NCBI RefSeq assembly: GCF_900187565.1
Contig: NZ_FYED01000002.1
Coordinates: 1 to 64,000 of the forward strand
DNA from: Pseudomonas sp. Irchel 3A7
Lineage (GTDB): Bacteria > Pseudomonadota > Gammaproteobacteria > Pseudomonadales > Pseudomonadaceae
Direction of reading: 5' to 3'
Length of the DNA: 64,000 nucleotides
Part shown: in pieces, positions 1 through 64,000 of the stretch
Position numbering within the stretch: the first letter of the stretch is position 1
How the letters are laid out: each line of letters starts with the position of its first letter
The notes under the pieces: generated by a model
The model's input: only the letters and a program-made list of their open reading frames with translations
Databases searched by the model: none
What the model was told of the DNA's origin: nothing
Translations under genes and position numbers: made by a program

Positions 1-509
1 TCCAGTCAGCCACGCACCCGAAATATCGATAAGCCCAGACACCTAGTTAGCTAGAGATGGTGTCCGCATAGTCGGACACCCTCTCAAAGTCTACGTAGCT
101 GACTAGATGACATTGCCGAACGCTTACACTCTGCCGTCCGTTTTGACTGGCCCGAGCAATATGAAACGTTTCAGCTGAGTTAAGGGGTGATTTCAAGGCG
201 ATTCTCCAAATCCTTGAATCAAATTAGGTCATAAAGAGGGATAATAAAAATTCATTAATTTTACGCACGACATTCCTATAAGCAATGCCGAGGGTCTCAG
301 GTTTCGTACAAACGACAAGACAGCTATGACGCTAGGCTGCGCGAAAACGTATTGAATTCGTCGAAAGCCGAGAGCGACGGGCGTTGCCTGCGCCCCCCCC
401 TGCAGACGGAAGCGCGAATTACCTTAGTCAGCTACATAGGCGTTCGTAAATGCTGATCATTCGTTTGAGGATGTAGCCACATCAACTCGACGTTGCGCTC
501 GGCCTCACG
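1..509. other. Left-edge intergenic region
   Basis: No convincing gene. It holds an 8-bp perfect inverted repeat with a 6-base loop at 59-80 (arms ggtgtccg/cggacacc), a 12-bp perfect palindrome tgaaacgtttca at 162-173, and a run of eight C at 393-400. The repeats could be operator or terminator structures, but no gene next to them is visible. Confidence 0.5.
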
Positions 510-661
510 CGGCTGCAATCATGAGCCTGATCCAATCGGCGCGCATGAATGGGTATGATTCGTATGCCTACCTCAAAGATGTGCTGACGCGGCTGCCCAC
601 GCAGCAGGCCAGTGAGATCAATGATTTGTTGCCGCAGAACTGGGTAAATAGTCTGGGCTAA
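510..661 (+). pseudogene. IS66-family transposase (TnpC), C-terminal remnant
   Basis: The frame ending at the TAA at 659-661 reads as the last ~50 residues of an IS66 transposase: an AAAIMSLIQSARMNG stretch, then YLKDVLTRLPTQ, then a tail ending near LLPQNW. This C-terminal end is well conserved in IS66 elements of proteobacteria. The rest of the transposase, the accessory genes and any inverted repeat are absent, so it is a scar and not an active element. Its stop lies two bases from the stop of the convergent acetyltransferase gene, so the old insertion reached right up to that gene. Confidence 0.75.
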
Positions 662-663
662 TC

Positions 664-1113
664 CTACAGCCGCTTCTCCATAACGATGGTGCGCTCCGCC
701 CCATGAAACTCGTCGCGGATTTTCTGATAATCCAACGCGGTATAAAACCTTTCAGCTGTAATCGACGATGGCACACGTACAGCTCCAATTCCTGCGCTGG
801 CAGCAGTTGTATGTATGACATCCATCAAGCGCCGCCCGATACCGCCTTTCTGGTGAGCTGGGTCAACGAAAACACTTCTGACGACACCACTGTCGAGACC
901 GGCAGTGCCAATAATGTTTTCGCCCAATAAGGCTACGAAGACCCTACGCTTCGTAATCTGTGTGGTGATGGCTTCAGGAAAAAAGCTCTGCTCAACCTGA
1001 GCGATCACATCAGGCGGATAGTCCTGTGAATTTGACTCAAGCAGGGCAGCTATAACTACGCGGTTTATCGCTGCTGCATCTCTGCTCGTGGCGGGACGAG
1101 CGTGGCATTCCAT
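664..1113 (-). CDS. GNAT-family N-acetyltransferase
   Basis: A 149-residue protein with the GNAT fold pattern. Residues 67-83 form the beta4-like strand leading into the acetyl-CoA pyrophosphate-binding loop, seen as VDPAHQKGGIG at 83-93 (Q/R-x-x-G-x-G/A type), and a helix follows. The family transfers an acetyl group from acetyl-CoA to an amine; the substrate cannot be told from sequence. The length is normal for a single-domain GNAT. It is a single gene, convergent with the IS66 remnant on its 3' side. Function at the family level is firm, the substrate is unknown. Confidence 0.8.
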   Translation of the reverse strand: MECHARPATSRDAAAINRVVIAALLESNSQDYPPDVIAQVEQSFFPEAITTQITKRRVFVALLGENIIGTAGLDSGVVRSVFVDPAHQKGGIGRRLMDVIHTTAASAGIGAVRVPSSITAERFYTALDYQKIRDEFHGAERTIVMEKRL

Positions 1114-1493
1114 GCTGAGACCTCAATCCTAAAGGATTACAGCTTAGCGCATCGCAATGTGACTTCCCTGGACGCTTACAAACAGGTGAACACAATTGCT
1201 TGATATTTCACTCTAAAAGGCGTGGGTTTGGACTGCTATGAATAGTCAAAATTGGGTCATCCCTTCCCCGACTTACTGTCGTATCTTTTACCATTTGGTG
1301 CAATTGAAGGGCTATCCTTAATCAAGTGACCCAGCGTTTGAAAGCGATGTTAAGACGGGGTCAGGACCCTCTGAATCGGTTTTTTACAGAGCGCAATACC
1401 GTAAGAGTTCTGATGCGGAAGCCTGAAACGCCGCCTTCTAGGCGTTGGGTGCCGAATCATCCCCACAACAACAAAACTTAGGGGCGCGTTTGC
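1114..1493. other. Intergenic region upstream of the V4R regulator
   Basis: 380 bases between the divergent starts of the acetyltransferase and the sigma-54 activator. No open frame of note and no clear -24/-12 element were found. It presumably holds both promoters. Confidence 0.4.
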
Positions 1494-3179
1494 ATGACCA
1501 CGAAATACCGAGCTGCAGAGCACTCAGCGCTGCTCAAAGATCTGACCGATCGCATTCATTTCCTCGGCAGTGAAGGGAAAATTTGGCTTGATGAGCAGCG
1601 GATGTTGCTGATGCAGGTTTCATCGATGGCGTCGTTTCGTCGAGAGCTCATCGATATGATTGGTGAGGAGCGCGCTAAAGGCTTTTTCCTTCGCCTGGGA
1701 TACCAATCCGGACTTAAAGATGCTGAGTTAGCTCGTAAATTACGCCCCAACAGCAATGATATTGATATGTTTTTGATAGGCCCTCAGTTGCACTCGCTAA
1801 AGGGTATGGTGAAGGTCCGCCCAGTAGTCATGGATATCGATATTGAGGAGGGAACGTTCTACGCTGATATTGAATGGATCGACTCATTCGAAGTTGAGAA
1901 TCACCAGAGCGAGCGACTGCATTCGGAGCAGCCAATCTGTTGGACCTTGCTTGGATACGCGATCAGTTATTCGTCGTTTTTCATTGGACGTCAGATCATT
2001 TACAAGGAAGTCAGTTGCCGCGGTCGTGGAGATAAGGATTGCCGCATCATCGGTAAACCCGCTGAAGAGTGGGAAGATGCAGATGCGTTCATGCGTTACT
2101 TCCAGAGTGACCCCATCATCGATGAGTTGCGTACTTTGCAGCTTCAGGTTGAAAACATGAATCAACGTCTGCAGATGCGTGCAGGCCAATTTTATGGGAT
2201 TGGCCATTCTGCCAATTACCGTAAAACCTGTGACTTAATTGACAAGGTCGCGCCAGGTAAAGCATCTGTATTGCTACTTGGTGAAACTGGAGTTGGAAAG
2301 GAGGTCATCGCCCGTAGTTTGCATTTGCGTAGTGAACGTGCGGGAGGTCCTTTCGTCGCTTTGAACTGTGCGGCTATCAGCCCGGATCTGATAGAAGCTG
2401 AACTTTTTGGCGTTGAAAGAGGTGCATATACAGGGGCGCAACAATCACGCATGGGGCGTTTCGAGCGGGCAAATGGAGGTACGCTTTTTCTTGATGAAAT
2501 TATCGAACTAACTCCTCGTGCCCAAGCGAGCCTATTGCGCGTTCTACAAGAGGGAGAACTTGAGCGCGTGGGCGATAGCCAGACTCGACGGGTTGACGTG
2601 CGCGTAATCGGTGCTACCCATGACGATCTGGGGCAAGCGGTAAAGGATGGAAGATTTCGAGCCGACCTTTATTACCGTCTGAATGTGTATCCCGTTCGGA
2701 TTCCGGCATTACGTGATCGTAGAGAAGACATCCCTCTCTTGATTGAGCATTTCCTCGAGAAATTACACCTAAGCTACGATAAAAAGACCTTAGGATTATC
2801 TGATCGCGCCAATGAAGCGTGCCTACGCTATGACTGGCCGGGCAATATTCGTGAACTTGAAAATCTAATAGAGCGTGGCGTGATTATTACGGACAACAAC
2901 CAGACCATTTCTGTGGAAGCGCTTTTTCCACAGATGTCCGTAGAAGCACTTAGCATTGGGCTTTCAAGCGAGGGTAATTTGATCAGTCAAAAGCTTCAAC
3001 CTGCAGATGAATGGGTAGAAAGGCTCCTCGATCTGGGGGTGAGCCTCGATGATGTCGAGCATCAATTATTACAAGCAGCTATGGATCGAGCAAAACAGAA
3101 CGTTTCTGAAGCTGCGCGCCTTCTTGGCCTAACGCGGCCCGCGCTTGCCTATCGATTGAAAAAATTACCTGAAGGTTAA
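1494..3179 (+). CDS. V4R-domain sigma-54-dependent activator (DmpR/MopR/XylR type)
   Basis: A 561-residue cytoplasmic activator with the order XylR-type N-terminal sensor (about 15-120), V4R domain (about 125-190), coiled linker (210-230), AAA+ sigma-54 interaction domain (about 235-465) and a Fis-type helix-turn-helix at the C-terminus (about 525-555). Walker A is GETGVGKE at 263-270 and Walker B is LFLDE at 331-335. The sigma-54 contact loop is GAYTGA at 310-315 (F to Y in GAFTGA). C149, E172, C175 and C183 have exactly the spacing of the MopR zinc site (C155, E178, C181, C189), and H100 and W128 match the phenol-contact residues H106 and W134. By homology it should activate an aromatic-degradation promoter when it binds a phenol. 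No phenol hydroxylase lies nearby, so its target is unknown. Confidence 0.9.
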
Positions 3180-3297
3180 GACATTGGTGTTCGCCATATT
3201 GGTCCCCTGCCTCTCAGAATCGAGAGTGCTAGTGATATTGGCACGTATCAGTCTTGGACCAATTTAAGAAGCCTCCTCGTTTTTCAGGAAAACAGAC

Positions 3298-4017
3298 TTA
3301 TTCAAGTCGAAAGTTACTGAGATCTATCGAGACTAACAACAAGTCTCGAATTGGCTTTAGATCATTGCCGCGCATATACGCGCGGCGTTTCGTTGGGAAT
3401 GAAATACCGTTTACTTGGACGAAATCGCTGACGTACTGGGCAGCACGAAACCGTCCTGCCACATCAACCTGGTAGTCGTGTCGACGCAACAAAAAGTCTT
3501 CCCCAAAGTAAAAATCCTGTTCAATACAATGGCTTTCAATCTCCGTGGAGAATCGCGTCCGCAGTACCCGCCATACCTCATTTTCCTCTTGCCAAGGATC
3601 AATTTCTGAAACTTCGAACCGGTCCAATCCCAACAGGAACGGCGTGTTCAGATAGGTCCACATCGCATACCCGTTGAAATACGCAAGATGAAGAGGATCC
3701 CAGGGTGTGTCGATGGCGTGCCCAAGGAAAGACATCCTAGGATTAAGCCGTTCGCTCACGACAACATTCTCACTTGTCTCGATTGCGACACGGCCTCGTT
3801 CGAACACGCTATGCCATTCCGGGCGTCCGAATGGGTACGCAGACGCCGTCTGTTCATGAATTGTCGCAGTCATCTCGCGTGGAGTTCTAGTCGCTTCAAG
3901 TCCCTTCAAGGCCCACAACCCACCTCCGCCAATAATGGTGGCCGTGACGCGTGAAAATTTGTTCCAGCGATCAATCCCGCCGTGAGCCTGCAAGACTTGG
4001 GTCAATAAAACATTCAT
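3298..4017 (-). CDS. Conserved hypothetical protein, 239 residues
   Basis: Not recognised by name. The 239-residue product has no signal peptide, transmembrane segment or nucleotide-binding motif. It starts MNVLLTQVLQAHGG and is rich in aromatic residues and beta-strand-like stretches, with a region near 180-220 that reads like a substrate-carrier or lipocalin-like barrel (alternating R/Y/D residues, then VNGISFPTKRR). This resembles proteins annotated only as hypothetical or LolA-like. It is convergent with the V4R activator (118-base gap), so it is at most indirectly linked to it. The start is the ATG at 4017. The coding call is good, the function is unknown. Confidence 0.7.
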   Translation of the reverse strand: MNVLLTQVLQAHGGIDRWNKFSRVTATIIGGGGLWALKGLEATRTPREMTATIHEQTASAYPFGRPEWHSVFERGRVAIETSENVVVSERLNPRMSFLGHAIDTPWDPLHLAYFNGYAMWTYLNTPFLLGLDRFEVSEIDPWQEENEVWRVLRTRFSTEIESHCIEQDFYFGEDFLLRRHDYQVDVAGRFRAAQYVSDFVQVNGISFPTKRRAYMRGNDLKPIRDLLLVSIDLSNFRLE

Positions 4018-4456
4018 GAAACGTACCTCTCAATACGTGGCGAGTACCGATATGAGCAGTCAGAATCTTTTTTAAGTGTAGCGGGTGCATGGATAAAGCG
4101 AGACGGAAATACGGCTTTGCCGTTGTGGACCACCCATCTCAATTTTTAAGGTCCTTGGCCCCCGCTCCGAGTATGCCAGTGCTTAGCCGCTTGAGTTGAT
4201 TCTAGGAATTGGAGCGCTCAGTTTCGAGGGAATTTAGCTTTCAATCACTAATTAGCGCCAATGTAGGCGCCGTAACCGGCTGGTGGGTCTCATTCAGAAC
4301 CACCCAAGCCAATGCACGCTCTACACACAACGGTTCACACCGAGTAGCGCTTTACGTATTGGATGAATGGACTGCTGACCTTGTGAGCAATTGGATATTT
4401 TATTGGCTCAATTGCCCGCTTAACGTGGAGATCAAATCCCCACAGTGGTAATTGAA
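4018..4456. other. Divergent intergenic region before aceE
   Basis: 439 bases between the divergent 239-residue gene and aceE. No gene is supported: one open frame at 4209-4451 lacks a ribosome site and resembles nothing known. The region should hold the aceE promoter, but no clear -35/-10 pair was found. A weak GG-N10-GC arrangement lies on the minus strand at about 4164-4177. Confidence 0.4.
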
Positions 4457-7102
4457 ATGAAAGATCTCGATCCCTTAGAAACGCGAGAGTGGCTCGACGC
4501 ACTGGAATCCGTGCTTGATAACGAAGGCCAGGATCGTGCTCACTTTTTGTTGACGCGCATGGGTGAGCTCGCCACCCGAGACGGCGCGCAACTGCCCTAC
4601 GCCATCACCACTCCGTACCGCAATACAATCCCGGTTAGCCAGCAGGCCCTCTTGCCAGGCGACGCATTCCTGGAACGGCGTATTCGCTCGTTGGTTCGAT
4701 GGAACGCATTGGCTATGGTCGTACGCGCCAACAAAAAAGACCCTGACCTTGGTGGCCATATCTCCAGCTTTGCCTCAAGCGCAACGCTGTATGACGTCGG
4801 CTTTAATTATTTTTTCCAGGCTCCCACTGACTCCCAAGGTGGCGATTTAATCTACTTCCAGGGCCACGCCTCCCCTGGCATTTATGCTCGCGCGTTCATG
4901 GAAGGCAGGATCAGCGAAGAACGTTTGAACAACTTCCGCCAGGAAGTCGATGGCAACGGTTTGTCGTCCTATCCGCACCCGTGGCTGATGCCCGACTTTT
5001 GGCAGTTTCCAACGGTCTCCATGGGCTTGGGTCCAATTCAGGCGATCTACCAGGCGCGCTTCATGAAGTACATGGAGGATCGGGGGTTCATCGAGCCCGG
5101 CAAGCAGAAAATCTGGTGCTTTATGGGGGATGGTGAATGTGATGAGCCGGAATCCCTCGGTGCGATCTCGCTGGCCGGTCGCGAGAAACTCGACAATCTG
5201 ATCTTCGTCATCAACTGCAACCTGCAGCGGCTAGATGGCCCGGTTCGGGGCAACGGCAAGATTATCCAGGAACTGGAAGGTGTATTCCGTGGCGCGCGCT
5301 GGAATGTAAATAAAGTGGTTTGGGGCCGCCATTGGGACGAACTGTTGGCCAAGGATATCGACGGCATCCTGCAGCGTCGCATGGATGAAGTGATTGATGG
5401 TGAGTATCAGAATTACAAAGTTAAAGACGGTGCGTTCGTACGTGAGCACTTCTTCAACACGCCTGAGCTCAAGGCGATGGTTGCGCACATGTCCGACGAC
5501 GATATCTGGAGGCTCAATCGTGGCGGTCATGATCCGCACAAGGTGTACGCGGCCTACCACCAAGCGGTAAACCACAAAGGCCAGCCGACTGTTGTTTTGG
5601 CCAAGACCATCAAGGGTTATGGAACCGGGGCCGGTCAAGCAAAAAACAATACACACAATGCCAAGAAGGTCGATATCGATAGCCTTAAGGCATTCCGCGA
5701 TCGCTTTGAGATCCCCGTTAGCGATGACGACTTGGAGAAGCTGCCCTACATCAAGCCCGCAAATGACAGTGCTGAGGCACGTTACATGAATGCGCGGCGA
5801 GCGGCGTTAGGGGGCGCAATTCCTCAGCGCAGACAATCCAGCTTCAGTATCCCTACACCACCACTTGATAGCCTTAAAAGTCTGTTAGATGGCACGGGTG
5901 ATCGCCAGATTTCGACCACTATGGCATTTGTGCGGATCTTGTCTCAATTGGTTCGCGACCAGAACATTGGCCCTCGCATCGTACCGATCATTCCTGATGA
6001 GGCGCGTACATTCGGCATGGAAGGCATGTTTCGCCAGTTGGGTATTTACTCCTCTGTTGGTCAGCTCTATGAGCCTGTCGACAAGGATCAGGTGATGTTT
6101 TATCGAGAGGACAAGAAGGGCCAGATCCTCGAAGAAGGCATCACTGAGTCGGGCGCCATGAGTTCGTTCATTGCTGCCGGCACCGCCTATAGCACCCACA
6201 ATCAGCCGATGCTGCCGTTTTATGTGTTCTATTCCATGTTCGGTTTTCAACGCATTGGTGACCTGGCTTGGGCCGCAGGCGACAGTTTGACTCGCGGATT
6301 CCTCGTAGGAGGCACTGCCGGCCGCACAACCATCAATGGTGAGGGGCTGCAGCACGAAGACGGCCACAGCCATCTCATGGCGTCGACAATACCGAACTGC
6401 CGTACCTTTGATCCGACCTACGGCTATGAGTTGGCAGTGATCATCCAAGACGGCGTGAAAAAGATGACCGAGGAGCAGCAGGACGTTTTCTACTACATCA
6501 CGGTGATGAATGAGAACTACATCCAGCCCGCCATGCCTGCCGGCGCCGAAGAAGGCATCAAGAAAGGCATGTACCTGCTCGAAGAAGACAACCGCGAAGC
6601 GGCGCATCACGTTCAACTGATGGGCTCCGGCACCATCCTGCTTGAAGTACGGGAAGCAGCCAAGATCTTGCGCGACCAGTTCAATGTTGCCGTTGATGTC
6701 TGGAGCGTCACCAGCTTCAACGAACTGCGGCGTGACGGGCTCGCTGTCGAGCGCCGCAATCGTATGCATCCAGGCGATAAACCAGCTCGTACTTACATTG
6801 AAGAGTGCTTGGACGGCCGTAAAGGTCCACTCATTGCCTCAACCGACTATATGAAGCTTTACGCCGATCAAATTCGCCAGTGGGTGCACGGGCGTGAATT
6901 TAAAGTACTCGGCACCGATGGGTTTGGACGAAGCGACTCCCGCAAACAGCTGCGCCATTTTTTCGAGGTTGATCGTCGTTGGATCGTGCTGGCAGCCTTG
7001 GAAGCGCTTGCTGAACGCGGCGAAATTGAGCGCAAAGTAGTTTCAGAGACAATTAGCCAATTCGGAATTGATCCGGAAAAACCAAACCCTCTGGATTGCT
7101 AA
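4457..7102 (+). CDS. aceE: Pyruvate dehydrogenase E1 component, homodimeric type
   Basis: The 881-residue product matches the single-chain E1 of gammaproteobacterial pyruvate dehydrogenase along its whole length. E1 decarboxylates pyruvate with thiamine diphosphate and passes the acetyl group to the lipoyl arm of E2. The thiamine-binding motif is visible as GDGECDEPES followed after about 20 residues by VINCN. The protein ends in IDPEKPNPLDC, as in other pseudomonads. The start at 4457 gives MKDLDPLETREW, the conserved N-terminus; an in-frame start 12 bases earlier is less likely. It is followed 11 bases later by aceF. In pseudomonads the housekeeping aceEF lies beside glnE. Here it stands between a regulator and an IS21 scar, so this is probably a second, accessory copy. 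Confidence 0.95.
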   Translation: MKDLDPLETREWLDALESVLDNEGQDRAHFLLTRMGELATRDGAQLPYAITTPYRNTIPVSQQALLPGDAFLERRIRSLVRWNALAMVVRANKKDPDLGGHISSFASSATLYDVGFNYFFQAPTDSQGGDLIYFQGHASPGIYARAFMEGRISEERLNNFRQEVDGNGLSSYPHPWLMPDFWQFPTVSMGLGPIQAIYQARFMKYMEDRGFIEPGKQKIWCFMGDGECDEPESLGAISLAGREKLDNLIFVINCNLQRLDGPVRGNGKIIQELEGVFRGARWNVNKVVWGRHWDELLAKDIDGILQRRMDEVIDGEYQNYKVKDGAFVREHFFNTPELKAMVAHMSDDDIWRLNRGGHDPHKVYAAYHQAVNHKGQPTVVLAKTIKGYGTGAGQAKNNTHNAKKVDIDSLKAFRDRFEIPVSDDDLEKLPYIKPANDSAEARYMNARRAALGGAIPQRRQSSFSIPTPPLDSLKSLLDGTGDRQISTTMAFVRILSQLVRDQNIGPRIVPIIPDEARTFGMEGMFRQLGIYSSVGQLYEPVDKDQVMFYREDKKGQILEEGITESGAMSSFIAAGTAYSTHNQPMLPFYVFYSMFGFQRIGDLAWAAGDSLTRGFLVGGTAGRTTINGEGLQHEDGHSHLMASTIPNCRTFDPTYGYELAVIIQDGVKKMTEEQQDVFYYITVMNENYIQPAMPAGAEEGIKKGMYLLEEDNREAAHHVQLMGSGTILLEVREAAKILRDQFNVAVDVWSVTSFNELRRDGLAVERRNRMHPGDKPARTYIEECLDGRKGPLIASTDYMKLYADQIRQWVHGREFKVLGTDGFGRSDSRKQLRHFFEVDRRWIVLAALEALAERGEIERKVVSETISQFGIDPEKPNPLDC

Positions 7103-7113
7103 GGAGCTTTTCC

Positions 7114-8766
7114 GTGAACGAAATCATTCGCGTACCCAACATCGGCAACGGTGACGGCGAAGTCATCGAGCTGTTTGTGCAAGCCGGTGACCGCATTGAA
7201 GCAGAACAAAGCATTCTTACTCTGGAATCAGACAAGGCCAGTATGGAAGTGCCTACACCGAAAGCAGGTGTCATTAAGAGTCTGAAGGTGAATCTGGGCG
7301 ATCGTCTGAAAGAAGGCGACGAACTGATTGTTCTGGAAACTGAAGATGCAGAAGTATCGGTGCCTATGCATGCACTCGTCCAGCCGACTGCCCCTAATGT
7401 AGAGCCAACTGGCGCCCATGCAACTGAAATGCCTTCTGTTGCCGCGCCAGGCAATAGCACTCAGCAAGTGTTGGTCCCTGACATCGGTTCTTCGGGTAAG
7501 GCACAGATCATTGAAATCCAAGTCAAGGTCGGCGACTCGGTCGAGGCAGACCAGTCGCTGATAACTTTGGAGTCGGACAAAGCGAGCATGGAGATCCCTT
7601 CACCCAGCCCGGGAGTAGTCGAAAGTCTCAACGTCAAGCTAAACGACCAAATTGGCTCTGGTGATCTTATTTTGGTGTTGAAGGTTGCTGGTGAGATGGG
7701 CGTAAAGCCGCAAGCACCGAAAGAGGTACCCGCGTCAGTTGAGACACCAGCCGCCTCCTCTACCGCAACGATCGCCCACCCCCCTGGCGATCAAAAAAAC
7801 GAGATTGCTACGCAAGCATCGAATGTCGTGTTAGCCAAGGCATCTGCCAAGGTTCACGCCGGCCCAGCCGTGCGTCAACTGGCCCGTGAATTTGGCGTTG
7901 ATCTGAGCGCTGTTGGTGCCAGTGGCCCGCACGGACGCATCCTCAAAGAAGACGTGCAGGTTTACGTTAAAGCCATGATGCAGAAGGCCAAGGAAGCGCC
8001 GGCCGCTGCTGCTGGCGCAACCAGTGGCGCGGGCATATCTCCGATTCCGGTCGTGGACTTCAGCCGTTTCGGCGAAATCGAAGAAGTGCCGATGCCACGC
8101 CTGATGCAGGTCGGTGCTGCCAACCTGCACCGCAGTTGGCTGAACGTACCGCACGTGACGCAATTCGACTCGGCCGATGTCACCGAACTCGAAGCGTTCC
8201 GTAACGCCCACAAAGCCTTTGCAGAGAAGGCCGGCGTCAAGCTGACCATCTTACCATTGCTGCTCAAGTCCTGCGCACACCTGCTCACGGAACTGCCGGA
8301 CTTCAACAGCTCGCTGGCTCCGAACGGCAAAGCGATCATCCGCAAGAAATACGTGAACATCGGCTTCGCAGTCGACACCCCTGATGGCCTGTTAGTACCG
8401 GTGATCAAGAACGTCGACCAGAAGAGCCTGCTGCAACTGGCCGCCGAAGCTGCTTCCCTGGCTGATAAAGCCCGGACCAAAAAGCTTTCGTCGGACGAGA
8501 TGCAAGGCGCCGGCTTCACCATTTCCAGCCTCGGCCACATTGGCGGCACCGGCTTCACGCCGATCGTCAACGCGCCAGAAGTGGCGATCCTCGGTGTTTC
8601 CAAGGCAACCATCCAGCCAGTCTGGGACGGCAACGCTTTCCAGCCGAAATTGATGCTGCCGCTGTCGCTGTCCTACGATCACCGTGTGATCAACGGCGCC
8701 GCCGCTGCACGCTTCACCAAGCGGCTAAGTGCGTTGCTTGGCGACTTACGGGAGCTATTGATGTAA
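7114..8766 (+). CDS. aceF: Pyruvate dehydrogenase E2, dihydrolipoamide acetyltransferase
   Basis: The 550-residue product forms the core of the pyruvate dehydrogenase complex and moves the acetyl group from its lipoyl arms to CoA. In order: two lipoyl domains, each with the lysine motif ESDKASME (about 37-46 and 153-162); Ala/Pro-rich linkers; a peripheral-subunit-binding domain around 250-285 (AVRQLAREFGVDLSAV); and the catalytic domain, with DHRVINGA near the C-terminus (Asn in place of Asp is also known in Azotobacter E2). The start is the GTG at 7114, behind the ribosome site AAGGAG at 7101-7106 that overlaps the aceE stop. A TTG six codons upstream lacks such a site. No lipoamide dehydrogenase gene follows, so E3 must come from elsewhere. 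Confidence 0.94.
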   Translation: MNEIIRVPNIGNGDGEVIELFVQAGDRIEAEQSILTLESDKASMEVPTPKAGVIKSLKVNLGDRLKEGDELIVLETEDAEVSVPMHALVQPTAPNVEPTGAHATEMPSVAAPGNSTQQVLVPDIGSSGKAQIIEIQVKVGDSVEADQSLITLESDKASMEIPSPSPGVVESLNVKLNDQIGSGDLILVLKVAGEMGVKPQAPKEVPASVETPAASSTATIAHPPGDQKNEIATQASNVVLAKASAKVHAGPAVRQLAREFGVDLSAVGASGPHGRILKEDVQVYVKAMMQKAKEAPAAAAGATSGAGISPIPVVDFSRFGEIEEVPMPRLMQVGAANLHRSWLNVPHVTQFDSADVTELEAFRNAHKAFAEKAGVKLTILPLLLKSCAHLLTELPDFNSSLAPNGKAIIRKKYVNIGFAVDTPDGLLVPVIKNVDQKSLLQLAAEAASLADKARTKKLSSDEMQGAGFTISSLGHIGGTGFTPIVNAPEVAILGVSKATIQPVWDGNAFQPKLMLPLSLSYDHRVINGAAAARFTKRLSALLGDLRELLM

Positions 8767-8796
8767 GGCTTAAGAAGTCCGTGACTTGTCGGCGCT

Positions 8797-8837
8797 GATT
8801 GAAAGCTGACCCACCCTGCCGATTGAAAATTGACCCA
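8797..8837. repeat. IS21-type terminal repeats
   Basis: Two 17-bp direct repeats, at 8797-8813 and 8821-8837, share gattgaaa and tgaccca and differ at two positions. Multiple short repeats of this kind mark the ends of IS21-family elements. They lie next to the istA/istB remnant and mark one end of the old insertion. Confidence 0.6.
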
Positions 8838-8955
8838 GGCGGATTGCTGATTTTGGCATCAGCAATTGTGGATAATCTTAGCAGTTGTGTCCCGGTGGAA
8901 GAGGCATTAAAACCCCACCGCATGTGGGCATGCGGCAGGGTATTTTCGGTGCAGA

Positions 8956-9345
8956 TCAAAACAGCTCATCGTCCTCGGCACCATCATTGTCTTTGCGCTT
9001 TCGTTCTCGTGATTTGATCTTGGTCTGGACGACCAAGCTGCGGTGTTGCAGGCGGTAGGACTCGTTGCCCATTTCGACGATGTGGCAGTGGTGTGTCAGC
9101 CGATCCTGCAACGCTGTTGTCATCTTGGCGCCACCAAACACGCTCGACCATTCCGAGAAGCTGAGGTTGGTGGTGATCACCACGCTGGTGTGGTCGTACA
9201 GCTTTCCCAGCCGGGAGCGACGTTGCAGAAGTCCGGGTCGAACAGGTAGTGCGCACACATCACGGCAAACCGGGCATTGACCGTGCGGCCGTTACCCTTG
9301 TTGACCTTCTCGACAGCGGTCCTCATGTTGTCGTAGATGCGCACC
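8956..9345 (-). pseudogene. Internally deleted IS21-family element (istA piece joined to istB 3' end)
   Basis: Read on the minus strand, the left half (about 9345-9205) encodes an IstA stretch (YDNMRTAVEKV, VNARF, HYLFDP, then GWE). The frame then switches to the C-terminus of IstB (LYDHTSVVITTNLSFSEW, then the DRLTHHCHIVE segment), ending at 8956. Normally istA continues for more than 100 residues and istB has an N-terminal AAA+ domain before this point. Both are missing, so one deletion removed the istA 3' part and the istB 5' part. It cannot encode an active transposase or helper ATPase. Confidence 0.8.
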
Positions 9346-9744
9346 TAACCATGGTCCTTTCCATACGTGGCAAAGTTGTAATGCTTTGTGTCAGAAGTTA
9401 CTTGTGCGCGAGATCTTCGATAACTGGTATTCCTGAATTTCATTCAACATTGTCACCGTACTCAAACGGAAAAGCTCGTACAAGCTTTATGAACTTCAGA
9501 TTTTTATAGAGCGGAATAGTTCCATTGCTGCATGTGTCATTTATCTGGAAAACATCGCCAAGCAGCATAGGAATTCAGTGAAAATAGTCGATTTATCATT
9601 TGATTAAGTGGTAAACATCTCCTTTGACCTTTTAGTAAATCAAAACTCGTGATTACGTCGTTAAGCCTCCTATTTATGGGCTCAGCGGATGGCGCGCTTT
9701 ATGCTTGCCACAGTGTGAGACCTGGCACAAAAGCGTACTAGACC
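9346..9744. other. Intergenic region between the IS21 scar and the LRAT gene
   Basis: About 400 A+T-rich bases without a supported gene. No strong hairpin or repeat was seen. It probably carries the promoter of the following LRAT-domain gene. Confidence 0.4.
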
Positions 9745-10257
9745 ATGAACACTTTAAGCTGTTCCTCTACAGAACGACACCCAAATGCACTTTGGTTTGA
9801 TTTCGACTGGTCTTCATTGATCGATGTTTCTCCAGGCAGTCACTTGATCACCTCCCGAAATGGGTATATTCACCATGGAATTTACCTTGGAGAACAGCAA
9901 GTTATCCACTACGCAGGGATGTGTAGTGGCTTTGATATAGGTCCCATTGAAATCATACATTTGACCCACTTCGCCAATGGCAGGCAGGTTCGTGTCAGAA
10001 GGCACATGCAAGCCGGATTCAAGCCTGACGTAGTTTTAGAGCGAGCACTCTCACGGCTGGGCGAAACTCGTTATAGACTGCTAACAAATAATTGCGAACA
10101 CTTTTGCTATTGGAGCCTTTTCGGAAAAAGTGAAAGCCCACAAGTGCAAGATGTGTTGAGCCATCCGTCAAAGGCAATAAAATTAATTATGCGGTCTTGG
10201 CCGATAGTAATGGCTTTATATTTACCGGCATTTCGTAAGTTTTTTGCGCTCAATTAG
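9745..10257 (+). CDS. LRAT (NlpC/P60-like) domain protein
   Basis: The 170-residue product has the pattern of the lecithin:retinol acyltransferase (LRAT) fold: GSHLITSRNGYIHHGIYLG at 31-49 with the catalytic-type histidine(s) H43/H44, a second histidine at H55, and NNCEHFCYW at 115-123 with the likely nucleophile C117. LRAT-like proteins are thiol acyltransferases or hydrolases acting on lipids or peptides. The C-terminal 30 residues contain a hydrophobic stretch (IVMALYLPAF) that may touch the membrane. The gene stands alone, with an IS scar upstream and a convergent flavoprotein gene downstream. The family call is good; the substrate is unknown. Such proteins occur sporadically in bacterial accessory DNA. 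Confidence 0.75.
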   Translation: MNTLSCSSTERHPNALWFDFDWSSLIDVSPGSHLITSRNGYIHHGIYLGEQQVIHYAGMCSGFDIGPIEIIHLTHFANGRQVRVRRHMQAGFKPDVVLERALSRLGETRYRLLTNNCEHFCYWSLFGKSESPQVQDVLSHPSKAIKLIMRSWPIVMALYLPAFRKFFALN

Positions 10258-10523
10258 CAGTGTAATTGCGAATGATTCCCCTGTTTGCATTTAAACCTGT
10301 CCTAGGCGTTATTACCGGCCAGGGCTTTGGTGGCGACCCCACTGCAGTAACCCCATTATTTGATGCTGTGAATGCGCAGAAACGTGCTCAGGAAGGTACG
10401 CGGATCAGGGTTGTAGAACATAGAAATCAAGCCATTGCAGAGGAGAAGTGCCAAGCCTGCACTATTGAATGCGTGGTCCACAGAATACAGGCTCGGTACT
10501 TGCCCTAGGCACTTGATCACTAG

Positions 10524-11741
10524 TTAGGCAACTACTTTACGCGCCGGGTCAGCAGACGCAAGTGCGTCGGTGCGGCTCGGGCGTGGTGGATAGATCCATT
10601 CGGAGTTGATCTTGTGTTTGAGAGCTTTAGCTTCCTCACCGACCAACTTAATCTCGCGATCCCAGCCTTCGGTATAAACAGCGCCCCACGAACCGAGATC
10701 AAGGCAAGTCACGTAGAACGGTTGCTCGTAAGGCAAGGTAGGCAAGCCAAGCAGATCAGCTGCCACGTTGTGGCCAGCGTAGCGCCCCATGTTCATAGCG
10801 TGTTGGCAGGACATCATTGCATGGTTCCCTTGGTCGTCAACCAAGGCAAGTGCAACATCACCTGCAGCGAAAACATCGCTAACACCAGCAACACGCAGGT
10901 CGCGAGCAACATGCAGACGACCAAGACGATCTCGCTCGGTTGATACTTGCTCAGTGAGTGAGCTAGCGCGCATGCCACCGGTCCAGATCACCGTTTGGCT
11001 TTCGATGCGCTCTCCCTTATTAGTGAACAGTCCATTTACATCAACAGACACTACCGACGAACCCAACCGGCATTCAATTCCGAGATCGGTGAGTGCTTGA
11101 ATAATAACCGGGCGCGGGCCAGCGCCAAGATCAGGACCGATTTGGGACGCCTGTTCAACGACAACCACCTTGATATCAGCGTCTTCACCTAAAATACAGC
11201 GTAGGCGTTGGGGGAGTTCGCAGGCGATTTCGATACCTGTGAAGCCGCCACCTACGACAACGACGGTATTGCGACCGGTCGATACAGGGCGATCTGCAAG
11301 ACGAGCCAGATGCACGTCCAATTCGCACGCTTCGTCGATTTGGTCGATGCTGAAGGTGTGCTCGCCAACGCCTGGCAACGGAGGACGGAACAGCCTGCTA
11401 CCCGTTGTCAACACCATTTTGTCGTAAGACAGATTGAATCTCATGCCGTTTTCGTCAGTCGCGTCGACGTTTTTGCCCTGGGTATTTATATGAGTTACAT
11501 GTCCACGGATATAACGCACGCCAGCAGCTTCGAGCAGCGGGAGCAGCGGTGTTGTCATGGCTGAGGGAGTTTTTTCGTGTAGACGAGGCCGCATGTGCAG
11601 GACAGGTTCAGGGGAAATCAGAGTGATATCAATTGCACCGTGGCCAGTAGCCCGGCCCTGCTCTTCGAGAACACGTGCTGCACCAAGTGCGCTCCACATG
11701 CCAGCAAAACCGGACCCGATAATCAAAACTCTTTTAGACAT
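10524..11741 (-). CDS. NAD(P)/FAD-dependent oxidoreductase, NDH-2-like
   Basis: A 405-residue flavoprotein of the pyridine nucleotide-disulphide oxidoreductase class, most like type II NADH dehydrogenases. The N-terminal FAD-binding Rossmann motif is IIGSGFAGMW. A second dinucleotide-binding motif, VVVVGGGFTGIE, lies mid-protein for NAD(P)H. The FAD-binding aspartate motif is VFAAGDVA near residue 300. Such enzymes pass electrons from NAD(P)H to quinones without proton pumping. The start is the ATG at 11741 with GGAG nine bases upstream; an in-frame start 54 bases earlier has no ribosome site. It lies downstream of, and in line with, the azoreductase and Rrf2 genes. A role in quinone or electrophile handling is inferred from these neighbours. 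Confidence 0.85.
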   Translation of the reverse strand: MSKRVLIIGSGFAGMWSALGAARVLEEQGRATGHGAIDITLISPEPVLHMRPRLHEKTPSAMTTPLLPLLEAAGVRYIRGHVTHINTQGKNVDATDENGMRFNLSYDKMVLTTGSRLFRPPLPGVGEHTFSIDQIDEACELDVHLARLADRPVSTGRNTVVVVGGGFTGIEIACELPQRLRCILGEDADIKVVVVEQASQIGPDLGAGPRPVIIQALTDLGIECRLGSSVVSVDVNGLFTNKGERIESQTVIWTGGMRASSLTEQVSTERDRLGRLHVARDLRVAGVSDVFAAGDVALALVDDQGNHAMMSCQHAMNMGRYAGHNVAADLLGLPTLPYEQPFYVTCLDLGSWGAVYTEGWDREIKLVGEEAKALKHKINSEWIYPPRPSRTDALASADPARKVVA

Positions 11742-11966
11742 TGTGATGTACTCCATCTTTGATAACAAAATCCTGAATGACAGGACTGCAGACAACTACG
11801 AATAACTTATTCGCAGTTTTATTATAGATTCATTTTTTATCAGGCAAGGTAAAAAAACTTTATAAGTCAGCAATTTAAAACATAAAAACCCGCACAGAAA
11901 AAACTCTGATAGCCAGTTGATGCTTCTTTGAAGCGCGCTTACAGCAAGTTATTTTTCACCGTATAC

Positions 11967-12611
11967 TTACTGAAAATTCTGCTCTTTTGCCCATTTTCGA
12001 GCCACGTCCGACAACTGATTACGGGCTCTTTCCAACGCTTTTTCACGCTCCTCGGCTGCTGCAAATTGCGTAGGTTGTGCATTGACGAATGAAGGATTTT
12101 GAACACCTATGAAGCCAAATGCCGCTTTGAGGGATGGGGTTAGTGCGTCCATATGGGACAGCGGCATACCCGCACGCATGTCTGTGCCTCTGGTAGTGAT
12201 GAATAAAGCTTTCTGTCGGGTCAATTGACCGATGTATTGGCCTGAACTGCTGACTACATATGTCAATTCAGCCCGAATGATATTGTCTATAAAAGCTTTA
12301 AAAACTGAAGGGTAAGAGAAGTTATGCATGGGCATAGCGAATAGGAGTGCATCAGCGTCCAAGACTCGTTGACATAACTCTGTGGATCGAGCCAGAGCCT
12401 GTTCCATTGCTGCCGTGCGCTGCACAGCAGGAGTGTACGCGGCGATGGTGAACAATTCGTCAATGTATGACGGGGGATTTTTCGTCAAATCCAGGTAGTC
12501 GATATCGAGCTCTACATTTTGCTTCCGTAGGCAAGATACAAAGTGGCGGGCTAGACTTCGCGAAATGGAACGTTCACTTTTTGGACTAGCATCGACATGC
12601 AGCAGCTTCAT
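11967..12611 (-). CDS. azoR: FMN-dependent NADH-azoreductase (flavodoxin-fold quinone reductase)
   Basis: The 214-residue product has the length and N-terminus of AzoR proteins: MKLLHVDASPKSERSISRSLARH, with the FMN phosphate-binding SPKSERSISR loop. MPMHNFSYPSVFKAFID at about 94-110 (FMN isoalloxazine loop) and FITTRGTDMR follow. AzoR enzymes reduce azo dyes, quinones and nitro compounds with NADH by two-electron transfer. The start ATG at 12611 has TAGGAG upstream. It sits 28 bases behind the Rrf2 regulator gene on the same strand, so the two are probably co-transcribed, with the redox-type regulator likely controlling this gene. Confidence 0.9.
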   Translation of the reverse strand: MKLLHVDASPKSERSISRSLARHFVSCLRKQNVELDIDYLDLTKNPPSYIDELFTIAAYTPAVQRTAAMEQALARSTELCQRVLDADALLFAMPMHNFSYPSVFKAFIDNIIRAELTYVVSSSGQYIGQLTRQKALFITTRGTDMRAGMPLSHMDALTPSLKAAFGFIGVQNPSFVNAQPTQFAAAEEREKALERARNQLSDVARKWAKEQNFQ

Positions 12612-12639
12612 GTACGCACTCCTATAGTTATTTGTATTT

Positions 12640-13152
12640 TTAATGCCGGTATTGCCTTCTGCGTTGAAGCCAAGTCATCACTGAATCCTGATGTTCTACA
12701 GGCTCGCTTGCGATGACTTGGTAAGTGAGATGGGCCAACGTATGCATAGCTAAGCTTTCCTCTAAGCGCGTTTGCGCCTCGTACATTATAGAGCTGATTT
12801 TGCACGTTCCTTGAGAAGCCCAGGCAGAAGATTGACCAATGAATACTGCGCAACGCCCTCGAATATTTTTACAATCGAAGATGCCTTTCTGTCCATCAAT
12901 CGCCCGCACGACATCTAGTACGGTAATATTTTCGCTAGGTCGAGCCAGTCTATAGCCTCCACTGACGCCTTCTGTCGCGTTTACTAGGCCCGCCTTTCGC
13001 AGCTTGTTGAACACCTTGGCCAAGTACTCGATTGGAACGCCCTGCAGTTCGGCCAAGTCCCGCACGCTGGGATTGCTGATTCCCTTTGGTAGGTTGACCA
13101 GATAAAGCAGGCAATGCAGGCCGTATTCCACCCCCGTACTAATATGCGTCAC
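12640..13152 (-). CDS. Rrf2-family redox-type transcriptional regulator
   Basis: The likely start is the GTG at 13152, giving a 170-residue protein that begins VTHISTGVEYGLHCLLYLV as most Rrf2 proteins do, with CGGAG upstream. A longer reading to 13263 would run back into the preceding coding region and lacks the family start. The winged helix-turn-helix covers about 25-70 (VRDLAELQGVP, then KAGLVNATEGVSGGYRLA). Three cysteines, C94, C101 and C117, sit where IscR, NsrR and RsrR carry their Fe-S ligands, so a redox- or cluster-dependent switch is likely. It lies between an AhpD-like gene and the azoreductase, all on one strand. Confidence 0.85.
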   Translation of the reverse strand: MTHISTGVEYGLHCLLYLVNLPKGISNPSVRDLAELQGVPIEYLAKVFNKLRKAGLVNATEGVSGGYRLARPSENITVLDVVRAIDGQKGIFDCKNIRGRCAVFIGQSSAWASQGTCKISSIMYEAQTRLEESLAMHTLAHLTYQVIASEPVEHQDSVMTWLQRRRQYRH

Positions 13153-13214
13153 GACACACTCCGGCAATAGTGGTCTAAGTTTATTCTGCACCCATAAGTA
13201 AACGAGGTGTTCTA

Positions 13215-13655
13215 TCAGGTGCTCGGTTTCTGGCGAAAACTGACGGCAAGCCGGTTCCAACAACTGATAGCGTTTATCGCCATGGTCAGGTCAACCATCT
13301 CTGCGTCGGCAAATTCAGCTCGCAACGCTTCGTAGACTTCGTCTGATACGTCGCTGCCAGTCATTTGAGTGAGTGCCTCTGTCCAAGCGAGAGCAGCTTT
13401 TTCACGTGGGCTGAAGAAGTCACTACTACGCCACACAGAAATCGAAAACAAGCGACGGTCAGACTCTCCCAACCGGCGCGCATCAATCGAATGCATGTCC
13501 GTGCAAAACGCACAGTGGTTGAGTTGTGAGGCGCGAATTTTGATCAGATGCAATAAAGGTTCATCAATACTTAAATTGCTGGTCATAGCCTCCAGGGTAA
13601 TCATAGCCTTCATCGCCCGGGGTGACGCGGCATAGTAATCCAGTCGAGATTCCAT
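13215..13655 (-). CDS. Carboxymuconolactone decarboxylase / AhpD-like protein
   Basis: The 146-residue product is an all-helical AhpD-like protein. The redox motif is CAFCTDMH (about residues 53-60), the CxxC...H arrangement used by alkylhydroperoxidase AhpD for disulphide chemistry. It lacks the features of true 4-carboxymuconolactone decarboxylases, so a peroxide- or electrophile-reducing role is more likely. The gene starts at the ATG at 13655, 102 bases beyond the 3' end of the efflux operon, and precedes the Rrf2 and azoreductase genes on the same strand. Confidence 0.85.
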   Translation of the reverse strand: MESRLDYYAASPRAMKAMITLEAMTSNLSIDEPLLHLIKIRASQLNHCAFCTDMHSIDARRLGESDRRLFSISVWRSSDFFSPREKAALAWTEALTQMTGSDVSDEVYEALRAEFADAEMVDLTMAINAISCWNRLAVSFRQKPST

Positions 13656-13757
13656 CAGTTGGCTCCATCTCAGTTGTGTTACGAATGTATGGTGTCCTGC
13701 AAGTGCAGACCACCACCAATACTCAGAAAAATCAGCAGGCCATTGACCTGCTGGTCT

Positions 13758-15224
13758 TCACCGTGACTTCGTAAAAGACTCGCGATCATTGCTGGCTACA
13801 GCTACAGGCTCGTTCACCACCTTTCCCCATCCACCTCCCAGTGCCTTAATCAAACCAACGTAAGCTTTAGCACGCTGTCCCAAAACCTGGGCCTGAGCCC
13901 GCTGAGACACCAGGCTGGTACGTTGGGCATCAATACTCTCGAAATAGCTCGTGTAGCCGTTGACATATCGTGCATCAGCCAACGAGGCCGCTCGCTTGGC
14001 CGCGTTCACAGCCTCGTCCTGAAAGGCCAGTTCACGATTGAGTGTGCGTATGGCGCTAAGACTGTCTTCTACCTCTTTAAAACCGATCAGAACTTGGTTC
14101 TTGTAAGAGGCTACCGCGCCGTCATAGCGGGCATCCGCTTTGTCTAGATTTGCTTGGTTACGGCTACCATCAAGCAACGGCATGTTGAGTACTGTGCCAA
14201 CCAAAGGTCCAAGCAGCCAACTGCGGCTCGACCAGTTGAACAGATTACTCAAGTCGCTAGACTCGAACCCGCCAGAAGCGGTCAAAACCAGGCGCGGGAA
14301 AAACGCCGATTTTGCGACGCCTATACGGGCGCTCGCGGCCGCTAACTGGCGTTGTGCTTGCGCGATATCTGGACGCCGCTCAAGGAGATCCGAAGGTAAT
14401 CCCGCGGGGATTTCCACCGGCCGGGCCACCAATGGTGCACCGGCAAAAGTGAAGTTTGCGGGTGGTTTGCCAAGGAGTACGGCGAGCGCGTGATCATTGG
14501 CCGAGCGCTCACGCCGCGCACCTTCCAGTGACGCCTGAGCTGTCGCCAGCTCAGTACGTGCTTGGGCGGTTTCAAGCTCGCTACGGTCCCCCGTATCGAA
14601 CTGACGTTGAACCATTGCCAAAGACTCATGACGTAATTTAATGGTGTCTTCAAGGATGGCGATTTCGCTATCGAGCGTACGCAGGCTGAAATAGGTCTGC
14701 GCTACATCCGATTGCAGCGCCAATAGGACGGAGCGATAGGCCGCCTCCTCTCCCATTGCTTCCAAGGTTGCTGCTCGAGTGTTGTCTGCGAGTCCGCCGA
14801 AGAGATCTACCTCATAGGAAGCATTTATTTGAGTCTTTAAGATCGTCTGTGATGAACCTGCAGCACCTTGCCGTGTGGGTCCAGCGCCCAACCCAAGCTG
14901 AAAGCTACTGTCAGCTTTGGCCAGGCCGGCAAGTGCCCTTGCTTCTTGAACACGTGATAACGCCACAGTAAGTGTAGGATTGGCTTGACTCGCCGCCACG
15001 ATAAATCCACTGAGTTGGTCATCACCAAACACCTTCCACCACTGACCACGATCGATTGCATCGGACGGCACGCCGACTTTCCAACGATCAGCATTTTCCT
15101 TGGCGACTTCGCGATACATCGCAGGTACGTCAACATCTGTGGTCTCTGCTGGCTTGCTGAGAGAGCAGCCGGCCAGCAGGATGCTGATGCTTAAGAGACT
15201 GATTGCGAATGATCTGTATTTCAT
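13758..15224 (-). CDS. RND efflux outer-membrane channel lipoprotein (OprM/NodT family)
   Basis: The 488-residue product is the outer-membrane exit duct of a tripartite RND pump. The N-terminus is a lipoprotein signal (ISLLSISILLAGC) with acylated cysteine C20. Two OEP domains follow, with the usual internal repeat of long helices and strands (for example LAAASARIGVAKSAFFPRLVL near 300) and a C-terminal AYVGLIKALGGGW stretch. It is the last gene of a three-gene operon and starts three bases after the stop of the permease gene, so translation is probably coupled. The length is normal for the family. Confidence 0.93.
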   Translation of the reverse strand: MKYRSFAISLLSISILLAGCSLSKPAETTDVDVPAMYREVAKENADRWKVGVPSDAIDRGQWWKVFGDDQLSGFIVAASQANPTLTVALSRVQEARALAGLAKADSSFQLGLGAGPTRQGAAGSSQTILKTQINASYEVDLFGGLADNTRAATLEAMGEEAAYRSVLLALQSDVAQTYFSLRTLDSEIAILEDTIKLRHESLAMVQRQFDTGDRSELETAQARTELATAQASLEGARRERSANDHALAVLLGKPPANFTFAGAPLVARPVEIPAGLPSDLLERRPDIAQAQRQLAAASARIGVAKSAFFPRLVLTASGGFESSDLSNLFNWSSRSWLLGPLVGTVLNMPLLDGSRNQANLDKADARYDGAVASYKNQVLIGFKEVEDSLSAIRTLNRELAFQDEAVNAAKRAASLADARYVNGYTSYFESIDAQRTSLVSQRAQAQVLGQRAKAYVGLIKALGGGWGKVVNEPVAVASNDRESFTKSR

Positions 15225-15227
15225 GGC

Positions 15228-18200
15228 TCAAACCTCCCGAATAACTGGATGAGAGACTGGTTCTTGCGCGGTGTTTACAAGTAACTCTTTGTTAGGGCGT
15301 GAGAAGCGTACCGACAACTGCCTTAGAAGCACGTAAAAAACTGGGGTCAAGAACAAGCCAAAAAACGTCACACCAATCATTCCGGTGAATACCGCGACGC
15401 CCATGGCTTGACGCATTTCTGCACCAGCACCACTAGAGATGATCAAAGGCACAACACCAGCGATGAATGCAATGGAAGTCATCAAGATTGGCCGCAGGCG
15501 TAGACGCGAAGCTTCGATTGCAGCCTGTCGAATCGAGCGACCTTGGTGTTCCAGTTCGTGAGCGAACTCGACAATCAAAATCGCGTTCTTACATGCCAGG
15601 CCCACGAGCACCACGAAACTGATTTGCGTGAACAGGTTGTTGTCACCTCCGGTCAACCAAACTCCGGCGATAGCGGATAGGATGCCCATTGGAACAATCA
15701 GCAAAACAGCTATTGGCAGGGTCAAGCTTTCATACTGTGCGGCGAGCACGAAGAAAACCAGCAGCATCGACAAAGGTAAGATGATGAACAGCGTGTTGCC
15801 GGCGATCTTGTTCTGGTAGGTAAGCTCGGTCCACTCGTACCCTATGCCCCGCGGCAATGTTTCGGCAGCAATGCGTTCGATCGCTTCCAGCGCTTGGCCG
15901 CTGCTGTATCCTGGAGCTGGTCCGCCACTAACGTCTGCCGAAGGGAAGCCGTTGTAGCGCATGGCCTGATCCGGACCATAGGTCTGGGTCATTTTCAACA
16001 CCGACGCAAGCGGTACCATGTCACCTTTATCGCTACGTGCCTTGAACAACCCAATGTCTTCAGCGTGACCGCGGAATTCGGCGTCAGCCTGAACCTTGAC
16101 CTGGAAGGTGCGCCCGAATTTGTTGAAGTCGTTGACGTATATCGAACCCAGGTAGATTTGCAGTGTTTCGAATACCGACGGGATTGAAACCCCCAACTGC
16201 TGGGCACGAGTTCGGTCGACATCGGCATACAGTTGCGGCACGTTCATCTGGAAGCTGGAGAACATGCCGGCAAGTTCAGGTGCCTGTTTGGCCTTGGCCA
16301 TGAAGGCCTGCAGCGCATTATTCAATGCCGGTGTGCCGAGCGCGGCCCGGTCCTGCAACTGCAACTTGAAGCCGCCTACGTTACCCATGCCGGACACGGG
16401 TGGCGGCGGAAATACTGCGGTGTAGGCGCCTTTGATATCGCCGAATTTGGCATTGAGCTGGGCAGCAATTTCATTGCCCGTCATGCCGGGTCCTTTACGC
16501 TCGGCAAAATCCTTGAGCACGAAGAATGCAACACCGGAATTAGGGCTGCTGACGAAGCCGTTGATGGTCCAGCCGGCATAACCGGTAACAGCCTCCACGC
16601 CCGGAACTGCAAGTGCAGTGCTGGTCATGTCGCGCAACACGGCTTCAGTACGATCCAAGGAAGCGGCGTCAGGTAGTTGAACAAAGCCCACCAGGTATTG
16701 TTTGTCTTGTGGCGGGACAAATCCTGCCGGTACCTTGTTGAAAATCAACACAGCCACAACGACCAATACGCCGTAAACCAGCAACGCCAGTGACTTGCGC
16801 TTGAGTACCTTGGAAACACTTGTCCCGTAGTTATCGGAGGCGCGACCGAACAGCCGGTTGAAGTGCTTGAAGAAGCCACCGAAAACTTTATCGAATGCTT
16901 TTTGAAACGCATCCTTTGGCGCGTCGTGCCCCTTGAGCAGCATGGCAGCCAAGGCCGGCGACAAGGTCAAGGAGTTGAACGCGGAGATCACAGTGGAAAT
17001 GGCAATGGTCAAGGCGAACTGCTTAAAGAACTGTCCGCTGAGCCCACTGACGAACGCCAACGGCACGAAAACCGCACACAAGGTCAACGCGATCGCAACG
17101 ATCGGCCCCGATACTTCGCGCATAGCCTGGTAGGTCGCGTCTCGGGCCGACAGACCGAGGGCGATATTACGTTCGACGTTTTCGACCACTACGATCGCAT
17201 CGTCGACCACGACCCCGATGGCCAACACTAATCCAAACAGACTCAACGCGTTGATCGAAAATCCCATCATCAACATGATGGCGAATGTACCCACCACCGA
17301 TACCGGTACGGCCAGCAGCGGAATGATCGAGGCACGCCATGTTTGGAGGAAAATAATGACAACTAGAACGACCAGCACGATGGCTTCAAGCAGCGTATGA
17401 ATAACCGCATCAATCGAAGAGCGAACGAATTGCGTCGGGTCGTAGATCACCTGATAGTCCACGCCTTCAGGCATGTCCTTTTTCAGTTCGGCCATGGTCT
17501 TGCGCACATTGTCGGAAATCTGCAGCGCGTTGGAACCTGGCAGTTGGTAGATGAGGATGGCGTTAGCCTGCTTGTTGTCGACCAACGTGCGCAACGCGTA
17601 TTCGCCAGCCGCAAGTTCTACCCGGGCAACATCACGCAAACGCGTGACGCGGCCGTCCGCCGAGGTACGGACAATCACATCGCGGAATTCTTCTTCTGTT
17701 GTCAATCGGCCACGAGCGTTTACCGAAATCTGATAGTCGACGCCGGGCGCAGAAGGCGATGCACCGATCACTCCGGCTGCGGCGTTTACATTCTGCTCAC
17801 GCAGCGCCTGCACCACATCACCGGCGGCCAGGTTGCGGGCCGCCAGCTTGCGCGGATCGAGCCAGATACGCATCGCGTAATCGCCCGAGCCCGCCACTTG
17901 AACCTGGCCGACACCTGGGAGACGTGCGAGCTGGTCCTTGATATTGATCAGGGAATAGTTGCGAAGGTACTGCATGTCATAGCGTTCGTTGGGTGAACGC
18001 AAGTGCACAACCATCGTGAGGTCAGGCGAGCTTTTAAGAGTGGTGACGCCAAGGCGCTGCACCGCTTCGGGCAGGCGCGGCAATGCCTGGTTTACCCGGT
18101 TCTGCACCATTTGCTGCGCAAGGTCGGGATTGGTGCCGAGCTTGAACGTCACCGTCAGCGTCAGTTGCCCGTCAGGCGTGGCCTGGGAATTCATGTACAG

Positions 18201-18431
18201 CATCCCTTCCACACCGTTGATCTGCTCCTCCATGGGCGTTGCAACTGTCTCGGCAATAGTCTGAGGGTGCGCACCGGGATATTGAGCCTTCACCACGACC
18301 GATGGTGGCGCGACATCGGGATACTCAGATATGGGCAGATTAAAAATAGCAATCAGACCTGCTATGAAGATGATCGCAGAGAGGACTCCAGCGAAAATCG
18401 GGCGATCAATGAAAAAACGCGAAATGTTCAT
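15228..18431 (-). CDS. RND efflux inner-membrane permease (HAE1 family)
   Basis: The 1067-residue product is the proton-driven pump of a hydrophobe/amphiphile efflux system (AcrB/MexB/MexF class). It begins MNISRFFIDRPIFAGVLS. It has the two large periplasmic loops and twelve membrane segments of the class, with the proton-relay aspartates in GVVVDDAIVVVENVERN (transmembrane segment 4). The C-terminal membrane bundle includes LVGLACKNAILIVEFAHE. It is full length and intact. The adaptor gene lies 24 bases upstream and the channel gene 3 bases downstream. Exported compounds cannot be read from sequence. It differs from the second permease in this window (42213-45392), which is the closer match to MexF. 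Confidence 0.95.
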   Translation of the reverse strand: MNISRFFIDRPIFAGVLSAIIFIAGLIAIFNLPISEYPDVAPPSVVVKAQYPGAHPQTIAETVATPMEEQINGVEGMLYMNSQATPDGQLTLTVTFKLGTNPDLAQQMVQNRVNQALPRLPEAVQRLGVTTLKSSPDLTMVVHLRSPNERYDMQYLRNYSLINIKDQLARLPGVGQVQVAGSGDYAMRIWLDPRKLAARNLAAGDVVQALREQNVNAAAGVIGASPSAPGVDYQISVNARGRLTTEEEFRDVIVRTSADGRVTRLRDVARVELAAGEYALRTLVDNKQANAILIYQLPGSNALQISDNVRKTMAELKKDMPEGVDYQVIYDPTQFVRSSIDAVIHTLLEAIVLVVLVVIIFLQTWRASIIPLLAVPVSVVGTFAIMLMMGFSINALSLFGLVLAIGVVVDDAIVVVENVERNIALGLSARDATYQAMREVSGPIVAIALTLCAVFVPLAFVSGLSGQFFKQFALTIAISTVISAFNSLTLSPALAAMLLKGHDAPKDAFQKAFDKVFGGFFKHFNRLFGRASDNYGTSVSKVLKRKSLALLVYGVLVVVAVLIFNKVPAGFVPPQDKQYLVGFVQLPDAASLDRTEAVLRDMTSTALAVPGVEAVTGYAGWTINGFVSSPNSGVAFFVLKDFAERKGPGMTGNEIAAQLNAKFGDIKGAYTAVFPPPPVSGMGNVGGFKLQLQDRAALGTPALNNALQAFMAKAKQAPELAGMFSSFQMNVPQLYADVDRTRAQQLGVSIPSVFETLQIYLGSIYVNDFNKFGRTFQVKVQADAEFRGHAEDIGLFKARSDKGDMVPLASVLKMTQTYGPDQAMRYNGFPSADVSGGPAPGYSSGQALEAIERIAAETLPRGIGYEWTELTYQNKIAGNTLFIILPLSMLLVFFVLAAQYESLTLPIAVLLIVPMGILSAIAGVWLTGGDNNLFTQISFVVLVGLACKNAILIVEFAHELEHQGRSIRQAAIEASRLRLRPILMTSIAFIAGVVPLIISSGAGAEMRQAMGVAVFTGMIGVTFFGLFLTPVFYVLLRQLSVRFSRPNKELLVNTAQEPVSHPVIREV

Positions 18432-18455
18432 GAGTGCCTCTCCTCTATGACCGTG

Positions 18456-19670
18456 TCAGGATCTACCAGGTTGATTTTCGGCGCTGATGGCAACTGCATT
18501 AGCAGCCGGCTGCGGGTCAACCAGGTCGTTAGGTCGGATTTTTTGCAAACCTTCTACGACGATGCGCTCGCCTTTGGAGAGACCCGAACGTACAACACGC
18601 CAACCATCAATCACCGGACCTAGCGAAACTTCGCGGTAGGTCACCTTGTTTTCCGAAGTGACTACAAAGACGTATTTTTTTGACTGGTCGGTGCCAACGG
18701 CTTGATCGCGTATCAACGTCGCAGGTCGTGGTGCGGAATCACCGGTACGGACGCGAGCGTACATGCCAGGCGTGAGATCACCGTTGGTGTTATCGAACAC
18801 CGCACGCACTCTGAGGGTTCCTGACTGACGATCGAGTTGATTGTCCAGAGACTTGATGCGTCCGCTGTACGGGTAGTCGGTCTCGTTTGATAGCCCCATT
18901 AAAACTGGCAGGCTGTTGACGCCGGTGCTGCCTTTAGCGCCGTTACGAGCAAAGCGAATATAACTGGCTTCATCGAGTTCGAAATTCACGTATACCGGCG
19001 AGACCGACACGACGGTGGTCAGGACGGGAGCGTCCTGGCCTGTACCCACGAGGTTACCTACGGTAAGTTCGGCGCGGGAAACACGTCCGGTAACAGGAGC
19101 AGTGATGGTGGTGTATTGCACATTGAGCTGAGCACTGAGGACGTCGGCTTGCGCTGCACTTAGCGCTGCTTGTGCCTTAAGCAGTTCACTGGCGCTTTGA
19201 TCTTTTTCACGCTGAGAAATCGCACGCTCGACAATCAATTTGCTTGAGCGCGCCAGTTCAATTTTTGCCAACGCAAGTCGCGCTTTTGCGCTCTCTCGGG
19301 TAGCTTCCGCTTTCGCCAAGACAGCTTGGTAAGGACGAGGGTCAATCGTGAACAGAGGTGCCCCTTTGTTGACAACCTGCCCTTCCTGGAAGTGCACGAC
19401 GTCAATAGTGCCGTTGACCCGAGGTCGTATTTTTACGTGCTCAATCGCTTCAATTCGGCCTGAGAAATCGCTCCACTCGATAACCGGTTTTTCTACTACC
19501 TCCTCGACGGTTACGGGTGTCGCGACGCTTGCCGCTTGCGGTGCAGGAGCAGCGACAGGCTCCTGGATTTGATAACTGCCCACTCCCAATACAATCAATA
19601 CGCTGACGGCGAGTGCAGTTTTATTTTTTTTGGCCATTGTCTTTGAGGTCTTCATTTTAGATCTCGGCAT
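18456..19670 (-). CDS. RND efflux periplasmic adaptor (membrane fusion protein)
   Basis: The product (up to 404 residues) is the adaptor that joins the inner-membrane permease to the outer-membrane channel. An N-terminal hydrophobic segment (ALAVSVLIVLGVGSYQI) anchors or exports it. The barrel-sandwich (lipoyl-like) halves, the long coiled-coil hairpin (about 105-165) and beta-barrel domains follow, with the family signatures VRPRVNG-like near 80 and ITAPVTGRVSRAEL near 190. It is the first gene of the operon. Start codons at 19670, 19655 and 19637 are all possible, and no ribosome site decides between them. The nearest plus-strand gene is the small secreted protein at 19925. Confidence 0.92.
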   Translation of the reverse strand: MPRSKMKTSKTMAKKNKTALAVSVLIVLGVGSYQIQEPVAAPAPQAASVATPVTVEEVVEKPVIEWSDFSGRIEAIEHVKIRPRVNGTIDVVHFQEGQVVNKGAPLFTIDPRPYQAVLAKAEATRESAKARLALAKIELARSSKLIVERAISQREKDQSASELLKAQAALSAAQADVLSAQLNVQYTTITAPVTGRVSRAELTVGNLVGTGQDAPVLTTVVSVSPVYVNFELDEASYIRFARNGAKGSTGVNSLPVLMGLSNETDYPYSGRIKSLDNQLDRQSGTLRVRAVFDNTNGDLTPGMYARVRTGDSAPRPATLIRDQAVGTDQSKKYVFVVTSENKVTYREVSLGPVIDGWRVVRSGLSKGERIVVEGLQKIRPNDLVDPQPAANAVAISAENQPGRS

Positions 19671-19924
19671 CTGAAAGTTGAGTACTACTGAGCAGTTATA
19701 ACGTCAGTTGGTTAATTCTTCACGCTGCTAAGATAAACACTCAAATCGCGCCCCGAAACATCCAATCCCACATAAAATCGGCATACCGATTTACTACACC
19801 AGCGGCACCTAAATTTTAATTGGTCAGCATTTTTTTTTGAGCATTGGATATTTCAAGGTGGTGTCCACTCGAATAGCCTAAAACCTCAAGCCACACTCCG
19901 TGGCACTACTCGAAGGGCATTATC

Positions 19925-20122
19925 ATGAAGAAGCTTATCGTTGCATCTACCCTGCTCTTGTCTGCACTGAGTTCTATGGCTTTTGCTGAAAATGGAGGCG
20001 ATAGAGTTTTCGAAAGAAATGTAATTCGTGTGCAGGAAGCAATAGCTGCGCAAGAGAAGGCAAAATACACCAATCAGAATACGGCGAAATCCGATGTCGA
20101 AGAAAAATCAAAAAGTAGCTGA
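19925..20122 (+). CDS. Small secreted protein, PtrA N-terminal-like
   Basis: A 65-residue protein with a clear Sec signal peptide (MKKLIVASTLLLSALSSMAFA, cleavage after AFA) and a short charged mature part starting ENGGDRVFERN. The GGDRVFER segment matches small periplasmic proteins of Pseudomonas annotated as co-regulatory protein PtrA N-terminal; their role is uncertain, with links to metal stress and type III secretion control in P. aeruginosa. The ribosome site is GAAGGGC upstream of the ATG. A strong intrinsic terminator follows at 20160, so it is a one-gene unit. It is divergent from the efflux adaptor gene. The family call is moderate and the function unknown. Confidence 0.7.
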   Translation: MKKLIVASTLLLSALSSMAFAENGGDRVFERNVIRVQEAIAAQEKAKYTNQNTAKSDVEEKSKSS

Positions 20123-20159
20123 CTGACCAGCGCTTCCAAGGCTCTAGAATGCAGATTAA

Positions 20160-20187
20160 AGCTCTCGTGATACGAGAGCTTTTTTTT
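20160..20187 (+). terminator. Rho-independent terminator after the small secreted protein gene
   Basis: A perfect 9-bp stem (agctctcgt at 20160-20168 and acgagagct at 20172-20180) with a 3-base loop, followed by a run of T to 20187. It ends the transcript of the gene at 19925-20122. Confidence 0.9.
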
Positions 20188-20755
20188 GCGTTTGCTTTAT
20201 AATGTCCGGCATGCGTGTATAAAATCATTACATACATTAGACCTACGACCCTAAAGACACCAAACAGAGTACAAAACCATAGAATACTCTAATCTGACCG
20301 TAAGTTGACTTTACAGCACGCACCAAAGCTCAGCATAAAAGCAACCTGCTCAGACCAGATGAAATTTGGTATTACTGGCTAGTTTTTTTACGACACGCAA
20401 AAGCCCACTGGATATTATCAAAAAAAAGACCCGCTTAAATAGCCGGGCCTAAAGGAGCAAGCTTGCAACTCAACTGAAAGCGCTCAATCAAAATAGAAAA
20501 ACCGCCTTCTGATTCTATATTAAGCCACATTAACGCAAATCGCAGAACTTCACTTGCACATTTCACCCGCAGCAGCTCTCCAGATCAACATCCAATTTCA
20601 AATATTATCATTACTCCATTCACATTTATACCAAACTTGCCAAATCACCGAGCCAGGCCAATACTGAGAAATAACAGTGTACCGCTGCCTAGCCACTGGC
20701 CTTCAACGCAGGCAAGCGTCATGCTCTTTTCTTCAAGCCTAAGGAGCCCCGCGGT
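20188..20755. other. Long A+T-rich intergenic region before the MocR gene
   Basis: About 570 bases with no supported protein-coding gene. It contains an intrinsic terminator pointing to the minus strand (20420-20449) that serves no visible gene. A small RNA on the minus strand between about 20450 and 20750 is possible. Confidence 0.45.
20420..20449 (-). terminator. Orphan intrinsic terminator on the minus strand
   Basis: Read on the minus strand, a G+C-rich stem of 7-8 pairs (ggcccggc / gcgggtc, with one G-U pair and one bulged base, loop of 7) at 20428-20449 is followed by eight T (20427-20420). No minus-strand protein gene lies upstream within 2 kb. Confidence 0.6.
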
Positions 20756-22273
20756 ATGGAATTACATGTTGTCATCGTGGGTCGTAAAGATTTGGCCGGC
20801 CAGTTGTATAGACAATTGCGCGGAGCGATCGAAAGCGGCCGATTGGCTTCTGGCTTGCAATTGCCACCGACAAGGCTGCTTGCAGAACAGCTAGACATTT
20901 CACGCAAAACCATATCCGACGTTTATGCCCAACTAACCTACGAAAACTACCTGATCGGTAAGGTCGGCAAAGGTACCTATGTTAATTCTCGTCCTATAAA
21001 GGCTCTCCGAAAGCAAAATGCGTCCGAGCTCGCAAGCGCCGAAACTATTAATGCTTGGCGAACACTCCAGTCTCCTTTACCTGACCCAACTCTCACCGGG
21101 ACCTTGAAGCGCGAGTTTGTCGGCGGCGCAACGAGTAAAGGCCAATTCCCTCATGATGAATGGCGCAGGTGTGTTCAATTCGGTTTGCGCCAAATGCAAC
21201 GTACTGTGGGCTTCTACAGTTACGCAGAAGGGCTGCCCGCCTTACGTAGTGCGATATCCCAGCATATCGCCTTCTGTAGAGGAGTGGTTTGTCAGGACAG
21301 CGACGTGGTTGTATGCAACGGAACACAGCAAGCTTTGGATCTAATATCCCGAGTAGTTCTGGAAAAGGGCAGTATCGTTGCTATTGAAGATCCAGGCTAT
21401 TCACCTGCTAGATTGCTGTTCGCCTCCCAAGGCGCGAAGGTCGTAGGTGTTCCGGTGGACGAAGACGGCATACGTGTAGACCTCATTCCCGACCAAACCC
21501 GGTTAATTTACGTCACGCCGGCCCACCAGTTCCCGCTGGGCATGCCCATGAGCCTGGAAAGACGTCTCTCTCTCTTGAATCGCGCTAAAGAGCTCGGCGC
21601 CATAATCATTGAAGACGATTACGACAGTGAGTTCAGGTATGAGGGAATTCCTACCGACTCGCTGCAAAGTATGGACGAGTACGGGATCGTCGCTTTTGTT
21701 GGCACCTTTTCAAAGACAATGCTCCCAGAGCTTCGACTTGGCTACGCAGTGCTCCCACCGGCGATACTTGAAGCTGTGATTAAGGCGAAGCAATTCACGG
21801 ATTGGCATACCTCCACTTTGCCACAATGGGCCTTGGCTAAGTTCATGTCCGACGGAGAATTGCAGAAGCACATCCGTCGTTGCCACAGCATTTATGCGGG
21901 GCGCCGAGAGCGTATTTTGAGCCGACTCAATGGAAACCTTTCACCTTGGTTGGATGCTATTCACACTACGGCCGGATTTCACATCGCAGCGCTTTTCAAG
22001 AAGCCAATTGACCTCAAGCTTTTGATTGAGTTAGCTAGAAAAGTCGAGGTAGGTCTCTACTCAATCGAAGGTTTTTTTTACCAGGAAGCTCCAAAAAATG
22101 GCCTGCTAATGGGGTTCGGCTCAATTGAAACCCTTGACATTGATCCTGCGCTCGATCGCTTGCGCGACATACTTCTTCAAATAGATCAGAGTGATTCTAT
22201 TTCCCAGAGTGGATCCGAAAAGACAGTATCCGTTTTGCCGATTTCGAGTGCTCTGCAGACGCGAGCCCCCTAG
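20756..22273 (+). CDS. MocR/PdxR-family regulator (GntR DNA-binding plus aminotransferase fold)
   Basis: The 505-residue product joins an N-terminal GntR winged helix (about 10-78: LPPTRLLAEQLDISRKTISDVYAQL, then GKGTYVNSRP) to a fold-type I aminotransferase domain (about 110-480). The pyridoxal phosphate lysine is in GTFSKTMLPELRLGY near residue 325, and EDDYDSEFRYEG is the MocR cofactor-binding stretch. Proteins of this kind use PLP as effector and regulate vitamin B6, taurine, GABA or amino-acid genes. The ATG at 20756 is favoured by the N-terminal match; AAGGAG lies about 12 bases upstream. It is a single gene whose target is not evident, since the genes on both sides are unrelated. Confidence 0.9.
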   Translation: MELHVVIVGRKDLAGQLYRQLRGAIESGRLASGLQLPPTRLLAEQLDISRKTISDVYAQLTYENYLIGKVGKGTYVNSRPIKALRKQNASELASAETINAWRTLQSPLPDPTLTGTLKREFVGGATSKGQFPHDEWRRCVQFGLRQMQRTVGFYSYAEGLPALRSAISQHIAFCRGVVCQDSDVVVCNGTQQALDLISRVVLEKGSIVAIEDPGYSPARLLFASQGAKVVGVPVDEDGIRVDLIPDQTRLIYVTPAHQFPLGMPMSLERRLSLLNRAKELGAIIIEDDYDSEFRYEGIPTDSLQSMDEYGIVAFVGTFSKTMLPELRLGYAVLPPAILEAVIKAKQFTDWHTSTLPQWALAKFMSDGELQKHIRRCHSIYAGRRERILSRLNGNLSPWLDAIHTTAGFHIAALFKKPIDLKLLIELARKVEVGLYSIEGFFYQEAPKNGLLMGFGSIETLDIDPALDRLRDILLQIDQSDSISQSGSEKTVSVLPISSALQTRAP

Positions 22274-22508
22274 TGTATAAATCGAAACCGAGGCGATACC
22301 TTCCCAGCATATGAAAATTAAGCTTACCGACTCTCACGCATGCAGCCCCTCTCCGGCCACGCTGCTATTGCAAAGGGGAAGGGACTCGAAGACACCTGAT
22401 GACCGGCATGCTTAGCCCACGCATTATCGCGGGATTTTCAGCTGAACGGATCCCTAGCCTGATAATGGCTCCTGTCGGTTTTAGCAAAGGGGAAAACGGC
22501 GTTCAGTC

Positions 22509-23462
22509 TCAACCGACCGAGCCAATATCGCCATCGGCTACACCAAACAGTTCTTGCGCAAGCGACCGCAGCCAGCGATTTCCAGGGTCGTTATGCTGAC
22601 ATCGGTGCCAATGCTGCCTGAGATCGAAAGCGGGAATCGGAATGGGTGGCTCGAGGAACTGCACATCAGCAATGCGCGCGAACAATTCCCCCACCGGCAG
22701 GGGCACCGTAACGACGAGATCGGTCGAAGCAATTACGAGCGGAATGCTGAGGAAATGCGGAGAACGCAGCAGCTCGCGCCTCACGACTCCGTGCTGGCGC
22801 AGATATTCCTCGACTAGCTCCTGGCTCCGGCTTTCGCTCTGAACCACCGCATGGGGCAGCGCCCGGAACTGTTCCATCGAAATGCGTCCCTGGGCGATCG
22901 GGTGGTTTTTGCGTGCCAAGCACACGAACCCGTGTCGGAATAGACGCTGCTGGAACACATCCGAACCACCGAGATCCGGATAGTAGCCAATGGCGAGGTC
23001 AATCTTGCCGCGTTCAAGCTGCCCCATGATGTCCGTGTGCCGTGCCGACACCGTGCACACGTCCACATGGGGCGCCTCTTTCATTATTCGAGCCAGCAGG
23101 CGCGGCAAGAATGCTGCTTCGCCCACGTCCGACAGCGCCAACGTAAAGGTCCTGCGCGCGCTTGCCGGCTCAAAGTGCGGCACCGTCAACAGGTGCTCCC
23201 TCAACTGCAACAGCACACTTTGCACCACAGGTGCCAGCGCCACCGCGCGCGGCGACGGCTGCATGCCCGTGCGCACCTTGAGGAAAAGCGGATCGCCGAG
23301 CTGCTCGCGCATCCGCTGCAATGCGTGCGACATGGCTGGCTGGCTCACACCGATTTCTTCCGCCGCCCTGCCCAAGTGCCCTTGCCGCCACAACGCATCA
23401 AATACGCGGAGCAGGTTAAAGTCGAAATTATTCACTTCATGCATGACAGTCATTCTCGTCAT
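22509..23462 (-). CDS. LysR-family regulator, probable control of the gentisate operon
   Basis: A product of up to 317 residues with the LysR winged helix-turn-helix at the N-terminus (FDFNLLRVFDALWRQGHLGRAA, then ISQPAMSHALQRMREQLGDPLF-type) and a substrate-binding domain from about 95. The Met at codon 7 (23444), giving MHEVNNFDFNLL, is the more usual LysR start. It resembles the NodD/NahR/MexT-type branch that acts on aromatic acid operons. It is divergent from the transporter gene of the 3-hydroxybenzoate operon, with a 119-base gap, the classical layout for a LysR activator responding to the pathway substrate. G+C is high, like that of the operon, so they probably travelled together. Confidence 0.88.
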   Translation of the reverse strand: MTRMTVMHEVNNFDFNLLRVFDALWRQGHLGRAAEEIGVSQPAMSHALQRMREQLGDPLFLKVRTGMQPSPRAVALAPVVQSVLLQLREHLLTVPHFEPASARRTFTLALSDVGEAAFLPRLLARIMKEAPHVDVCTVSARHTDIMGQLERGKIDLAIGYYPDLGGSDVFQQRLFRHGFVCLARKNHPIAQGRISMEQFRALPHAVVQSESRSQELVEEYLRQHGVVRRELLRSPHFLSIPLVIASTDLVVTVPLPVGELFARIADVQFLEPPIPIPAFDLRQHWHRCQHNDPGNRWLRSLAQELFGVADGDIGSVG

Positions 23463-23581
23463 TGGATTGCAGAATTATAAGTAGAACACGAAACTCCCGC
23501 CATCCGAGTTAATCCGCAGCGCGACAAGGGCTGACCGGACCAGGTCCCACACAAAAACAAAAAGTGCCTGAAAGGAGATAT

Positions 23582-24955
23582 ATGTACCTGCCCCCTACCA
23601 ACATTGCGTCGGTCATTGACGCACGCCCCCTAGGAGCCTACCGGCTTCGCATTTTCGCCGTATGCTTCCTCATCGTACTGATGGATGGCTTCGATACCCA
23701 GGCGATCGGCTTTGCAGCCAAGGCTATGTCTTCCTCGCTTGATATTCCCATCGCACTATTCGGGCAGGTCTTCTCAGCGGGTCTGCTAGGCGCCATGATT
23801 GGTGCCTTCCTGTTCGGCCCGCTGGCTGACCGCTTTGGCCGCCGCCGGCTGCTGGCAAGCGCGATCCTGATTTTCTCGGTCTTCTCTCTGCTCACACCCC
23901 ATGCACACACGCTACCGGATCTCCTACTGGTACGGTTTCTCGCCGGCCTCGGCCTTGGCGGTGCCATTCCCAACCTGCTGTCGTTGTCTGCTGAATACAC
24001 GCCGCGGCCCATGCGTGGCATGATGACCGGCATCCTTTATGCCGGTTTTCCGCTGGGCGGTGCCGTGGGTGCGCTCGCCAGCTCGTACATCATGCCGCAC
24101 TATGGTTGGCCAGCTTTGTTCTATCTCGGTGGCCTGCTGCCGATGTGTCTTGCACTGCTGGTGATCGCGAGCCTGCCCGAATCGCTGCCGTTCTTACTCC
24201 GACGCAAGGACGGCCAGGATGCAGTGCACGCCATCGTTGCGCGCATTGCAGGTCGCCAGTCAGCACTGGTTCGTCATGTCACCTATGTCGATGCCGAGGA
24301 AAACGTGCGCGGCCTGCCGTTCAGGCAACTGCTTTCAAGGGGGCGGCTCGTTCCCACGCTCCTGCTCTGGGCTGGCTTCTTCATGTGTTTCGTGCTGTTG
24401 ATCGTGCTGGTGTTGTGGACGCCTGCGTTGCTGCGCGGCGAGGGAGTCGGAGAACAGGATGCCGCGATCGTGGTCGCCTTGATCAATCTCGGCAGCGTGG
24501 CCGGCACCGCCGCAGGCGGTCGCCTCGTGGACCGCTTCGGTCCGTACTTGACGCTACCACTGCTGTTTATGCTCGGTGCGCTCAGCGTGTCGCCACTCGG
24601 TTATTTCACGCAATCGCTGACTTCACTTGCAATCGCAGCGACGCTGTCCGGCTTTTTCATGGGGGCCGGAAGTTCGGGGTTGCTCAGCGTGGCGGTGATG
24701 AGCTATCCGAGCGGTATGCGCGCCACCGGCGTGGGCTGGGCAATGGCCCTTGGCCGCATGGGCCAGGTAGCCGGTCCGCTTCTCGTCGGCGCCTTACTTG
24801 CAAGCGGTTTCAGCATCAAGACGATCTTTCTGTTTAGCGCCGTTCCGGCCGCCATTGCGGCCGTCGCGATCCTCGTGCTGCGCACAGTGCCGACGGCACA
24901 AGATGACACGTCGGCGGCGGACACCACGTTGTCGGTAGCACAGAACGGCCAGTAG
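23582..24955 (+). CDS. MFS aromatic acid:H+ symporter (AAHS family), probable 3-hydroxybenzoate uptake
   Basis: The 457-residue product has twelve predicted membrane segments and the AAHS signature DGFDTQAIGFAAKAM in the first segment. It has the MFS loop motif ADRFGRRRLL between segments 2 and 3 and the repeat-half motif RLVDRFGP later. These proteins import benzoate-type acids with protons across the inner membrane. The start ATG at 23582 has AAAGGAG at 23571-23577; an in-frame GTG 18 bases earlier overlaps that site and is rejected. It is the first gene of the 3-hydroxybenzoate/gentisate operon and is divergent from the LysR gene. The substrate is inferred from context. Confidence 0.88.
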   Translation: MYLPPTNIASVIDARPLGAYRLRIFAVCFLIVLMDGFDTQAIGFAAKAMSSSLDIPIALFGQVFSAGLLGAMIGAFLFGPLADRFGRRRLLASAILIFSVFSLLTPHAHTLPDLLLVRFLAGLGLGGAIPNLLSLSAEYTPRPMRGMMTGILYAGFPLGGAVGALASSYIMPHYGWPALFYLGGLLPMCLALLVIASLPESLPFLLRRKDGQDAVHAIVARIAGRQSALVRHVTYVDAEENVRGLPFRQLLSRGRLVPTLLLWAGFFMCFVLLIVLVLWTPALLRGEGVGEQDAAIVVALINLGSVAGTAAGGRLVDRFGPYLTLPLLFMLGALSVSPLGYFTQSLTSLAIAATLSGFFMGAGSSGLLSVAVMSYPSGMRATGVGWAMALGRMGQVAGPLLVGALLASGFSIKTIFLFSAVPAAIAAVAILVLRTVPTAQDDTSAADTTLSVAQNGQ

Positions 24956-25042
24956 CCCCCCGTTTCATTCATCTCAACCATTGTACGGGACGTCGGTCAC
25001 GCATCGTCGTGGCAAATGTCGGCCCAAGAAATAAGGAGTGTC

Positions 25043-26242
25043 ATGCGTACTTTCAGTCAATCAGCCCCCGTGCTCGTAGTTGGTGGTGGCATCGGAGGTC
25101 TCGCCGCAGCGCTCGCTCTGGCGCGCGAGGGTTTCCATGTCAAGGTGCTGGAGCAGGCCGCGGCCATCGGTGAAATTGGCGCCGGTGTGCAGCTCGGCCC
25201 CAATGCCTTCGCTGCCTTGGACGCTCTTGGCGCGGGCGAGCGCGTGCGCAGCCACGCCGTCTACACCGATCACATGAGGATGATCGATGCCATCGACGGT
25301 GAAACCATTGTCGACATCCCCGTCGGCGAAGCCTTTCGCAAGCGCTTTGGCAATCCGTATGCAGTCACGCACCGCGCAGACATCCACAATTCACTGCTCG
25401 AAGGGGTGCGCGAGACCGATCGTATTGAATTTGTCACCGCAACACGCATCACCGAGGTCCAGCAATCAGGGGACGGTGTAACCGCATTCGACGAACAGGG
25501 TCATCGTTACCACGGCTGTGCCCTGATTGGTGCCGACGGTGTGAAGTCCGCCGTCCGTGAGCAACTGGTCGGCGACCCACCGCGTGTATCGGGGCACGTG
25601 GTGTACCGCGCGGTGATCGATGCCGAGCATTTTCCGCGTGACATGCAATGGAACGCACCGGTGCTCTGGGTTGGGCCGAACTGCCACGTAGTGCACTACC
25701 CAGTCCGCGCCGGCGAGCAGTACAACCTCGTGGTGACGTTCCACAGCAGCCGTCAGGAAACCTGGGGCGTCAGCGAGGGCAGCGAGGATGAGGTGCAGTC
25801 TTACTTCCAAGGCATCGATGCCCGGCCGCTCAGCCTGCTCTCCCTGCCATCGACTTGGCGGCGCTGGGCTACGGCAGACCGCGAGCCTGTCGGTCAATGG
25901 ACTCAAGGTCGCATCACGCTGCTCGGCGATGCCGCGCATCCGCTGCTTCAGTACCTCGCACAGGGTGCATGCATGGCTATGGAAGACGCCGTCACACTCG
26001 GTGCCGCGGTGCGCGCGTGCGACGGCGATCTGCCGCGCGCACTTTCGTTGTACCAGGACGCACGCATCACCCGCACTGCTCGCGTCGTTCTGTCCACCCG
26101 CGAGTTCGGCCGTCTCTGCCACGCATCCGGCGTCGAACGCCTGGTGCGTAATTCCCTGTGGAAAGGCCGCTCACCAGAGCGCTTCTATGACTCGCTGGAT
26201 TGGCTGTACGGCTGGAAGGCCGAAACGTGCCTGTCCGTGTGA
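25043..26242 (+). CDS. FAD-dependent 3-hydroxybenzoate 6-monooxygenase
   Basis: The 399-residue product is a class A flavoprotein hydroxylase: FAD-binding VVGGGIGGLAAALALAREG near the N-terminus, the DG motif GADGVKSAVR near 165, and the second FAD motif GDAAHPLLQYLAQGACMAMEDA near 290. Close relatives (NagX, MhbM, XlnD) hydroxylate 3-hydroxybenzoate at C6 to gentisate with NAD(P)H and O2. Salicylate 5-hydroxylases of this fold are an alternative, but the following genes fit either, since both make gentisate. The start ATG at 25043 has AAGGAG at 25033-25038. It lies second in the operon. Confidence 0.88.
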   Translation: MRTFSQSAPVLVVGGGIGGLAAALALAREGFHVKVLEQAAAIGEIGAGVQLGPNAFAALDALGAGERVRSHAVYTDHMRMIDAIDGETIVDIPVGEAFRKRFGNPYAVTHRADIHNSLLEGVRETDRIEFVTATRITEVQQSGDGVTAFDEQGHRYHGCALIGADGVKSAVREQLVGDPPRVSGHVVYRAVIDAEHFPRDMQWNAPVLWVGPNCHVVHYPVRAGEQYNLVVTFHSSRQETWGVSEGSEDEVQSYFQGIDARPLSLLSLPSTWRRWATADREPVGQWTQGRITLLGDAAHPLLQYLAQGACMAMEDAVTLGAAVRACDGDLPRALSLYQDARITRTARVVLSTREFGRLCHASGVERLVRNSLWKGRSPERFYDSLDWLYGWKAETCLSV

Positions 26243-26312
26243 CGCTTACTGCCCGCATCCCTGATATCAAACCTGAATCCCGAATTTGCAGATCCTGAAT
26301 CTGGAGTCCCAC

Positions 26313-27011
26313 ATGTCTTTCGTCATTCCCCCCATTCCCGCCGTCACTATCCCCGTGGCTGGTAGCAACGGACAGTTTCCCGTGCGTCGCATCTACTGTG
26401 TCGGTCGCAACTACGCCGCGCACGTGCGCGAAATGGGCATGGACCCGAGCCGGGAGCCGCCCTTCTTCTTCTGCAAGCCCACCGATGCGATCGTGGTCGC
26501 CCCCCTAGGCGCCGGCGCCGAAATCGCCTATCCGTCGGCGACTGAGGAGTTCCACTATGAAATCGAACTCGTGGTCGCGATCGGCCGCTCGGGATGCAAC
26601 ATCTCGCTCGAACATGCCAATGAACACATCTGGGGTTATGGCGTCGGCATCGACATGACGCGGCGCGACCTACAAATCGCGGCGCGCGACCGGGGTCGCC
26701 CCTGGGAGCTCGGTAAGGGTTTTGACCAGTCCGCCCCGGTCTCGCTTCTGCATCCTGTCAGCGAAGTCGGCCATCCCGCCACCGGAGAAATCTGGCTGCA
26801 GGTCAATGGACAGGACCGCCAGCGCAGTGACTTGAACAAACTGATCTGGTCAGTGCCCGAGATCATCGCAAACCTGTCGATGTTCTTTGAACTGTATCCA
26901 GGCGATCTCATCTTCACCGGTACCCCCGAAGGTATCGGGCCGGTGCGAAGTGGAGAGGTCATGCGCGGCGGCGTCACCGGGCTCTGCGAAGTCGAAGTGC
27001 ACGTAGTCTGA
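26313..27011 (+). CDS. nagK: Fumarylpyruvate hydrolase (FAH family)
   Basis: The 232-residue product belongs to the fumarylacetoacetate hydrolase family. CVGRNYAAHVREMG (about 30-43) and FFFCKPTDAIV are typical of fumarylpyruvate hydrolases. The metal ligands are visible as the glutamates in EEFHYEIELVVAIG and the aspartate in GYGVGIDMTRRDLQ. It splits fumarylpyruvate into fumarate and pyruvate, the last step of the glutathione-type gentisate route. The start ATG at 26313 has TGGAG upstream. It is third in the operon, 70 bases after the hydroxylase gene. Confidence 0.9.
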   Translation: MSFVIPPIPAVTIPVAGSNGQFPVRRIYCVGRNYAAHVREMGMDPSREPPFFFCKPTDAIVVAPLGAGAEIAYPSATEEFHYEIELVVAIGRSGCNISLEHANEHIWGYGVGIDMTRRDLQIAARDRGRPWELGKGFDQSAPVSLLHPVSEVGHPATGEIWLQVNGQDRQRSDLNKLIWSVPEIIANLSMFFELYPGDLIFTGTPEGIGPVRSGEVMRGGVTGLCEVEVHVV

Positions 27012-27022
27012 AGGTGGCGACC

Positions 27023-27661
27023 ATGGATTTGTACAATTTCTTCAACAGTTCCGCAGCGTATCGGGTGCGCATCGCCATGGCGCTGAAGAACATCGACTGG
27101 AACCCGATCGGCGTAAACCTGCGCGCAGGTGAACAGCACCATTCCGAGTATCAGGCGCTCAATCCGAACAGGTTGGTTCCGACGATGCACGATGGCGAGC
27201 AAACCATCACGCAATCATTGGCGATCATCGACTACCTCGATCGCAAATGGCCAGATCCGCGGCTGATTCCCGCCGACGGTCCGGCCCGCACACGGGTACT
27301 GGAACTAGCGTTGACCATCGCCTGTGACATGCACCCGTTGAACAATATGCGCGTGCAGAAGTACCTCAGCACGCACTTTGGCATCACCGACGCCGGCAAG
27401 TCCGAATGGGTCGAACATTGGCTCAGCGCCGGCTTCAGCGCGTTGGAGCCGTGGCTGCCCGAGGACGGTGGCTGGTGCGTCGGCGATGCGCCCACCCTTG
27501 CCGACTGTTGCCTGGTGCCGCAAGTCGCCAATGCGCTACGTGTCCAGTTCAGCCTGGACCCGTTCCCCCGCGTCCGCCGCGCCTATGAATATTGCATGCG
27601 TCACGTGGCATTCCGCGTGGCAGCGCCGAATGCCCAACCCGATTACGTAGCTGCCCACTGA
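27023..27661 (+). CDS. nagL: Maleylpyruvate isomerase (zeta-class glutathione S-transferase)
   Basis: The 212-residue product starts MDLYNFFNSSAAYRVRIAM, containing the SSxxYRVRIA glutathione-binding motif of zeta-class GSTs. An alpha-helical C-terminal domain from about 90 follows. The enzyme isomerises maleylpyruvate to fumarylpyruvate with glutathione as cofactor. The chosen start at 27023 has AAGGTGG eight bases upstream; a GTG nine bases earlier overlaps that site. It is 11 bases after the hydrolase gene, so tightly coupled. Its presence shows that this is the glutathione-dependent branch and not the direct maleylpyruvate hydrolase branch. Confidence 0.92.
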   Translation: MDLYNFFNSSAAYRVRIAMALKNIDWNPIGVNLRAGEQHHSEYQALNPNRLVPTMHDGEQTITQSLAIIDYLDRKWPDPRLIPADGPARTRVLELALTIACDMHPLNNMRVQKYLSTHFGITDAGKSEWVEHWLSAGFSALEPWLPEDGGWCVGDAPTLADCCLVPQVANALRVQFSLDPFPRVRRAYEYCMRHVAFRVAAPNAQPDYVAAH

Positions 27662-27685
27662 TAACGCTGCAGGAGACATTCAATC

Positions 27686-28729
27686 ATGAGCACCCTTTCC
27701 TCCTCCGACCTGCTGTCCCGTCGCGAAGAGTTCTATCGCGAACTGGAACCACACGCAATGGCCGCCCTTTGGACGCGCCTGCGCAAACTGATTCCTTTGC
27801 AACCGACACCCACCGGCGTGGCGCACCGCTGGCCCTACGCCACGACCCGTCCGTACCTGATGGAATCGGCAACGCTGATTTCGGCCGAGGAAGCAGAGCG
27901 GCGCGTGCTGTTGATGGAGAACCCCGGCCTTCCGGACACCTCGCGCATCACCAACACGATGTATGCCGGTCTTCAACTGATTCTACCCGGTGAAGTCGCC
28001 CCTGCGCACCGCCATACCCAGTCGGCACTGCGCTTCATCATAGAGGGTTCTGGCGCCTACACGGCCGTGGATGGCGAAAAGACGTACATGGAACCAGGTG
28101 ATTTCGTCATCACGCCAGCGTGGACGTGGCACCATCATGGCCACGAAGGCAATGCGCCCATGGTCTGGGTGGATGGCCTTGATATTCCCATCGTGTCGTT
28201 CTTCAACGGGGGCTTCCGCGAGGAGTTCGACTCCGACGAAGCGCCAGTCACCCGACCGACAGGCGATGCGCTTGCGCGCTATGGCACAGGCCTATTGCCC
28301 GTGGGCTACCAGCCGTCCACGTTGAATTCCCCGGTCTTCAACTATCCCTATGCGCGCACGCGCGACGCGTTGTTCGCGTTGGCACGGGCCGGAGCGCCCG
28401 ATCCGCACGGCGGTTATCTCATGCGCTACACAAATCCGGTAGACGGCGGCTGGGCCATGCCGACCATCGCCACCATGATCCGACTGGTCCCATCCGGCTT
28501 CACGACGTTGCCGTATCGTTCGACGGACAGCACCGTCTTCATTTGCGTAGAAGGCAATGGCTACATAGTGATCGGCGATCAACGGCTCGAATTTGCGCCA
28601 CACGATATCGTCGTAGTTCCAGGTTGGAGTCGTTTCACGCTACACGCAATTCAGGATCTTGTGTTGTTCTCGTACTCGGACAGAGTCGCGCAGGAGAAGC
28701 TCGGCCTGTTCCGAGAGCAACGTTTCTGA
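27686..28729 (+). CDS. nagI: Gentisate 1,2-dioxygenase
   Basis: The 347-residue product is a bicupin Fe(II) dioxygenase that opens the ring of gentisate to maleylpyruvate. The first cupin shows the metal-binding HRHTQSALRFIIEG (about 110-123) with the later histidines in AWTWHHHGHEG; the second cupin lies at about 270-330. The length matches the 340-370 usual for the family. The N-terminal start MSTLSSSDLLSRREEFYRELE is as in relatives. It is 24 bases behind the isomerase gene, with GGAG upstream. Confidence 0.93.
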   Translation: MSTLSSSDLLSRREEFYRELEPHAMAALWTRLRKLIPLQPTPTGVAHRWPYATTRPYLMESATLISAEEAERRVLLMENPGLPDTSRITNTMYAGLQLILPGEVAPAHRHTQSALRFIIEGSGAYTAVDGEKTYMEPGDFVITPAWTWHHHGHEGNAPMVWVDGLDIPIVSFFNGGFREEFDSDEAPVTRPTGDALARYGTGLLPVGYQPSTLNSPVFNYPYARTRDALFALARAGAPDPHGGYLMRYTNPVDGGWAMPTIATMIRLVPSGFTTLPYRSTDSTVFICVEGNGYIVIGDQRLEFAPHDIVVVPGWSRFTLHAIQDLVLFSYSDRVAQEKLGLFREQRF

Positions 28730-28747
28730 GAAGTAGAGGGCACTTAC

Positions 28748-30268
28748 ATGACTACCATCGTTTCATGTGAAGACTTTGTTGACAGCATCGCCTCAGCCTT
28801 GCAGTTCATTAGTCACTATCACCCGATTGAATATATCCAGCACTTAGCCGCCGCTTATGAGCGTGAGGCCAGTGAACCGGCGAAACAGGCAATTGCCCAG
28901 ATCCTAATTAACTCCCGCATGTGTGCGGAAGGCAAGCGCCCAATCTGCCAAGACACGGGTATTGTCAATATCTTTATCCGCGTCGGCATGAACGTCCGAC
29001 TTTCAGGGTTCCCATCGAGCATCGTAGATGCAGCCAATGCAGGCGTACGTCGTGCCTACCTTGACCCGGAGAACAAGCTACGTGCGAGCATTGTCGACGA
29101 CCCTTTGTTCACGCGGCGCAATACCGGCGACAACACACCGGCAGTGGTCCATGTCGAACTTGTCCCAGGTGAGACTATCATCGTGGATGTGATGGCAAAG
29201 GGAGGAGGCAGCGAGAACAAAAGTAAGTTCGCGGTGCTGATGCCTAGCGATTCAGTCGCGGACTGGATCGTCAACATGGTACCGTCAATGGGCGCCGGCT
29301 GGTGCCCTCCGGGCACAGTCGGCATCGGAGTCGGCGGAACCGCCGAGAAAGCCATGTTGCTGGCCAAACAGAGCCTCACAGCACCGCTCGATATGCTCGC
29401 TCTCAAAGCTCGAGGTCCGACCAACACGTTAGAAGCGCTGCGCATAGAAATTTATGATCGGATTAACGCGCTAGGCATAGGCGCACAGGGTCTGGGCGGA
29501 CTGACCACTGTGCTCGATGTCAAGATCGCAACCTATCCCACGCATGCAGCAAGCATGCCTGTAGCCATCGTCCCGAACTGCGCTGCAACACGGCATTGTC
29601 GCTTCGAGCTAGATGGCAGCGGTCCAGCTATGCTAGCGGCGCCCTCTCCTGACCTCTGGCCGGATCTTCCCCTGCCCGACGGCGCAGCTAGCCGTCGCGT
29701 CAATCTGAACACACTGAGTCGAGAGGAAGCAGCTACATGGACTGCCGGTGAAACCTTATTGCTGTCGGGGCGCTTATTAACCGGACGCGACGCCGCGCAT
29801 AAGCGCTTAGACGAAATGCTGTTACACGGCGAGCCAATGCCTGTCGACTTTCGCAATCGTATGATCTATTACGTAGGGCCCGTCGATCCGGTACGAGACG
29901 AGGTGGTGGGTCCCTGCGGTCCGACCACCTCTACTCGGATGGATAAATTCGCTGAGCGAATGCTCATGTCTACTGGCCTACTTGGAATGATTGGCAAAGC
30001 TGAGCGCGGACCGGCGGCGATTAGCGCGATCATGAAAAACGGTTGTGTGTATCTGGCGGCGACAGGAGGCGCCGCGTATTTGATTTCCAAGGCCGTACGA
30101 TCAACTCGTGTCTTGGCCTTTGGCGATCTCGGCATGGAAGCAATATATGAGTTTGAAGTAGAAAACCTACCCGTAGTAGTGGCCGTGGATACCCGCGGAA
30201 ATAGCGTCCACGAGAGTGGACCGCGCACTTGGCGCACTACGGCGATTGCAATTGCAGCAAACGACTGA
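28748..30268 (+). CDS. fumA: Class I (Fe-S) fumarate hydratase
   Basis: The 506-residue product is a single-chain class I fumarase that hydrates fumarate to malate with a [4Fe-4S] cluster. Likely cluster cysteines are in RPICQDTGIVNIF (about 60-70), GWCPPGTVGIGVGG (about 185) and VGPCGPTTSTRMD (about 390). It follows the gentisate dioxygenase gene by 18 bases and so belongs to the same transcript. There it would remove the fumarate made by the hydrolase. Fumarase genes are not a standard part of gentisate operons, which makes the linkage worth noting. Codon use and G+C are less extreme than in the preceding five genes, suggesting that it joined from another source. Confidence 0.92.
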   Translation: MTTIVSCEDFVDSIASALQFISHYHPIEYIQHLAAAYEREASEPAKQAIAQILINSRMCAEGKRPICQDTGIVNIFIRVGMNVRLSGFPSSIVDAANAGVRRAYLDPENKLRASIVDDPLFTRRNTGDNTPAVVHVELVPGETIIVDVMAKGGGSENKSKFAVLMPSDSVADWIVNMVPSMGAGWCPPGTVGIGVGGTAEKAMLLAKQSLTAPLDMLALKARGPTNTLEALRIEIYDRINALGIGAQGLGGLTTVLDVKIATYPTHAASMPVAIVPNCAATRHCRFELDGSGPAMLAAPSPDLWPDLPLPDGAASRRVNLNTLSREEAATWTAGETLLLSGRLLTGRDAAHKRLDEMLLHGEPMPVDFRNRMIYYVGPVDPVRDEVVGPCGPTTSTRMDKFAERMLMSTGLLGMIGKAERGPAAISAIMKNGCVYLAATGGAAYLISKAVRSTRVLAFGDLGMEAIYEFEVENLPVVVAVDTRGNSVHESGPRTWRTTAIAIAAND

Positions 30269-30415
30269 GTTTGTCTCCGCGATAATATCTGAGATATTTT
30301 CCTTGACAGAAATACGTCTCTAGTCACGGTCAGGCCCATGATTAGTTTGGCGTGGGTCTACTGACATATCGCGAGTAAACCGCTGAAGATTCTCCTACTT
30401 CTCACGAGATGGCTC

Positions 30416-31375
30416 ATGGCACCCAATTGGATACGCCGTTTGCGCATGCAACATTTGGAAATGCTGATCAGCCTCGCCGAAAGCGGCAGCGTCACTGAAA
30501 CTGCAAGGGTAATATTCAGCACTCAGCCTGCGGTATCCAAATGGCTCAAGGACTTTGAAGAGTCCGTAGGTGCGCCTCTATTTGATCGCCACGCTCGCGG
30601 ATTGACTCCCACAGCTCAAGGTCACATGTTGTTAGGTTACGCTCGGCGGGTATTGAGCGAAATGGATCGAGCACAAATGAACCTTAAGGCGATGCAAGAT
30701 GGCAGTTCTTACAGGGTCGCCATTGGTACTTCTCCTGCATCGGCGCCAAACCTGGTTCCCGCAGCCATCATGCAGTTTTTGCAGCGTCATCCTAACGCCC
30801 AAGTAGAACTCCAAGAGGGCACTATGGACGAGTTGCTCGACCGACTTGAAGTAGGGCAGCTTGATCTAGTCGTTGGCAGACTGGATAGCTATTCGCCGCG
30901 CCCGGCTATACAAACTGAACAGCTTTATGACGAGGCGATGCGAGTGATTTGCCGCCCAAGCCATCCGCTAACATTAAAAAATGATATTGGATGGGATGAT
31001 CTTCGATTATATAATTGGATAGTCTGGCCGAAAGTTATGCCTATACGCACCAACCTCGATATGGCGCTCACCAGGGCAGGACAAGGCCCGCTCCCGTGCC
31101 GAATAGAATCTTCTTCGTTGATTGGGAACCTTTGGCTCTTGCAATATAGCGATATGCTATCGGTTGCCTCTGACCGTGTAGCTGACCATTTCTCCCGTCG
31201 CAGGCTTGTGACTTCCTTAAATTTCGAACTGAATGCCACCGGCTCTCTTGGTATGTGCTGGCGTGATGAACAGTACTCGGATCCGAGCCTTCCACAATTG
31301 CTGGAAAGCATCAGGGCCGCGGCCACCAATCAAGGTCTCCGCTATGTTACTGGCCAACAACTAAATGATATATGA
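30416..31375 (+). CDS. LysR-family transcriptional regulator
   Basis: The 319-residue product has the LysR helix-turn-helix at about 10-70 (MQHLEMLISLAESGSVTETAR, then QPAVSKWLKDFEESVGAPLFDRHARGLTPT) and a periplasmic-binding-like effector domain from about 95. The N-terminus resembles the GbpR/TsaR/CbnR-distant branch that acts on sugar or aromatic sulphonate genes. It stands 147 bases after the fumarase gene on the same strand and is convergent with the OprD-family porin gene. It may be a second regulator of the pathway or of the porin. The effector is unknown. Confidence 0.87.
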   Translation: MAPNWIRRLRMQHLEMLISLAESGSVTETARVIFSTQPAVSKWLKDFEESVGAPLFDRHARGLTPTAQGHMLLGYARRVLSEMDRAQMNLKAMQDGSSYRVAIGTSPASAPNLVPAAIMQFLQRHPNAQVELQEGTMDELLDRLEVGQLDLVVGRLDSYSPRPAIQTEQLYDEAMRVICRPSHPLTLKNDIGWDDLRLYNWIVWPKVMPIRTNLDMALTRAGQGPLPCRIESSSLIGNLWLLQYSDMLSVASDRVADHFSRRRLVTSLNFELNATGSLGMCWRDEQYSDPSLPQLLESIRAAATNQGLRYVTGQQLNDI

Positions 31376-31610
31376 GCCTCCCATTCTAGCAGAGACACTT
31401 CGTATCAAATTTAAGATACGCGTCCGTTTATCCAAAGCGGTGCGAATACGAAAAGTGACACCTTGTTAATCGTCACTTTGATTGCCAACATCCACAGCTA
31501 GAACTATTTCAGCCGAATCAATCGTTCGACTAAATCCCCTACCATATCGCGAAGCACTGACGATCAGCGACCTTGCGATTGATAGCCTCCATACACAATA
31601 GGAAGAACAA

Positions 31611-31666
31611 ACGTGCAAACGTGCAAACGTGCAAACGTGCAAACGTGCAAACGTGCAAACGTGCAA
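31611..31666. repeat. Seven tandem copies of the 8-bp unit acgtgcaa
   Basis: Seven exact head-to-tail copies of acgtgcaa fill 31611-31666 without spacers. It lies in the 348-base gap (31376-31723) between the LysR gene and the convergent porin gene, and the rest of that gap holds nothing recognised. The length suggests a variable-number tandem repeat. Confidence 0.95.
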
Positions 31667-31723
31667 AACAGAATGGTTAGATAGTCGTAAGAGCCTATAT
31701 ATCCAAGCATGGTTTACCTACGT

Positions 31724-32983
31724 TTAGAATAGTGCCCAAGTATAACTGAAAATCAACCGATTCTCATTGACATCAGAGCGGTAATTAGAACGCGCAATTA
31801 CGTTGCGTATACGTACGCTAAAATTTTTGAAAACACCGCTCTGTATGACGTAACTGACGTCTAAATCGCGCTCCCAATCCTTGCCCTCGAACCCCTTACC
31901 GGTATCCACATTATCGCCTGTAATGTATCGAGTGCTGGCCACTAGTCCGGGTATACCGAGGGCAGCGAAGTTATAGTCGTAACGCGCCTGCCACGAGCGT
32001 TCGTCGGCGAACGCAAACTCGTAGGTCGGCACTTCATTACCCAGCGGACTAATGTTGGCGAATACGCGAGGGAAAGAGCTATCGCCGTACATGGCTTGAT
32101 AACCGATATAAAAAGTGTGGCCGCCAAGCTTGGCCGATAAAAGGGAAAAAAAGGCTTGGTTATCAATTTCACCGATAAGCTTGCTGCCGTCTTCGTTGGA
32201 GTCGAAGTAACCGGCGTTGGCGCCTAGCACCCAGCGCCCCATCGACTGGGTGTGTTTTAAACCGAAAAAGCGCTGAATATAGATATCCTCCAACTGTGCA
32301 TACCAGACGCTTAGGGATGTACGATTGGTGGAGAAGGCATAGTCACCACCTGCATAATTGAAAGCGTCACTCGAAGCATGGCGCTGTGGTAAATGGCCGA
32401 GCATAGCTTGGATCTTATCGTCACCAGCCTCATTACGTAGACTGGTGCTGTTTAAGTAACCGGCCTGAAGTGACAGACCTTTAAATTCGTTGGAGCTTAT
32501 GCTGCTCCCCTGGTAAGTGGGCGGTAAGATGCGAATATCGCTGAATACAAGCACAGGCACGTTCGGTTGTAGTTCTCCGACTCTTAATTCGGTTTTTGAC
32601 AGGCGCATCTTCCCCGCTAAGCCAAGGCGACTAAATACATCGGTCGCCTCGCCATCCTCCTGAACTGGCAGCAAACCCGTGTTCGTTCTGTATGGGCTAC
32701 TATCCAGCTTAATGCCCAGTGTACCAATAGCGTCCAAACCGAAACTTAAAGGCCCGTCTGTAAAGCCAGATTTGACGTTAAGGATAAAGCCCTGAGCCCA
32801 TTCTTCGGCCTTGGGTTGCGTGCTGGGGCCAAAGATGCCTGAGAAATCGCGATTAAAGTAATAGTTACGCATCTGTAAGGACGCAGTAGAGTCTCGGAAA
32901 AACCCGGACTCTTGGGCCTGAGCTGAGCACGTGCTCACACTAGCGAAGAGCACTATCCAGGTACTGCAATTGTTGTAAGTCAT
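31724..32983 (-). CDS. OprD-family outer-membrane porin
   Basis: The 419-residue product has a signal peptide (IVLFASVSTCSAQA) and the OprD-family start SGFFRDSTASLQMRNYYFNRDFSG. Its many amphipathic strands end in an aromatic residue (IFSYTWALF at the C-terminus), as expected for an 18-strand barrel. OccD/OccK porins take up amino acids or aromatic acids such as benzoate and vanillate. Its place beside the 3-hydroxybenzoate operon suggests uptake of that acid or a relative. A near-perfect palindrome (33151-33168) lies 168 bases upstream. The length is normal for the family. Confidence 0.92.
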   Translation of the reverse strand: MTYNNCSTWIVLFASVSTCSAQAQESGFFRDSTASLQMRNYYFNRDFSGIFGPSTQPKAEEWAQGFILNVKSGFTDGPLSFGLDAIGTLGIKLDSSPYRTNTGLLPVQEDGEATDVFSRLGLAGKMRLSKTELRVGELQPNVPVLVFSDIRILPPTYQGSSISSNEFKGLSLQAGYLNSTSLRNEAGDDKIQAMLGHLPQRHASSDAFNYAGGDYAFSTNRTSLSVWYAQLEDIYIQRFFGLKHTQSMGRWVLGANAGYFDSNEDGSKLIGEIDNQAFFSLLSAKLGGHTFYIGYQAMYGDSSFPRVFANISPLGNEVPTYEFAFADERSWQARYDYNFAALGIPGLVASTRYITGDNVDTGKGFEGKDWERDLDVSYVIQSGVFKNFSVRIRNVIARSNYRSDVNENRLIFSYTWALF

Positions 32984-33150
32984 GTCGCCTCTCTTTTTAT
33001 TATTCGGACAACCCCCCTTCGAAATACGTTCGTGGCTATTCGCACGTGGGGAATGGGTGGCTATTCATGAGCGTGATCTAGCAGCGAATCGACGGCTCGA
33101 TTAAACCCTCTGCATCGCATACAATAAAAATGATATTTTTCTGATGGTCT

Positions 33151-33168
33151 CATACGAAATTTTGTATG
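33151..33168. promoter_or_regulatory. 18-bp near-perfect palindrome upstream of the porin gene
   Basis: CATACGAAATTTTGTATG is symmetric except for one base pair of its two halves. It lies 168 bases upstream of the porin start. Its size and symmetry fit the operator of a dimeric repressor (GntR or IclR type). The cognate regulator is unknown. Confidence 0.5.
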
Positions 33169-33490
33169 TGAGATAAAGTCGAGCACAAAGAGTGTCGCCG
33201 CTACTGCGATAGATCCAATAATCGAAACCGACGGTGTTTAAGATCCAGCATTAGACCAAGAAGCTTAAATGCGATCGACAATGATTCTAAAAATCACTTT
33301 AACTTTAACTTTGCCAACTTTTTAGCCGAACGGCTCGCATCAAGTGGCAGATTTATGGATTTTCACAGAAAATCTCAGAAGATTTCGAGTGCACGCGAAT
33401 AGGACGAATGCTAATGTTACAGCTTGAAGTGGCTGGCTATTTAAAAGTATTTCTAAAGGTTTCAAGAATTGCCTGTTCAACCCCTAATTT

Positions 33491-33519
33491 TTGACATCGT
33501 CTATACTCCAAGATAGAAC
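33491..33519 (+). promoter_or_regulatory. Sigma-70-type promoter of the sdhB-like gene
   Basis: A perfect -35 TTGACA at 33491-33496, a 17-base spacer, and a -10-like TAGAAC (4 of 6 matches to TATAAT) at 33514-33519. It lies about 85 bases ahead of the ATG at 33604. Confidence 0.5.
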
Positions 33520-33603
33520 GGTTTAACGAAAACAAGATCACTATTCTGCTTCAAGCTAAGCCACACTTCTTCGTCAGGTGTAAACCGCGAGGCTTTCTAA
33601 ACC

Positions 33604-34303
33604 ATGAATATTCAGGTCTATAGATCCCACCCGGAATACGACGCTGTTCCTTACATGCAAACGTTTTCGGTTCATGATGATTTGCGAAATCGGATGGTAT
33701 TGGATGTTTTGGAATATTTGCACACACTGGAGCCGACATTGGTGTATCGCCGTACTTGTCGTGAAGGCGTCTGCAGCTCGGGCGGCATGAATATCAACGA
33801 GAAAAACAGGCTCGCCTGCATCACACCCGCGAATGAAGCGATAGAGAATGAAGAGCTTATCATACGTCCCTTACCAGATATGCCGGTTATAAGGAACTTG
33901 GTAGTGAACCGAAACCTTTTTTTCAAAAAATACCAAACTGTAAAGGCTCGGTTAATCAATCATTATCCTGCTCCGTCTATAGAAGAGAGCCTGCAATCTC
34001 CAGAGGAACGCGCGCGTCTTGATGGGTTATATGAATGTATTTTATGTGGCTGCTGCTCTTCTCAATGCCCTTCTTGGTGGTGGAACCCCGAGAAATATTT
34101 AGGGCCGGCAGCGTTATTGCAAGCTTGGCGGTTTCTTACTGATAGCCGGGATCAAGATAGAGCTGAGCGACTGAGTCGACTGAACGATCGGTTTAGCGTA
34201 TTCCGATGTCGTAGTATTTTGGGTTTGCCCTAAAGGACTATTTCATATGGACGCAATAGGCCATATTCGTCGTGAATTGATGATAGGACTTAACGGCATA
34301 TGA
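33604..34303 (+). pseudogene. sdhB: Succinate dehydrogenase iron-sulphur subunit paralogue, disrupted near the third cluster
   Basis: The frame from 33604 reads as SdhB for about 205 residues. The [2Fe-2S] region is CREGVCSSGGMN with a further cysteine in LACITP, and the second cluster motif is CILCGCCSSQCPSWWWNPEK. After FSVFRCRSIL it goes out of register and stops at 34231-34233 (GLP stop). The next frame then resumes the expected sequence, VCPKGL, followed by AIGHIRRELM, and ends at 34303. Homologues have about five residues (S-I-M-N-C-V-S-V) between these points. A short deletion therefore removed part of the last cysteine motif and shifted the frame. The product would lack the [3Fe-4S] ligands and could not wire a normal complex II. 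No sdhA, sdhC or sdhD is adjacent. Confidence 0.8.
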
Positions 34304-34672
34304 TCAATACCCAAACCAAACTCCAATTAATGTAAATCAACCAAGCCACCTGGGTAACGCCTATGAATGAACTGATAGATTTTAATTAGCACCAACGGCT
34401 GACAGGTAACAATCCAACCCTACAGCAGGGATAAGGCGCTCAGGCTTTCTTTCGCGGAATTTTACCTGCTTAGTGTCTGGAATTTAACGCTTGCTAGTGC
34501 GCCGTGGGATATGGTGCTTCAAAAGTTTAATTAGCTTATATGATGAAGCAAAAAGGTGGTATGAGATATTCTCTTACTGCCAAAAAAACCAGACCTGGCA
34601 GAGATAACACCATACGTGGCAGGTAATCACCATCCACCGAGAGGTGTCCCAGCCAAAAACTTGGAGTTTATA
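34304..34672. other. Intergenic region before the cytochrome P460-like gene
   Basis: 369 A+T-rich bases with no supported gene. No strong terminator or repeat was found. The last bases form the leader ttggagtttataATG shared with the gene at 37537. Confidence 0.4.
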
Positions 34673-35233
34673 ATGAGACGTATAGCCCTTGCAGGATTTT
34701 TGTTGGCAGCAGCGAATATTCATGCTTACGCAGAGAGCCTTGACGAACACACCTACGCAAATTATGTAGATAAGGACGGTAACATCAGCATCCCAGTGGA
34801 TGTGCGTAAAACCTGGAGCCATCTTGGTTCTTGGGTGGTAGGTGACAAGCAAGCGCCAGGCTACGGGTTTCACGATGTCTATACACAGCCAGAAGTTGTT
34901 GATATCTATAGAAAAACATCTGAATTTCCAGATGGTGCAGTATTGGTAAAGGAAATTCGCAAGGTGGAGGAAGGATCGCAGACCACAGGTTTGGCCCAAT
35001 GGGCGGGCGACGTTACTGTGTGGTTCGTAATGGTCAAAGATCGGAAGGAGCGTTTTAAGGGAAATGGCAATTGGGCGGAAGGTTGGGGCTGGGCACTCTA
35101 CGAAGCCAAAGATCCAAATACTAACGTCTCCAAAGGATTTCAAGTGACCTGTTTGGGCTGCCATATACCCGCAAAGGAGACTGGCTGGGTATTTACAAAA
35201 GGCTATCCGACCTTGATAAAAACCGTTCCTTAA
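34673..35233 (+). CDS. Cytochrome P460-family protein
   Basis: The 186-residue product has a signal peptide (MRRIALAGFLLAAANIHAYA) and a periplasmic domain with many tryptophans. The c-type heme motif CLGCH is close to the C-terminus (about 162-166), which is the layout of cytochrome P460. The family oxidises hydroxylamine or hydrazine, or binds NO, using a lysine-crosslinked heme; many members outside ammonia oxidisers have no assigned role. The start at 34673 has TTGGAG eight bases upstream; an earlier in-frame ATG would add a leader that spoils the signal peptide. The first 17 bases of leader and start match those of the AhpD-like gene at 37537. Confidence 0.82.
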   Translation: MRRIALAGFLLAAANIHAYAESLDEHTYANYVDKDGNISIPVDVRKTWSHLGSWVVGDKQAPGYGFHDVYTQPEVVDIYRKTSEFPDGAVLVKEIRKVEEGSQTTGLAQWAGDVTVWFVMVKDRKERFKGNGNWAEGWGWALYEAKDPNTNVSKGFQVTCLGCHIPAKETGWVFTKGYPTLIKTVP

Positions 35234-35538
35234 CATGTACGAGTGCAACACTTTAACTAATCGCGAAGGCGCCCGTAACACAATGCTTTCGCGATTACTT
35301 GCTAATCTTATTAAGCTGACCGACTGAAGGCATTCGCTTTGACAAATCATTTTCCAGACATACACAACCTAGCTTCGAGAGTATTCGCTACCGAGGCAAT
35401 CCAGAACAAAAAACATTGCAATATTCTTGTTATTTCACACCTTTAAATTTATCTTCAAGTTGATAGCCCGGCATATTGAGCCTCTTCTTAAAGAAGCGCC
35501 TCCGCGGCTGCGGAGACGCGCATCAACGATGAGAAATA
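35234..35538. other. Intergenic region between convergent P460 and EGKCG genes
   Basis: 305 A+T-rich bases with no gene. A possible terminator stem for the minus-strand gene lies at 35500-35515. Confidence 0.4.
35500..35515 (-). terminator. Possible terminator of the EF-hand/EGKCG gene
   Basis: A 6-bp perfect stem ctccgc/gcggag with loop ggct lies 24 bases past the stop of the gene at 35539-36012. On the minus strand it is followed by cgcttcttt, a weak T-rich tail. Confidence 0.4.
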
Positions 35539-36012
35539 TTAATCTTTAGTAGAAAAAAGTCCTTTCGGTAGTTCTTTTCCGTTTTCATTATAAGCCGCCT
35601 TGACACTGATGTATGACTCCATCTCGTCAATATAGCCATCTTTGTTAGTGTCTTTTTTTGCGAACACTGCCTGTGCATTAGGAGCAACGACCAGGAACTC
35701 AGCTAGCGAGACTCGCGCATCATGATCGGTATCGACCGAATTGAAGATCGCGTCGCCACATTTGCCTTCACCACACTTACCTTCAGCGGTTTTCGCCTTG
35801 GCAGTTTTGTTGATGGCTTCGTTCGAACCGCATTTGCCTTCACCGCATTTGCCTTCACCGCATTTACCCTCTCCGGTTTTTTCTATTGCGGCTAGCTGGT
35901 ATCCCTGAGGCAGTGGTTCCACGGCAAAAGCCACAGAAGACGCGAGGCTCAAACCTCCCGTCAAGGCAATTGCCAATCCACGGCTGATTTTATTCGTAAA
36001 TGAATGGGACAT
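35539..36012 (-). CDS. Secreted EF-hand protein with EGKCG repeats (HvfA/bufferin-like)
   Basis: The 157-residue product has a long signal peptide (to about A31, SSVAFA), then a Cys-rich part with five EGKCG units (three in a row, a 14-residue spacer, then two). Two EF-hands follow: DTDHDARVSLAEF (about 96-108) and DTNKDGYIDEME (about 121-132). EGKCG repeats mark HvfA-type precursors (bufferins). Their cysteines are converted to copper-binding heterocycles by DUF692 (MNIO) enzymes, usually encoded next door with a DUF2063 partner. Neither partner is in this window, so modification would need a gene elsewhere. The EF-hands predict calcium binding in the periplasm. The start ATG at 36012 has GGAG upstream. 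Confidence 0.75.
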   Translation of the reverse strand: MSHSFTNKISRGLAIALTGGLSLASSVAFAVEPLPQGYQLAAIEKTGEGKCGEGKCGEGKCGSNEAINKTAKAKTAEGKCGEGKCGDAIFNSVDTDHDARVSLAEFLVVAPNAQAVFAKKDTNKDGYIDEMESYISVKAAYNENGKELPKGLFSTKD

Positions 36013-36501
36013 GATACTTCTCCGGATTGTCTGCGGCTAAACCGCACAGGACATGCCATAAGATGAAATAAATAAATGAGGAAAGGAAAGCGTATGAGAT
36101 TAAGCACTACTGCCCTTTTCTTCATGGGTCACCCTTCTCGGGAAAAAACATTTAGCCGTCGCCATGTATCTGTGATGTATTAAAAAAAGAAATATTTGTA
36201 AGCCATTGTAACCAAGTCTCCTCCAAACACACTAAAATACAAAAAGCTCAGTTTTACAGCCAACACAGAATCTTGAACTAGAACTGGCTCCTTGCTTGCT
36301 TAGCCATATCGAAGAAATCGGAACACTACGGGGTATTCTCAATATATAGGAATATTTTGCGGTCTCGAATCCTTTTTGACTGCCAAGATATTAGTCTTTA
36401 AAGGATGTATTCATTGCGCCTTTTCCGGTACCAGCACGTTCTTATAGGCGCTCGACGCTGGGTTCCCATTTCCATTTGGTTTATTTGTTTGTATCTGCCT
36501 G
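36013..36501. other. Intergenic region upstream of the EGKCG gene
   Basis: 489 A+T-rich bases between the EGKCG gene (minus strand) and the 3' end of the AraC gene. No gene is supported. It should contain the promoter of the EGKCG gene, but no clear -35/-10 pair was assigned. Confidence 0.4.
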
Positions 36502-37416
36502 CTAATAGGACCGCAGCTGGCATCGGTACTGGCCGGGGCTCAAACCGTGATACAACTTGAAGGCGCGGCTGAAAGCAGCTTGCGAAAGATAACCGCACTG
36601 CTCTGCCACCGAACCGATGGGTTGTGGCCCGTGGATCAGCAGTCGTGCGCCCAGGGTCATGCGAACCTGAGTGACCCACTCTTGCGGCGTCAGCGATGTA
36701 CAGCGGCTGAAGTGACGGGCAAAGGTCGCACGAGATAAATTGCAGCGATCCGCTAAATGCGCCAAGGTCCAATTACCGTTGGGTTCTGCCAGCACGGAGC
36801 TCACCGCCGGGGCTAAGCGGGAGCTGGCCAGCAGGGACAGCAGGCCGGGTTTCGCGTCGATCTGTGTGATAAGGGCTCGCAGTATTAAGGTAAAAAGCGT
36901 AGTAGATAGCTCTCGGACTATTACCTTACTTCCGGGTTGGTTGTCGGCACTTTCTCTGCCTAGCATAGCAAGCAGCATTCGCAACCCCTCACAGTCCGGA
37001 CGTTCGGCAGTTCTAATCAGCATGAGCTCAGGGGAACCATTCAGTAGAAGGCTTCCTGAGGATCCAATCCTAAACTCGCCACAAAACATTTCTAGCACGG
37101 GCCCGTCCCCCTCTGAGACCCGCTTAGTTAATACACCGTTATGGTGACTGACCATCAGAGCCATCGGCTCCCCCTCAGTCAGCCCTTTCAACAAGTGAGG
37201 CGCCCCGTTCGGTAGCAGCAGCAGATCTCCAGCAGCCAGAAGCCATTTTTTGTTGCCCAACTCCACTATGCCTTTGCCGCTTAGGATTACGTGATAGGGC
37301 AAGCACCCGGGCTCAGCTTGGGGATGATCCTCAAACCAATTACCAGCGAAACGGCAATGGAGATCAACCGACCCCTTGGGTGCCAACAAACTAATGAAGT
37401 GGCTCAGACTGTCCAT
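36502..37416 (-). CDS. AraC-family transcriptional regulator with cupin-type N-domain
   Basis: The 304-residue product has an N-terminal cupin_6-type sensor (about 1-190; CLPYHVILSGKGIVELG, then LLPNGAPHLL) and a C-terminal pair of AraC helix-turn-helix motifs. These are LADRCNLSRATFARHFSRCTSLTPQEW near 225-251 and IGSVAEQCGYLSQAAFSRAFKLYHGLSPGQYR near 268-299. Regulators of this subgroup often control a nearby reductase or AhpD-like gene in answer to a reactive small molecule. It is divergent from the AhpD-like gene at 37537 with a 120-base gap, which is the likely target. Confidence 0.9.
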   Translation of the reverse strand: MDSLSHFISLLAPKGSVDLHCRFAGNWFEDHPQAEPGCLPYHVILSGKGIVELGNKKWLLAAGDLLLLPNGAPHLLKGLTEGEPMALMVSHHNGVLTKRVSEGDGPVLEMFCGEFRIGSSGSLLLNGSPELMLIRTAERPDCEGLRMLLAMLGRESADNQPGSKVIVRELSTTLFTLILRALITQIDAKPGLLSLLASSRLAPAVSSVLAEPNGNWTLAHLADRCNLSRATFARHFSRCTSLTPQEWVTQVRMTLGARLLIHGPQPIGSVAEQCGYLSQAAFSRAFKLYHGLSPGQYRCQLRSY

Positions 37417-37536
37417 TTTTTCTTTGAGACCCTAAAGCAAAGGATTGAGACGACAGAATGCAGATGCGAGTTGTGATGAAAGCTAGTATAGGACCATCGC
37501 CATATGGGTGATGTCGCCATGAAATTGGAGTTTATA

Positions 37537-38073
37537 ATGAGTCGTTTGTACACGTTGCACCCAAAGGAAGCCACAGGCCAAGCCGCCGAACTGTTTGCCT
37601 CAATCAAAACTTCTATCGGTATGATCCCCAATACCCATGTCACTATTGGGAGCAATTCGCCGGCAGTGCTAGCCGGAATATTGGCCCATGACACCGCCCT
37701 GAAGAGCAGTTCACTGTCCGCTCAAGAAATTGAAGCCATCAACTTGGTGGTAAGCGAGACTACAGGTTGTAGCTACTGCTTGGCAGCTCATACTGCATTA
37801 GGCAAAATGGCGGGATTTACGCTCGAGCAAACCAAAAAGTTACGTACAGGACGTTATGATGAAAACTTTAAGCTAGACGCCCTAGTGCACTTCGCCCATG
37901 AACTTATCACAACCAGAGGCGAAGTACCGGATGACACCTTGGCAGCAATCCGCGCGGTCGGCTACAACGACACCCAGATTGTAGAAGTAATGAGCGCCAT
38001 GGGCGGAATTTTTCTTTACAACCTAATCAATAGGGTTGCGGCTCCTGCTTTAGATTTCCCCAAAATTGACTAG
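37537..38073 (+). CDS. Carboxymuconolactone decarboxylase / AhpD-like protein
   Basis: The 178-residue product has the AhpD-like redox motif GCSYCLAAH (about 76-84), with CxxC followed by histidine, in an all-helical fold. Such proteins reduce peroxides or act as partners of other reductases; the ring-opening decarboxylase activity of the family name is unlikely. The chosen start, MSRLYTLHP at 37537, has TTGGAG eight bases upstream. In-frame ATGs at 37504 and 37519 lack that support. It is divergent from the AraC regulator. Confidence 0.86.
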   Translation: MSRLYTLHPKEATGQAAELFASIKTSIGMIPNTHVTIGSNSPAVLAGILAHDTALKSSSLSAQEIEAINLVVSETTGCSYCLAAHTALGKMAGFTLEQTKKLRTGRYDENFKLDALVHFAHELITTRGEVPDDTLAAIRAVGYNDTQIVEVMSAMGGIFLYNLINRVAAPALDFPKID

Positions 38074-38252
38074 CTGAACTGTATAAAAAAGTAACAAAGG
38101 GCCCGCACACTTCTTGAATTTCCACCCACTATATCTCGTCACATATAATTTCTTGGACGACATTTCAAGCCGTTTTTTCTGCGGCACTTTTGCAACGTCA
38201 GCGCCATTTCATGTGTGACAGCTCGGTCGTCTGGCTATGACCTCGGTTGCCC

Positions 38253-38284
38253 CGCCGTGTCGAAATATCGACACGGCGATTTTT
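38253..38284 (+). terminator. Strong hairpin with T-tail just before the DUF2798 gene
   Basis: A perfect 11-bp stem (cgccgtgtcga at 38253-38263, tcgacacggcg at 38268-38278, loop aata) is followed by five T. It lies 180 bases after the AhpD-like gene and ends only 16 bases before the next start codon. It may end the upstream transcript or act as an attenuator for the downstream gene. Confidence 0.85.
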
Positions 38285-38300
38285 CCCCTGGAGAAAGTTT

Positions 38301-38543
38301 ATGCCCCCAATTACGCGGCGCTATCACCAGCATGTGTTCGGCCTAATTCAATCAGCAATCACCTGCGCGGTCGCTACGTTGATTGCAACTCCCAAGAGTC
38401 TAGACGCCGAGACCTTCTTTTTACAGTGGTCAAGTGACTGGCTTTTGGCTTGGCTAAGCATAGTGCCGGTAGTACTACTGGCAGCTCGATGGATCAGAAA
38501 GTTAACCGATTTTATCGTGCAGGATAATTTTGTCCGACCGTAG
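38301..38543 (+). CDS. DUF2798 small membrane protein
   Basis: The 80-residue product, from the ATG at 38301 with GGAGAAA upstream, has two predicted membrane helices (VFGLIQSAITCAVATLIA and the WLLAWLSIVPVVLLAARWI stretch). An intervening W-containing loop ends in a short tail. This is the layout of DUF2798 proteins. The family has no assigned function. The gene lies immediately behind a strong hairpin with a T-tail, which suggests control by read-through. It does not overlap its neighbours. Confidence 0.75.
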   Translation: MPPITRRYHQHVFGLIQSAITCAVATLIATPKSLDAETFFLQWSSDWLLAWLSIVPVVLLAARWIRKLTDFIVQDNFVRP

Positions 38544-38799
38544 GCTCAAACCGTCTCATAAACAAATCAATGCGTCTTCGATCTACAGCAGAGGAAATTC
38601 GACCAATTTGAGGCGTGCGGACAATAAAGTCTGCAGGGTATTTTTACATTACCCATCACCAACCGCCAAAAAAAAACGTTTACCGCGCAATAGCTTCAAG
38701 CTCGCCACCCCCTATTTTTTAACAATACTATTGATTTCTTTGCGCATACGCAGACCGTTTTTTCTAGATTGGCACCAGAACCAATTCCGATTGTTTATA

Positions 38800-40026
38800 C
38801 TATCCCGCTATATTAGTTTTCTTTGCTATGTTCAACTGGCGTACACACATGATGCGAAATATTAGAAAACCGGTCACAGCAAAGGCAGCATTCAAAGCGA
38901 CCATTGGCAAGGCCGTTCCATCTTGAAGTCGACTGAGCAAGAGCCCGGCAATCGTCGCGCCAGCCATCTGGGAAAAACCGATAAAACCCGCCGCCAAGCC
39001 TGCGCGAGTTGGGTTGGGAATCACCGCACCAGCGACGGAACCCGGCAAGACCATCCCCGCGCCCAAAGTTAGAACTACCTGTGGCAGCATCAGCCCAAGC
39101 ACCGATGGCCCGATAAGCTCATGGCATACCAAGACCAGGCTGCCACCAACGGCAACTAAGCTAGTGCCGATGCCCACAATTTTCTCAGGCCCTAACTTCA
39201 TGATGGTACGGTTGGTAATGATCGCTCCAACGATCAAACCCGAAACGATACCGCCAAAAACCAGGCCATACTGGGTAGGACTCAGACCTAGCTGCCCAAC
39301 AAAAACCCGCGAAGAACCGGCAATAAAGCAGAACATCGCGCCGTATGTGCAGGCAATGGCAATCGAAAAACTACGCAAGGATGATCCTTTAAGTATCACT
39401 GCGTAATTTCTTAAAAGGGTTTTCAACCGACCCGCCTGTGGGTCGCGTTGTAGATTGGTCTCCTTGAATAACAGCGAGGCTAGCAGTGCAAATGCGCCAA
39501 ACAATGCGGTTGCGAAAACAACCGTTCGCCAACCTCCAGCGTGAGTAGCGATCAGCCCTCCAAGCACCGGTGACAGCATGATCGCGCTAAGCATGCCAAT
39601 TACCGTGATAGCCATTACTGGGCCTGCCTTCTCTTTCCAAACATCGCGCACTATGCTTCGGGCCACGACCAATGCAGCGCAGGCACCCAGCCCCTGAAAG
39701 ACGCGGCCACCGATGAACTCGGCCATACTCCCTGCAAACGCCATCCATAAAGAAGCAAGTACATAAATGGTGACGCCGGAGAGCAGCAAAGGCCGGCGGC
39801 CGATACGGTCAGATAGTGGACCGAAGAAAAGTTGTCCGAGACCAAAGGCAGCGACAAATACTGACAAAGCTGCCAAAGAAGTACCCGGCGCAGCATTAAG
39901 CCCGAGCTCAACGTCGCGTAAGCTAGGGATCAGCAGTTGGGTGGAAATTTCACCTAAGCCGCAAAGCCCTACAAGAAGGGGAAGCAATACACTGGAACGA
40001 CTAGGAAGCTTCATGGATATATCCAT
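38800..40026 (-). CDS. MFS drug exporter, Bcr/CflA type
   Basis: A product of about 408 residues (start ATG at 40026, or 40014 giving MKLPSRSSV) with twelve membrane segments. It has the drug:H+ antiporter signatures GQLFFGPLSDRIGRRPLLLSG (loop 2-3) and the antiporter motif C-like GMLSAIMLSPVLGGLIATHAGGW (segment 5). Bcr/CflA proteins export bicyclomycin, chloramphenicol or metabolites. A longer reading starting at 40122 would overlap the operator-like sequences upstream and is not favoured. Two related palindromes lie about 110-150 bases upstream of the start, so it is probably under a repressor. Confidence 0.9.
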   Translation of the reverse strand: MDISMKLPSRSSVLLPLLVGLCGLGEISTQLLIPSLRDVELGLNAAPGTSLAALSVFVAAFGLGQLFFGPLSDRIGRRPLLLSGVTIYVLASLWMAFAGSMAEFIGGRVFQGLGACAALVVARSIVRDVWKEKAGPVMAITVIGMLSAIMLSPVLGGLIATHAGGWRTVVFATALFGAFALLASLLFKETNLQRDPQAGRLKTLLRNYAVILKGSSLRSFSIAIACTYGAMFCFIAGSSRVFVGQLGLSPTQYGLVFGGIVSGLIVGAIITNRTIMKLGPEKIVGIGTSLVAVGGSLVLVCHELIGPSVLGLMLPQVVLTLGAGMVLPGSVAGAVIPNPTRAGLAAGFIGFSQMAGATIAGLLLSRLQDGTALPMVALNAAFAVTGFLIFRIMCVRQLNIAKKTNIAG

Positions 40027-40133
40027 AGTGACGTGAGGGGTGCACTTGACCCGTTTGGGTATCTGGCCTGCAGAAAGTGGAGGTCTGAGCTTCACGAATG
40101 GCAAAACTCCCGGTAGCGCCACTCTGCAAATAC

Positions 40134-40178
40134 ATTATGGTCATAATAATTTATCACTGTAAATATTACGACCGTAAT
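40134..40178. promoter_or_regulatory. Pair of related 14-bp palindromic operators upstream of the exporter
   Basis: ATTATGGTCATAAT (40134-40147) and ATTACGACCGTAAT (40165-40178) share the form ATTA-Y-G-N2-C-R-TAAT. They look like operators of a TetR- or MarR-type repressor controlling the minus-strand exporter. A third copy lies at 40479-40492. Confidence 0.6.
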
Positions 40179-40478
40179 TTTTTTCATTCAGTTCGAAGGA
40201 ACTCATGGCCTCTCCGCTTGCTTGAATGGGAATGCTCAGCCGCTTGGTAAACTTGTCCTTAAATTCCGGCCAGCATGGGATAGCCGTGAAATCAAGATAA
40301 AGGTCCCAGACGATGATAGGGACTGATTTGGGCTTTCAGGGTCGAGTTGATCAATGGGTCGTCGGTTGACATTGCAGCCGTCAAGAACTCCATCTGGTTT
40401 AGCGTGATTGACCTTTGGGCATGCTGTTCACCGGCATCGCTTTGCACTACCTCTGCTGCTGCCTAATGACTTGTAATT
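40179..40478. other. Decayed region between operators
   Basis: 300 bases without an intact gene. On the minus strand two short frames (one containing MEFLTAAMSTDDPLINSTL, the next LDFTAIPCWPEFKDKF) follow each other out of register and may be the remains of one gene. The family was not recognised. Confidence 0.3.
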
Positions 40479-40492
40479 ATTATGACCATAAT
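40479..40492. promoter_or_regulatory. Third copy of the ATTAyG-N2-CrTAAT operator
   Basis: ATTATGACCATAAT at 40479-40492 lies 50 bases before the mexT-like fragment. With the flanking bases, 18 bp here are an exact inverted copy of 40134-40151. Confidence 0.6.
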
Positions 40493-40541
40493 ATAAAATC
40501 CATACAAATGCCTCGTAGACCCTATCTGGCGGGCCTTAATC

Positions 40542-40820
40542 ATGCAAAGAAATGAACTGCGCAACATTGACCTGAACCTTTTGGTGGTGTTCGAAGCCTT
40601 GATACAGGAGCGGAACGTCACCCGGGCGGCGCACAAACTTGCGCTGAAACAACCGGCGGTCAGCAATGCCCTCAGTCGTTTGCGCGGGCTGTTCAACGAT
40701 CCCTTATTCACACGTACGGGCCGGACGATGCAGCCCACATCCCGTGCGTTGTGGATCGCACAGCTTTTGGGACCGGCGCTGGATTCGGTCTGTCACGCCA
40801 TCTCCTATACACGGGCATGA
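40542..40820 (+). pseudogene. mexT: MexT-like LysR regulator, N-terminal stub
   Basis: The frame encodes only 92 residues: the LysR helix-turn-helix in full (MQRNELRNIDLNLLVVFEAL, then RNVTRAAHKLALKQPAVSNALSRLRGLFNDPLFTRTGR), close to MexT of P. aeruginosa, and then ALDSVCHAISYTRA before a stop. MexT continues for another 250 residues with its effector domain, and nothing of that is present in any frame here. The stub lies directly upstream of mexE in the same direction, the same gene order as in P. aeruginosa. A deletion between the regulator and the pump is the simple explanation. It might still make a DNA-binding fragment. Confidence 0.8.
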
Positions 40821-40859
40821 GTCGGCAGATCCCTTATTTGCCCTTATACATTATGAATA

Positions 40860-40875
40860 TCATCAATATTGATGA
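40860..40875. promoter_or_regulatory. 16-bp perfect palindrome in the mexE leader
   Basis: TCATCAATATTGATGA is a perfect palindrome 80 bases upstream of mexE. It contains ATCA-N5-GAT, the kind of half-site reported for MexT binding at mexE, so it may be the operator kept after the regulator gene was cut. Confidence 0.55.
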
Positions 40876-40955
40876 CCAAGCTCACTCCGTTCAATTCGTC
40901 GCTGCCTTGCACGAGGCCGAGACTTCGCAAACTTCTAAACGTCTGGCGCCCCCCT

Positions 40956-42200
40956 ATGGAACAGTCATTCAAACCTCTTCGCTACCCGATGGCTGCACTG
41001 GCCCTCACACTGCTCACCGCTTGCGATCGTGCACCGGATACTGCCAAAGGCCCGGGGACGCCACCCGTCACGGTCGCCAAGGTGATCGAGCAGCCCATTA
41101 CCGAATGGGACGAAGTGACCGCGCGACTTGAAGCGCCGGAAACGGTTGAGGTCCGCCCTCGTGTGTCGGGGCAGATTGAACGGGTTGCCTTCACCGATGG
41201 CGGGCTGGTGAAGAAAGGTGATCTGCTGTTCCAGATCGATCCAAGGCCGTTCGAACACGAAGTGCATCGTTTTGAGGCCCAACTGCAACAAGCCCGGGCG
41301 ACGCTGGTCCGCACGGCCAATGAGGCACAGCGCGGGCAGCGCTTGCTCGGCAGCAATGCGATTTCCGCCGAACTGGCCGAAAATCGTACCACCACCGCGC
41401 AGGAGGCCAAGGCCGGCGTCGATGCGATACAGGCACAACTGGATCTGGCCCGCCTGAACCTCAGTTTCACCCGTGTCACAGCGCCGATCACCGGCCGCGT
41501 CAGCCGTGCGAAAATCACCGCTGGCAATATCGTCACGGCCGATACCACACCGCTGACCAATGTGGTCTCTACTGACAAGGTTTATGCCTATCTTGATGTC
41601 GATGAGCGCCTGTTCCTCAAGTACAGCCAACTCTCGCGCAATGGCCAGCGCGGCCAGACAACGCCGGTTTACATGGGCCTGTCGAACGAACAGGACAACG
41701 CACATTTGGGGCAGATGGATTTCGTCGACAACCAGGTCAATCCCCATACGGGCACCATTCGTGGTCGCGCCGTGTTCGATAACGCTGACGGCCAATACAC
41801 CCCCGGCTTGTACGCGCGGCTGAGATTGGTGGGCAGTGCGGCCTATGCCGGTCTGCTGATCAAGGACGAGGCGGTGGGCACTGATCTGGGCAAGAAATTC
41901 GTCCTGGTGGTCGATCAGGACAACAAAGTCGTGTATCGCAACGTCGAACTGGGGCCGAAGCTCGAAGGCCTACGCATCGTGCGCAATGGTTTGCAGAAAG
42001 CGGACCGTATCGTCATCAACGGCTTGCAACGGGTGCGCCCCGGTGCCGTGGTCGCACCTCAGAACGCGCCCATGGCCGATCCGAAAACCATCGCGACCTT
42101 GACCCGTCAACGTCACGCATTCGAGGCCGGTAATCAGCCTGTTCCCGTGAAATCTGCGACGCTGGTGAAAACCGATGCGGCTGTCACTCCTCGCGGATAA
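40956..42200 (+). CDS. mexE: RND efflux adaptor, MexE orthologue
   Basis: The 414-residue product starts MEQSFKPLRYPMAALALTLL, and its lipobox LTAC puts the acylated cysteine at C23. It matches MexE of P. aeruginosa along its length: EWDEVTARLEAPETVEVRPRVSG-type entry strand, coiled-coil hairpin about 95-165, SFTRVTAPITGRVSRAKI, and the GLRIVRNGLQKADRIVINGLQ-type final barrel. The adaptor bridges MexF and the outer-membrane channel. The start at 40956 is favoured over ones 87 and 84 bases upstream because it gives the lipoprotein signal of MexE. mexF follows after 12 bases. MexEF-OprN pumps export chloramphenicol, quinolones, trimethoprim and quorum-signal precursors. Confidence 0.93.
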   Translation: MEQSFKPLRYPMAALALTLLTACDRAPDTAKGPGTPPVTVAKVIEQPITEWDEVTARLEAPETVEVRPRVSGQIERVAFTDGGLVKKGDLLFQIDPRPFEHEVHRFEAQLQQARATLVRTANEAQRGQRLLGSNAISAELAENRTTTAQEAKAGVDAIQAQLDLARLNLSFTRVTAPITGRVSRAKITAGNIVTADTTPLTNVVSTDKVYAYLDVDERLFLKYSQLSRNGQRGQTTPVYMGLSNEQDNAHLGQMDFVDNQVNPHTGTIRGRAVFDNADGQYTPGLYARLRLVGSAAYAGLLIKDEAVGTDLGKKFVLVVDQDNKVVYRNVELGPKLEGLRIVRNGLQKADRIVINGLQRVRPGAVVAPQNAPMADPKTIATLTRQRHAFEAGNQPVPVKSATLVKTDAAVTPRG

Positions 42201-42212
42201 GGGAACACCGAC

Positions 42213-45200
42213 ATGAAATTCTCTCAGTTCTTTATCACGCGGCCGATCTTCGCAGCGGTGCTTTCGCTGCTGATCCTGATTGCCGGCGGCATCTCGCTGT
42301 TCCAGCTACCGATTAGCGAGTACCCCGAAGTGGTACCGCCGACTGTGGTCGTGCATGCCAACTACCCGGGCGCCAACCCCAAGGTCATCGGCGAAACCGT
42401 GGCTGCGCCGTTAGAGCAGGCCATCACTGGCGTCGAGAACATGCTGTACATGTCCTCGCAATCCACGGCCGACGGACGCTTGACCCTCACGGTGACGTTC
42501 GCCCTTGGCACCGATCTGGATAACGCCCAGGTCCAGGTGCAAAATCGCGTGACCCGCACCGAGCCGAAGTTGCCGGAAGAGGTGACGCGCATCGGCATCA
42601 CGGTCGACAAGGCCTCGCCGGAGTTGACATTGCTGGTGCACCTCGTTTCGCCAGACAAACGCTATGACATGCTGTACCTGTCCAACTACGCAATCCTCAA
42701 CGTCAAGGATGAGCTGTCGCGCTTGAACGGTATCGGCGATGTGAAGATGTTCGGTATCGGTGACTATTCGCTGCGGATTTGGCTTGACCCGGATAAGACC
42801 GCGTCTCGAAATCTCACCGCCACCGATGTGGTCCATGCGGTGCGCGAGCAGAACCGCCAAGTCGCTGCCGGGCAACTGGGTTCACCACCGGCACCGAATG
42901 CCACCAGCTTCCAGATGTCGATCAACTCCCAAGGGCGATTGGTCACCGAGGAAGAGTTCGAGAACGTGATCATACGCAGTGGCCAGAACGGCGAGATCAC
43001 ACGCCTCAAGGACATTGCCCGGATCGAGTTGGGTTCCAACCAATATGCGTTGCGCGCCTTGCTCAACAATCAGGAAGCGGTGGCGATGCCGATCTTCCAA
43101 CGCCCGGGCTCCAACGCCATCGACGTCTCCGACCAGGTGCGAGCGAAGATGGCCGAGTTGAAGAAAAACTTCCCCGAAGGCATGGACTACGAGATCGTCT
43201 ACGACCCGACCATCTTTGTGCGCAACTCGATTGAAGCAGTTGTGCACACGCTGTTCGAAGCACTTATTCTGGTGGTGCTGGTGGTGATTTTGTTCCTGCA
43301 AACCTGGCGGGCTTCGATCATTCCACTGGTTGCGGTGCCGGTGTCGCTGATCGGCACCTTTGCCGTGATGCATTTGCTCGGGTTCTCACTCAACGCACTG
43401 TCGCTGTTCGGCCTGGTGTTGGCCATCGGTATTGTAGTCGACGATGCGATCGTGGTTGTGGAGAACGTCGAGCGCAACATCGAATCGGGCTTGGAGCCGG
43501 CTGAAGCGACCAGTAAAGCCATGGGCGAAGTCACCGGGCCGATCATCGCCACGGCGCTGGTGCTGTGCGCGGTGTTTGTGCCGGCGGCGTTTATCTCCGG
43601 TCTCACCGGGCAGTTCTATAAGCAGTTTGCGTTAACCATTGCGATCTCCACGGTGATTTCGGCATTCAACTCGCTGACCTTGTCACCGGCCCTAGCGGCC
43701 ATATTGCTCAAGGCCCATGGCGCGCCCAAAGACCGGTTCTCCAAGGCGCTGGATCGACTGTTCGGCGGCTGGCTGTTCAAGCCGTTCAACCGCATGTTCG
43801 ATAAGGCCAGCCATGGCTATGTGGTTGCCGTGGCCAAAATTATTCGGGGTAGCAGTGTGGCCCTGCTGATTTACGCCGGACTGATCGCCCTGACGTATAT
43901 GGGTTTCAGCACCACACCGACCGGTTTCGTGCCGACTCAGGATAAAAAGTACCTGGTGACTTTTGCACAATTGCCTGATGCGGCGAGCCTTGATCGCACT
44001 GAGTCAGTGATCCGGCGCATGAGCACTATCGCCATGGACGAGCCGGGGTTCGACAGCGCCGTGTCGTTCCCCGGCCTGTCGATTAACGGCTTCACCAACA
44101 GTCCAAATGCCGGCATCGCTTTTATCGGCTTGCGTCCATTCGATGAGCGTGAAGACCCGAGCCTGTCGGCTGGGGCGATTTCCGCTTCGCTCAACGCCAA
44201 GTTCGGTGGCATTCAGGACGCTTACATCGCAGTATTCCCGCCACCGCCAGTTCAAGGCCTGGGCACCATCGGCGGTTTCCGCCTGCAGATCCAAGACCGG
44301 GGCAACCTCGGGTACGACGAGCTATACAAAGAGACCATTAACATCTTTACCAAGAGCCGCAGCGTTCCGGCGCTGGCCAATCTGTTTACCAGTTACACGG
44401 TGAATGTGCCGCAGGTTGAAGCGGCCATCGACCGGGAAAAAGCCAAGACCCACGGCGTGGCGATCAGCGATGTTTTCGACACGTTGCAGGTGTACCTAGG
44501 CTCGCTCTACGCCAACGATTTCAACCGTTTTGGCCGGACTTACCAGGTCAATGTGCAGGCCGAGCAACAGTTCCGTCAGGAACCGGAGCAGATTGGTCGG
44601 TTGAAGGTGCGTAACGATCGCGGAGAGATGGTCCCGCTGGCCACTTTCGTCAAGATCAGCCCGACATCCGGGCCTGACCGCGTTTCGCACTACAACGGTT
44701 TCGTGACAGCAGAAATCAACGGCAGCGCAGCCCCCGGCTACAGCTCCGGTCAGGCACAGGCGGCGATTGAGCAACTGCTCAAGGAAGAACTGCCCCACGG
44801 CATGACCTACGAATGGACCGACCTGACCTACCAACAGATCCTGTCCGGCAACACCGCGTTGTTGGTGTTTCCGCTCTGCGTACTGCTGGCATTCCTGGTG
44901 CTGGCGGCGCTGTATGAGAGCTGGAGCCTGCCGCTGGCGGTGATCCTGATTGTCCCGATGACCTTGTTGTCGGCGATTGCCGGGGTAATCATCTCCAAGG
45001 GTGACAACAACATCTTCACCCAGATCGGCTTGATTGTTCTGGTCGGGCTGGCGTGCAAAAACGCGATCCTGATCGTCGAATTTGCCAAGGACAAAGAGGA
45101 ACAGGGTCTGTCACCGCTGGACGCTGTGCTGGATGCTTGCCGCATGCGTCTGCGGCCAATCCTGATGACTTCGTTCGCGTTCATCATGGGCGTGATTCCA

Positions 45201-45392
45201 CTAGTGACCTCCACCGGCGCCGGCTCGGAAATGCGTCGGGCCATGGGAGTGGCGGTATTCTCCGGCATGCTCGGTGTGACCTTCTTCGGCTTGCTGCTGA
45301 CCCCGGTGTTCTTCGTGCTAATCCGCCGCTACATCGAGCGCAAACAACTGCGCAAACAATCCCATGCGTCGAAACAGAGAGTGCAACCATGA
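42213..45392 (+). CDS. mexF: RND efflux permease, MexF orthologue
   Basis: The 1059-residue product begins MKFSQFFITRPIFAAVLSLL and is very close to MexF along its whole length. The proton-relay segment is LAIGIVVDDAIVVVENVERN, and the porter domain contains the MexF-like GFTNSPNAGIAF and AYIAVFPPPPVQGLGTIGGF stretches. The C-terminal segment is VGLACKNAILIVEFAKDKEEQG. Nothing suggests inactivation. Its stop TGA overlaps the ATG of the following oprN stub (ATGA), as in intact operons. Since oprN is cut, the pump would need another channel, such as a housekeeping OprM-type protein. Confidence 0.95.
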   Translation: MKFSQFFITRPIFAAVLSLLILIAGGISLFQLPISEYPEVVPPTVVVHANYPGANPKVIGETVAAPLEQAITGVENMLYMSSQSTADGRLTLTVTFALGTDLDNAQVQVQNRVTRTEPKLPEEVTRIGITVDKASPELTLLVHLVSPDKRYDMLYLSNYAILNVKDELSRLNGIGDVKMFGIGDYSLRIWLDPDKTASRNLTATDVVHAVREQNRQVAAGQLGSPPAPNATSFQMSINSQGRLVTEEEFENVIIRSGQNGEITRLKDIARIELGSNQYALRALLNNQEAVAMPIFQRPGSNAIDVSDQVRAKMAELKKNFPEGMDYEIVYDPTIFVRNSIEAVVHTLFEALILVVLVVILFLQTWRASIIPLVAVPVSLIGTFAVMHLLGFSLNALSLFGLVLAIGIVVDDAIVVVENVERNIESGLEPAEATSKAMGEVTGPIIATALVLCAVFVPAAFISGLTGQFYKQFALTIAISTVISAFNSLTLSPALAAILLKAHGAPKDRFSKALDRLFGGWLFKPFNRMFDKASHGYVVAVAKIIRGSSVALLIYAGLIALTYMGFSTTPTGFVPTQDKKYLVTFAQLPDAASLDRTESVIRRMSTIAMDEPGFDSAVSFPGLSINGFTNSPNAGIAFIGLRPFDEREDPSLSAGAISASLNAKFGGIQDAYIAVFPPPPVQGLGTIGGFRLQIQDRGNLGYDELYKETINIFTKSRSVPALANLFTSYTVNVPQVEAAIDREKAKTHGVAISDVFDTLQVYLGSLYANDFNRFGRTYQVNVQAEQQFRQEPEQIGRLKVRNDRGEMVPLATFVKISPTSGPDRVSHYNGFVTAEINGSAAPGYSSGQAQAAIEQLLKEELPHGMTYEWTDLTYQQILSGNTALLVFPLCVLLAFLVLAALYESWSLPLAVILIVPMTLLSAIAGVIISKGDNNIFTQIGLIVLVGLACKNAILIVEFAKDKEEQGLSPLDAVLDACRMRLRPILMTSFAFIMGVIPLVTSTGAGSEMRRAMGVAVFSGMLGVTFFGLLLTPVFFVLIRRYIERKQLRKQSHASKQRVQP

Positions 45393-45541
45393 ATGCGCTC
45401 AAGCTCATTTTCCCCAGCCATCTGGTCGCCGCGCTGGCGGCGTGCACGGTCGGGCCGAACTACAAGACCTCGGCCAACGCACCGGCCAAAAGCGTGCATG
45501 CGAAGGCAGCCAACTACGATCAATCGAACGCGGTGAAGTGA
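45389..45541 (+). pseudogene. oprN: OprN-like outer-membrane channel, N-terminal stub
   Basis: Only 50 codons remain: a signal-like start MNALKLIFPSHLVAALAACTVGPNY (lipobox-type AAC followed by TVGPNY, typical of OprN/OprM proteins), then an alanine/lysine stretch, then a stop. An intact channel has about 470 residues. The sequence changes to the end of an unrelated HTH gene at about 45520, so this is a recombination joint. The start overlaps the mexF stop. Confidence 0.85.
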
Positions 45542-45660
45542 ATATCACCGTAGAAAAGCTGTATCGCATTGCCAACGTGCTGGATTGCGAACCTCAATTG
45601 CTATTGCCTGAATCGTGCTCTCTCCACGAGTTGGCGTCTGACCTTGAAGCGAGTAATTGA
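45520..45660 (+). pseudogene. XRE-type HTH regulator, C-terminal fragment
   Basis: The frame through SIERGEVNITVEKLYRIANVL and then DCEPQLLLPES reads as the last helices of a Cro/C1-type helix-turn-helix domain plus a short tail, stopping at 45660. The N-terminal half of the domain is absent, because the oprN stub joins it at the start. The ORF that spans the joint is out of the oprN frame. This fragment marks the left side of the island that follows. Confidence 0.7.
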
Positions 45661-46261
45661 ACCAAAACTTGCCAGTACCCAGCTGTCTCGCTGCGATGTA
45701 AAGCCAACATGAGCGCCGTGCGTGGAATGCTATATGTCGTGATGTCCGGCCTTTTCTAGAGCAGTATGCGCAGTGCGGCGTTGAACAGTCCCGCTCAAAA
45801 GCGTACGCCCACCTTGGCGACATTCTTGGCCACGCAACTGCTATCGCTCATGCAGGTTGCGATCTGAACGCTCCAGTCAAAATGCAGGTCCAGACACTGC
45901 GCTCAAATATTTCGATGACGGCGACATTGAAGGTAAAGCCGAGTTCTGACGGCACTTTAGCGAAAGCAACTGAATGGGTCTGGAATAGGCACTATGGGCC
46001 ATTTGCTGGCATCCAAAAAGGCAGTTATGGGGAGACCGCTGCCTTTCGCGCCAGACAGCAGCCGGCAACTTGCAGCCTGTCACCCCAACCGCGATTGCAG
46101 CCCGAATCAAACACTCAAGTATATCTATAAGATTAACTGATCACCCGTTTTGGCCTCGAGTGCACGTTCAGAAGCGACGCTTTCGAACGCAGTCGTGTAA
46201 AACCGTCACCACTGGAAGCCGGTGTTGCCCGCTGATCCTAACTGGTCGGTCGTTTCCCCCG
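45661..46261. other. Gene-poor region right of the oprN/XRE joint
   Basis: 600 bases without a supported intact gene. On the plus strand one frame stays open from about 45690 to 46130 (containing VRPFLEQYAQCGVEQSR and AYAHLGDILGHATAIAHAG), but it has no credible start and resembles no family I recognise. It may be another fragment at a recombination joint. Confidence 0.35.
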
Positions 46262-47180
46262 TCAGCATGCGGCGTTCTTGCGAATGATCAGTTCAAGTAT
46301 TGCAAACAAGCGGTGGTACAGATAATTGACGTGCTGAACATCAATCACGGGCTCCTGGCGGACCTCGTGATGGCGCAGAAGATGATTATTAGCGATGACA
46401 GTCAGCTCGCGAGCCTCCTTTTCAAGCAGGGTGCGAAAGCCGCTTTCTTCTGCACAACGGTCCAGGAGCAAGCCAATCGATTTCGCCTTATCGGCATGGG
46501 CGATCGATTTGATCCGCTCCCATGCATCGCAGAGGCGCTCCAACGCCTCGCGGCAAATCAAAGGACTGGGACCAGAGAACTTGCTCCGACTCTCCTCCAG
46601 CATAACGTCCAGAGTTGAATCGCCGGTACGCAGGTAAGGTCTCGACAAGGCCTCGCCGATCACCGCCGGCAAGACACGCCAGACCTGGCCGTCGGGTTTG
46701 AGCTCATATGCCAGGCCATTACGTTCGAAAATCCGGTTCACATCGTCGCGGAATGCATCACGTCCGGCGTCTTCGTCAAAGGTATAGTGATGATGCCGAT
46801 GGTAGTCATGGTACGAACCGATGATGATGGGTTTGGCGACTATGCGCCATACAAACTCCACGAGATCGAGCGCAATTAAAGTCTCTGGATGCCAAGGTTC
46901 ATCTGTACTGAGAAAGTCATCTTTGTCCCTATGCACCGTCGGCAGCGGCCAGGTTAAACCATCGAGTTCAGCCTCGATGGCCCCTTTCAGGGATTGCTCA
47001 TTGTTACCGCATATGGCGGTTCCGTCGGGACACTGCTCCGGGAAACGCCCCCCCCCCAAATGCACCCTGTTTTGCGAGTGCTGCCACAAGCGTAACAATC
47101 CCGACCCAGGCCACCTGCCCTATTTCCTATTCCGTCCTGGGGCGGGGGCCACGCTCACGATCACTAAAGTAGTCAGTCAT
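46262..47180 (-). pseudogene. AbiJ/HEPN-like defence protein, broken by a stop and a G-tract frameshift
   Basis: The frame from the ATG at 47180 starts MTDYFSDRERGPRPRTE and meets a TAG at 47129-47127 (codon 18, probably CAG in an intact copy). It then continues EIGQVAWVGIVTLVAALAKQGAFG into a run of ten G (plus strand C at 47048-47057). Nine G would join it in frame to FPEQCPDGTAICGNNEQ and the remaining ~255 residues down to 46262. The C-terminal part has NNHLLRHHEVRQEP, an R-x4-6-H-like motif of the kind in HEPN/AbiJ C-terminal domains (toxin RNases), so an abortive-infection protein is suspected. It is divergent from the SIR2-like gene. The lesions are seen directly; the family name is an inference. 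Confidence 0.6.
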
Positions 47181-47283
47181 TAATTCATCCTTGGTTGCCG
47201 AGTTTTTATAGAACTGGGCATGATAGTTCGCATTGACGCAGCGGCATATCATCTGCCAATCAAAACTACAGGAAGGATCCAGC

Positions 47284-48285
47284 GTGCCATTTGCCATTTC
47301 TTCGTGGGCCTATATTTCCCCTCAATACCATCGCGGTACAGTGCTACTGGGTAACGGAGCCAGCATGGCTGTGGCACCCAGCTTTGGCTACGGCTCATTG
47401 TTAGACCATGCTCGACAGAATGGACTTCTCAGCGACGTGGCCCGTCTGTTTGAGTTCTTCGATACCTCCGATTTCGAGCTCATCTTGCGTCTCGTTTGGC
47501 AGGCATCCAACGTCAACCTATCCCTAGAGATCCCCGATGACCGTACGCGCCAAGCCTATTTGCGTGTCAGGGACTGCTTGATTGAAGCGGTGCGGGCGGT
47601 GCACCCTGAGCACTGGGCGGTGCAGCACCATCTTCCCAATATGTACCGGTTCCTCAAATCGTTCGATACGATTCTCTCGTTCAATTACGATCTGTTGGTT
47701 TACTGGACCATGACCTATGGATTCAACATTGATGATGGTCATCTCTTCAAGGACTGCTTTGTCAGGTCCGTGTTTGATGACGATTGGCAAAAGTTTCGCG
47801 CCCGTTTCCGAGAGCGCACCAATACGCTCGTGTTTTATCCGCACGGAAGCCTCGCCCTATGTCGCAATGCAGTTGAACAAGAGTCCAAGATCCATGCCGC
47901 TGGGGCAGGATTGCTGGAGGCCATCCTAGACGAGTGGCGAGGTGAGCGTGTGGTACCGCTGTTCGTCAGCGAGGGAGTCAAAGCGCAAAAGGTTGCCTCG
48001 ATTCAGAGCAGCTATTACCTGTCGACGGTGTATCGGGAAGTACTGACATCTGAGCGGCAAACACTGACGCTGTTTGGCTGGGGTCTCGGCGGCCATGACC
48101 GGCACCTGCTTCAGCGCATGCGCAACACCGGCATCCAGCGCGTTGCCGTCTCCGTGTTTGGTGACGACCAGGTCTATTGCAACTACGCCCACCAGACTAT
48201 TCAGGATGATCTAGGCCAGGTACAGGTGGACTTTTTCAATTGCCTAAGCCCTGGATGCTGGATCCACCCATTGGCCGCGCAGTGA
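47284..48285 (+). CDS. SIR2-like DUF4917 protein
   Basis: The 333-residue product from the GTG at 47284 (AGGAAGG upstream) has the DUF4917 pattern: GTVLLGNGASMAV (19-31, like the G-x-G-x-S nucleotide loop of SIR2 folds), FDTILSFNYDLLVYW (about 127-141), a middle zone with FYPHGSLAL, and LTLFGWGLGGHDRHLL (about 262-277), the SIR2-type closing strand and loop. SIR2-like proteins in defence islands deplete NAD+ in infected cells; DUF4917 itself has no proven role. The catalytic Asn/Asp-type residues are plausible (N in FNYD). It is divergent from the AbiJ/HEPN-like pseudogene with a 103-base gap, and a 44-base C run starts 29 bases past the stop. Confidence 0.75.
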   Translation: MPFAISSWAYISPQYHRGTVLLGNGASMAVAPSFGYGSLLDHARQNGLLSDVARLFEFFDTSDFELILRLVWQASNVNLSLEIPDDRTRQAYLRVRDCLIEAVRAVHPEHWAVQHHLPNMYRFLKSFDTILSFNYDLLVYWTMTYGFNIDDGHLFKDCFVRSVFDDDWQKFRARFRERTNTLVFYPHGSLALCRNAVEQESKIHAAGAGLLEAILDEWRGERVVPLFVSEGVKAQKVASIQSSYYLSTVYREVLTSERQTLTLFGWGLGGHDRHLLQRMRNTGIQRVAVSVFGDDQVYCNYAHQTIQDDLGQVQVDFFNCLSPGCWIHPLAAQ

Positions 48286-48310
48286 TCCGCATGTCCTGCG
48301 TCCCTGCGAG

Positions 48311-48359
<49 letters not shown>

Positions 48360-48546
48360 AGCGCCCTTCGGCACCCGCGTCCGAAGGCGTACGCCACACC
48401 AGGGACCACACAAACGCAGAGTACTAGCGGACCCGACGCAACGCCGCCTGCCGGTCACGGCTGATTTTCTGAGGGTACTCACCGCCTTGCTATGAAAACA
48501 GCTTTCATAGCGGGCAGTGAACATTTCCCACCGCAGCAGAGGCGAT

Positions 48547-50106
48547 TCAAGGCTTCGCTGGAACGCCACTCGATTTAACAGGAATCCGGAGCGGTGAGAT
48601 CCAATCCTGACGAAAGGGCAACCGGGCAGCGGGCGGTACAGGCAATCCGGGCAATGGCTCATGCCGTTGGATGATGCCACCGGCCTGACCATCAGTTTTT
48701 TTGGATTCTGAAAGATCGGCTTTGGCGGCGTTCACTGTAGGTTCACTGACAAAGCTGAATATCGATACGCCAACAAACATGGCTATCACGGCCCCCAGTC
48801 CAATCGCCGCCGAGTATGTAAACACTCGCTCTGACTTTTTGGCCGGTGCCGCGACCATCTTGTTGTATTCATCCTGCGGTAGGAAGCGGTAGAGTTTTGG
48901 TTGCCAGTCTTTTCGAAGTTCGCGCTGTAAACTGATGAAGCTCCATCCTGAGTAAACGATCAGCCCGATGTACCCAGTGGCTATCAGCATCACCATGCTG
49001 ATTAACCAGGGATTGATCGTAGTACTCAGGCGCGCGGCCACGAGGCCGACGCCCACGGCCAATGCGCCGGAAACAGCGGTAATAGTTTGTCGTGTGGCGT
49101 CAGTCGCTTTCGCGGTTTCTTCAGTAATGGCTTTGCGCAGATCGCCTAGCGACTTCAGGGTGTCTTTCCCTAACTCGGAGAGCGACATCTGATACGCGAT
49201 TTTTGCACTTTCCAGTGAGGTAGGGAGATTGGCTTTTAGGTAATCTGCAGCGTGGCCGTTCTCACGCCCTGAGCGGGCAATTTCCATCGCTAACAGGCTG
49301 TGTTTGACCTCTGCTTCGCGGGTATTTTCATAAACCCAATGTGCGGCCGTTTGCAGCTGCAGAAAAGCATCCATACCAAATTCTTGTATCATTATTGCAG
49401 TAGATTGCGGGGCTTGCAAAATGAGCTTGGGCGGCCCCTTGAATATCAGCGAATGATTGACTGGATCAATTTCATTCGCGAGCGTGTGCACTAATGCGTC
49501 AAACGCCTTCATAGCCCAGAGTTTATGGAATGGCTCGTTCAAATCAAACTGCGCTTGGTCGAGAAGGAGCCAGGGACGAATATCTCCCGGGACGATCTTC
49601 AAAGCGCCTGACTCTCTCACGAGTGCCCTGGGAGACTTGGTCACCGGTGCCGTCGTAATTGCAGCTGCCGCCGAATTTACGGCCGGCACGGCCCAGCCGC
49701 TATATTGGCGAACTTGAGTAAACAGCGGCTTGGAGAGACCCGCGATCCGCCAGCGGGTTGCTTCGTGCCCCTTTTCCAGCCACTGCGAAAGGCCCACGGA
49801 GGTTAAAATATCTAGCGTCTGCTCGGCATGATCCGGCTTGCGAAGGGTGAGGCGAAAAGGCTCGAAATCCTCAACAATATTGCCTGGCTCAGTGGGCGTT
49901 TGCTCCTCGTCAAACACCGAGCACTCCCAGCCGAGTCCCACGCAAGTAGCCAGTACCCGAAGCGTCGCGTCGGCACGCAAATTCGAGACGGTGATGCTCT
50001 CCTCACCCTCATTGATATGCGCGTTAGCCTGAGCAGCCAGTACATCCAGCTGTTCAGCGAGGATTGTCAGAGACAAGTTTGTCTTCCGTGATGGCCTGAG
50101 TATCAA
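48547..50106 (-). CDS. Hypothetical membrane protein, second gene of a two-gene unit
   Basis: Not recognised. The product has up to 519 residues. The N-terminal 330 residues are soluble and mostly helical, with no nucleotide-binding motif seen. Then come two firm membrane segments, at about 367-388 (MVMLIATGYIGLIVYSG) and 429-453 (AAIGLGAVIAMFVGVSIF), and perhaps a third at 342-360. A proline-rich tail follows. The longest frame starts at the TTG at 50106, overlapping the preceding gene by 53 bases. A TTG at 50076 or a start near the upstream stop (50054) is equally possible, so the true N-terminus is uncertain. The overlap points to coupled translation with the NdpA-like gene. A soluble sensor or effector with a membrane end is a common design in abortive-infection pairs. 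Confidence 0.75.
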   Translation of the reverse strand: MILRPSRKTNLSLTILAEQLDVLAAQANAHINEGEESITVSNLRADATLRVLATCVGLGWECSVFDEEQTPTEPGNIVEDFEPFRLTLRKPDHAEQTLDILTSVGLSQWLEKGHEATRWRIAGLSKPLFTQVRQYSGWAVPAVNSAAAAITTAPVTKSPRALVRESGALKIVPGDIRPWLLLDQAQFDLNEPFHKLWAMKAFDALVHTLANEIDPVNHSLIFKGPPKLILQAPQSTAIMIQEFGMDAFLQLQTAAHWVYENTREAEVKHSLLAMEIARSGRENGHAADYLKANLPTSLESAKIAYQMSLSELGKDTLKSLGDLRKAITEETAKATDATRQTITAVSGALAVGVGLVAARLSTTINPWLISMVMLIATGYIGLIVYSGWSFISLQRELRKDWQPKLYRFLPQDEYNKMVAAPAKKSERVFTYSAAIGLGAVIAMFVGVSIFSFVSEPTVNAAKADLSESKKTDGQAGGIIQRHEPLPGLPVPPAARLPFRQDWISPLRIPVKSSGVPAKP

Positions 50107-51112
50107 TCGTAATCAATTCCCCTCCGTTAGCCTTAGGCTCGCGGGTGACGGACATCCCCGCATCGTCTGGATACAGAACTGTAACGCCTTCAGTGGTTCG
50201 GATCCTGCGCATGGGCGGCCGCCCGAGGATTGCCTGATCAGAAGGAAACACCAAATTTTCAATTCTAGCGGAGCGAATCTTTCGCCGTGTTGCATTCTGC
50301 AACCTGCTGATCACCCTCTCATCGCCAGGGTTCCCCGCCGCCAACAGGACCGCATCAATGATCGCATCTTCGTTGATTTCTCGGCGCTGCGCTAAGCAGT
50401 TTTTGGCGATGGAAAACGCTCGCGGAACTGAATCTGGCAAATCGGCCTTACAAGAGGTTAAGGTTTCGCGTAACAGGCTAACGACCTTGGTGTTGAGTTC
50501 CTGATCAGACATCGAACGGACCACGTCGAGAAAGTTCGCAAAGTAATCAACGATTTCTGGCGCTTTTTTCATTCGGTCTCGGGCGGACACCAGGGTTTCC
50601 GCCACTCCGTTGACGACTCTCACCAAGGCGGACTTTTGAATCGCCTTTTTATCAGCGACAAACGCATGAACAATGCGTCGAAGCAGACCGCCGTCTTCCG
50701 CAGGAGCCTGCTCTATCGCCTCGCTGTAGTCATATTTAATCAGGCTATAGAGTTTTGTTTGCTCATCACCCCCGGACAACTCGAAGATGAACAATGCTCC
50801 GTCGCGACTGCTATTGACGTGCCAACGAGAAAACGTCGCGGAGAGACTCTGGGTTCCTCGCTCAAAATCTTCGGTCCCCGTCGCAATGCGCTCGAGCTGC
50901 GCTTTGGTCGCTGAGGTCTGCCTAAAGCTATAGATGGCATCCGCATCGGTATCGAGTATTCGCGCGATGAAAAACTCTTCATGCTCGACTTGGCGTACGG
51001 ACTCCGGGGTAAATTCGTCCCCACCGACGACGTGCAGGATCATGTTGGTGATCCTCAGGTCAGCCGCCTCTCCCTCTGTAAAAAAACCCACTGCTCTCTC
51101 CCTGACTCGCAA
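50054..51112 (-). CDS. NdpA-like (nucleoid-associated protein family) protein
   Basis: The 352-residue product has an N-terminal half reading like the YejK/NdpA family: ITNMILHVVGGDEFTPESV at about 20-38, EEFFIARILDTDADAIYSF, then GALFIFELSGGDEQTKLYSLIKYDYSEAI (about 104-132), matching the family stretch that ends in a KLDYK-type strand. The C-terminal half is helical and charged, ending in a beta-rich piece (ITEDKLVSDNPR). NdpA proteins bind the nucleoid in Escherichia and Pseudomonas; several phage-defence units carry relatives of this fold. Here it is paired with, and overlaps, the membrane protein gene at 48547-50106. The family call is moderate. Confidence 0.65.
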   Translation of the reverse strand: MRVRERAVGFFTEGEAADLRITNMILHVVGGDEFTPESVRQVEHEEFFIARILDTDADAIYSFRQTSATKAQLERIATGTEDFERGTQSLSATFSRWHVNSSRDGALFIFELSGGDEQTKLYSLIKYDYSEAIEQAPAEDGGLLRRIVHAFVADKKAIQKSALVRVVNGVAETLVSARDRMKKAPEIVDYFANFLDVVRSMSDQELNTKVVSLLRETLTSCKADLPDSVPRAFSIAKNCLAQRREINEDAIIDAVLLAAGNPGDERVISRLQNATRRKIRSARIENLVFPSDQAILGRPPMRRIRTTEGVTVLYPDDAGMSVTREPKANGGELITIDTQAITEDKLVSDNPR

Positions 51113-51521
51113 ATATCCAGTTGGACGGGCGTGCTCTCAGTCCTCGACATCGCTGCAATTGGGCAATTACTCGCTGATCCGGATCAAGATTTTGGTGCAC
51201 AAAGGGTCAGCATACGGTTGCGCCTGAGCAATGGCAATTGGCCTTGTTTTTCTGAGTGATGCCCGGAAAGGCCGCGACGGCCGCGGCAAGCGATTCAGGG
51301 ACATGACAGCCATCGCGCAACGTCACGATCATTGATGCGCTGGCCAATTGGCATAGAGATCAACCGGCTTGCTCAACTTTCTCTCGCGCTTGGTGCGAGA
51401 CTCCCCGAGCAAGGTGCTATTTGCCCTCCTGCGCGAGTGTTACCGGTGCTGCTGCCGGCGCCACTCTGCTCTGCTGCGGGCAACCTTTCCGAGAGGCCCT
51501 CCGTTACGAGCCGATGGCGAA
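51113..51521. other. Intergenic region in the defence island
   Basis: About 410 bases upstream of the NdpA-like gene with no supported gene on either strand. It presumably holds the promoter of the NdpA-like/membrane pair. Confidence 0.4.
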
Positions 51522-51731
51522 TTAATCGGGTGTCAGCAGGAGCGCCAGGGTTAGCTTGATGAACTCCTCGTTACGGTCGATGGCGGTCAAAGCGCCACGC
51601 ACGTTGGCGCCCACCTCGCCCGCTCCGCGCTGCTCGACCCAACGGGTGAGTTCCAAGATGGCCGCCTCGAGGGCCAATTGATTTTCATTGATCCTGAACA
51701 ATAGAGAAGGCAGCAGGTCTGCGTTGGTCAT
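51522..51731 (-). CDS. Small helical hypothetical protein, 69 residues
   Basis: The 69-residue product starts MTNADLLPSLLFRINENQL and is predicted to be all-helical (ALEAAILELTRWVEQRG, then NVRGALTAIDRNEEFIKLTLALL). GGAGG lies eight bases upstream of the ATG at 51731, a strong ribosome site. Small proteins of this look, ending in a hydrophobic helix, are annotated as hypothetical in pseudomonad islands. Downstream at 51835-51843 is a run of nine G, outside the gene. The function is unknown. Confidence 0.6.
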   Translation of the reverse strand: MTNADLLPSLLFRINENQLALEAAILELTRWVEQRGAGEVGANVRGALTAIDRNEEFIKLTLALLLTPD

Positions 51732-51983
51732 GAACAATCCTCCCTGAAGCGTACAGCCTAGCAGCAACAAGCAACGCGGCACGCTCCAGCTAGAGGGGCT
51801 TACCCAGGATTAGTAAACTCCGCACGGAACTCAAGGGGGGGGGCAGTGAGATGGCCAACATCGGCCAGAGGTGAACTTTTCAATACGCAGGGGGTGGCGG
51901 CTTGAGACGAAGGCGTCGAACCTGCCGATGCGCCGAACTGGGCGACAGCCGCTTGCCAGCAAGGGAGCGGGAAACACTTGATG

Positions 51984-52667
51984 TTATGACAGCGCTACAC
52001 CGAAACGCATTTTCTTCAGCGGAAGCGGTGGTTTTGTCCCGGTAAGGTTTTGAATAAGCGTATCGGTCAGATTGATTTCGTTATTCAGTTCGTTCAGTTC
52101 TGCATCGTGCACGGCAGCCGTGATTTTGTGATCGGCCAGAAGTTTTGACAGCTGGGCTTTTTGATCCTGGAGCGAGGCGAGCTCTTTCGCTGTCAGCTTC
52201 AAAGCGTGCAAGGTCGTTTTTCGAAACTCCACTTGCGTGTGATCGTTGAGCAGCAGAAGCTCTTCCGTGTACTCGCCAAACTTTGAGCGCACCGTCATCA
52301 TGCCGTTGCCTGCGTCGAACCTGAGGTGCTGGCTCATGATGTAATCACAGGGGTTGACAATGTACGGCCCATCTTTTTCATTGACTGGCCAGTCATTATT
52401 CTTGCGGGAATTACAGCTCCCGCAACAGTAGTACAGATTCTGGTAATCGCACACCAAGTGCGCAAATTTTGCGACACCCTTGGGTTTGTAATGATCAACC
52501 CCGAAGTTTAAATTGGGGGCGCTGCTGTCAGGCTGACGACAGTAAACGCAGGTCCTCGAGAACTCGTGCTGCAAATAGCGCTTATACGTCTGATATCGCT
52601 TAAACAGTCGAGGCGTCAACGACCTGGTATGTTTGGATTTGGGATATTGAAAGACGGTAATATTCAA
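51984..52667 (-). CDS. HNH endonuclease
   Basis: The 227-residue product has a zinc-type HNH nuclease core: C40-x2-C43 (CVYC), D58-H59 (VDHYKPKG) with the catalytic histidine, then C82-x2-C85 (CGSCNSRKN) and a proline (NDWPV). The order matches HNH proteins found with retrons, Septu (PtuB) and other phage-defence units. The C-terminal 100 residues are helical and coiled-coil-like. It is the last of a three-gene operon; its ATG overlaps the stop of the middle gene by four bases. It probably cuts DNA when activated by its partners (inference from family and context). Confidence 0.87.
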   Translation of the reverse strand: MNITVFQYPKSKHTRSLTPRLFKRYQTYKRYLQHEFSRTCVYCRQPDSSAPNLNFGVDHYKPKGVAKFAHLVCDYQNLYYCCGSCNSRKNNDWPVNEKDGPYIVNPCDYIMSQHLRFDAGNGMMTVRSKFGEYTEELLLLNDHTQVEFRKTTLHALKLTAKELASLQDQKAQLSKLLADHKITAAVHDAELNELNNEINLTDTLIQNLTGTKPPLPLKKMRFGVALS

Positions 52668-53182
52668 ATTTGCAATCCCAATCTTTTTGCGCGTTCCAGC
52701 CGCGACTGTTCAATCGCCTTCACCGATACGATAGAGCTTTCCAGCGAGTTGATTTGCTCGACAGTCACTCGAGGGGAGCGCTCGATCAGCCTAGAGTTAA
52801 GTATCTCCAGTCGCGCAATGATTTCTGCAGAAATGGAATCGTTCGCATATTTTATCGCAAGGAGCCTGATTCGGGCCTCGGCGATTTTACTGACTTCCGC
52901 CTCTTTTCCTTCCGCGGGTCTCTCGTGAGCGGGGGCACGGAATGAAACGATGTCCGCGCTTTTAGGCAGCAGCGCAGTCGCGTCGACCTGCCGAGCACTG
53001 CTGGGCAGCTTTTCCGTGGCATCCATATCCCGCGACCCTATATTGAGACCGGGATAATCATTGGCCAAGAAACGGGTGGCACCATAAGCATTTGCCGTAG
53101 AGGACCTTCGACCTGAAGCGGCCTGTGACGCATAAAAACCTGAAGGAGACGGCGCTGGCGTGACCGCTACGTAAAAATCCAT
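52664..53182 (-). CDS. Hypothetical protein between TIGR04255 and HNH genes
   Basis: Not recognised. The 172-residue product starts MDFYVAVTPAPSPSGFYASQ. The first 100 residues are low in hydrophobic content and rich in S, A and P, so likely flexible. The last 65 (EIIARLEILNSRLIE, then the INSLESSIVSVKAIEQSRLERAKRL stretch) are helical, with heptad-like spacing. It starts eight bases after the stop of the TIGR04255 gene, and its stop overlaps the HNH start (ATGA), so the three are one operon. A start further upstream (53383) would overlap the TIGR04255 gene deeply and is not favoured. The protein may be an adaptor that holds the nuclease. Confidence 0.7.
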   Translation of the reverse strand: MDFYVAVTPAPSPSGFYASQAASGRRSSTANAYGATRFLANDYPGLNIGSRDMDATEKLPSSARQVDATALLPKSADIVSFRAPAHERPAEGKEAEVSKIAEARIRLLAIKYANDSISAEIIARLEILNSRLIERSPRVTVEQINSLESSIVSVKAIEQSRLERAKRLGLQI

Positions 53183-53189
53183 GATCCAA

Positions 53190-54014
53190 TCATCCTTTTG
53201 AATGGCGGGCGTCTGTGGATAAAAAGTTTCTCGCCTTATCGGTGAGCGACCAATCGAACAGGTCAAAGGCTTGGCGATGCATGATATCGATGGCAGCAGG
53301 GGTCTGTGACAATGACACCTCGGTGCGATAGGTATCGATGTCCAGGAGATACTCAACCTTCGGCGGGGCATCGGCTTTTGCACGATTTAGCTGAATGCCG
53401 TGCTGGAATAAACAGCCGCCATCTTCGGCCAAAAGCTGCATCCTGCCACCAAAATCATTAATGCCGAGGAAACTTTCTGACGTGATGGGCGCGGTCAGAT
53501 AAGGGTTTATCCAGTGGGTAACATCCTCATCCCCGCTACTGACTACATTGATGTAGCGCAAACCGATACGGGTAAAAAAATCAGAATCGATAATCTTTTC
53601 GGCCGCCTCAACCACGTGAAGAACGCGCTCTCGTAGATTATCGAACCCGGTGTAGGCGGTGGTTTCAATCGACAGCGAATTCTCTTTTAGCGAAATACTC
53701 CAGGTGGCTTTGGCTGACCTGAAAATATGAATATGGCTAGAACCTGTGTTTCCCATCCCGATGCCGAGCGTGAATTCATTACTCATCTCTAAAACGGGAT
53801 ATTCTTTACGCAACGCTTTAACGAAAGAGGACGGTGGACGTTGTTCGCCAAGCTCCATGAGTGTTGGAAAACGGAGCTCGCAAACGGCCTGCTTCAAAAA
53901 ATTACGCTGAAAGCGATTTTCATTGTCAGACCGAGTACGTACTAATCCGTCAGCTTTCCACAATGCGCTCATGAGGTACTCATCGCTAGGTACAAAAGGT
54001 GGCCATGATGGCAT
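53190..54014 (-). CDS. TIGR04255-family protein
   Basis: The 274-residue product fits the sporadically distributed TIGR04255 family: the early FLKQAVCELRFPTL (about 40-53), FRSAKATWSISLKENSLSIETTAYTGFDNL (about 95-125) and FTRIGLRYINVV (about 148-159) form the conserved beta/alpha core. A tail ending RNFLSTDARHSKG follows. The family often lies in defence islands, beside nucleases or reverse transcriptases; no enzyme activity is known. It is the first gene of the three-gene operon with the HNH nuclease. The promoter is probably in 54015-54367, a 353-base gap in which no gene was found. Confidence 0.8.
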   Translation of the reverse strand: MPSWPPFVPSDEYLMSALWKADGLVRTRSDNENRFQRNFLKQAVCELRFPTLMELGEQRPPSSFVKALRKEYPVLEMSNEFTLGIGMGNTGSSHIHIFRSAKATWSISLKENSLSIETTAYTGFDNLRERVLHVVEAAEKIIDSDFFTRIGLRYINVVSSGDEDVTHWINPYLTAPITSESFLGINDFGGRMQLLAEDGGCLFQHGIQLNRAKADAPPKVEYLLDIDTYRTEVSLSQTPAAIDIMHRQAFDLFDWSLTDKARNFLSTDARHSKG

Positions 54015-54367
54015 GGAAACCTACTACTGTCAGTATGCAGCGCCGGCACCGCTCCCACCGATTCACCGGCCTACTTGGGCAGTATAGCCAGCATTTGAAA
54101 GGGCGATTCGAGGTTCCTGGCGTTCGCGGTCGCCAGCGATCTGGCGTCGACCGCGTACTGTTTTGTCCGCAAGCATAGCTCGCCGAAGCGCGTTGCTGAC
54201 CGTCACGAAGCACGGGAATCTGCCAATACAGTGGCCCGCTGTTCCCCGGGCAGTTGACCAATACCCGGTTTACACACACTTCCACTGCACCTGCCGGGCA
54301 GCGCACGGTACCCGGCCTGAGGCGAGAGCAGGCCGTCGCGATGAAGACGGTTGCCCGTTGCTCGGGC

Positions 54368-54817
54368 TTAAAAGGCCATGCCTTCTGCCAGCTGAATCAG
54401 CCATTGCTCAACCAACCCCATGCCGGGGTGGGTGCAGAGCAACGCCACGGGGGCCTGCCCCGCCCAACGGTGTTTGGGTTTGCTCAGCCAGCGCTGGGCC
54501 TTGTGCTTATCGCCAAACACCACCTGCGCCATCGCCGATACATGCGCCAGGCGGAACAGCCGATCACTCTCCCCCCGGCTCAGCAGTTGACCGCGAGCCA
54601 ATCGGCGCTGCAGGGTATTGAGCGAAACGATCTGGTGGAAGGCCTGCTCACTGAAGACGTCCAGCGCGCAAAATGTGTTGGCCGTCGCAGCGGAGAAACC
54701 CGCCACGATGCGTTGATGGATTGCCAGCTCTGAAGCATCGACAGGGATGCCCAGCGATGTTTGCAGACAGTGCCGATAAGCCTGGTAGGCCGGGCCACGC
54801 AGTAGTTCAGCCAACAT
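54368..54817 (-). CDS. DUF2384 (Xre/MbcA/ParS) antitoxin-like protein
   Basis: The 149-residue product ends in the DUF2384 pattern: RLFRLAHVSAMAQVVFGDKHKAQRWLSKP at about 86-114, then LLCTHPGMGLVEQWLIQLAEG at the C-terminus. The N-terminal part holds an Xre-like helix-turn-helix. In type II systems this antitoxin precedes a RES-domain ADP-ribosylating or NAD+-degrading toxin on the same strand. Downstream here (54015-54367) no RES domain or other ORF is visible, so it is either an orphan or the toxin was lost. The ATG at 54817 is the start. Confidence 0.8.
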   Translation of the reverse strand: MLAELLRGPAYQAYRHCLQTSLGIPVDASELAIHQRIVAGFSAATANTFCALDVFSEQAFHQIVSLNTLQRRLARGQLLSRGESDRLFRLAHVSAMAQVVFGDKHKAQRWLSKPKHRWAGQAPVALLCTHPGMGLVEQWLIQLAEGMAF

Positions 54818-55707
54818 GGGGCGCCTTCTGACTCGCTATGGGGTGATCCAGCATCCGGTGATTTTCTCAGCTTGTGAAGGGGGGATCGGAAACGCGCTCG
54901 CCATGGTCGCCCGGTATCGCGAAAAGCTGTGCGCGCTCCCGGGTCAGGCGCGCACTAACCCGTCCGGAATGCCCAATGCCACTGCTCGATCGGTGTGGCC
55001 GCAGAGGCTTTGGCCTCGACAGCGTGGAGGCGTTTCCGGGGGGCTCAATCTGAGGATTGCACCTGCCTGATGACAGTGACGCTATGCAGGTAATGTTTTA
55101 CTCAGCCCTCTGTGAGGCGCTAGTCGACCCTGCGCCGTCGGCCGTTACCGGATCAGTCCTTTCTGCGTCATTGCCTGCCACTGACCTCGTGCCGAAGCGC
55201 GAGCCATGTGGCCGGGGCCACCGCGAGCCACGTCCATCCGTTCGGCCTGAGCGACCGGCTGAATCTATGTCGACCGGCGTCAAGGCGGTCGGGAAGACGC
55301 CGCGATGGCTAGTACCCGGTGTCACCCATGAAGCGCCTGGCGAGAATCCTTGAGGGCTGTCTCCTGTCACGATTTTTTCTTGAGTGCTTCAAGAAAATCT
55401 TGATTTGCCGTCGTTCTACTTATTTTTTCTTGACGGGTGTGCCGCCTCAGAAGGCTGTCGTAGATACGTCTGAAAGCCCTCTATCGACATGCAGGGGCAC
55501 GGCCGTTACGCGGTTCCCGAGCTGCTCGGCCTTGCTCTGGCCCCCTTCGCGGGCTGACAAAGGTCGACACTGCGTGAGCTTGGCCCCATTCGTGCCAAAC
55601 AGTCATCACTGATGTGACGAGGTGAGCATGTTGCCCGCTAAGAAGAGTCCCTATGCTGGCCGGAAGTCGTCAACTCCAACGCCAACAATCCAGGCAGTTG
55701 ATAGTCA
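54818..55707. other. Gene-poor stretch left of the TrlF-like pseudogene
   Basis: About 890 bases with no convincing gene. A 38-codon open frame starts at 55628 (MLPAKKSPYAGRKSS), but it has no recognisable match. The region may be the scar of the deletion that removed the C-terminal part of the TrlF-like gene. Confidence 0.4.
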
Positions 55708-56303
55708 TCAATGTTCCGCGGCGGACAGCAACCCATCCTGTTGATCGGCATGCGCAGCAGTCACGATTCCGCCATGTTCCTTTTGTACCGTATCCAGCAA
55801 GGTTTTCAGGCTGATCGTCTGTTCACCGCGGCGCAGCGCCGCCGGTTCTCCGCCCTTGAAGCGCTGGCTCTCCGCCAGACCCAATTTAATCAGGATCATG
55901 TTGACGCGCTGCACGTGGCGCATTTTAGTGGCAGGGTCGAACAGGCATAAGACGTGGTAACCGATATCCACTTCGAGCCAGGAAAAATGTACAGGGGCGC
56001 ACGCCCTAGCGGCTTGGCCACAGCTTTATTCTGCTCAACCAGGTGGGTGATGAACCAGTCGCGGGGCTCGGACTTTTCAGCAAAGTTGTGATCGGTAATG
56101 CCAATGACTTCCAGCTCAAGCTCGTGACAACGTTGCAGAAAACGCTTGGCTTTATTCTGATTGTCCTGCTCATTGGGCACACCGTTTTGTAGCGGCCGCC
56201 GAGGGTTCAGCAGGCGCAAGTCATCATCTGCCCAGTGTTTGTTGTCTTCTGGTGTCTGTTCCTGAAAATCCGTCTTGAACCAGCGCATGCCTTGGTACTC
56301 GCT
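55708..56303 (-). pseudogene. TrlF-like PHP/AAA ATPase, frameshifted N-terminal remnant
   Basis: From the GTG at 56303 (AGGAGG-like ribosome site) the frame reads a PHP-domain start: GMRWFKTDFQ, then RCHELELEVIGITDHNFAEKSEPRDWF. It leaves the expected path after LYIFPG near 55977. The neighbouring frame picks up at once with VDIGYHVLCLFDPATK and runs to 55708. One missing T (GGCTCGAAG for GGCTTCGAAG) explains the shift. The sequence stops at HADQQDGLL, where intact TrlF-family proteins continue for some 600 more residues with an AAA ATPase domain. It is therefore both shifted and truncated. TrlF-type proteins are linked to phage defence and tRNA-end processing. Confidence 0.7.
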
Positions 56304-56576
56304 CACACAACCTCCTTTTCTCTCACAAGCTTCGTCCTCAGTATCAGCGACATTGACCATGGATGACGTGCTTCGCATACGCTATACGACACAGGAGAAG
56401 ACCGCGACCGTGTCGCCACGCTGTTTGGGTGGCCCACCGATCGCATCTCGCTCGCCGGTGGAGCGTGAATGAAGTGGGGGTGTTTGAAAGAGTGAACGCC
56501 AAGGACAAGGGGACCTTCCGGTGACCAAGGATCGCCCCGATAGCCGGCACAACACGGGGCACCGTGATGACCACAC

Positions 56577-57485
56577 TTACCGTCGCCATTCCCCAAAAGG
56601 AGCGGTGGTGTCGATGTAACGCATCGCTGACTGCACGTCGCGCCAACCGACATAATCCATCAAGGCCTTAACCCCCCACTCGTTACGATTGGCCCAGGTC
56701 GCAAAACCGCGACGCAGCGAATGGCCGCTGTAACCTTCCCCATCCAGGCCATTGCGCGCGAAGGCCATGCGCAACAGCCGCGACAGACTGTTCGAATTCA
56801 GGCCCTCGGCACTGACATGCCCCCAGCGATCAATGGCGCGGAACACCGGTCCTTGCTGCAGACCGCTGGCCGCCAACCAGGCCTCGTACGCCGCCACCGG
56901 ACACAGCCGCTTCAGCGCCGGCACCATGACGGTCCGTCCTTGATGATCACGATCGGTTTTGTCACTGACGAGGAAGATTTCCAAGCTGACACCCGTTTCG
57001 ACTTTGATGTGCTCGATGCGTAGCAGGCACAGATCGTCGCTCCGAAACGCGCGCCAAAAACCGAGCAAGATGAGCGACTGGTCGCGACAGGCGCGCAGTC
57101 GTTCGGCGGCCACCGTGGAGTTGGCCTGCTCATTTAATCCAGCGATGCAATCCTCCAGCGCCTGCAGCTGCAGCGCCTCGGCCCGTTTGACCGGCTGGGG
57201 ATGCTCGGCGCGAATACCACGCAGCACATCCCGCACCTTGGGCTCCTTGGTCGGGTCGACAAAGCCATGGCGCTTGTGCCACTGCGCCAAGGCGGCCAAG
57301 TGGGTATGCAGGGTCGAACTGGAGAGCTGCTCCGCATAGGTCGCCAGATAGCGCGCGACACTTTCGCTGGAGGCGGGCAATAACCCCTGCCAGGTCCCTT
57401 CAAAATGCTCAAGCGCACTGAGGTAACGACGTTGCGTACTCGCCCGCCGCGCTGCCTTCACGTACCGATCCACTGGGGCCGTCAC
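56577..57485 (-). CDS. Tyrosine-type site-specific recombinase
   Basis: The product is about 302 residues if started at the GTG at 57485 (VTAPVDRYVKAA, with GAGGGTGGG upstream); an ATG at 57569 would give 330. The catalytic residues are visible: arginine in the FWRAFRSDDL box I, lysine in SDKTDR, HSLRRGFATW (box II H-x-x-R) and the final VGWRDVQSAMRYID with tryptophan and the tyrosine nucleophile. An N-terminal SAM-like domain spans about 10-110. It is divergent from a KfrA-like gene, as TnpS is from TnpT in Tn4651-type transposons, which suggests a cointegrate-resolution or site-specific integration role. Confidence 0.88.
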   Translation of the reverse strand: MTAPVDRYVKAARRASTQRRYLSALEHFEGTWQGLLPASSESVARYLATYAEQLSSSTLHTHLAALAQWHKRHGFVDPTKEPKVRDVLRGIRAEHPQPVKRAEALQLQALEDCIAGLNEQANSTVAAERLRACRDQSLILLGFWRAFRSDDLCLLRIEHIKVETGVSLEIFLVSDKTDRDHQGRTVMVPALKRLCPVAAYEAWLAASGLQQGPVFRAIDRWGHVSAEGLNSNSLSRLLRMAFARNGLDGEGYSGHSLRRGFATWANRNEWGVKALMDYVGWRDVQSAMRYIDTTAPFGEWRR

Positions 57486-57628
57486 GCCACCCACCCTCCT
57501 CGCATACCCCTGAAAAACCAAATATTGCCCAAAAACCCTCTCACGTTTGAGAATTCCGCATTCATGCACGTCAGTTCGTCATCTGCCTCCCTTCCCCACA
57601 GGACATTTGTACGGGTGTACTTCCATAC

Positions 57629-57646
57629 TTCGTAACACGCTACGAA
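57629..57646. promoter_or_regulatory. Inverted repeat in the recombinase/KfrA divergent region
   Basis: Arms TTCGTA (57629-57634) and TACGAA (57641-57646) with a 6-base centre lie just before the KfrA-like start. They may be a binding site of the KfrA-like protein or of the recombinase. Confidence 0.45.
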
Positions 57647-57663
57647 ATAGTAGGAGACCGCAC

Positions 57664-58692
57664 ATGGCTCGTGGAGGCATCAACAAGGCGCTGGTGCGAA
57701 TTGCCCGCGAAGCGCTCATCGCCCGCGGCATTCGCCCCAGTATCGACGCGGTGCGCGTGGAGCTCGGCAATACCGGCTCCAAGAGCACCATCCTGCGCTA
57801 CCTGCGCGAGCTCCGCGCCCCCGAGACCTCGACCGTGCCGGTGGCCCTCAACGACGAACTGGCGCACCTCGTGGCAAGTGTAGCCGAGCGTGTTCAGGAG
57901 CAAGCCCGGCAGGCCGTGAGCGAAGACCAGACGCGGGTCGACGACGCGTGGCGGCGACATGCGCAAGCCCAGGCGCAACAACGCGAACTGATCGACGCGT
58001 TGCAGGAACAAGTGCGCCAGCTGGATAGCCAGTTAGTCGAGTACCGCGCTCGTGAACAGCAACTGCAGACGCGTTCGAATGAATTACAGGGGATTTACAA
58101 TTCTCAGCAGCTGGAGATGAGTGAGTTGCAGCAGGAGCTCAGCAAGCGGGATCTGCTGGTCCAATCGCTCAACGAGCGCTGCGAACATCTGAAGGCGTCA
58201 CTGGACCACTATCGCGAACAGCAACGTGCACTACGCGATCAGGACCTTGAGCGCAATGACCAGCAGCTGCAACAACTGCTCAGGGAACAACGCACCCTGC
58301 AAGCGACCCTGCTGCACAAGCAGGAAGAAATCGCCCAGCTCAATCGTGACAATGAGCGGCTGCTCACCGAGGCCCGGCTGACGGCGCGCCAAGCGTCGAG
58401 TGACGCCCAGGAATTTCGCCAGGCCCAGGCCGCCTGGCAGGAACGGGCTCACACCCACCAAGAGGCGCAGGCGCAGTGGCAGGCCGAGCAAGCCGACCTG
58501 CGCAGCCGATTGCGCGCCGCCCTCCTCAAGCAGCGTGGAGATGCTCATTACATTCGCAACGAGCAGCGGCAAATCACCCACCTGCAGCGGCTGCTGGAGT
58601 CACGGCCGCCTTCAGCGCCTGAGCCTGGCGGCGCTCCGTCACCCCAGCCGGCATCACCTTCCGTGCGCGCAGAAGCAGCGCCGAGCCGCTGA
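57664..58692 (+). CDS. KfrA-type DNA-binding coiled-coil protein
   Basis: The 342-residue product starts MARGGINKALVRIAREALIARG, and its first 60 residues match the KfrA N-terminal DNA-binding domain (RPSIDAVRVELGNTGSKSTILRYLRELRAPE). From about 75 to 320 it is a long coiled coil very rich in Q, E, R and L (for example QLQQLLREQRTLQATLLHKQEEIAQL). KfrA proteins bind centromere- or operator-like DNA in plasmids. In Tn4651-type elements, TnpT has this build and helps the TnpS recombinase. The start at 57664 has TAGGAG eight bases upstream; an earlier one at 57547 would overlap the regulatory region. Confidence 0.85.
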   Translation: MARGGINKALVRIAREALIARGIRPSIDAVRVELGNTGSKSTILRYLRELRAPETSTVPVALNDELAHLVASVAERVQEQARQAVSEDQTRVDDAWRRHAQAQAQQRELIDALQEQVRQLDSQLVEYRAREQQLQTRSNELQGIYNSQQLEMSELQQELSKRDLLVQSLNERCEHLKASLDHYREQQRALRDQDLERNDQQLQQLLREQRTLQATLLHKQEEIAQLNRDNERLLTEARLTARQASSDAQEFRQAQAAWQERAHTHQEAQAQWQAEQADLRSRLRAALLKQRGDAHYIRNEQRQITHLQRLLESRPPSAPEPGGAPSPQPASPSVRAEAAPSR

Positions 58693-58702
58693 TATATGCG
58701 AG

Positions 58703-59611
58703 TTACACGGCCACGTTGAGCCGCGGATCCAGTTCGCGCACCAAGTGGCGAAGCGGCGCCGGACAGCGCCGTCCACCCCGACTGTAGCTGCGTGCCAACT
58801 GTTCATTCAGTGGGGTGCCGCCCAGGTGCAGGGACCAGAGCATGGCCAAAGCGCACCGCGTAGGCAAATCCGCTTCCGGCAGCCAGCCGCGATCCATCAG
58901 TTCCTTGCGCGTCAGTTGACTCAGAGCCTGCTGATACTCGAACGCGCCGGCATCGATGGGCCACTTCAACGACGAGGCGTCGGCGCCCAGCCCCCTGGCG
59001 TGCAGCCATTGATCAACCAATGCCCACAGATCAGGAAAACAGCGCTGGTAGGTCGGCGACAGCGAGGCGATTGTCAAATAATGGCTGAAATGGGCGTGTA
59101 ACCAACGTTGTTGAGGGTGATGGCCCAACGCGGAACTGACCAACAAGGCTAGGGGCATCGCCAGTTTCGTCCAATCGGGGACACCCAGCGCCCCTTTCAT
59201 CCGCGCATTGGTACGGCACAAGTAACTGGAGCGTTCCAGTGCACGGCAGTTCGGCCTGAGGTGCTTCAGGTAGGTAAAGGGCGCCTCACTATCGTCGCTG
59301 TCCCAACAGAGGACGTCCCACAAGGGGTGGTCGCGGACACCGTCTAGCTCGGGATACACCGCGGCCAGACGGTTCAGGCTATCTGCATGCAGCTTGATCC
59401 CGTGGTCCAGCAACCGCAGCCACTTGGGGTTACCTCGATGCAGTGACTCCGCCCCAGCAGCACTCGGTGCCGCGTACAGATGAGGGCGATCCAACTGATC
59501 ACAGCGCAACGCAAATTCGCTGGGCGAACGAGCCCCCGTCAGTCGGTAGAGTTCAGCGCCGACAAACCGGTTCCGGCAGCGGCAGATTGATTTAAGGCTA
59601 AGTGTCGACAC
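58703..59611 (-). CDS. Conserved hypothetical protein in the Tn7-like module
   Basis: Not recognised. The 302-residue product starts at the GTG at 59611 (MSTLSLKSICRCRNRFVGAEL), with GAGGTG upstream. It is largely helical, with several tryptophan- and aspartate-rich loops (HPLWDVLCWDSDD) and no motif known to me. Its stop is ten bases from the end of the convergent KfrA-like gene. Its place between the KfrA-like and tnsA-like genes suggests that it is part of the element. Confidence 0.65.
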   Translation of the reverse strand: MSTLSLKSICRCRNRFVGAELYRLTGARSPSEFALRCDQLDRPHLYAAPSAAGAESLHRGNPKWLRLLDHGIKLHADSLNRLAAVYPELDGVRDHPLWDVLCWDSDDSEAPFTYLKHLRPNCRALERSSYLCRTNARMKGALGVPDWTKLAMPLALLVSSALGHHPQQRWLHAHFSHYLTIASLSPTYQRCFPDLWALVDQWLHARGLGADASSLKWPIDAGAFEYQQALSQLTRKELMDRGWLPEADLPTRCALAMLWSLHLGGTPLNEQLARSYSRGGRRCPAPLRHLVRELDPRLNVAV

Positions 59612-60012
59612 TTTGTCACCTCACACCCCCACCAATTACCCCGGTACACAACTATAGAGCGGTATGTAGGACTCGCCAGTCAGCCCGACATTTTCATAAG
59701 GCCATGTGAGGTGGGCGATTCCAGACATCACAAAAAGTGATGCGAAAACTTTTGTTCGCTAACTTGCTGATTTTTACCACGCATAGCTTTCGTCTATGAG
59801 TGGAATCGACTCATTTCCGGCGACACCCACTGCTGGCTGGTGGTGTGGGGCATGGCACAAGTTTTAGTTATGTAAGTTGTTGATACTGGATGAAAATAGT
59901 TTGCATCTATGCACGTTTGGACGCTGTTTTAGTCGACTGATTCACGGTACCTAGCGAAATAAAATAGACCTCCGACGCGGCAATTCCGCCGCGTCAGCTG
60001 GAGGACATGCAT
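59612..60012. other. Divergent intergenic region with leader hairpin
   Basis: 400 bases with no gene. An imperfect G+C-rich hairpin (gacgcgg / ccgcgtc, loop of 8) lies at about 59972-59993, just before the ribosome site of the next gene. The region contains the 9-bp sequence cacctcaca in both orientations (about 59615-59624 and 59704-59712). It could hold binding sites for the element's proteins. Confidence 0.4.
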
Positions 60013-60372
60013 ATGTATCCCCATCGACTGCCATACCGTTTCCGCTCCCAGTACGCGCCGATGCCCACCATCACGCAATGGCATCCGCGGCTCGGCACGC
60101 CCTATAGCGCTGCCATCCCACAGACTGCCCGAAGCCGTTACCCCATCCAAGACCAGCCCCACTGTTTCGACGGCGATGGGCAATTAGGCATCGTCGTGTG
60201 GTGGGTGTTTCGTCCGTACGGGCGCTCGGCATACCGCATGCCGTCAAGAATCCCCCCGCTGGTTCATACGACGTTCATCGCCGGTAGCGATGAGCAGCAA
60301 ATGAAACTGCTTGAAGCCACGATGGGCATCTCACTGTTTGAACTGGCTCGGCGACGAACGCACCGGCATTAA
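60013..60372 (+). CDS. Hypothetical protein, 119 residues
   Basis: Not recognised. The product starts MYPHRLPYRFRSQYAPM at the ATG at 60013, with GGAGG eight bases upstream; the ATG at 60007 is too close to that site. It is basic, rich in R, P and H, with a central VVWWVFRPYGRSAYRM stretch and a helical end. No known motif was seen. It lies 294 bases before the tnsA-like gene on the same strand. A small DNA-binding accessory protein is one possibility. Confidence 0.55.
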   Translation: MYPHRLPYRFRSQYAPMPTITQWHPRLGTPYSAAIPQTARSRYPIQDQPHCFDGDGQLGIVVWWVFRPYGRSAYRMPSRIPPLVHTTFIAGSDEQQMKLLEATMGISLFELARRRTHRH

Positions 60373-60666
60373 CACGGGGCATCGCACAGATCGCCCGAGT
60401 CTCCCGACGTGAGTGGCACACCCACCCCCTCGCGTACTGGCGCCGATAAGCGCCGCTAGCGATCTCCGCCCGTCACGCTGACTGCCCCACGGCAACCTAT
60501 TGGCGGCATAACGAGCCGAGCGGATTGACCAGCGCGAAGCGGGTCTGCCCGCTTCGCGCGGCACCGTCACCGTCACCGAGCAACCGTCCGTGGCGGTCGG
60601 GTACTGCGGATGGCCTTTAGTCTGCCGCCGTCATTGCTCATTCATCTCCCCCTGAGGAGAACCATC

Positions 60667-61314
60667 ATGTTGGCTTCACGCAACCGTCCCGAAGAAAACC
60701 TCGCCCGTGCACCTTTGACCAAAGGACGCCCGGGCAGTCGAGTCACGTTTTTTCCTTCGCGAAAAAATGCTGGCCCCGTCGCTTGCGGCAATCTGCAGCA
60801 GGCTGATTACTGTGTCCATCTGGAGTACCGCCCGGATGTCCTCACCTACCAATGCCGACCACCCACCGTGTGCCGCGAGGCGCGACGCTACAAGGCCGAC
60901 TTTCTCGTCACGCTGAGTAGCGGGCCACCGATTTATCTCAAATTCCTCCCCGCAGACGGTCAACCGGGGGCACTGAACCGTAACCAAAAACAAGCCGTGG
61001 ATACGATGCTTCACGAGCGCAATCTGTTGTTTCGTTGGCTGGTTCCCGGAGACCTTCCGCATCCGTTGGTGACCTACAACTTGCGCACCCTTTACCACCA
61101 CAGCTTTGGCAGTTCTCTGCAGGCGGCAGAGCAAGTGCGCGCATACGTCACAGCCCTGAAAGACCAGCAGGTGACGTTCGAGGCACTGCTCGCCAGTGGC
61201 GCCACGTCCGCCGCTATCTGTCACGCCATTTTCCTAGACGAGCTGCAGATCGACCTTGAGCAACAGCTCACCCCACATACTCTGATTTACGGAGGCCGTC
61301 ATGGGCATCTTTGA
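60667..61314 (+). CDS. tnsA: TnsA-like endonuclease of a Tn7-like transposon
   Basis: The 215-residue product carries the TnsA N-terminal endonuclease pattern: HLEYRPDVLTYQCRPP (51-66) with E53, RRYKADFLV (73-81) with D78, and IYLKF with K92. These correspond to the E63/D114/K132-type active site of Tn7 TnsA (with Q or L allowed before the lysine). A helical C-terminal part (about 140-215) is where TnsA contacts TnsC. TnsA cuts the 5' ends of the element, giving cut-and-paste transposition. The start at 60667 has GAGGAGA upstream; an earlier frame at 60610 is not favoured. The stop overlaps the tnsB start by 14 bases. Confidence 0.82.
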   Translation: MLASRNRPEENLARAPLTKGRPGSRVTFFPSRKNAGPVACGNLQQADYCVHLEYRPDVLTYQCRPPTVCREARRYKADFLVTLSSGPPIYLKFLPADGQPGALNRNQKQAVDTMLHERNLLFRWLVPGDLPHPLVTYNLRTLYHHSFGSSLQAAEQVRAYVTALKDQQVTFEALLASGATSAAICHAIFLDELQIDLEQQLTPHTLIYGGRHGHL

Positions 61315-63184
61315 ATTCAAAGTCGGTGAACACTACCGCTATCGCGGACAACGCTTTCAAATCGTCGACCTACAAGGTGATTGCGTACAACTGCGTGCCA
61401 TTGAGGGACGCCGGACCGTGCTGCGCCAGACCCAGGACATTCTGCTTCGCGCAATGAAGCGTGGTGCCCTCGTTAAAGATCAGGAAGCGCCGATTGAGCA
61501 GGATCCGCAAAAAATCATCGCCGGTATGCCCAAGCCTTACGCTGCTGTATTCGACCGCCATTGTTACTACACCCAGGGACTGATGGACGAACTGCATGGC
61601 CGAATGCCAACGGGACGCGCCCAGGCAGTGATCCAGCGCTTGGCAAAGAAGATCAACGATATCTGCCCGCCCAGCCTGAGCACGGCACGTAGTTGGGTCC
61701 GAACCTTTTGCAAATCGGGTTACAGCTATCTGTCGCTCATCCCGGGCCGCAAACAAAAAATGAAACATCGCCTGGACCACCAGCCGTGGGAAATTCAGCA
61801 GATCATCAAGCAGCAGGTTAAAGATCTCTATCTGAAATTAGAGCCCGCCTGTAAAACCGAAGTGATCGATGCCATTGTCCTGGAACTGGAAGCGTTCAAC
61901 GACGGCAGACCCAAACACGACAGGCTGAGGATACCTTCGACATCGACCCTCAATCGGATCCTCCGAGAGCTGGACGCGTATGAAACAGCTTGTGCCCAGC
62001 ACGGCAGTAAGTACGCACAGAAAAAGCAAGGCTGGACCCGTAAACGGCCACGCCCGGGACGGCTGTTCGAACTGGTGGAAGCTGACACTCAGCAGATGCA
62101 CGTCATGGCAGTGAATGACCGAGGCGAGGTGATCGGTCGCCCGTACCTGACCGTTTTCCTGGAGGTCTATACGCGGATGCCCTACGCCTGGAGCATCGGG
62201 TTTAATCCCCCCTCTCTGGACACCACCCTCCAGGCACTACGATGGTCGTTATCCAGCGACAATATGTACGGCGGTGTCGCCACGCGTTATGTCTTCGACA
62301 GCGGCCCTGAGTTCGTGGCGGATAACCTGCGACGCATCATAGCGCTGCTGGGCGGTGAGGTTTGTTATTGCGAACCGGGCACCGGCAATCAAAAACCTCA
62401 CATGGAAGCCTTTTTCGGCGTCTGGTCGAAAGAGATCGCCCACGAGATGCCCGGTACGACATTCTCCGATATTGCCACCCGTGGCGATTACAACGCTGAA
62501 AAAAACGCGCGCCTGACCATCGAAGAGATCAGAGATATCTTCGGTCGCTGGGTGAACGAGGCGTATTGCGAACGGGTCCACAGCAGCCTGAACACCTCCC
62601 CCCGCCTCGCCTGGGAGGCGGCTTACTCGACCATGCTCCCACCGCGACGTTATTCGCCCTCGGAGCTGCGTCAGCATTTCTTAAGCGCGTTCGAAGCCTC
62701 GCCCCAACAAGGTCGGCTGCGGTACAAGTCGCTGTTCTGGACGGGGCCTGCCGTGCCGTACCTGGCCAACCGCCAACCGAAAGTGGACAAGCTGCTTGTC
62801 TATTACGACCCCAGTGACCTGGGTCGTGCATGGGCCTGCCATCCCAGCTATCCCGATGAGGTACTTGAGCTGCAGGCAGTCGATCCCGACTATCAGGAAG
62901 GACTGACCCTGCACCTGCATCAATTGATTCTTAAACGTCTGAAAACGGAGCGCGAAACCTTCAATCCGCGCAAGGCACAACGCGCTCGCATTACGCTGCT
63001 GCGAGAGTTGGCCAAGGTCAAAACACCAGCACAACGGCGCCAGCATCAACGTGCAGTGGAAAAAGGTTCTCTTCAGAAACCACACAAGCGCCACGCACGG
63101 ATACTAAGCACCAAACCTAATACGCCTGACGATTATCGCCATCACGGTGATACGCCGGACGATTATTCGTCTGTGGAGGTTTGA
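61301..63184 (+). CDS. tnsB: TnsB/Mu-type DDE transposase
   Basis: The 627-residue product is a retroviral-integrase-type transposase. Helical DNA-binding domains cover about 60-245. The catalytic core shows D262 (LVEADTQ), D333 (VFDSGPEFV) and E369 (PHMEAFFG). D333 and E369 are 35 residues apart, as in the canonical DD35E spacing. A Mu-type C-terminal domain and a lysine/arginine-rich tail follow. TnsB binds the element ends and joins the 3' ends to target DNA. The ATG at 61301 has GGAGG-like sequence upstream and overlaps the end of tnsA. Confidence 0.92.
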   Translation: MGIFEFKVGEHYRYRGQRFQIVDLQGDCVQLRAIEGRRTVLRQTQDILLRAMKRGALVKDQEAPIEQDPQKIIAGMPKPYAAVFDRHCYYTQGLMDELHGRMPTGRAQAVIQRLAKKINDICPPSLSTARSWVRTFCKSGYSYLSLIPGRKQKMKHRLDHQPWEIQQIIKQQVKDLYLKLEPACKTEVIDAIVLELEAFNDGRPKHDRLRIPSTSTLNRILRELDAYETACAQHGSKYAQKKQGWTRKRPRPGRLFELVEADTQQMHVMAVNDRGEVIGRPYLTVFLEVYTRMPYAWSIGFNPPSLDTTLQALRWSLSSDNMYGGVATRYVFDSGPEFVADNLRRIIALLGGEVCYCEPGTGNQKPHMEAFFGVWSKEIAHEMPGTTFSDIATRGDYNAEKNARLTIEEIRDIFGRWVNEAYCERVHSSLNTSPRLAWEAAYSTMLPPRRYSPSELRQHFLSAFEASPQQGRLRYKSLFWTGPAVPYLANRQPKVDKLLVYYDPSDLGRAWACHPSYPDEVLELQAVDPDYQEGLTLHLHQLILKRLKTERETFNPRKAQRARITLLRELAKVKTPAQRRQHQRAVEKGSLQKPHKRHARILSTKPNTPDDYRHHGDTPDDYSSVEV

Positions 63185-63188
63185 CGCC

Positions 63189-63314
63189 ATGCACATCCTT
63201 TATTGCATCGATTCGCCCGCACAAGAAGCTGCACAGCGCTGCGGCAAGGCTCACGAACCTCAGCAGTCGCCACCGTATGGCGTTCAAGCGACGGTCCGAC
63301 GTGCGCTCAAGTAA
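63189..63314 (+). CDS. Possible 41-residue ORF between tnsB and tnsC
   Basis: A short frame, MHILYCIDSPAQEAAQRCGK and onward, starts four bases after the tnsB stop. It has no recognised match. It may be a small coupled protein or chance. It overlaps no known gene. Confidence 0.25.
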   Translation: MHILYCIDSPAQEAAQRCGKAHEPQQSPPYGVQATVRRALK

Positions 63315-63328
63315 TCACTTGATGAGGT

Positions 63329-63381
63329 GATGTATCCAGCCATCTGGTAACGCTGAATGCGGCCCTTGGTCTGGATACATC
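63329..63381. repeat. 11-bp inverted repeat ahead of tnsC
   Basis: gatgtatccag (63329-63339) and ctggatacatc (63371-63381) are exact inverted copies 31 bases apart. They could form a hairpin in the tnsB-tnsC message or serve as a protein-binding site. Confidence 0.6.
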
Positions 63382-63441
63382 AACCGCCAATCTCCTGCCC
63401 ACCAGTAAGCCTAGAACTGCATTAAAACGAGGTGCATTGAC

Positions 63442-64000
63442 ATGGAATCCGACATCCAAAAAATCGTTAAAGCATTCAAAAGCAAAATTGTCTTCCATCC
63501 GCGCTATCGACAGGCGTGCTCGCAAATCCAAAATGCGATCGAAAACACTGAAGCGCTGGGTGAACCGGTATGTGCCCTGCTTTGCGGACCAAGCGGTACT
63601 GGTAAATCCACGCTTTGTCGTTACTTTCAAAAACTCTATAACGGCGACGCTGTGATTCGCCGCGATGATGGGACCTATGCCAATCTGCCCGTCTACTATT
63701 GCGAAGTCCCATCTCCAACGACCGTCAAAGGGTTAATCACCAACATGCTCCGCGGTCTGATTGATGAAACTCCCAATGGTACCGTCGAGAAACTTACCCA
63801 CCAGCTCATCACTTGTCTGAAAACATGCCAGGTGAAGATAATTTTTCTCGACGAAATTCAGCGCCTCTGTATTACCACGGTCTCCGAAAAGGTGCGTCTC
63901 GACTCACTGCAATGGTTAGTCTCATTTCTCAATGGCTCCGGAATTCCAGTAATCCTTTCGGGAACAGAACTCTGTCGAAATATCCGGTGTGAAAATGAGG
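63442..64000 (+). CDS. tnsC: TnsC/TniB-like AAA+ ATPase, cut by the window edge
   Basis: The first 186 residues of an AAA+ ATPase: Walker A CGPSGTGKST at 48-57, Walker B VKIIFLDEIQ at 131-140, sensor-like FLNGSGIPVILSGTE at about 161-175. Proteins of this type form filaments on target DNA and license the TnsA/TnsB transposase. The ATG at 63442 (MESDIQKIVKAF) is the start. The C-terminal part and any tniQ/tnsD gene lie beyond the window. Confidence 0.9.
   Translation, partial: MESDIQKIVKAFKSKIVFHPRYRQACSQIQNAIENTEALGEPVCALLCGPSGTGKSTLCRYFQKLYNGDAVIRRDDGTYANLPVYYCEVPSPTTVKGLITNMLRGLIDETPNGTVEKLTHQLITCLKTCQVKIIFLDEIQRLCITTVSEKVRLDSLQWLVSFLNGSGIPVILSGTELCRNIRCENE

What the first reader, a model, noticed from the sequence alone, without database searches (positions are those of the whole stretch)
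51984..54014. Three-gene TIGR04255 - unknown - HNH operon: candidate undescribed defence system
The three genes are coupled (8-base gap, then a 4-base overlap), with an HNH nuclease as effector, an unrecognised flexible/coiled middle protein, and a TIGR04255 protein of unknown function first. They lie in the middle of a defence island. I do not recognise this exact combination as a named system.
Basis: partly seen in the sequence, partly recalled or inferred. Interest (0 to 1): 0.65.

Follow-up and report, generated by a model that had tools for sequence, protein, structure and literature searches.

The report
Modular three-gene nuclease toxin cassette
This is a conserved three-gene bacterial cassette, one variant of a large and seemingly undescribed family in which the same first gene is paired with different toxin-like genes, here a DNA/RNA-cutting enzyme related to one used against viruses; whether it protects against viruses is not yet tested.

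Summary
The operon is real: TIGR04255 (53190-54014), an unrecognised middle gene (52664-53182) and an HNH nuclease (51984-52667), all on the minus strand. The triple recurs in the same order at nine separate loci, one of them decayed. The five relatives found by a viral-contig scan with the nuclease alignment, and both genomes matched by a middle-gene profile, carry all three genes. More distant nucleases of this kind (26-38% identity) do not.

The nuclease is PtuB-like, as in Septu and retron-Eco7, but no PtuA ATPase lies beside it.

The larger finding is that TIGR04255 is the constant first gene of a widespread three-gene unit. In a 398-genome sample, 27 of 30 judgeable TIGR04255 genes have two tightly linked followers, against 5 of 37 control genes. 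Second and third genes come in matched, swappable pairs. One common third family is predicted to have the MazF/CcdB toxin fold.

Best explanation: a tripartite toxin system in which TIGR04255 and the middle protein hold the nuclease inactive, probably until phage infection. The unit and its modularity are well supported; the direction of control and the defence role are inferred. No profile library used names the triple, and no paper of the held library contains 'TIGR04255'.

The parts
53190..54014 (-). Gene 1: TIGR04255 family protein, 274 aa (or about 260 aa if translation starts at the ATG at 53972); the constant member of the wider unit
   Evidence: NCBIfam TIGR04255, 134 bits, cut-off 30; homologues at nine loci
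52664..53182 (-). Gene 2: middle protein, 172 aa; variable N-terminal half, conserved C-terminal part
   Evidence: ORF; conserved C-terminal part in eight copies; no library match
52667..52897 (-). Conserved C-terminal part of the middle protein (residues 96-172), proposed contact to the nuclease (inferred)
   Evidence: alignments of 4 and 8 copies
51984..52667 (-). Gene 3: PtuB-like HNH nuclease, 227 aa, TTG start, overlapping gene 2 by 4 bases; proposed effector
   Evidence: PADLOC PtuB 8.4e-20; NCBIfam PtuB 41 bits, below the cut-off of 150
52389..52550 (-). HNH core with Cys40, Cys43, Asp58, His59, Asn77, Cys82, Cys85, Asn86 and Lys89 (residues 40-93)
   Evidence: identical in the eight intact copies aligned
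54005..54033 (-). Promoter-like site with TG before the second hexamer (9 of 12 matches); weak
   Evidence: not above chance as a class

Best explanation
The operon is one variant of a modular tripartite toxin unit. SHOWN: a constant first gene (TIGR04255) is followed by a middle gene and a third gene that come in matched, swappable pairs; here the third gene is a PtuB-like HNH nuclease. SHOWN BY PREDICTION: another common third family has a MazF/CcdB toxin fold, so the third gene is probably the toxin or effector. INFERRED: TIGR04255 and the middle protein form a complex with the HNH protein that keeps it inactive, the middle protein touching the nuclease through its conserved C-terminal part. 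TIGR04255 would be the shared sensor or stabiliser, much as the SecB-like chaperone is in toxin-antitoxin-chaperone systems. A trigger, most likely a phage product, would disturb the complex and free the nuclease to cut nucleic acid (tRNA by analogy with PtuAB of retron-Eco7 and Septu EcB88, or DNA), stopping growth and phage production.
For: Triple conserved at nine loci. All 5 relatives from the viral-contig scan with the HNH alignment and both genomes matched by the middle-protein profile (2 of 369) carry the triple. The wider unit: 27 of 30 judgeable sample loci have two tight co-directional followers against 5 of 37 control genes. Matched middle/third clusters. In the 6 of 6 plasmid records that hold third family E1 it lies third behind TIGR04255 (one by coordinates only). 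E2 model: MazF/CcdB fold; E1 is related to E2 by profile, 89.9%. L050 third ORF is a PemK toxin. HTH middle family E 5.9e-8. HNH core conserved. PtuB-type nucleases act in phage defence (passages).
Against: No experiment. No interaction was predicted (single chains only). The HNH family is unrelated to the other third families, so the toxin reading of E2 does not carry over by homology. PtuA and PtuB expressed singly did not stop growth; both were needed (passage), so a PtuB-like protein may need activation rather than restraint. The window's middle protein has no HTH match and no strong hydrophobic N-terminal segment. E3, E4 and E6 have no recognised fold. The E2 Foldseek matches do not reach E 0.001.
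Confidence: 0.5

Rival explanations
1. Septu-like activation: TIGR04255 and the middle protein take the place of PtuA as infection sensor and activator and switch on an otherwise silent HNH nuclease.
For: The nuclease is PtuB-like and PtuAB toxicity needs both proteins (passage). In 8 of 10 other Pseudomonas loci with such an HNH gene a Walker A ORF lies within the fetched flanks, whereas here it is missing and two other genes stand in the operon.
Against: TIGR04255 has no NTPase motif in its sequence (one search lists no Walker A site near the operon). Other TIGR04255 units carry MazF-fold third genes, toxins that in known systems are restrained by an antitoxin rather than switched on (established knowledge).
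Confidence: 0.25
2. Selfish addiction module: a tripartite toxin-antitoxin that stabilises the mobile element carrying it, with no defence role.
For: Copies lie on plasmids (other third-gene types), on predicted viral contigs, beside recombinases, and are sporadic: 1 of 398 same-genus genomes matches P0001, its own.
Against: The window copy lies near two PADLOC defence candidates, L005 near an RnlA-type toxin gene, L079 near type I restriction-modification genes. Addiction and defence are not exclusive.
Confidence: 0.15
3. Restriction-like system: TIGR04255 recognises foreign DNA and the HNH protein cuts it.
For: Weak fold resemblance of TIGR04255 to TATA-binding protein among many unrelated folds. 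HNH enzymes often cut DNA; a Septu from E. [quoted passage not shown]
Against: The fold scores are in the range that the tool calls uninformative. The same TIGR04255 family partners MazF-fold proteins, for which DNA targeting is not expected.
Confidence: 0.1

Closest known systems
Septu (PtuA-PtuB) and the PtuAB effectors of type I-A retrons (retron-Eco7/Ec78)
   Same: PtuB-like HNH nuclease with the H and N residues in place; H and N of PtuB are needed for Septu EcB88 defence (passage)
   Different: No PtuA ATPase beside it; TIGR04255 and a middle gene instead; far below the PtuB equivalog cut-off (41 against 150 bits)
Toxin-antitoxin-chaperone (TAC) systems, including CmdTAC
   Same: Three genes; one constant partner combined with varying antitoxin and toxin families (passages)
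   Different: TIGR04255 has no sequence match to SecB or any other Pfam family; the constant gene comes first; the window's middle protein shows no strong hydrophobic segment; chaperone function untested
Type II toxin-antitoxin systems of the MazEF/CcdAB fold class
   Same: The E2 third genes of other TIGR04255 units are predicted to have the MazF/CcdB fold; one locus has a PemK toxin third
   Different: A third, TIGR04255 gene is fixed in the unit; in this window the third gene is an HNH protein, not MazF-like
NCBIfam TIGR04255 (sporadically distributed family)
   Same: Gene 1 is a full member (134 bits, cut-off 30)
   Different: The entry as returned by the scan names no function or partner genes; here a fixed three-gene context is shown

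Membership tests
NCBIfam TIGR04255 | score above the curated cut-off | tested here: met
   134 bits against 30
Septu | PtuB-like HNH nuclease | tested here: met
   PADLOC PtuB profile 8.4e-20; H59 and N77 align with the HNH of other Pseudomonas loci
Septu | score above the PtuB equivalog cut-off | tested here: not met
   41.2 bits against 150
Septu | adjacent PtuA ATPase | tested here: not met
   Walker A pattern in ORFs of 100 codons or more only at 27380 and 63586 of the window; no PtuA among the ten neighbouring ORFs scanned
Retron type I-A | reverse transcriptase and msr-msd beside PtuAB | tested here: inconclusive
   no reverse transcriptase among the ten neighbouring ORFs scanned against PADLOC; msr-msd RNA was not searched for
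TAC system | SecB-like chaperone gene | tested here: inconclusive
   no Pfam match of TIGR04255 at E<=1; fold search lists no SecB among the rows shown, which does not exclude it
TAC system | antitoxin depends on the chaperone | not testable with these tools
   needs co-expression; no strong hydrophobic N-terminal segment in the window's middle protein
Type II toxin-antitoxin | third gene is a toxin neutralised by its neighbour | not testable with these tools
   toxin fold predicted for E2 units, not for this HNH protein; neutralisation needs experiment
TIGR04255-led three-gene unit (described here) | TIGR04255, middle and third gene, same strand, tightly linked, conserved | tested here: met
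   nine loci of the HNH variant; 27 of 30 judgeable sample loci
Anti-phage defence system | protects cells from phage | not testable with these tools
   only context: two PADLOC defence candidates near the window copy

The most novel reading that the evidence does not exclude
TIGR04255 is the common hub of a so far unrecognised class of tripartite immunity and addiction systems in bacteria, their mobile elements and at least one archaeal virus. One sensor or stabiliser guards interchangeable antitoxin-toxin pairs: MazF-fold toxins, possibly PemK and HEPN-like proteins and, here, a PtuB-type nuclease. PtuB nucleases would then have been recruited separately by an ATPase (Septu, retrons) and by TIGR04255.
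Probability: 0.45. Interest if true: 0.85.

Novelty: new variant of a known kind. Interest (0 to 1): 0.68.

Why it matters
TIGR04255 was found in 30 of 398 sampled genomes of the phylum, yet the libraries used give it no function and no partners. Showing that it leads a fixed three-gene unit, with toxin-like third genes in part of the family, turns an orphan family into a testable class of tripartite toxin systems and gives several unannotated families a joint context. It also suggests a second way of controlling PtuB-type nucleases, without PtuA.

Tried and rejected
Filing it as Septu: rejected, no PtuA. Filing it as a retron: no reverse transcriptase among the ten ORFs scanned; msr-msd was not searched. 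TIGR04255 as a SecB-type chaperone: no Pfam match, and SecB is not among the listed fold rows, which does not exclude it. TIGR04255 fold: matches to AdoMet decarboxylase/prozyme, TBP and guanidino kinases were judged too weak to use. A PDB sequence search with its profile gave five matches, four to Sp-100 (best E 0.0056) and one to OspC (0.46), judged chance. The HNH protein had none at E<=1.

A shared N-terminal motif of the middle proteins seemed present at first but was an artefact: those ORFs had been extended upstream into the TIGR04255 gene in another frame (starts about 100 bases or more before its stop). A common hydrophobic N-terminal segment is not general. The middle protein found nothing in plasmids, whole or as its C-terminal part, and as a single sequence nothing in viral contigs. 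The operon DNA has no match in E. coli genomes. The HNH protein has no match in the phage collection.

Results against or limiting: P0001 as a single sequence matched 1 of 398 same-genus genomes, its own, and P0002 1 of 199, so the HNH variant is rare. P0003 as a single sequence matched 10 further same-genus genomes of 199 at 26-38% identity; in these a Walker A ORF was seen in the flanks of 8 of 10, so distant HNH relatives occur without the triple. It also matched 11 plasmid records at 26-33% identity, whose neighbours were not examined. L053 is a TIGR04255 gene with no partners; L070 is cut by its contig end. Of 12 TIGR04255 loci in the second viral scan, 4 carry the HNH triple, 2 the M2+E2 pair, 3 only a middle-like match and 3 no assigned partner. 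Of 21 loci in the genome-contig scan, 2 are HNH, 12 E2, 2 E4 and 5 unassigned or cut; one of the E4 loci is the same genome place as a sample locus. Of 12 plasmid records with TIGR04255, 9 were opened. Of the nine HNH loci, no defence or mobile-element gene was matched beside L137 and L139 in the few ORFs scanned, and the surroundings of L117 were not scanned.

Full report
WHAT IS THERE. Three minus-strand genes lie at 51984-54014: TIGR04255 (274 aa), an unrecognised middle protein (172 aa) and an HNH protein (227 aa, TTG start). The first gap is 7 bases and the second junction a 4-base overlap (read). Gene 1 scores 134 bits for NCBIfam TIGR04255 against a cut-off of 30 and has no Pfam match at E<=1. 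Gene 2 matches nothing in Pfam, NCBIfam or PADLOC at E<=1, nor in PHROGs at E<=0.01. Gene 3 matches a PADLOC PtuB profile at 8.4e-20, NCBIfam PtuB at 41 bits, far below its cut-off of 150, and Pfam HNH just below cut-off (18.5 against 21.4 bits).

SURROUNDINGS. On one side lie two PADLOC defence candidates: 46262-47098 (PDC-S32; AbiJ_NTD4 below cut-off in Pfam) and 47233-48285 (PDC-S21; DUF4917), then two genes at 48547-51112 without PADLOC matches, one of them NA37-like below cut-off. On the other side lie a recombinase-like ORF (identified by reading), a KfrA_N protein and a TnsB-like transposase. ARAGORN finds no tRNA gene in the window. The Walker A pattern occurs in long ORFs only at 27380 and 63586.

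THE SAME TRIPLE ELSEWHERE. Two viral-contig copies were found first, L004 and L005. A genome scan with a TIGR04255 alignment added L078 (Pseudomonas laurylsulfativorans; the 7671 bp of L004 are identical to it, so these count once) and L079 (a Pseudomonadota MAG). A search of 369 class genomes with the middle protein's profile alone matched only the own genome and G948. There the hit lies between TIGR04255 (in two pieces) and the HNH gene (one internal stop): a decayed copy. A viral scan with the HNH alignment alone returned five loci, two known and three new (L135, L136, L137; 45-53% identity); all five carry TIGR04255 and the middle gene directly upstream. A TIGR04255 scan added L139. That makes nine separate loci: window, L078, L005, L079, L117 (G948), L135, L136, L137 and L139. 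This does not hold for every relative of the nuclease: with P0003 as query, 10 further same-genus genomes of 199 have more distant HNH hits (26-38% identity), 8 of the 10 with a Walker A ORF in the fetched flanks, as expected for Septu.

DNA similarity between the window and L005 covers 51978-54036 in two pieces and stops at the operon edges; with L078 it covers 52198-54036. Non-synonymous differences are far below synonymous ones in all three genes among the three closest copies, although synonymous sites are near saturation. Distances of the three proteins over eight copies correlate (TIGR04255-HNH r 0.92, TIGR04255-middle 0.82, middle-HNH 0.85; 3, 5 and 7 of 2000 permutations as high). The eight copies aligned share Cys40, Cys43, Asp58, His59, Asn77, Cys82, Cys85, Asn86 and Lys89 of the HNH protein. 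Neighbours of other copies: L005, an RnlA-type toxin gene; L079, type I restriction-modification genes; L078, a D12-class DNA methyltransferase; L135, an integrase and a rolling-circle initiator; L136, an integrase. Nothing informative was matched beside L137 and L139, and L117 was not scanned.

A WIDER MODULAR UNIT. In 398 genomes drawn from the phylum, 30 carry TIGR04255 above cut-off, and none of 14 control genomes does. Flanks of these loci were fetched. By one ORF rule, 27 of 30 judgeable loci have two co-directional followers with gaps of at most 60 bases, against 5 of 37 genes of similar length in 13 random windows of the same contigs (two control genes undetermined). The 30 leave out the window itself and L070, which is cut by its contig end. 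Of the three failures, L058 and L069 have a third-gene profile match that ORF picking had hidden; L053 stands alone.

All-against-all comparison of the follower genes over the sample, plasmid and genome-contig loci gives matched clusters of middle and third genes: M1 (HTH) with E1, about 280 aa; M2 with E2, about 200 aa; M3 with E3; M4 with E4; M5 (two sub-clusters) with E5; M6 (two sub-clusters) with E6; M8 with E8; and M7 with the HNH family E7. E1 and E2 are related by profile (89.9%), E3 and E6 more weakly (63.7%), and E7 to none. The families were defined on these loci, so the pairing within the set is descriptive; the reverse tests are independent of it. All six plasmid records that hold E1 have it third behind TIGR04255: five were read in annotation and one judged by coordinates. 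An archaeal virus (host Methanobacteriales) has TIGR04255 followed by two genes with 4-base overlaps, the third HEPN-like by my reading only (no Pfam match). The window's own genome holds a second unit on contig C6, with a TIGR04255 match below cut-off (26.7 against 30 bits) and the M3+E3 pair.

On a tree of 64 TIGR04255 proteins the HNH variant, four rows, is one supported group (99/99). Third-gene types need 16 changes (8 is the least possible, 42.0 the shuffled mean), so types follow the tree but appear to have been swapped; one of the nine labels stands for unassigned types and accounts for several changes.

THIRD GENES. The E2 protein, modelled from 11 sequences (pLDDT 84.3), has MazF-family toxins in its 50 listed Foldseek rows (best E 3.6e-3, probability 1.00; none reaches E 0.001). 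The listed VIA-align rows are MazF, CcdB, Kid and related toxins, best Z 11.0 over 116 residues at 3.1 A. At L050 the third ORF is a PemK toxin (1.1e-18), although that pair could be an ordinary neighbour. One HTH middle protein matches HTH_19 (5.9e-8). Representatives of E1, E3, E4, E5 and E8 have no Pfam match above cut-off; representatives of E1-E6 and E8 have none in PADLOC at E<=0.1 and none above cut-off in NCBIfam. E2 and E6 were not scanned against Pfam.

TIGR04255 FOLD. The model (22 sequences, pLDDT 82.1, pTM 0.79) is an alpha/beta protein. Its matches to AdoMet decarboxylase/prozyme, TBP and guanidino kinases are at the level that the tools call uninformative.

HOW IT MOST LIKELY WORKS. 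The parallel is a tripartite toxin-antitoxin unit with one constant partner. In TAC systems SecB-like chaperones serve several antitoxin families (PMC5105189, abstract and passages), and in CmdTAC a phage capsid protein draws off the chaperone, so that the antitoxin is degraded and the toxin freed (PMC11618068, passages). I propose that TIGR04255 plus the middle protein restrain the HNH nuclease and that infection releases it. For PtuB-type nucleases the reported outcomes are tRNA-Tyr loss or cleavage (PMC11555353 and PMC13096335, passages) and, for another Septu, action on nicked DNA (cited in PMC11555353). The opposite sign, activation as by PtuA, remains a real rival because PtuB alone did not stop growth (passage).

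KNOWN OR NEW. It is not Septu (no PtuA), no retron reverse transcriptase was matched among the ten ORFs scanned, and TIGR04255 shows no sequence kinship to SecB. The term 'TIGR04255' occurs in no paper of the held library. Listings for PtuB with HNH and Septu, TIGR02646, modular three-gene defence and tripartite toxin-antitoxin terms showed no paper on such a unit in the titles and abstracts listed. DefensePredictor (PMC13092281), searched for HNH, TIGR, Septu and Ptu, mentions HNH only in passing. Preprints, supplements and newer system databases were not available, so an existing name elsewhere cannot be excluded.

CONFIDENCE. The conserved triple: very high. TIGR04255 as leader of a modular three-gene unit: high. 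Third gene as effector or toxin: good for E2 and E7, fair for E1 and L050, open for the others. Restraint with release on infection: about even.

Noticed in passing
window 46262-48285: Two candidate defence genes: PADLOC PDC-S32 (AbiJ_NTD4 below cut-off in Pfam) and PDC-S21 (DUF4917), on opposite strands.
   Followed up: partly
window 48547-51112: Two overlapping minus-strand ORFs, one NA37 (nucleoid-associated)-like below cut-off, the other without a Pfam match; no PADLOC match for either.
   Followed up: no
window 56577-58692: A recombinase-like ORF (by reading) next to a divergent KfrA_N coiled-coil protein; this recalls the TnpS/TnpT resolution genes of Tn4652-type transposons (recalled, not tested).
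   Followed up: no
window 60610-63184: Two adjoining genes, the second TnsB-like (PADLOC TnsB 5.6e-13) and the first perhaps TnsA-like by reading: possibly part of a Tn7-like element.
   Followed up: no
L077 (own genome, contig C6, around 8149-8664): A second unit in the same genome: a TIGR04255 match below cut-off followed by the M3 and E3 families.
   Followed up: partly
L110 (BK063677.1, 51298-52942): An archaeal virus carries TIGR04255 and two further genes with 4-base overlaps.
   Followed up: partly
L008 1204-3501: A TIGR04255 unit on a Rhizobium plasmid lies just behind a multiubiquitin - ThiF - DUF6527 operon.
   Followed up: no
L046, L047, L008, L097 third genes: The E4 family has conserved Cys and His residues (GLTCAT motif) that could belong to a cysteine peptidase; by reading only.
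   Followed up: no
window, L078 and L005 copies: The window's TIGR04255 is closest to L078 (82% against 72% for L005) but its HNH is closest to L005 (80% against 73%), a hint of recombination within the cassette.
   Followed up: no
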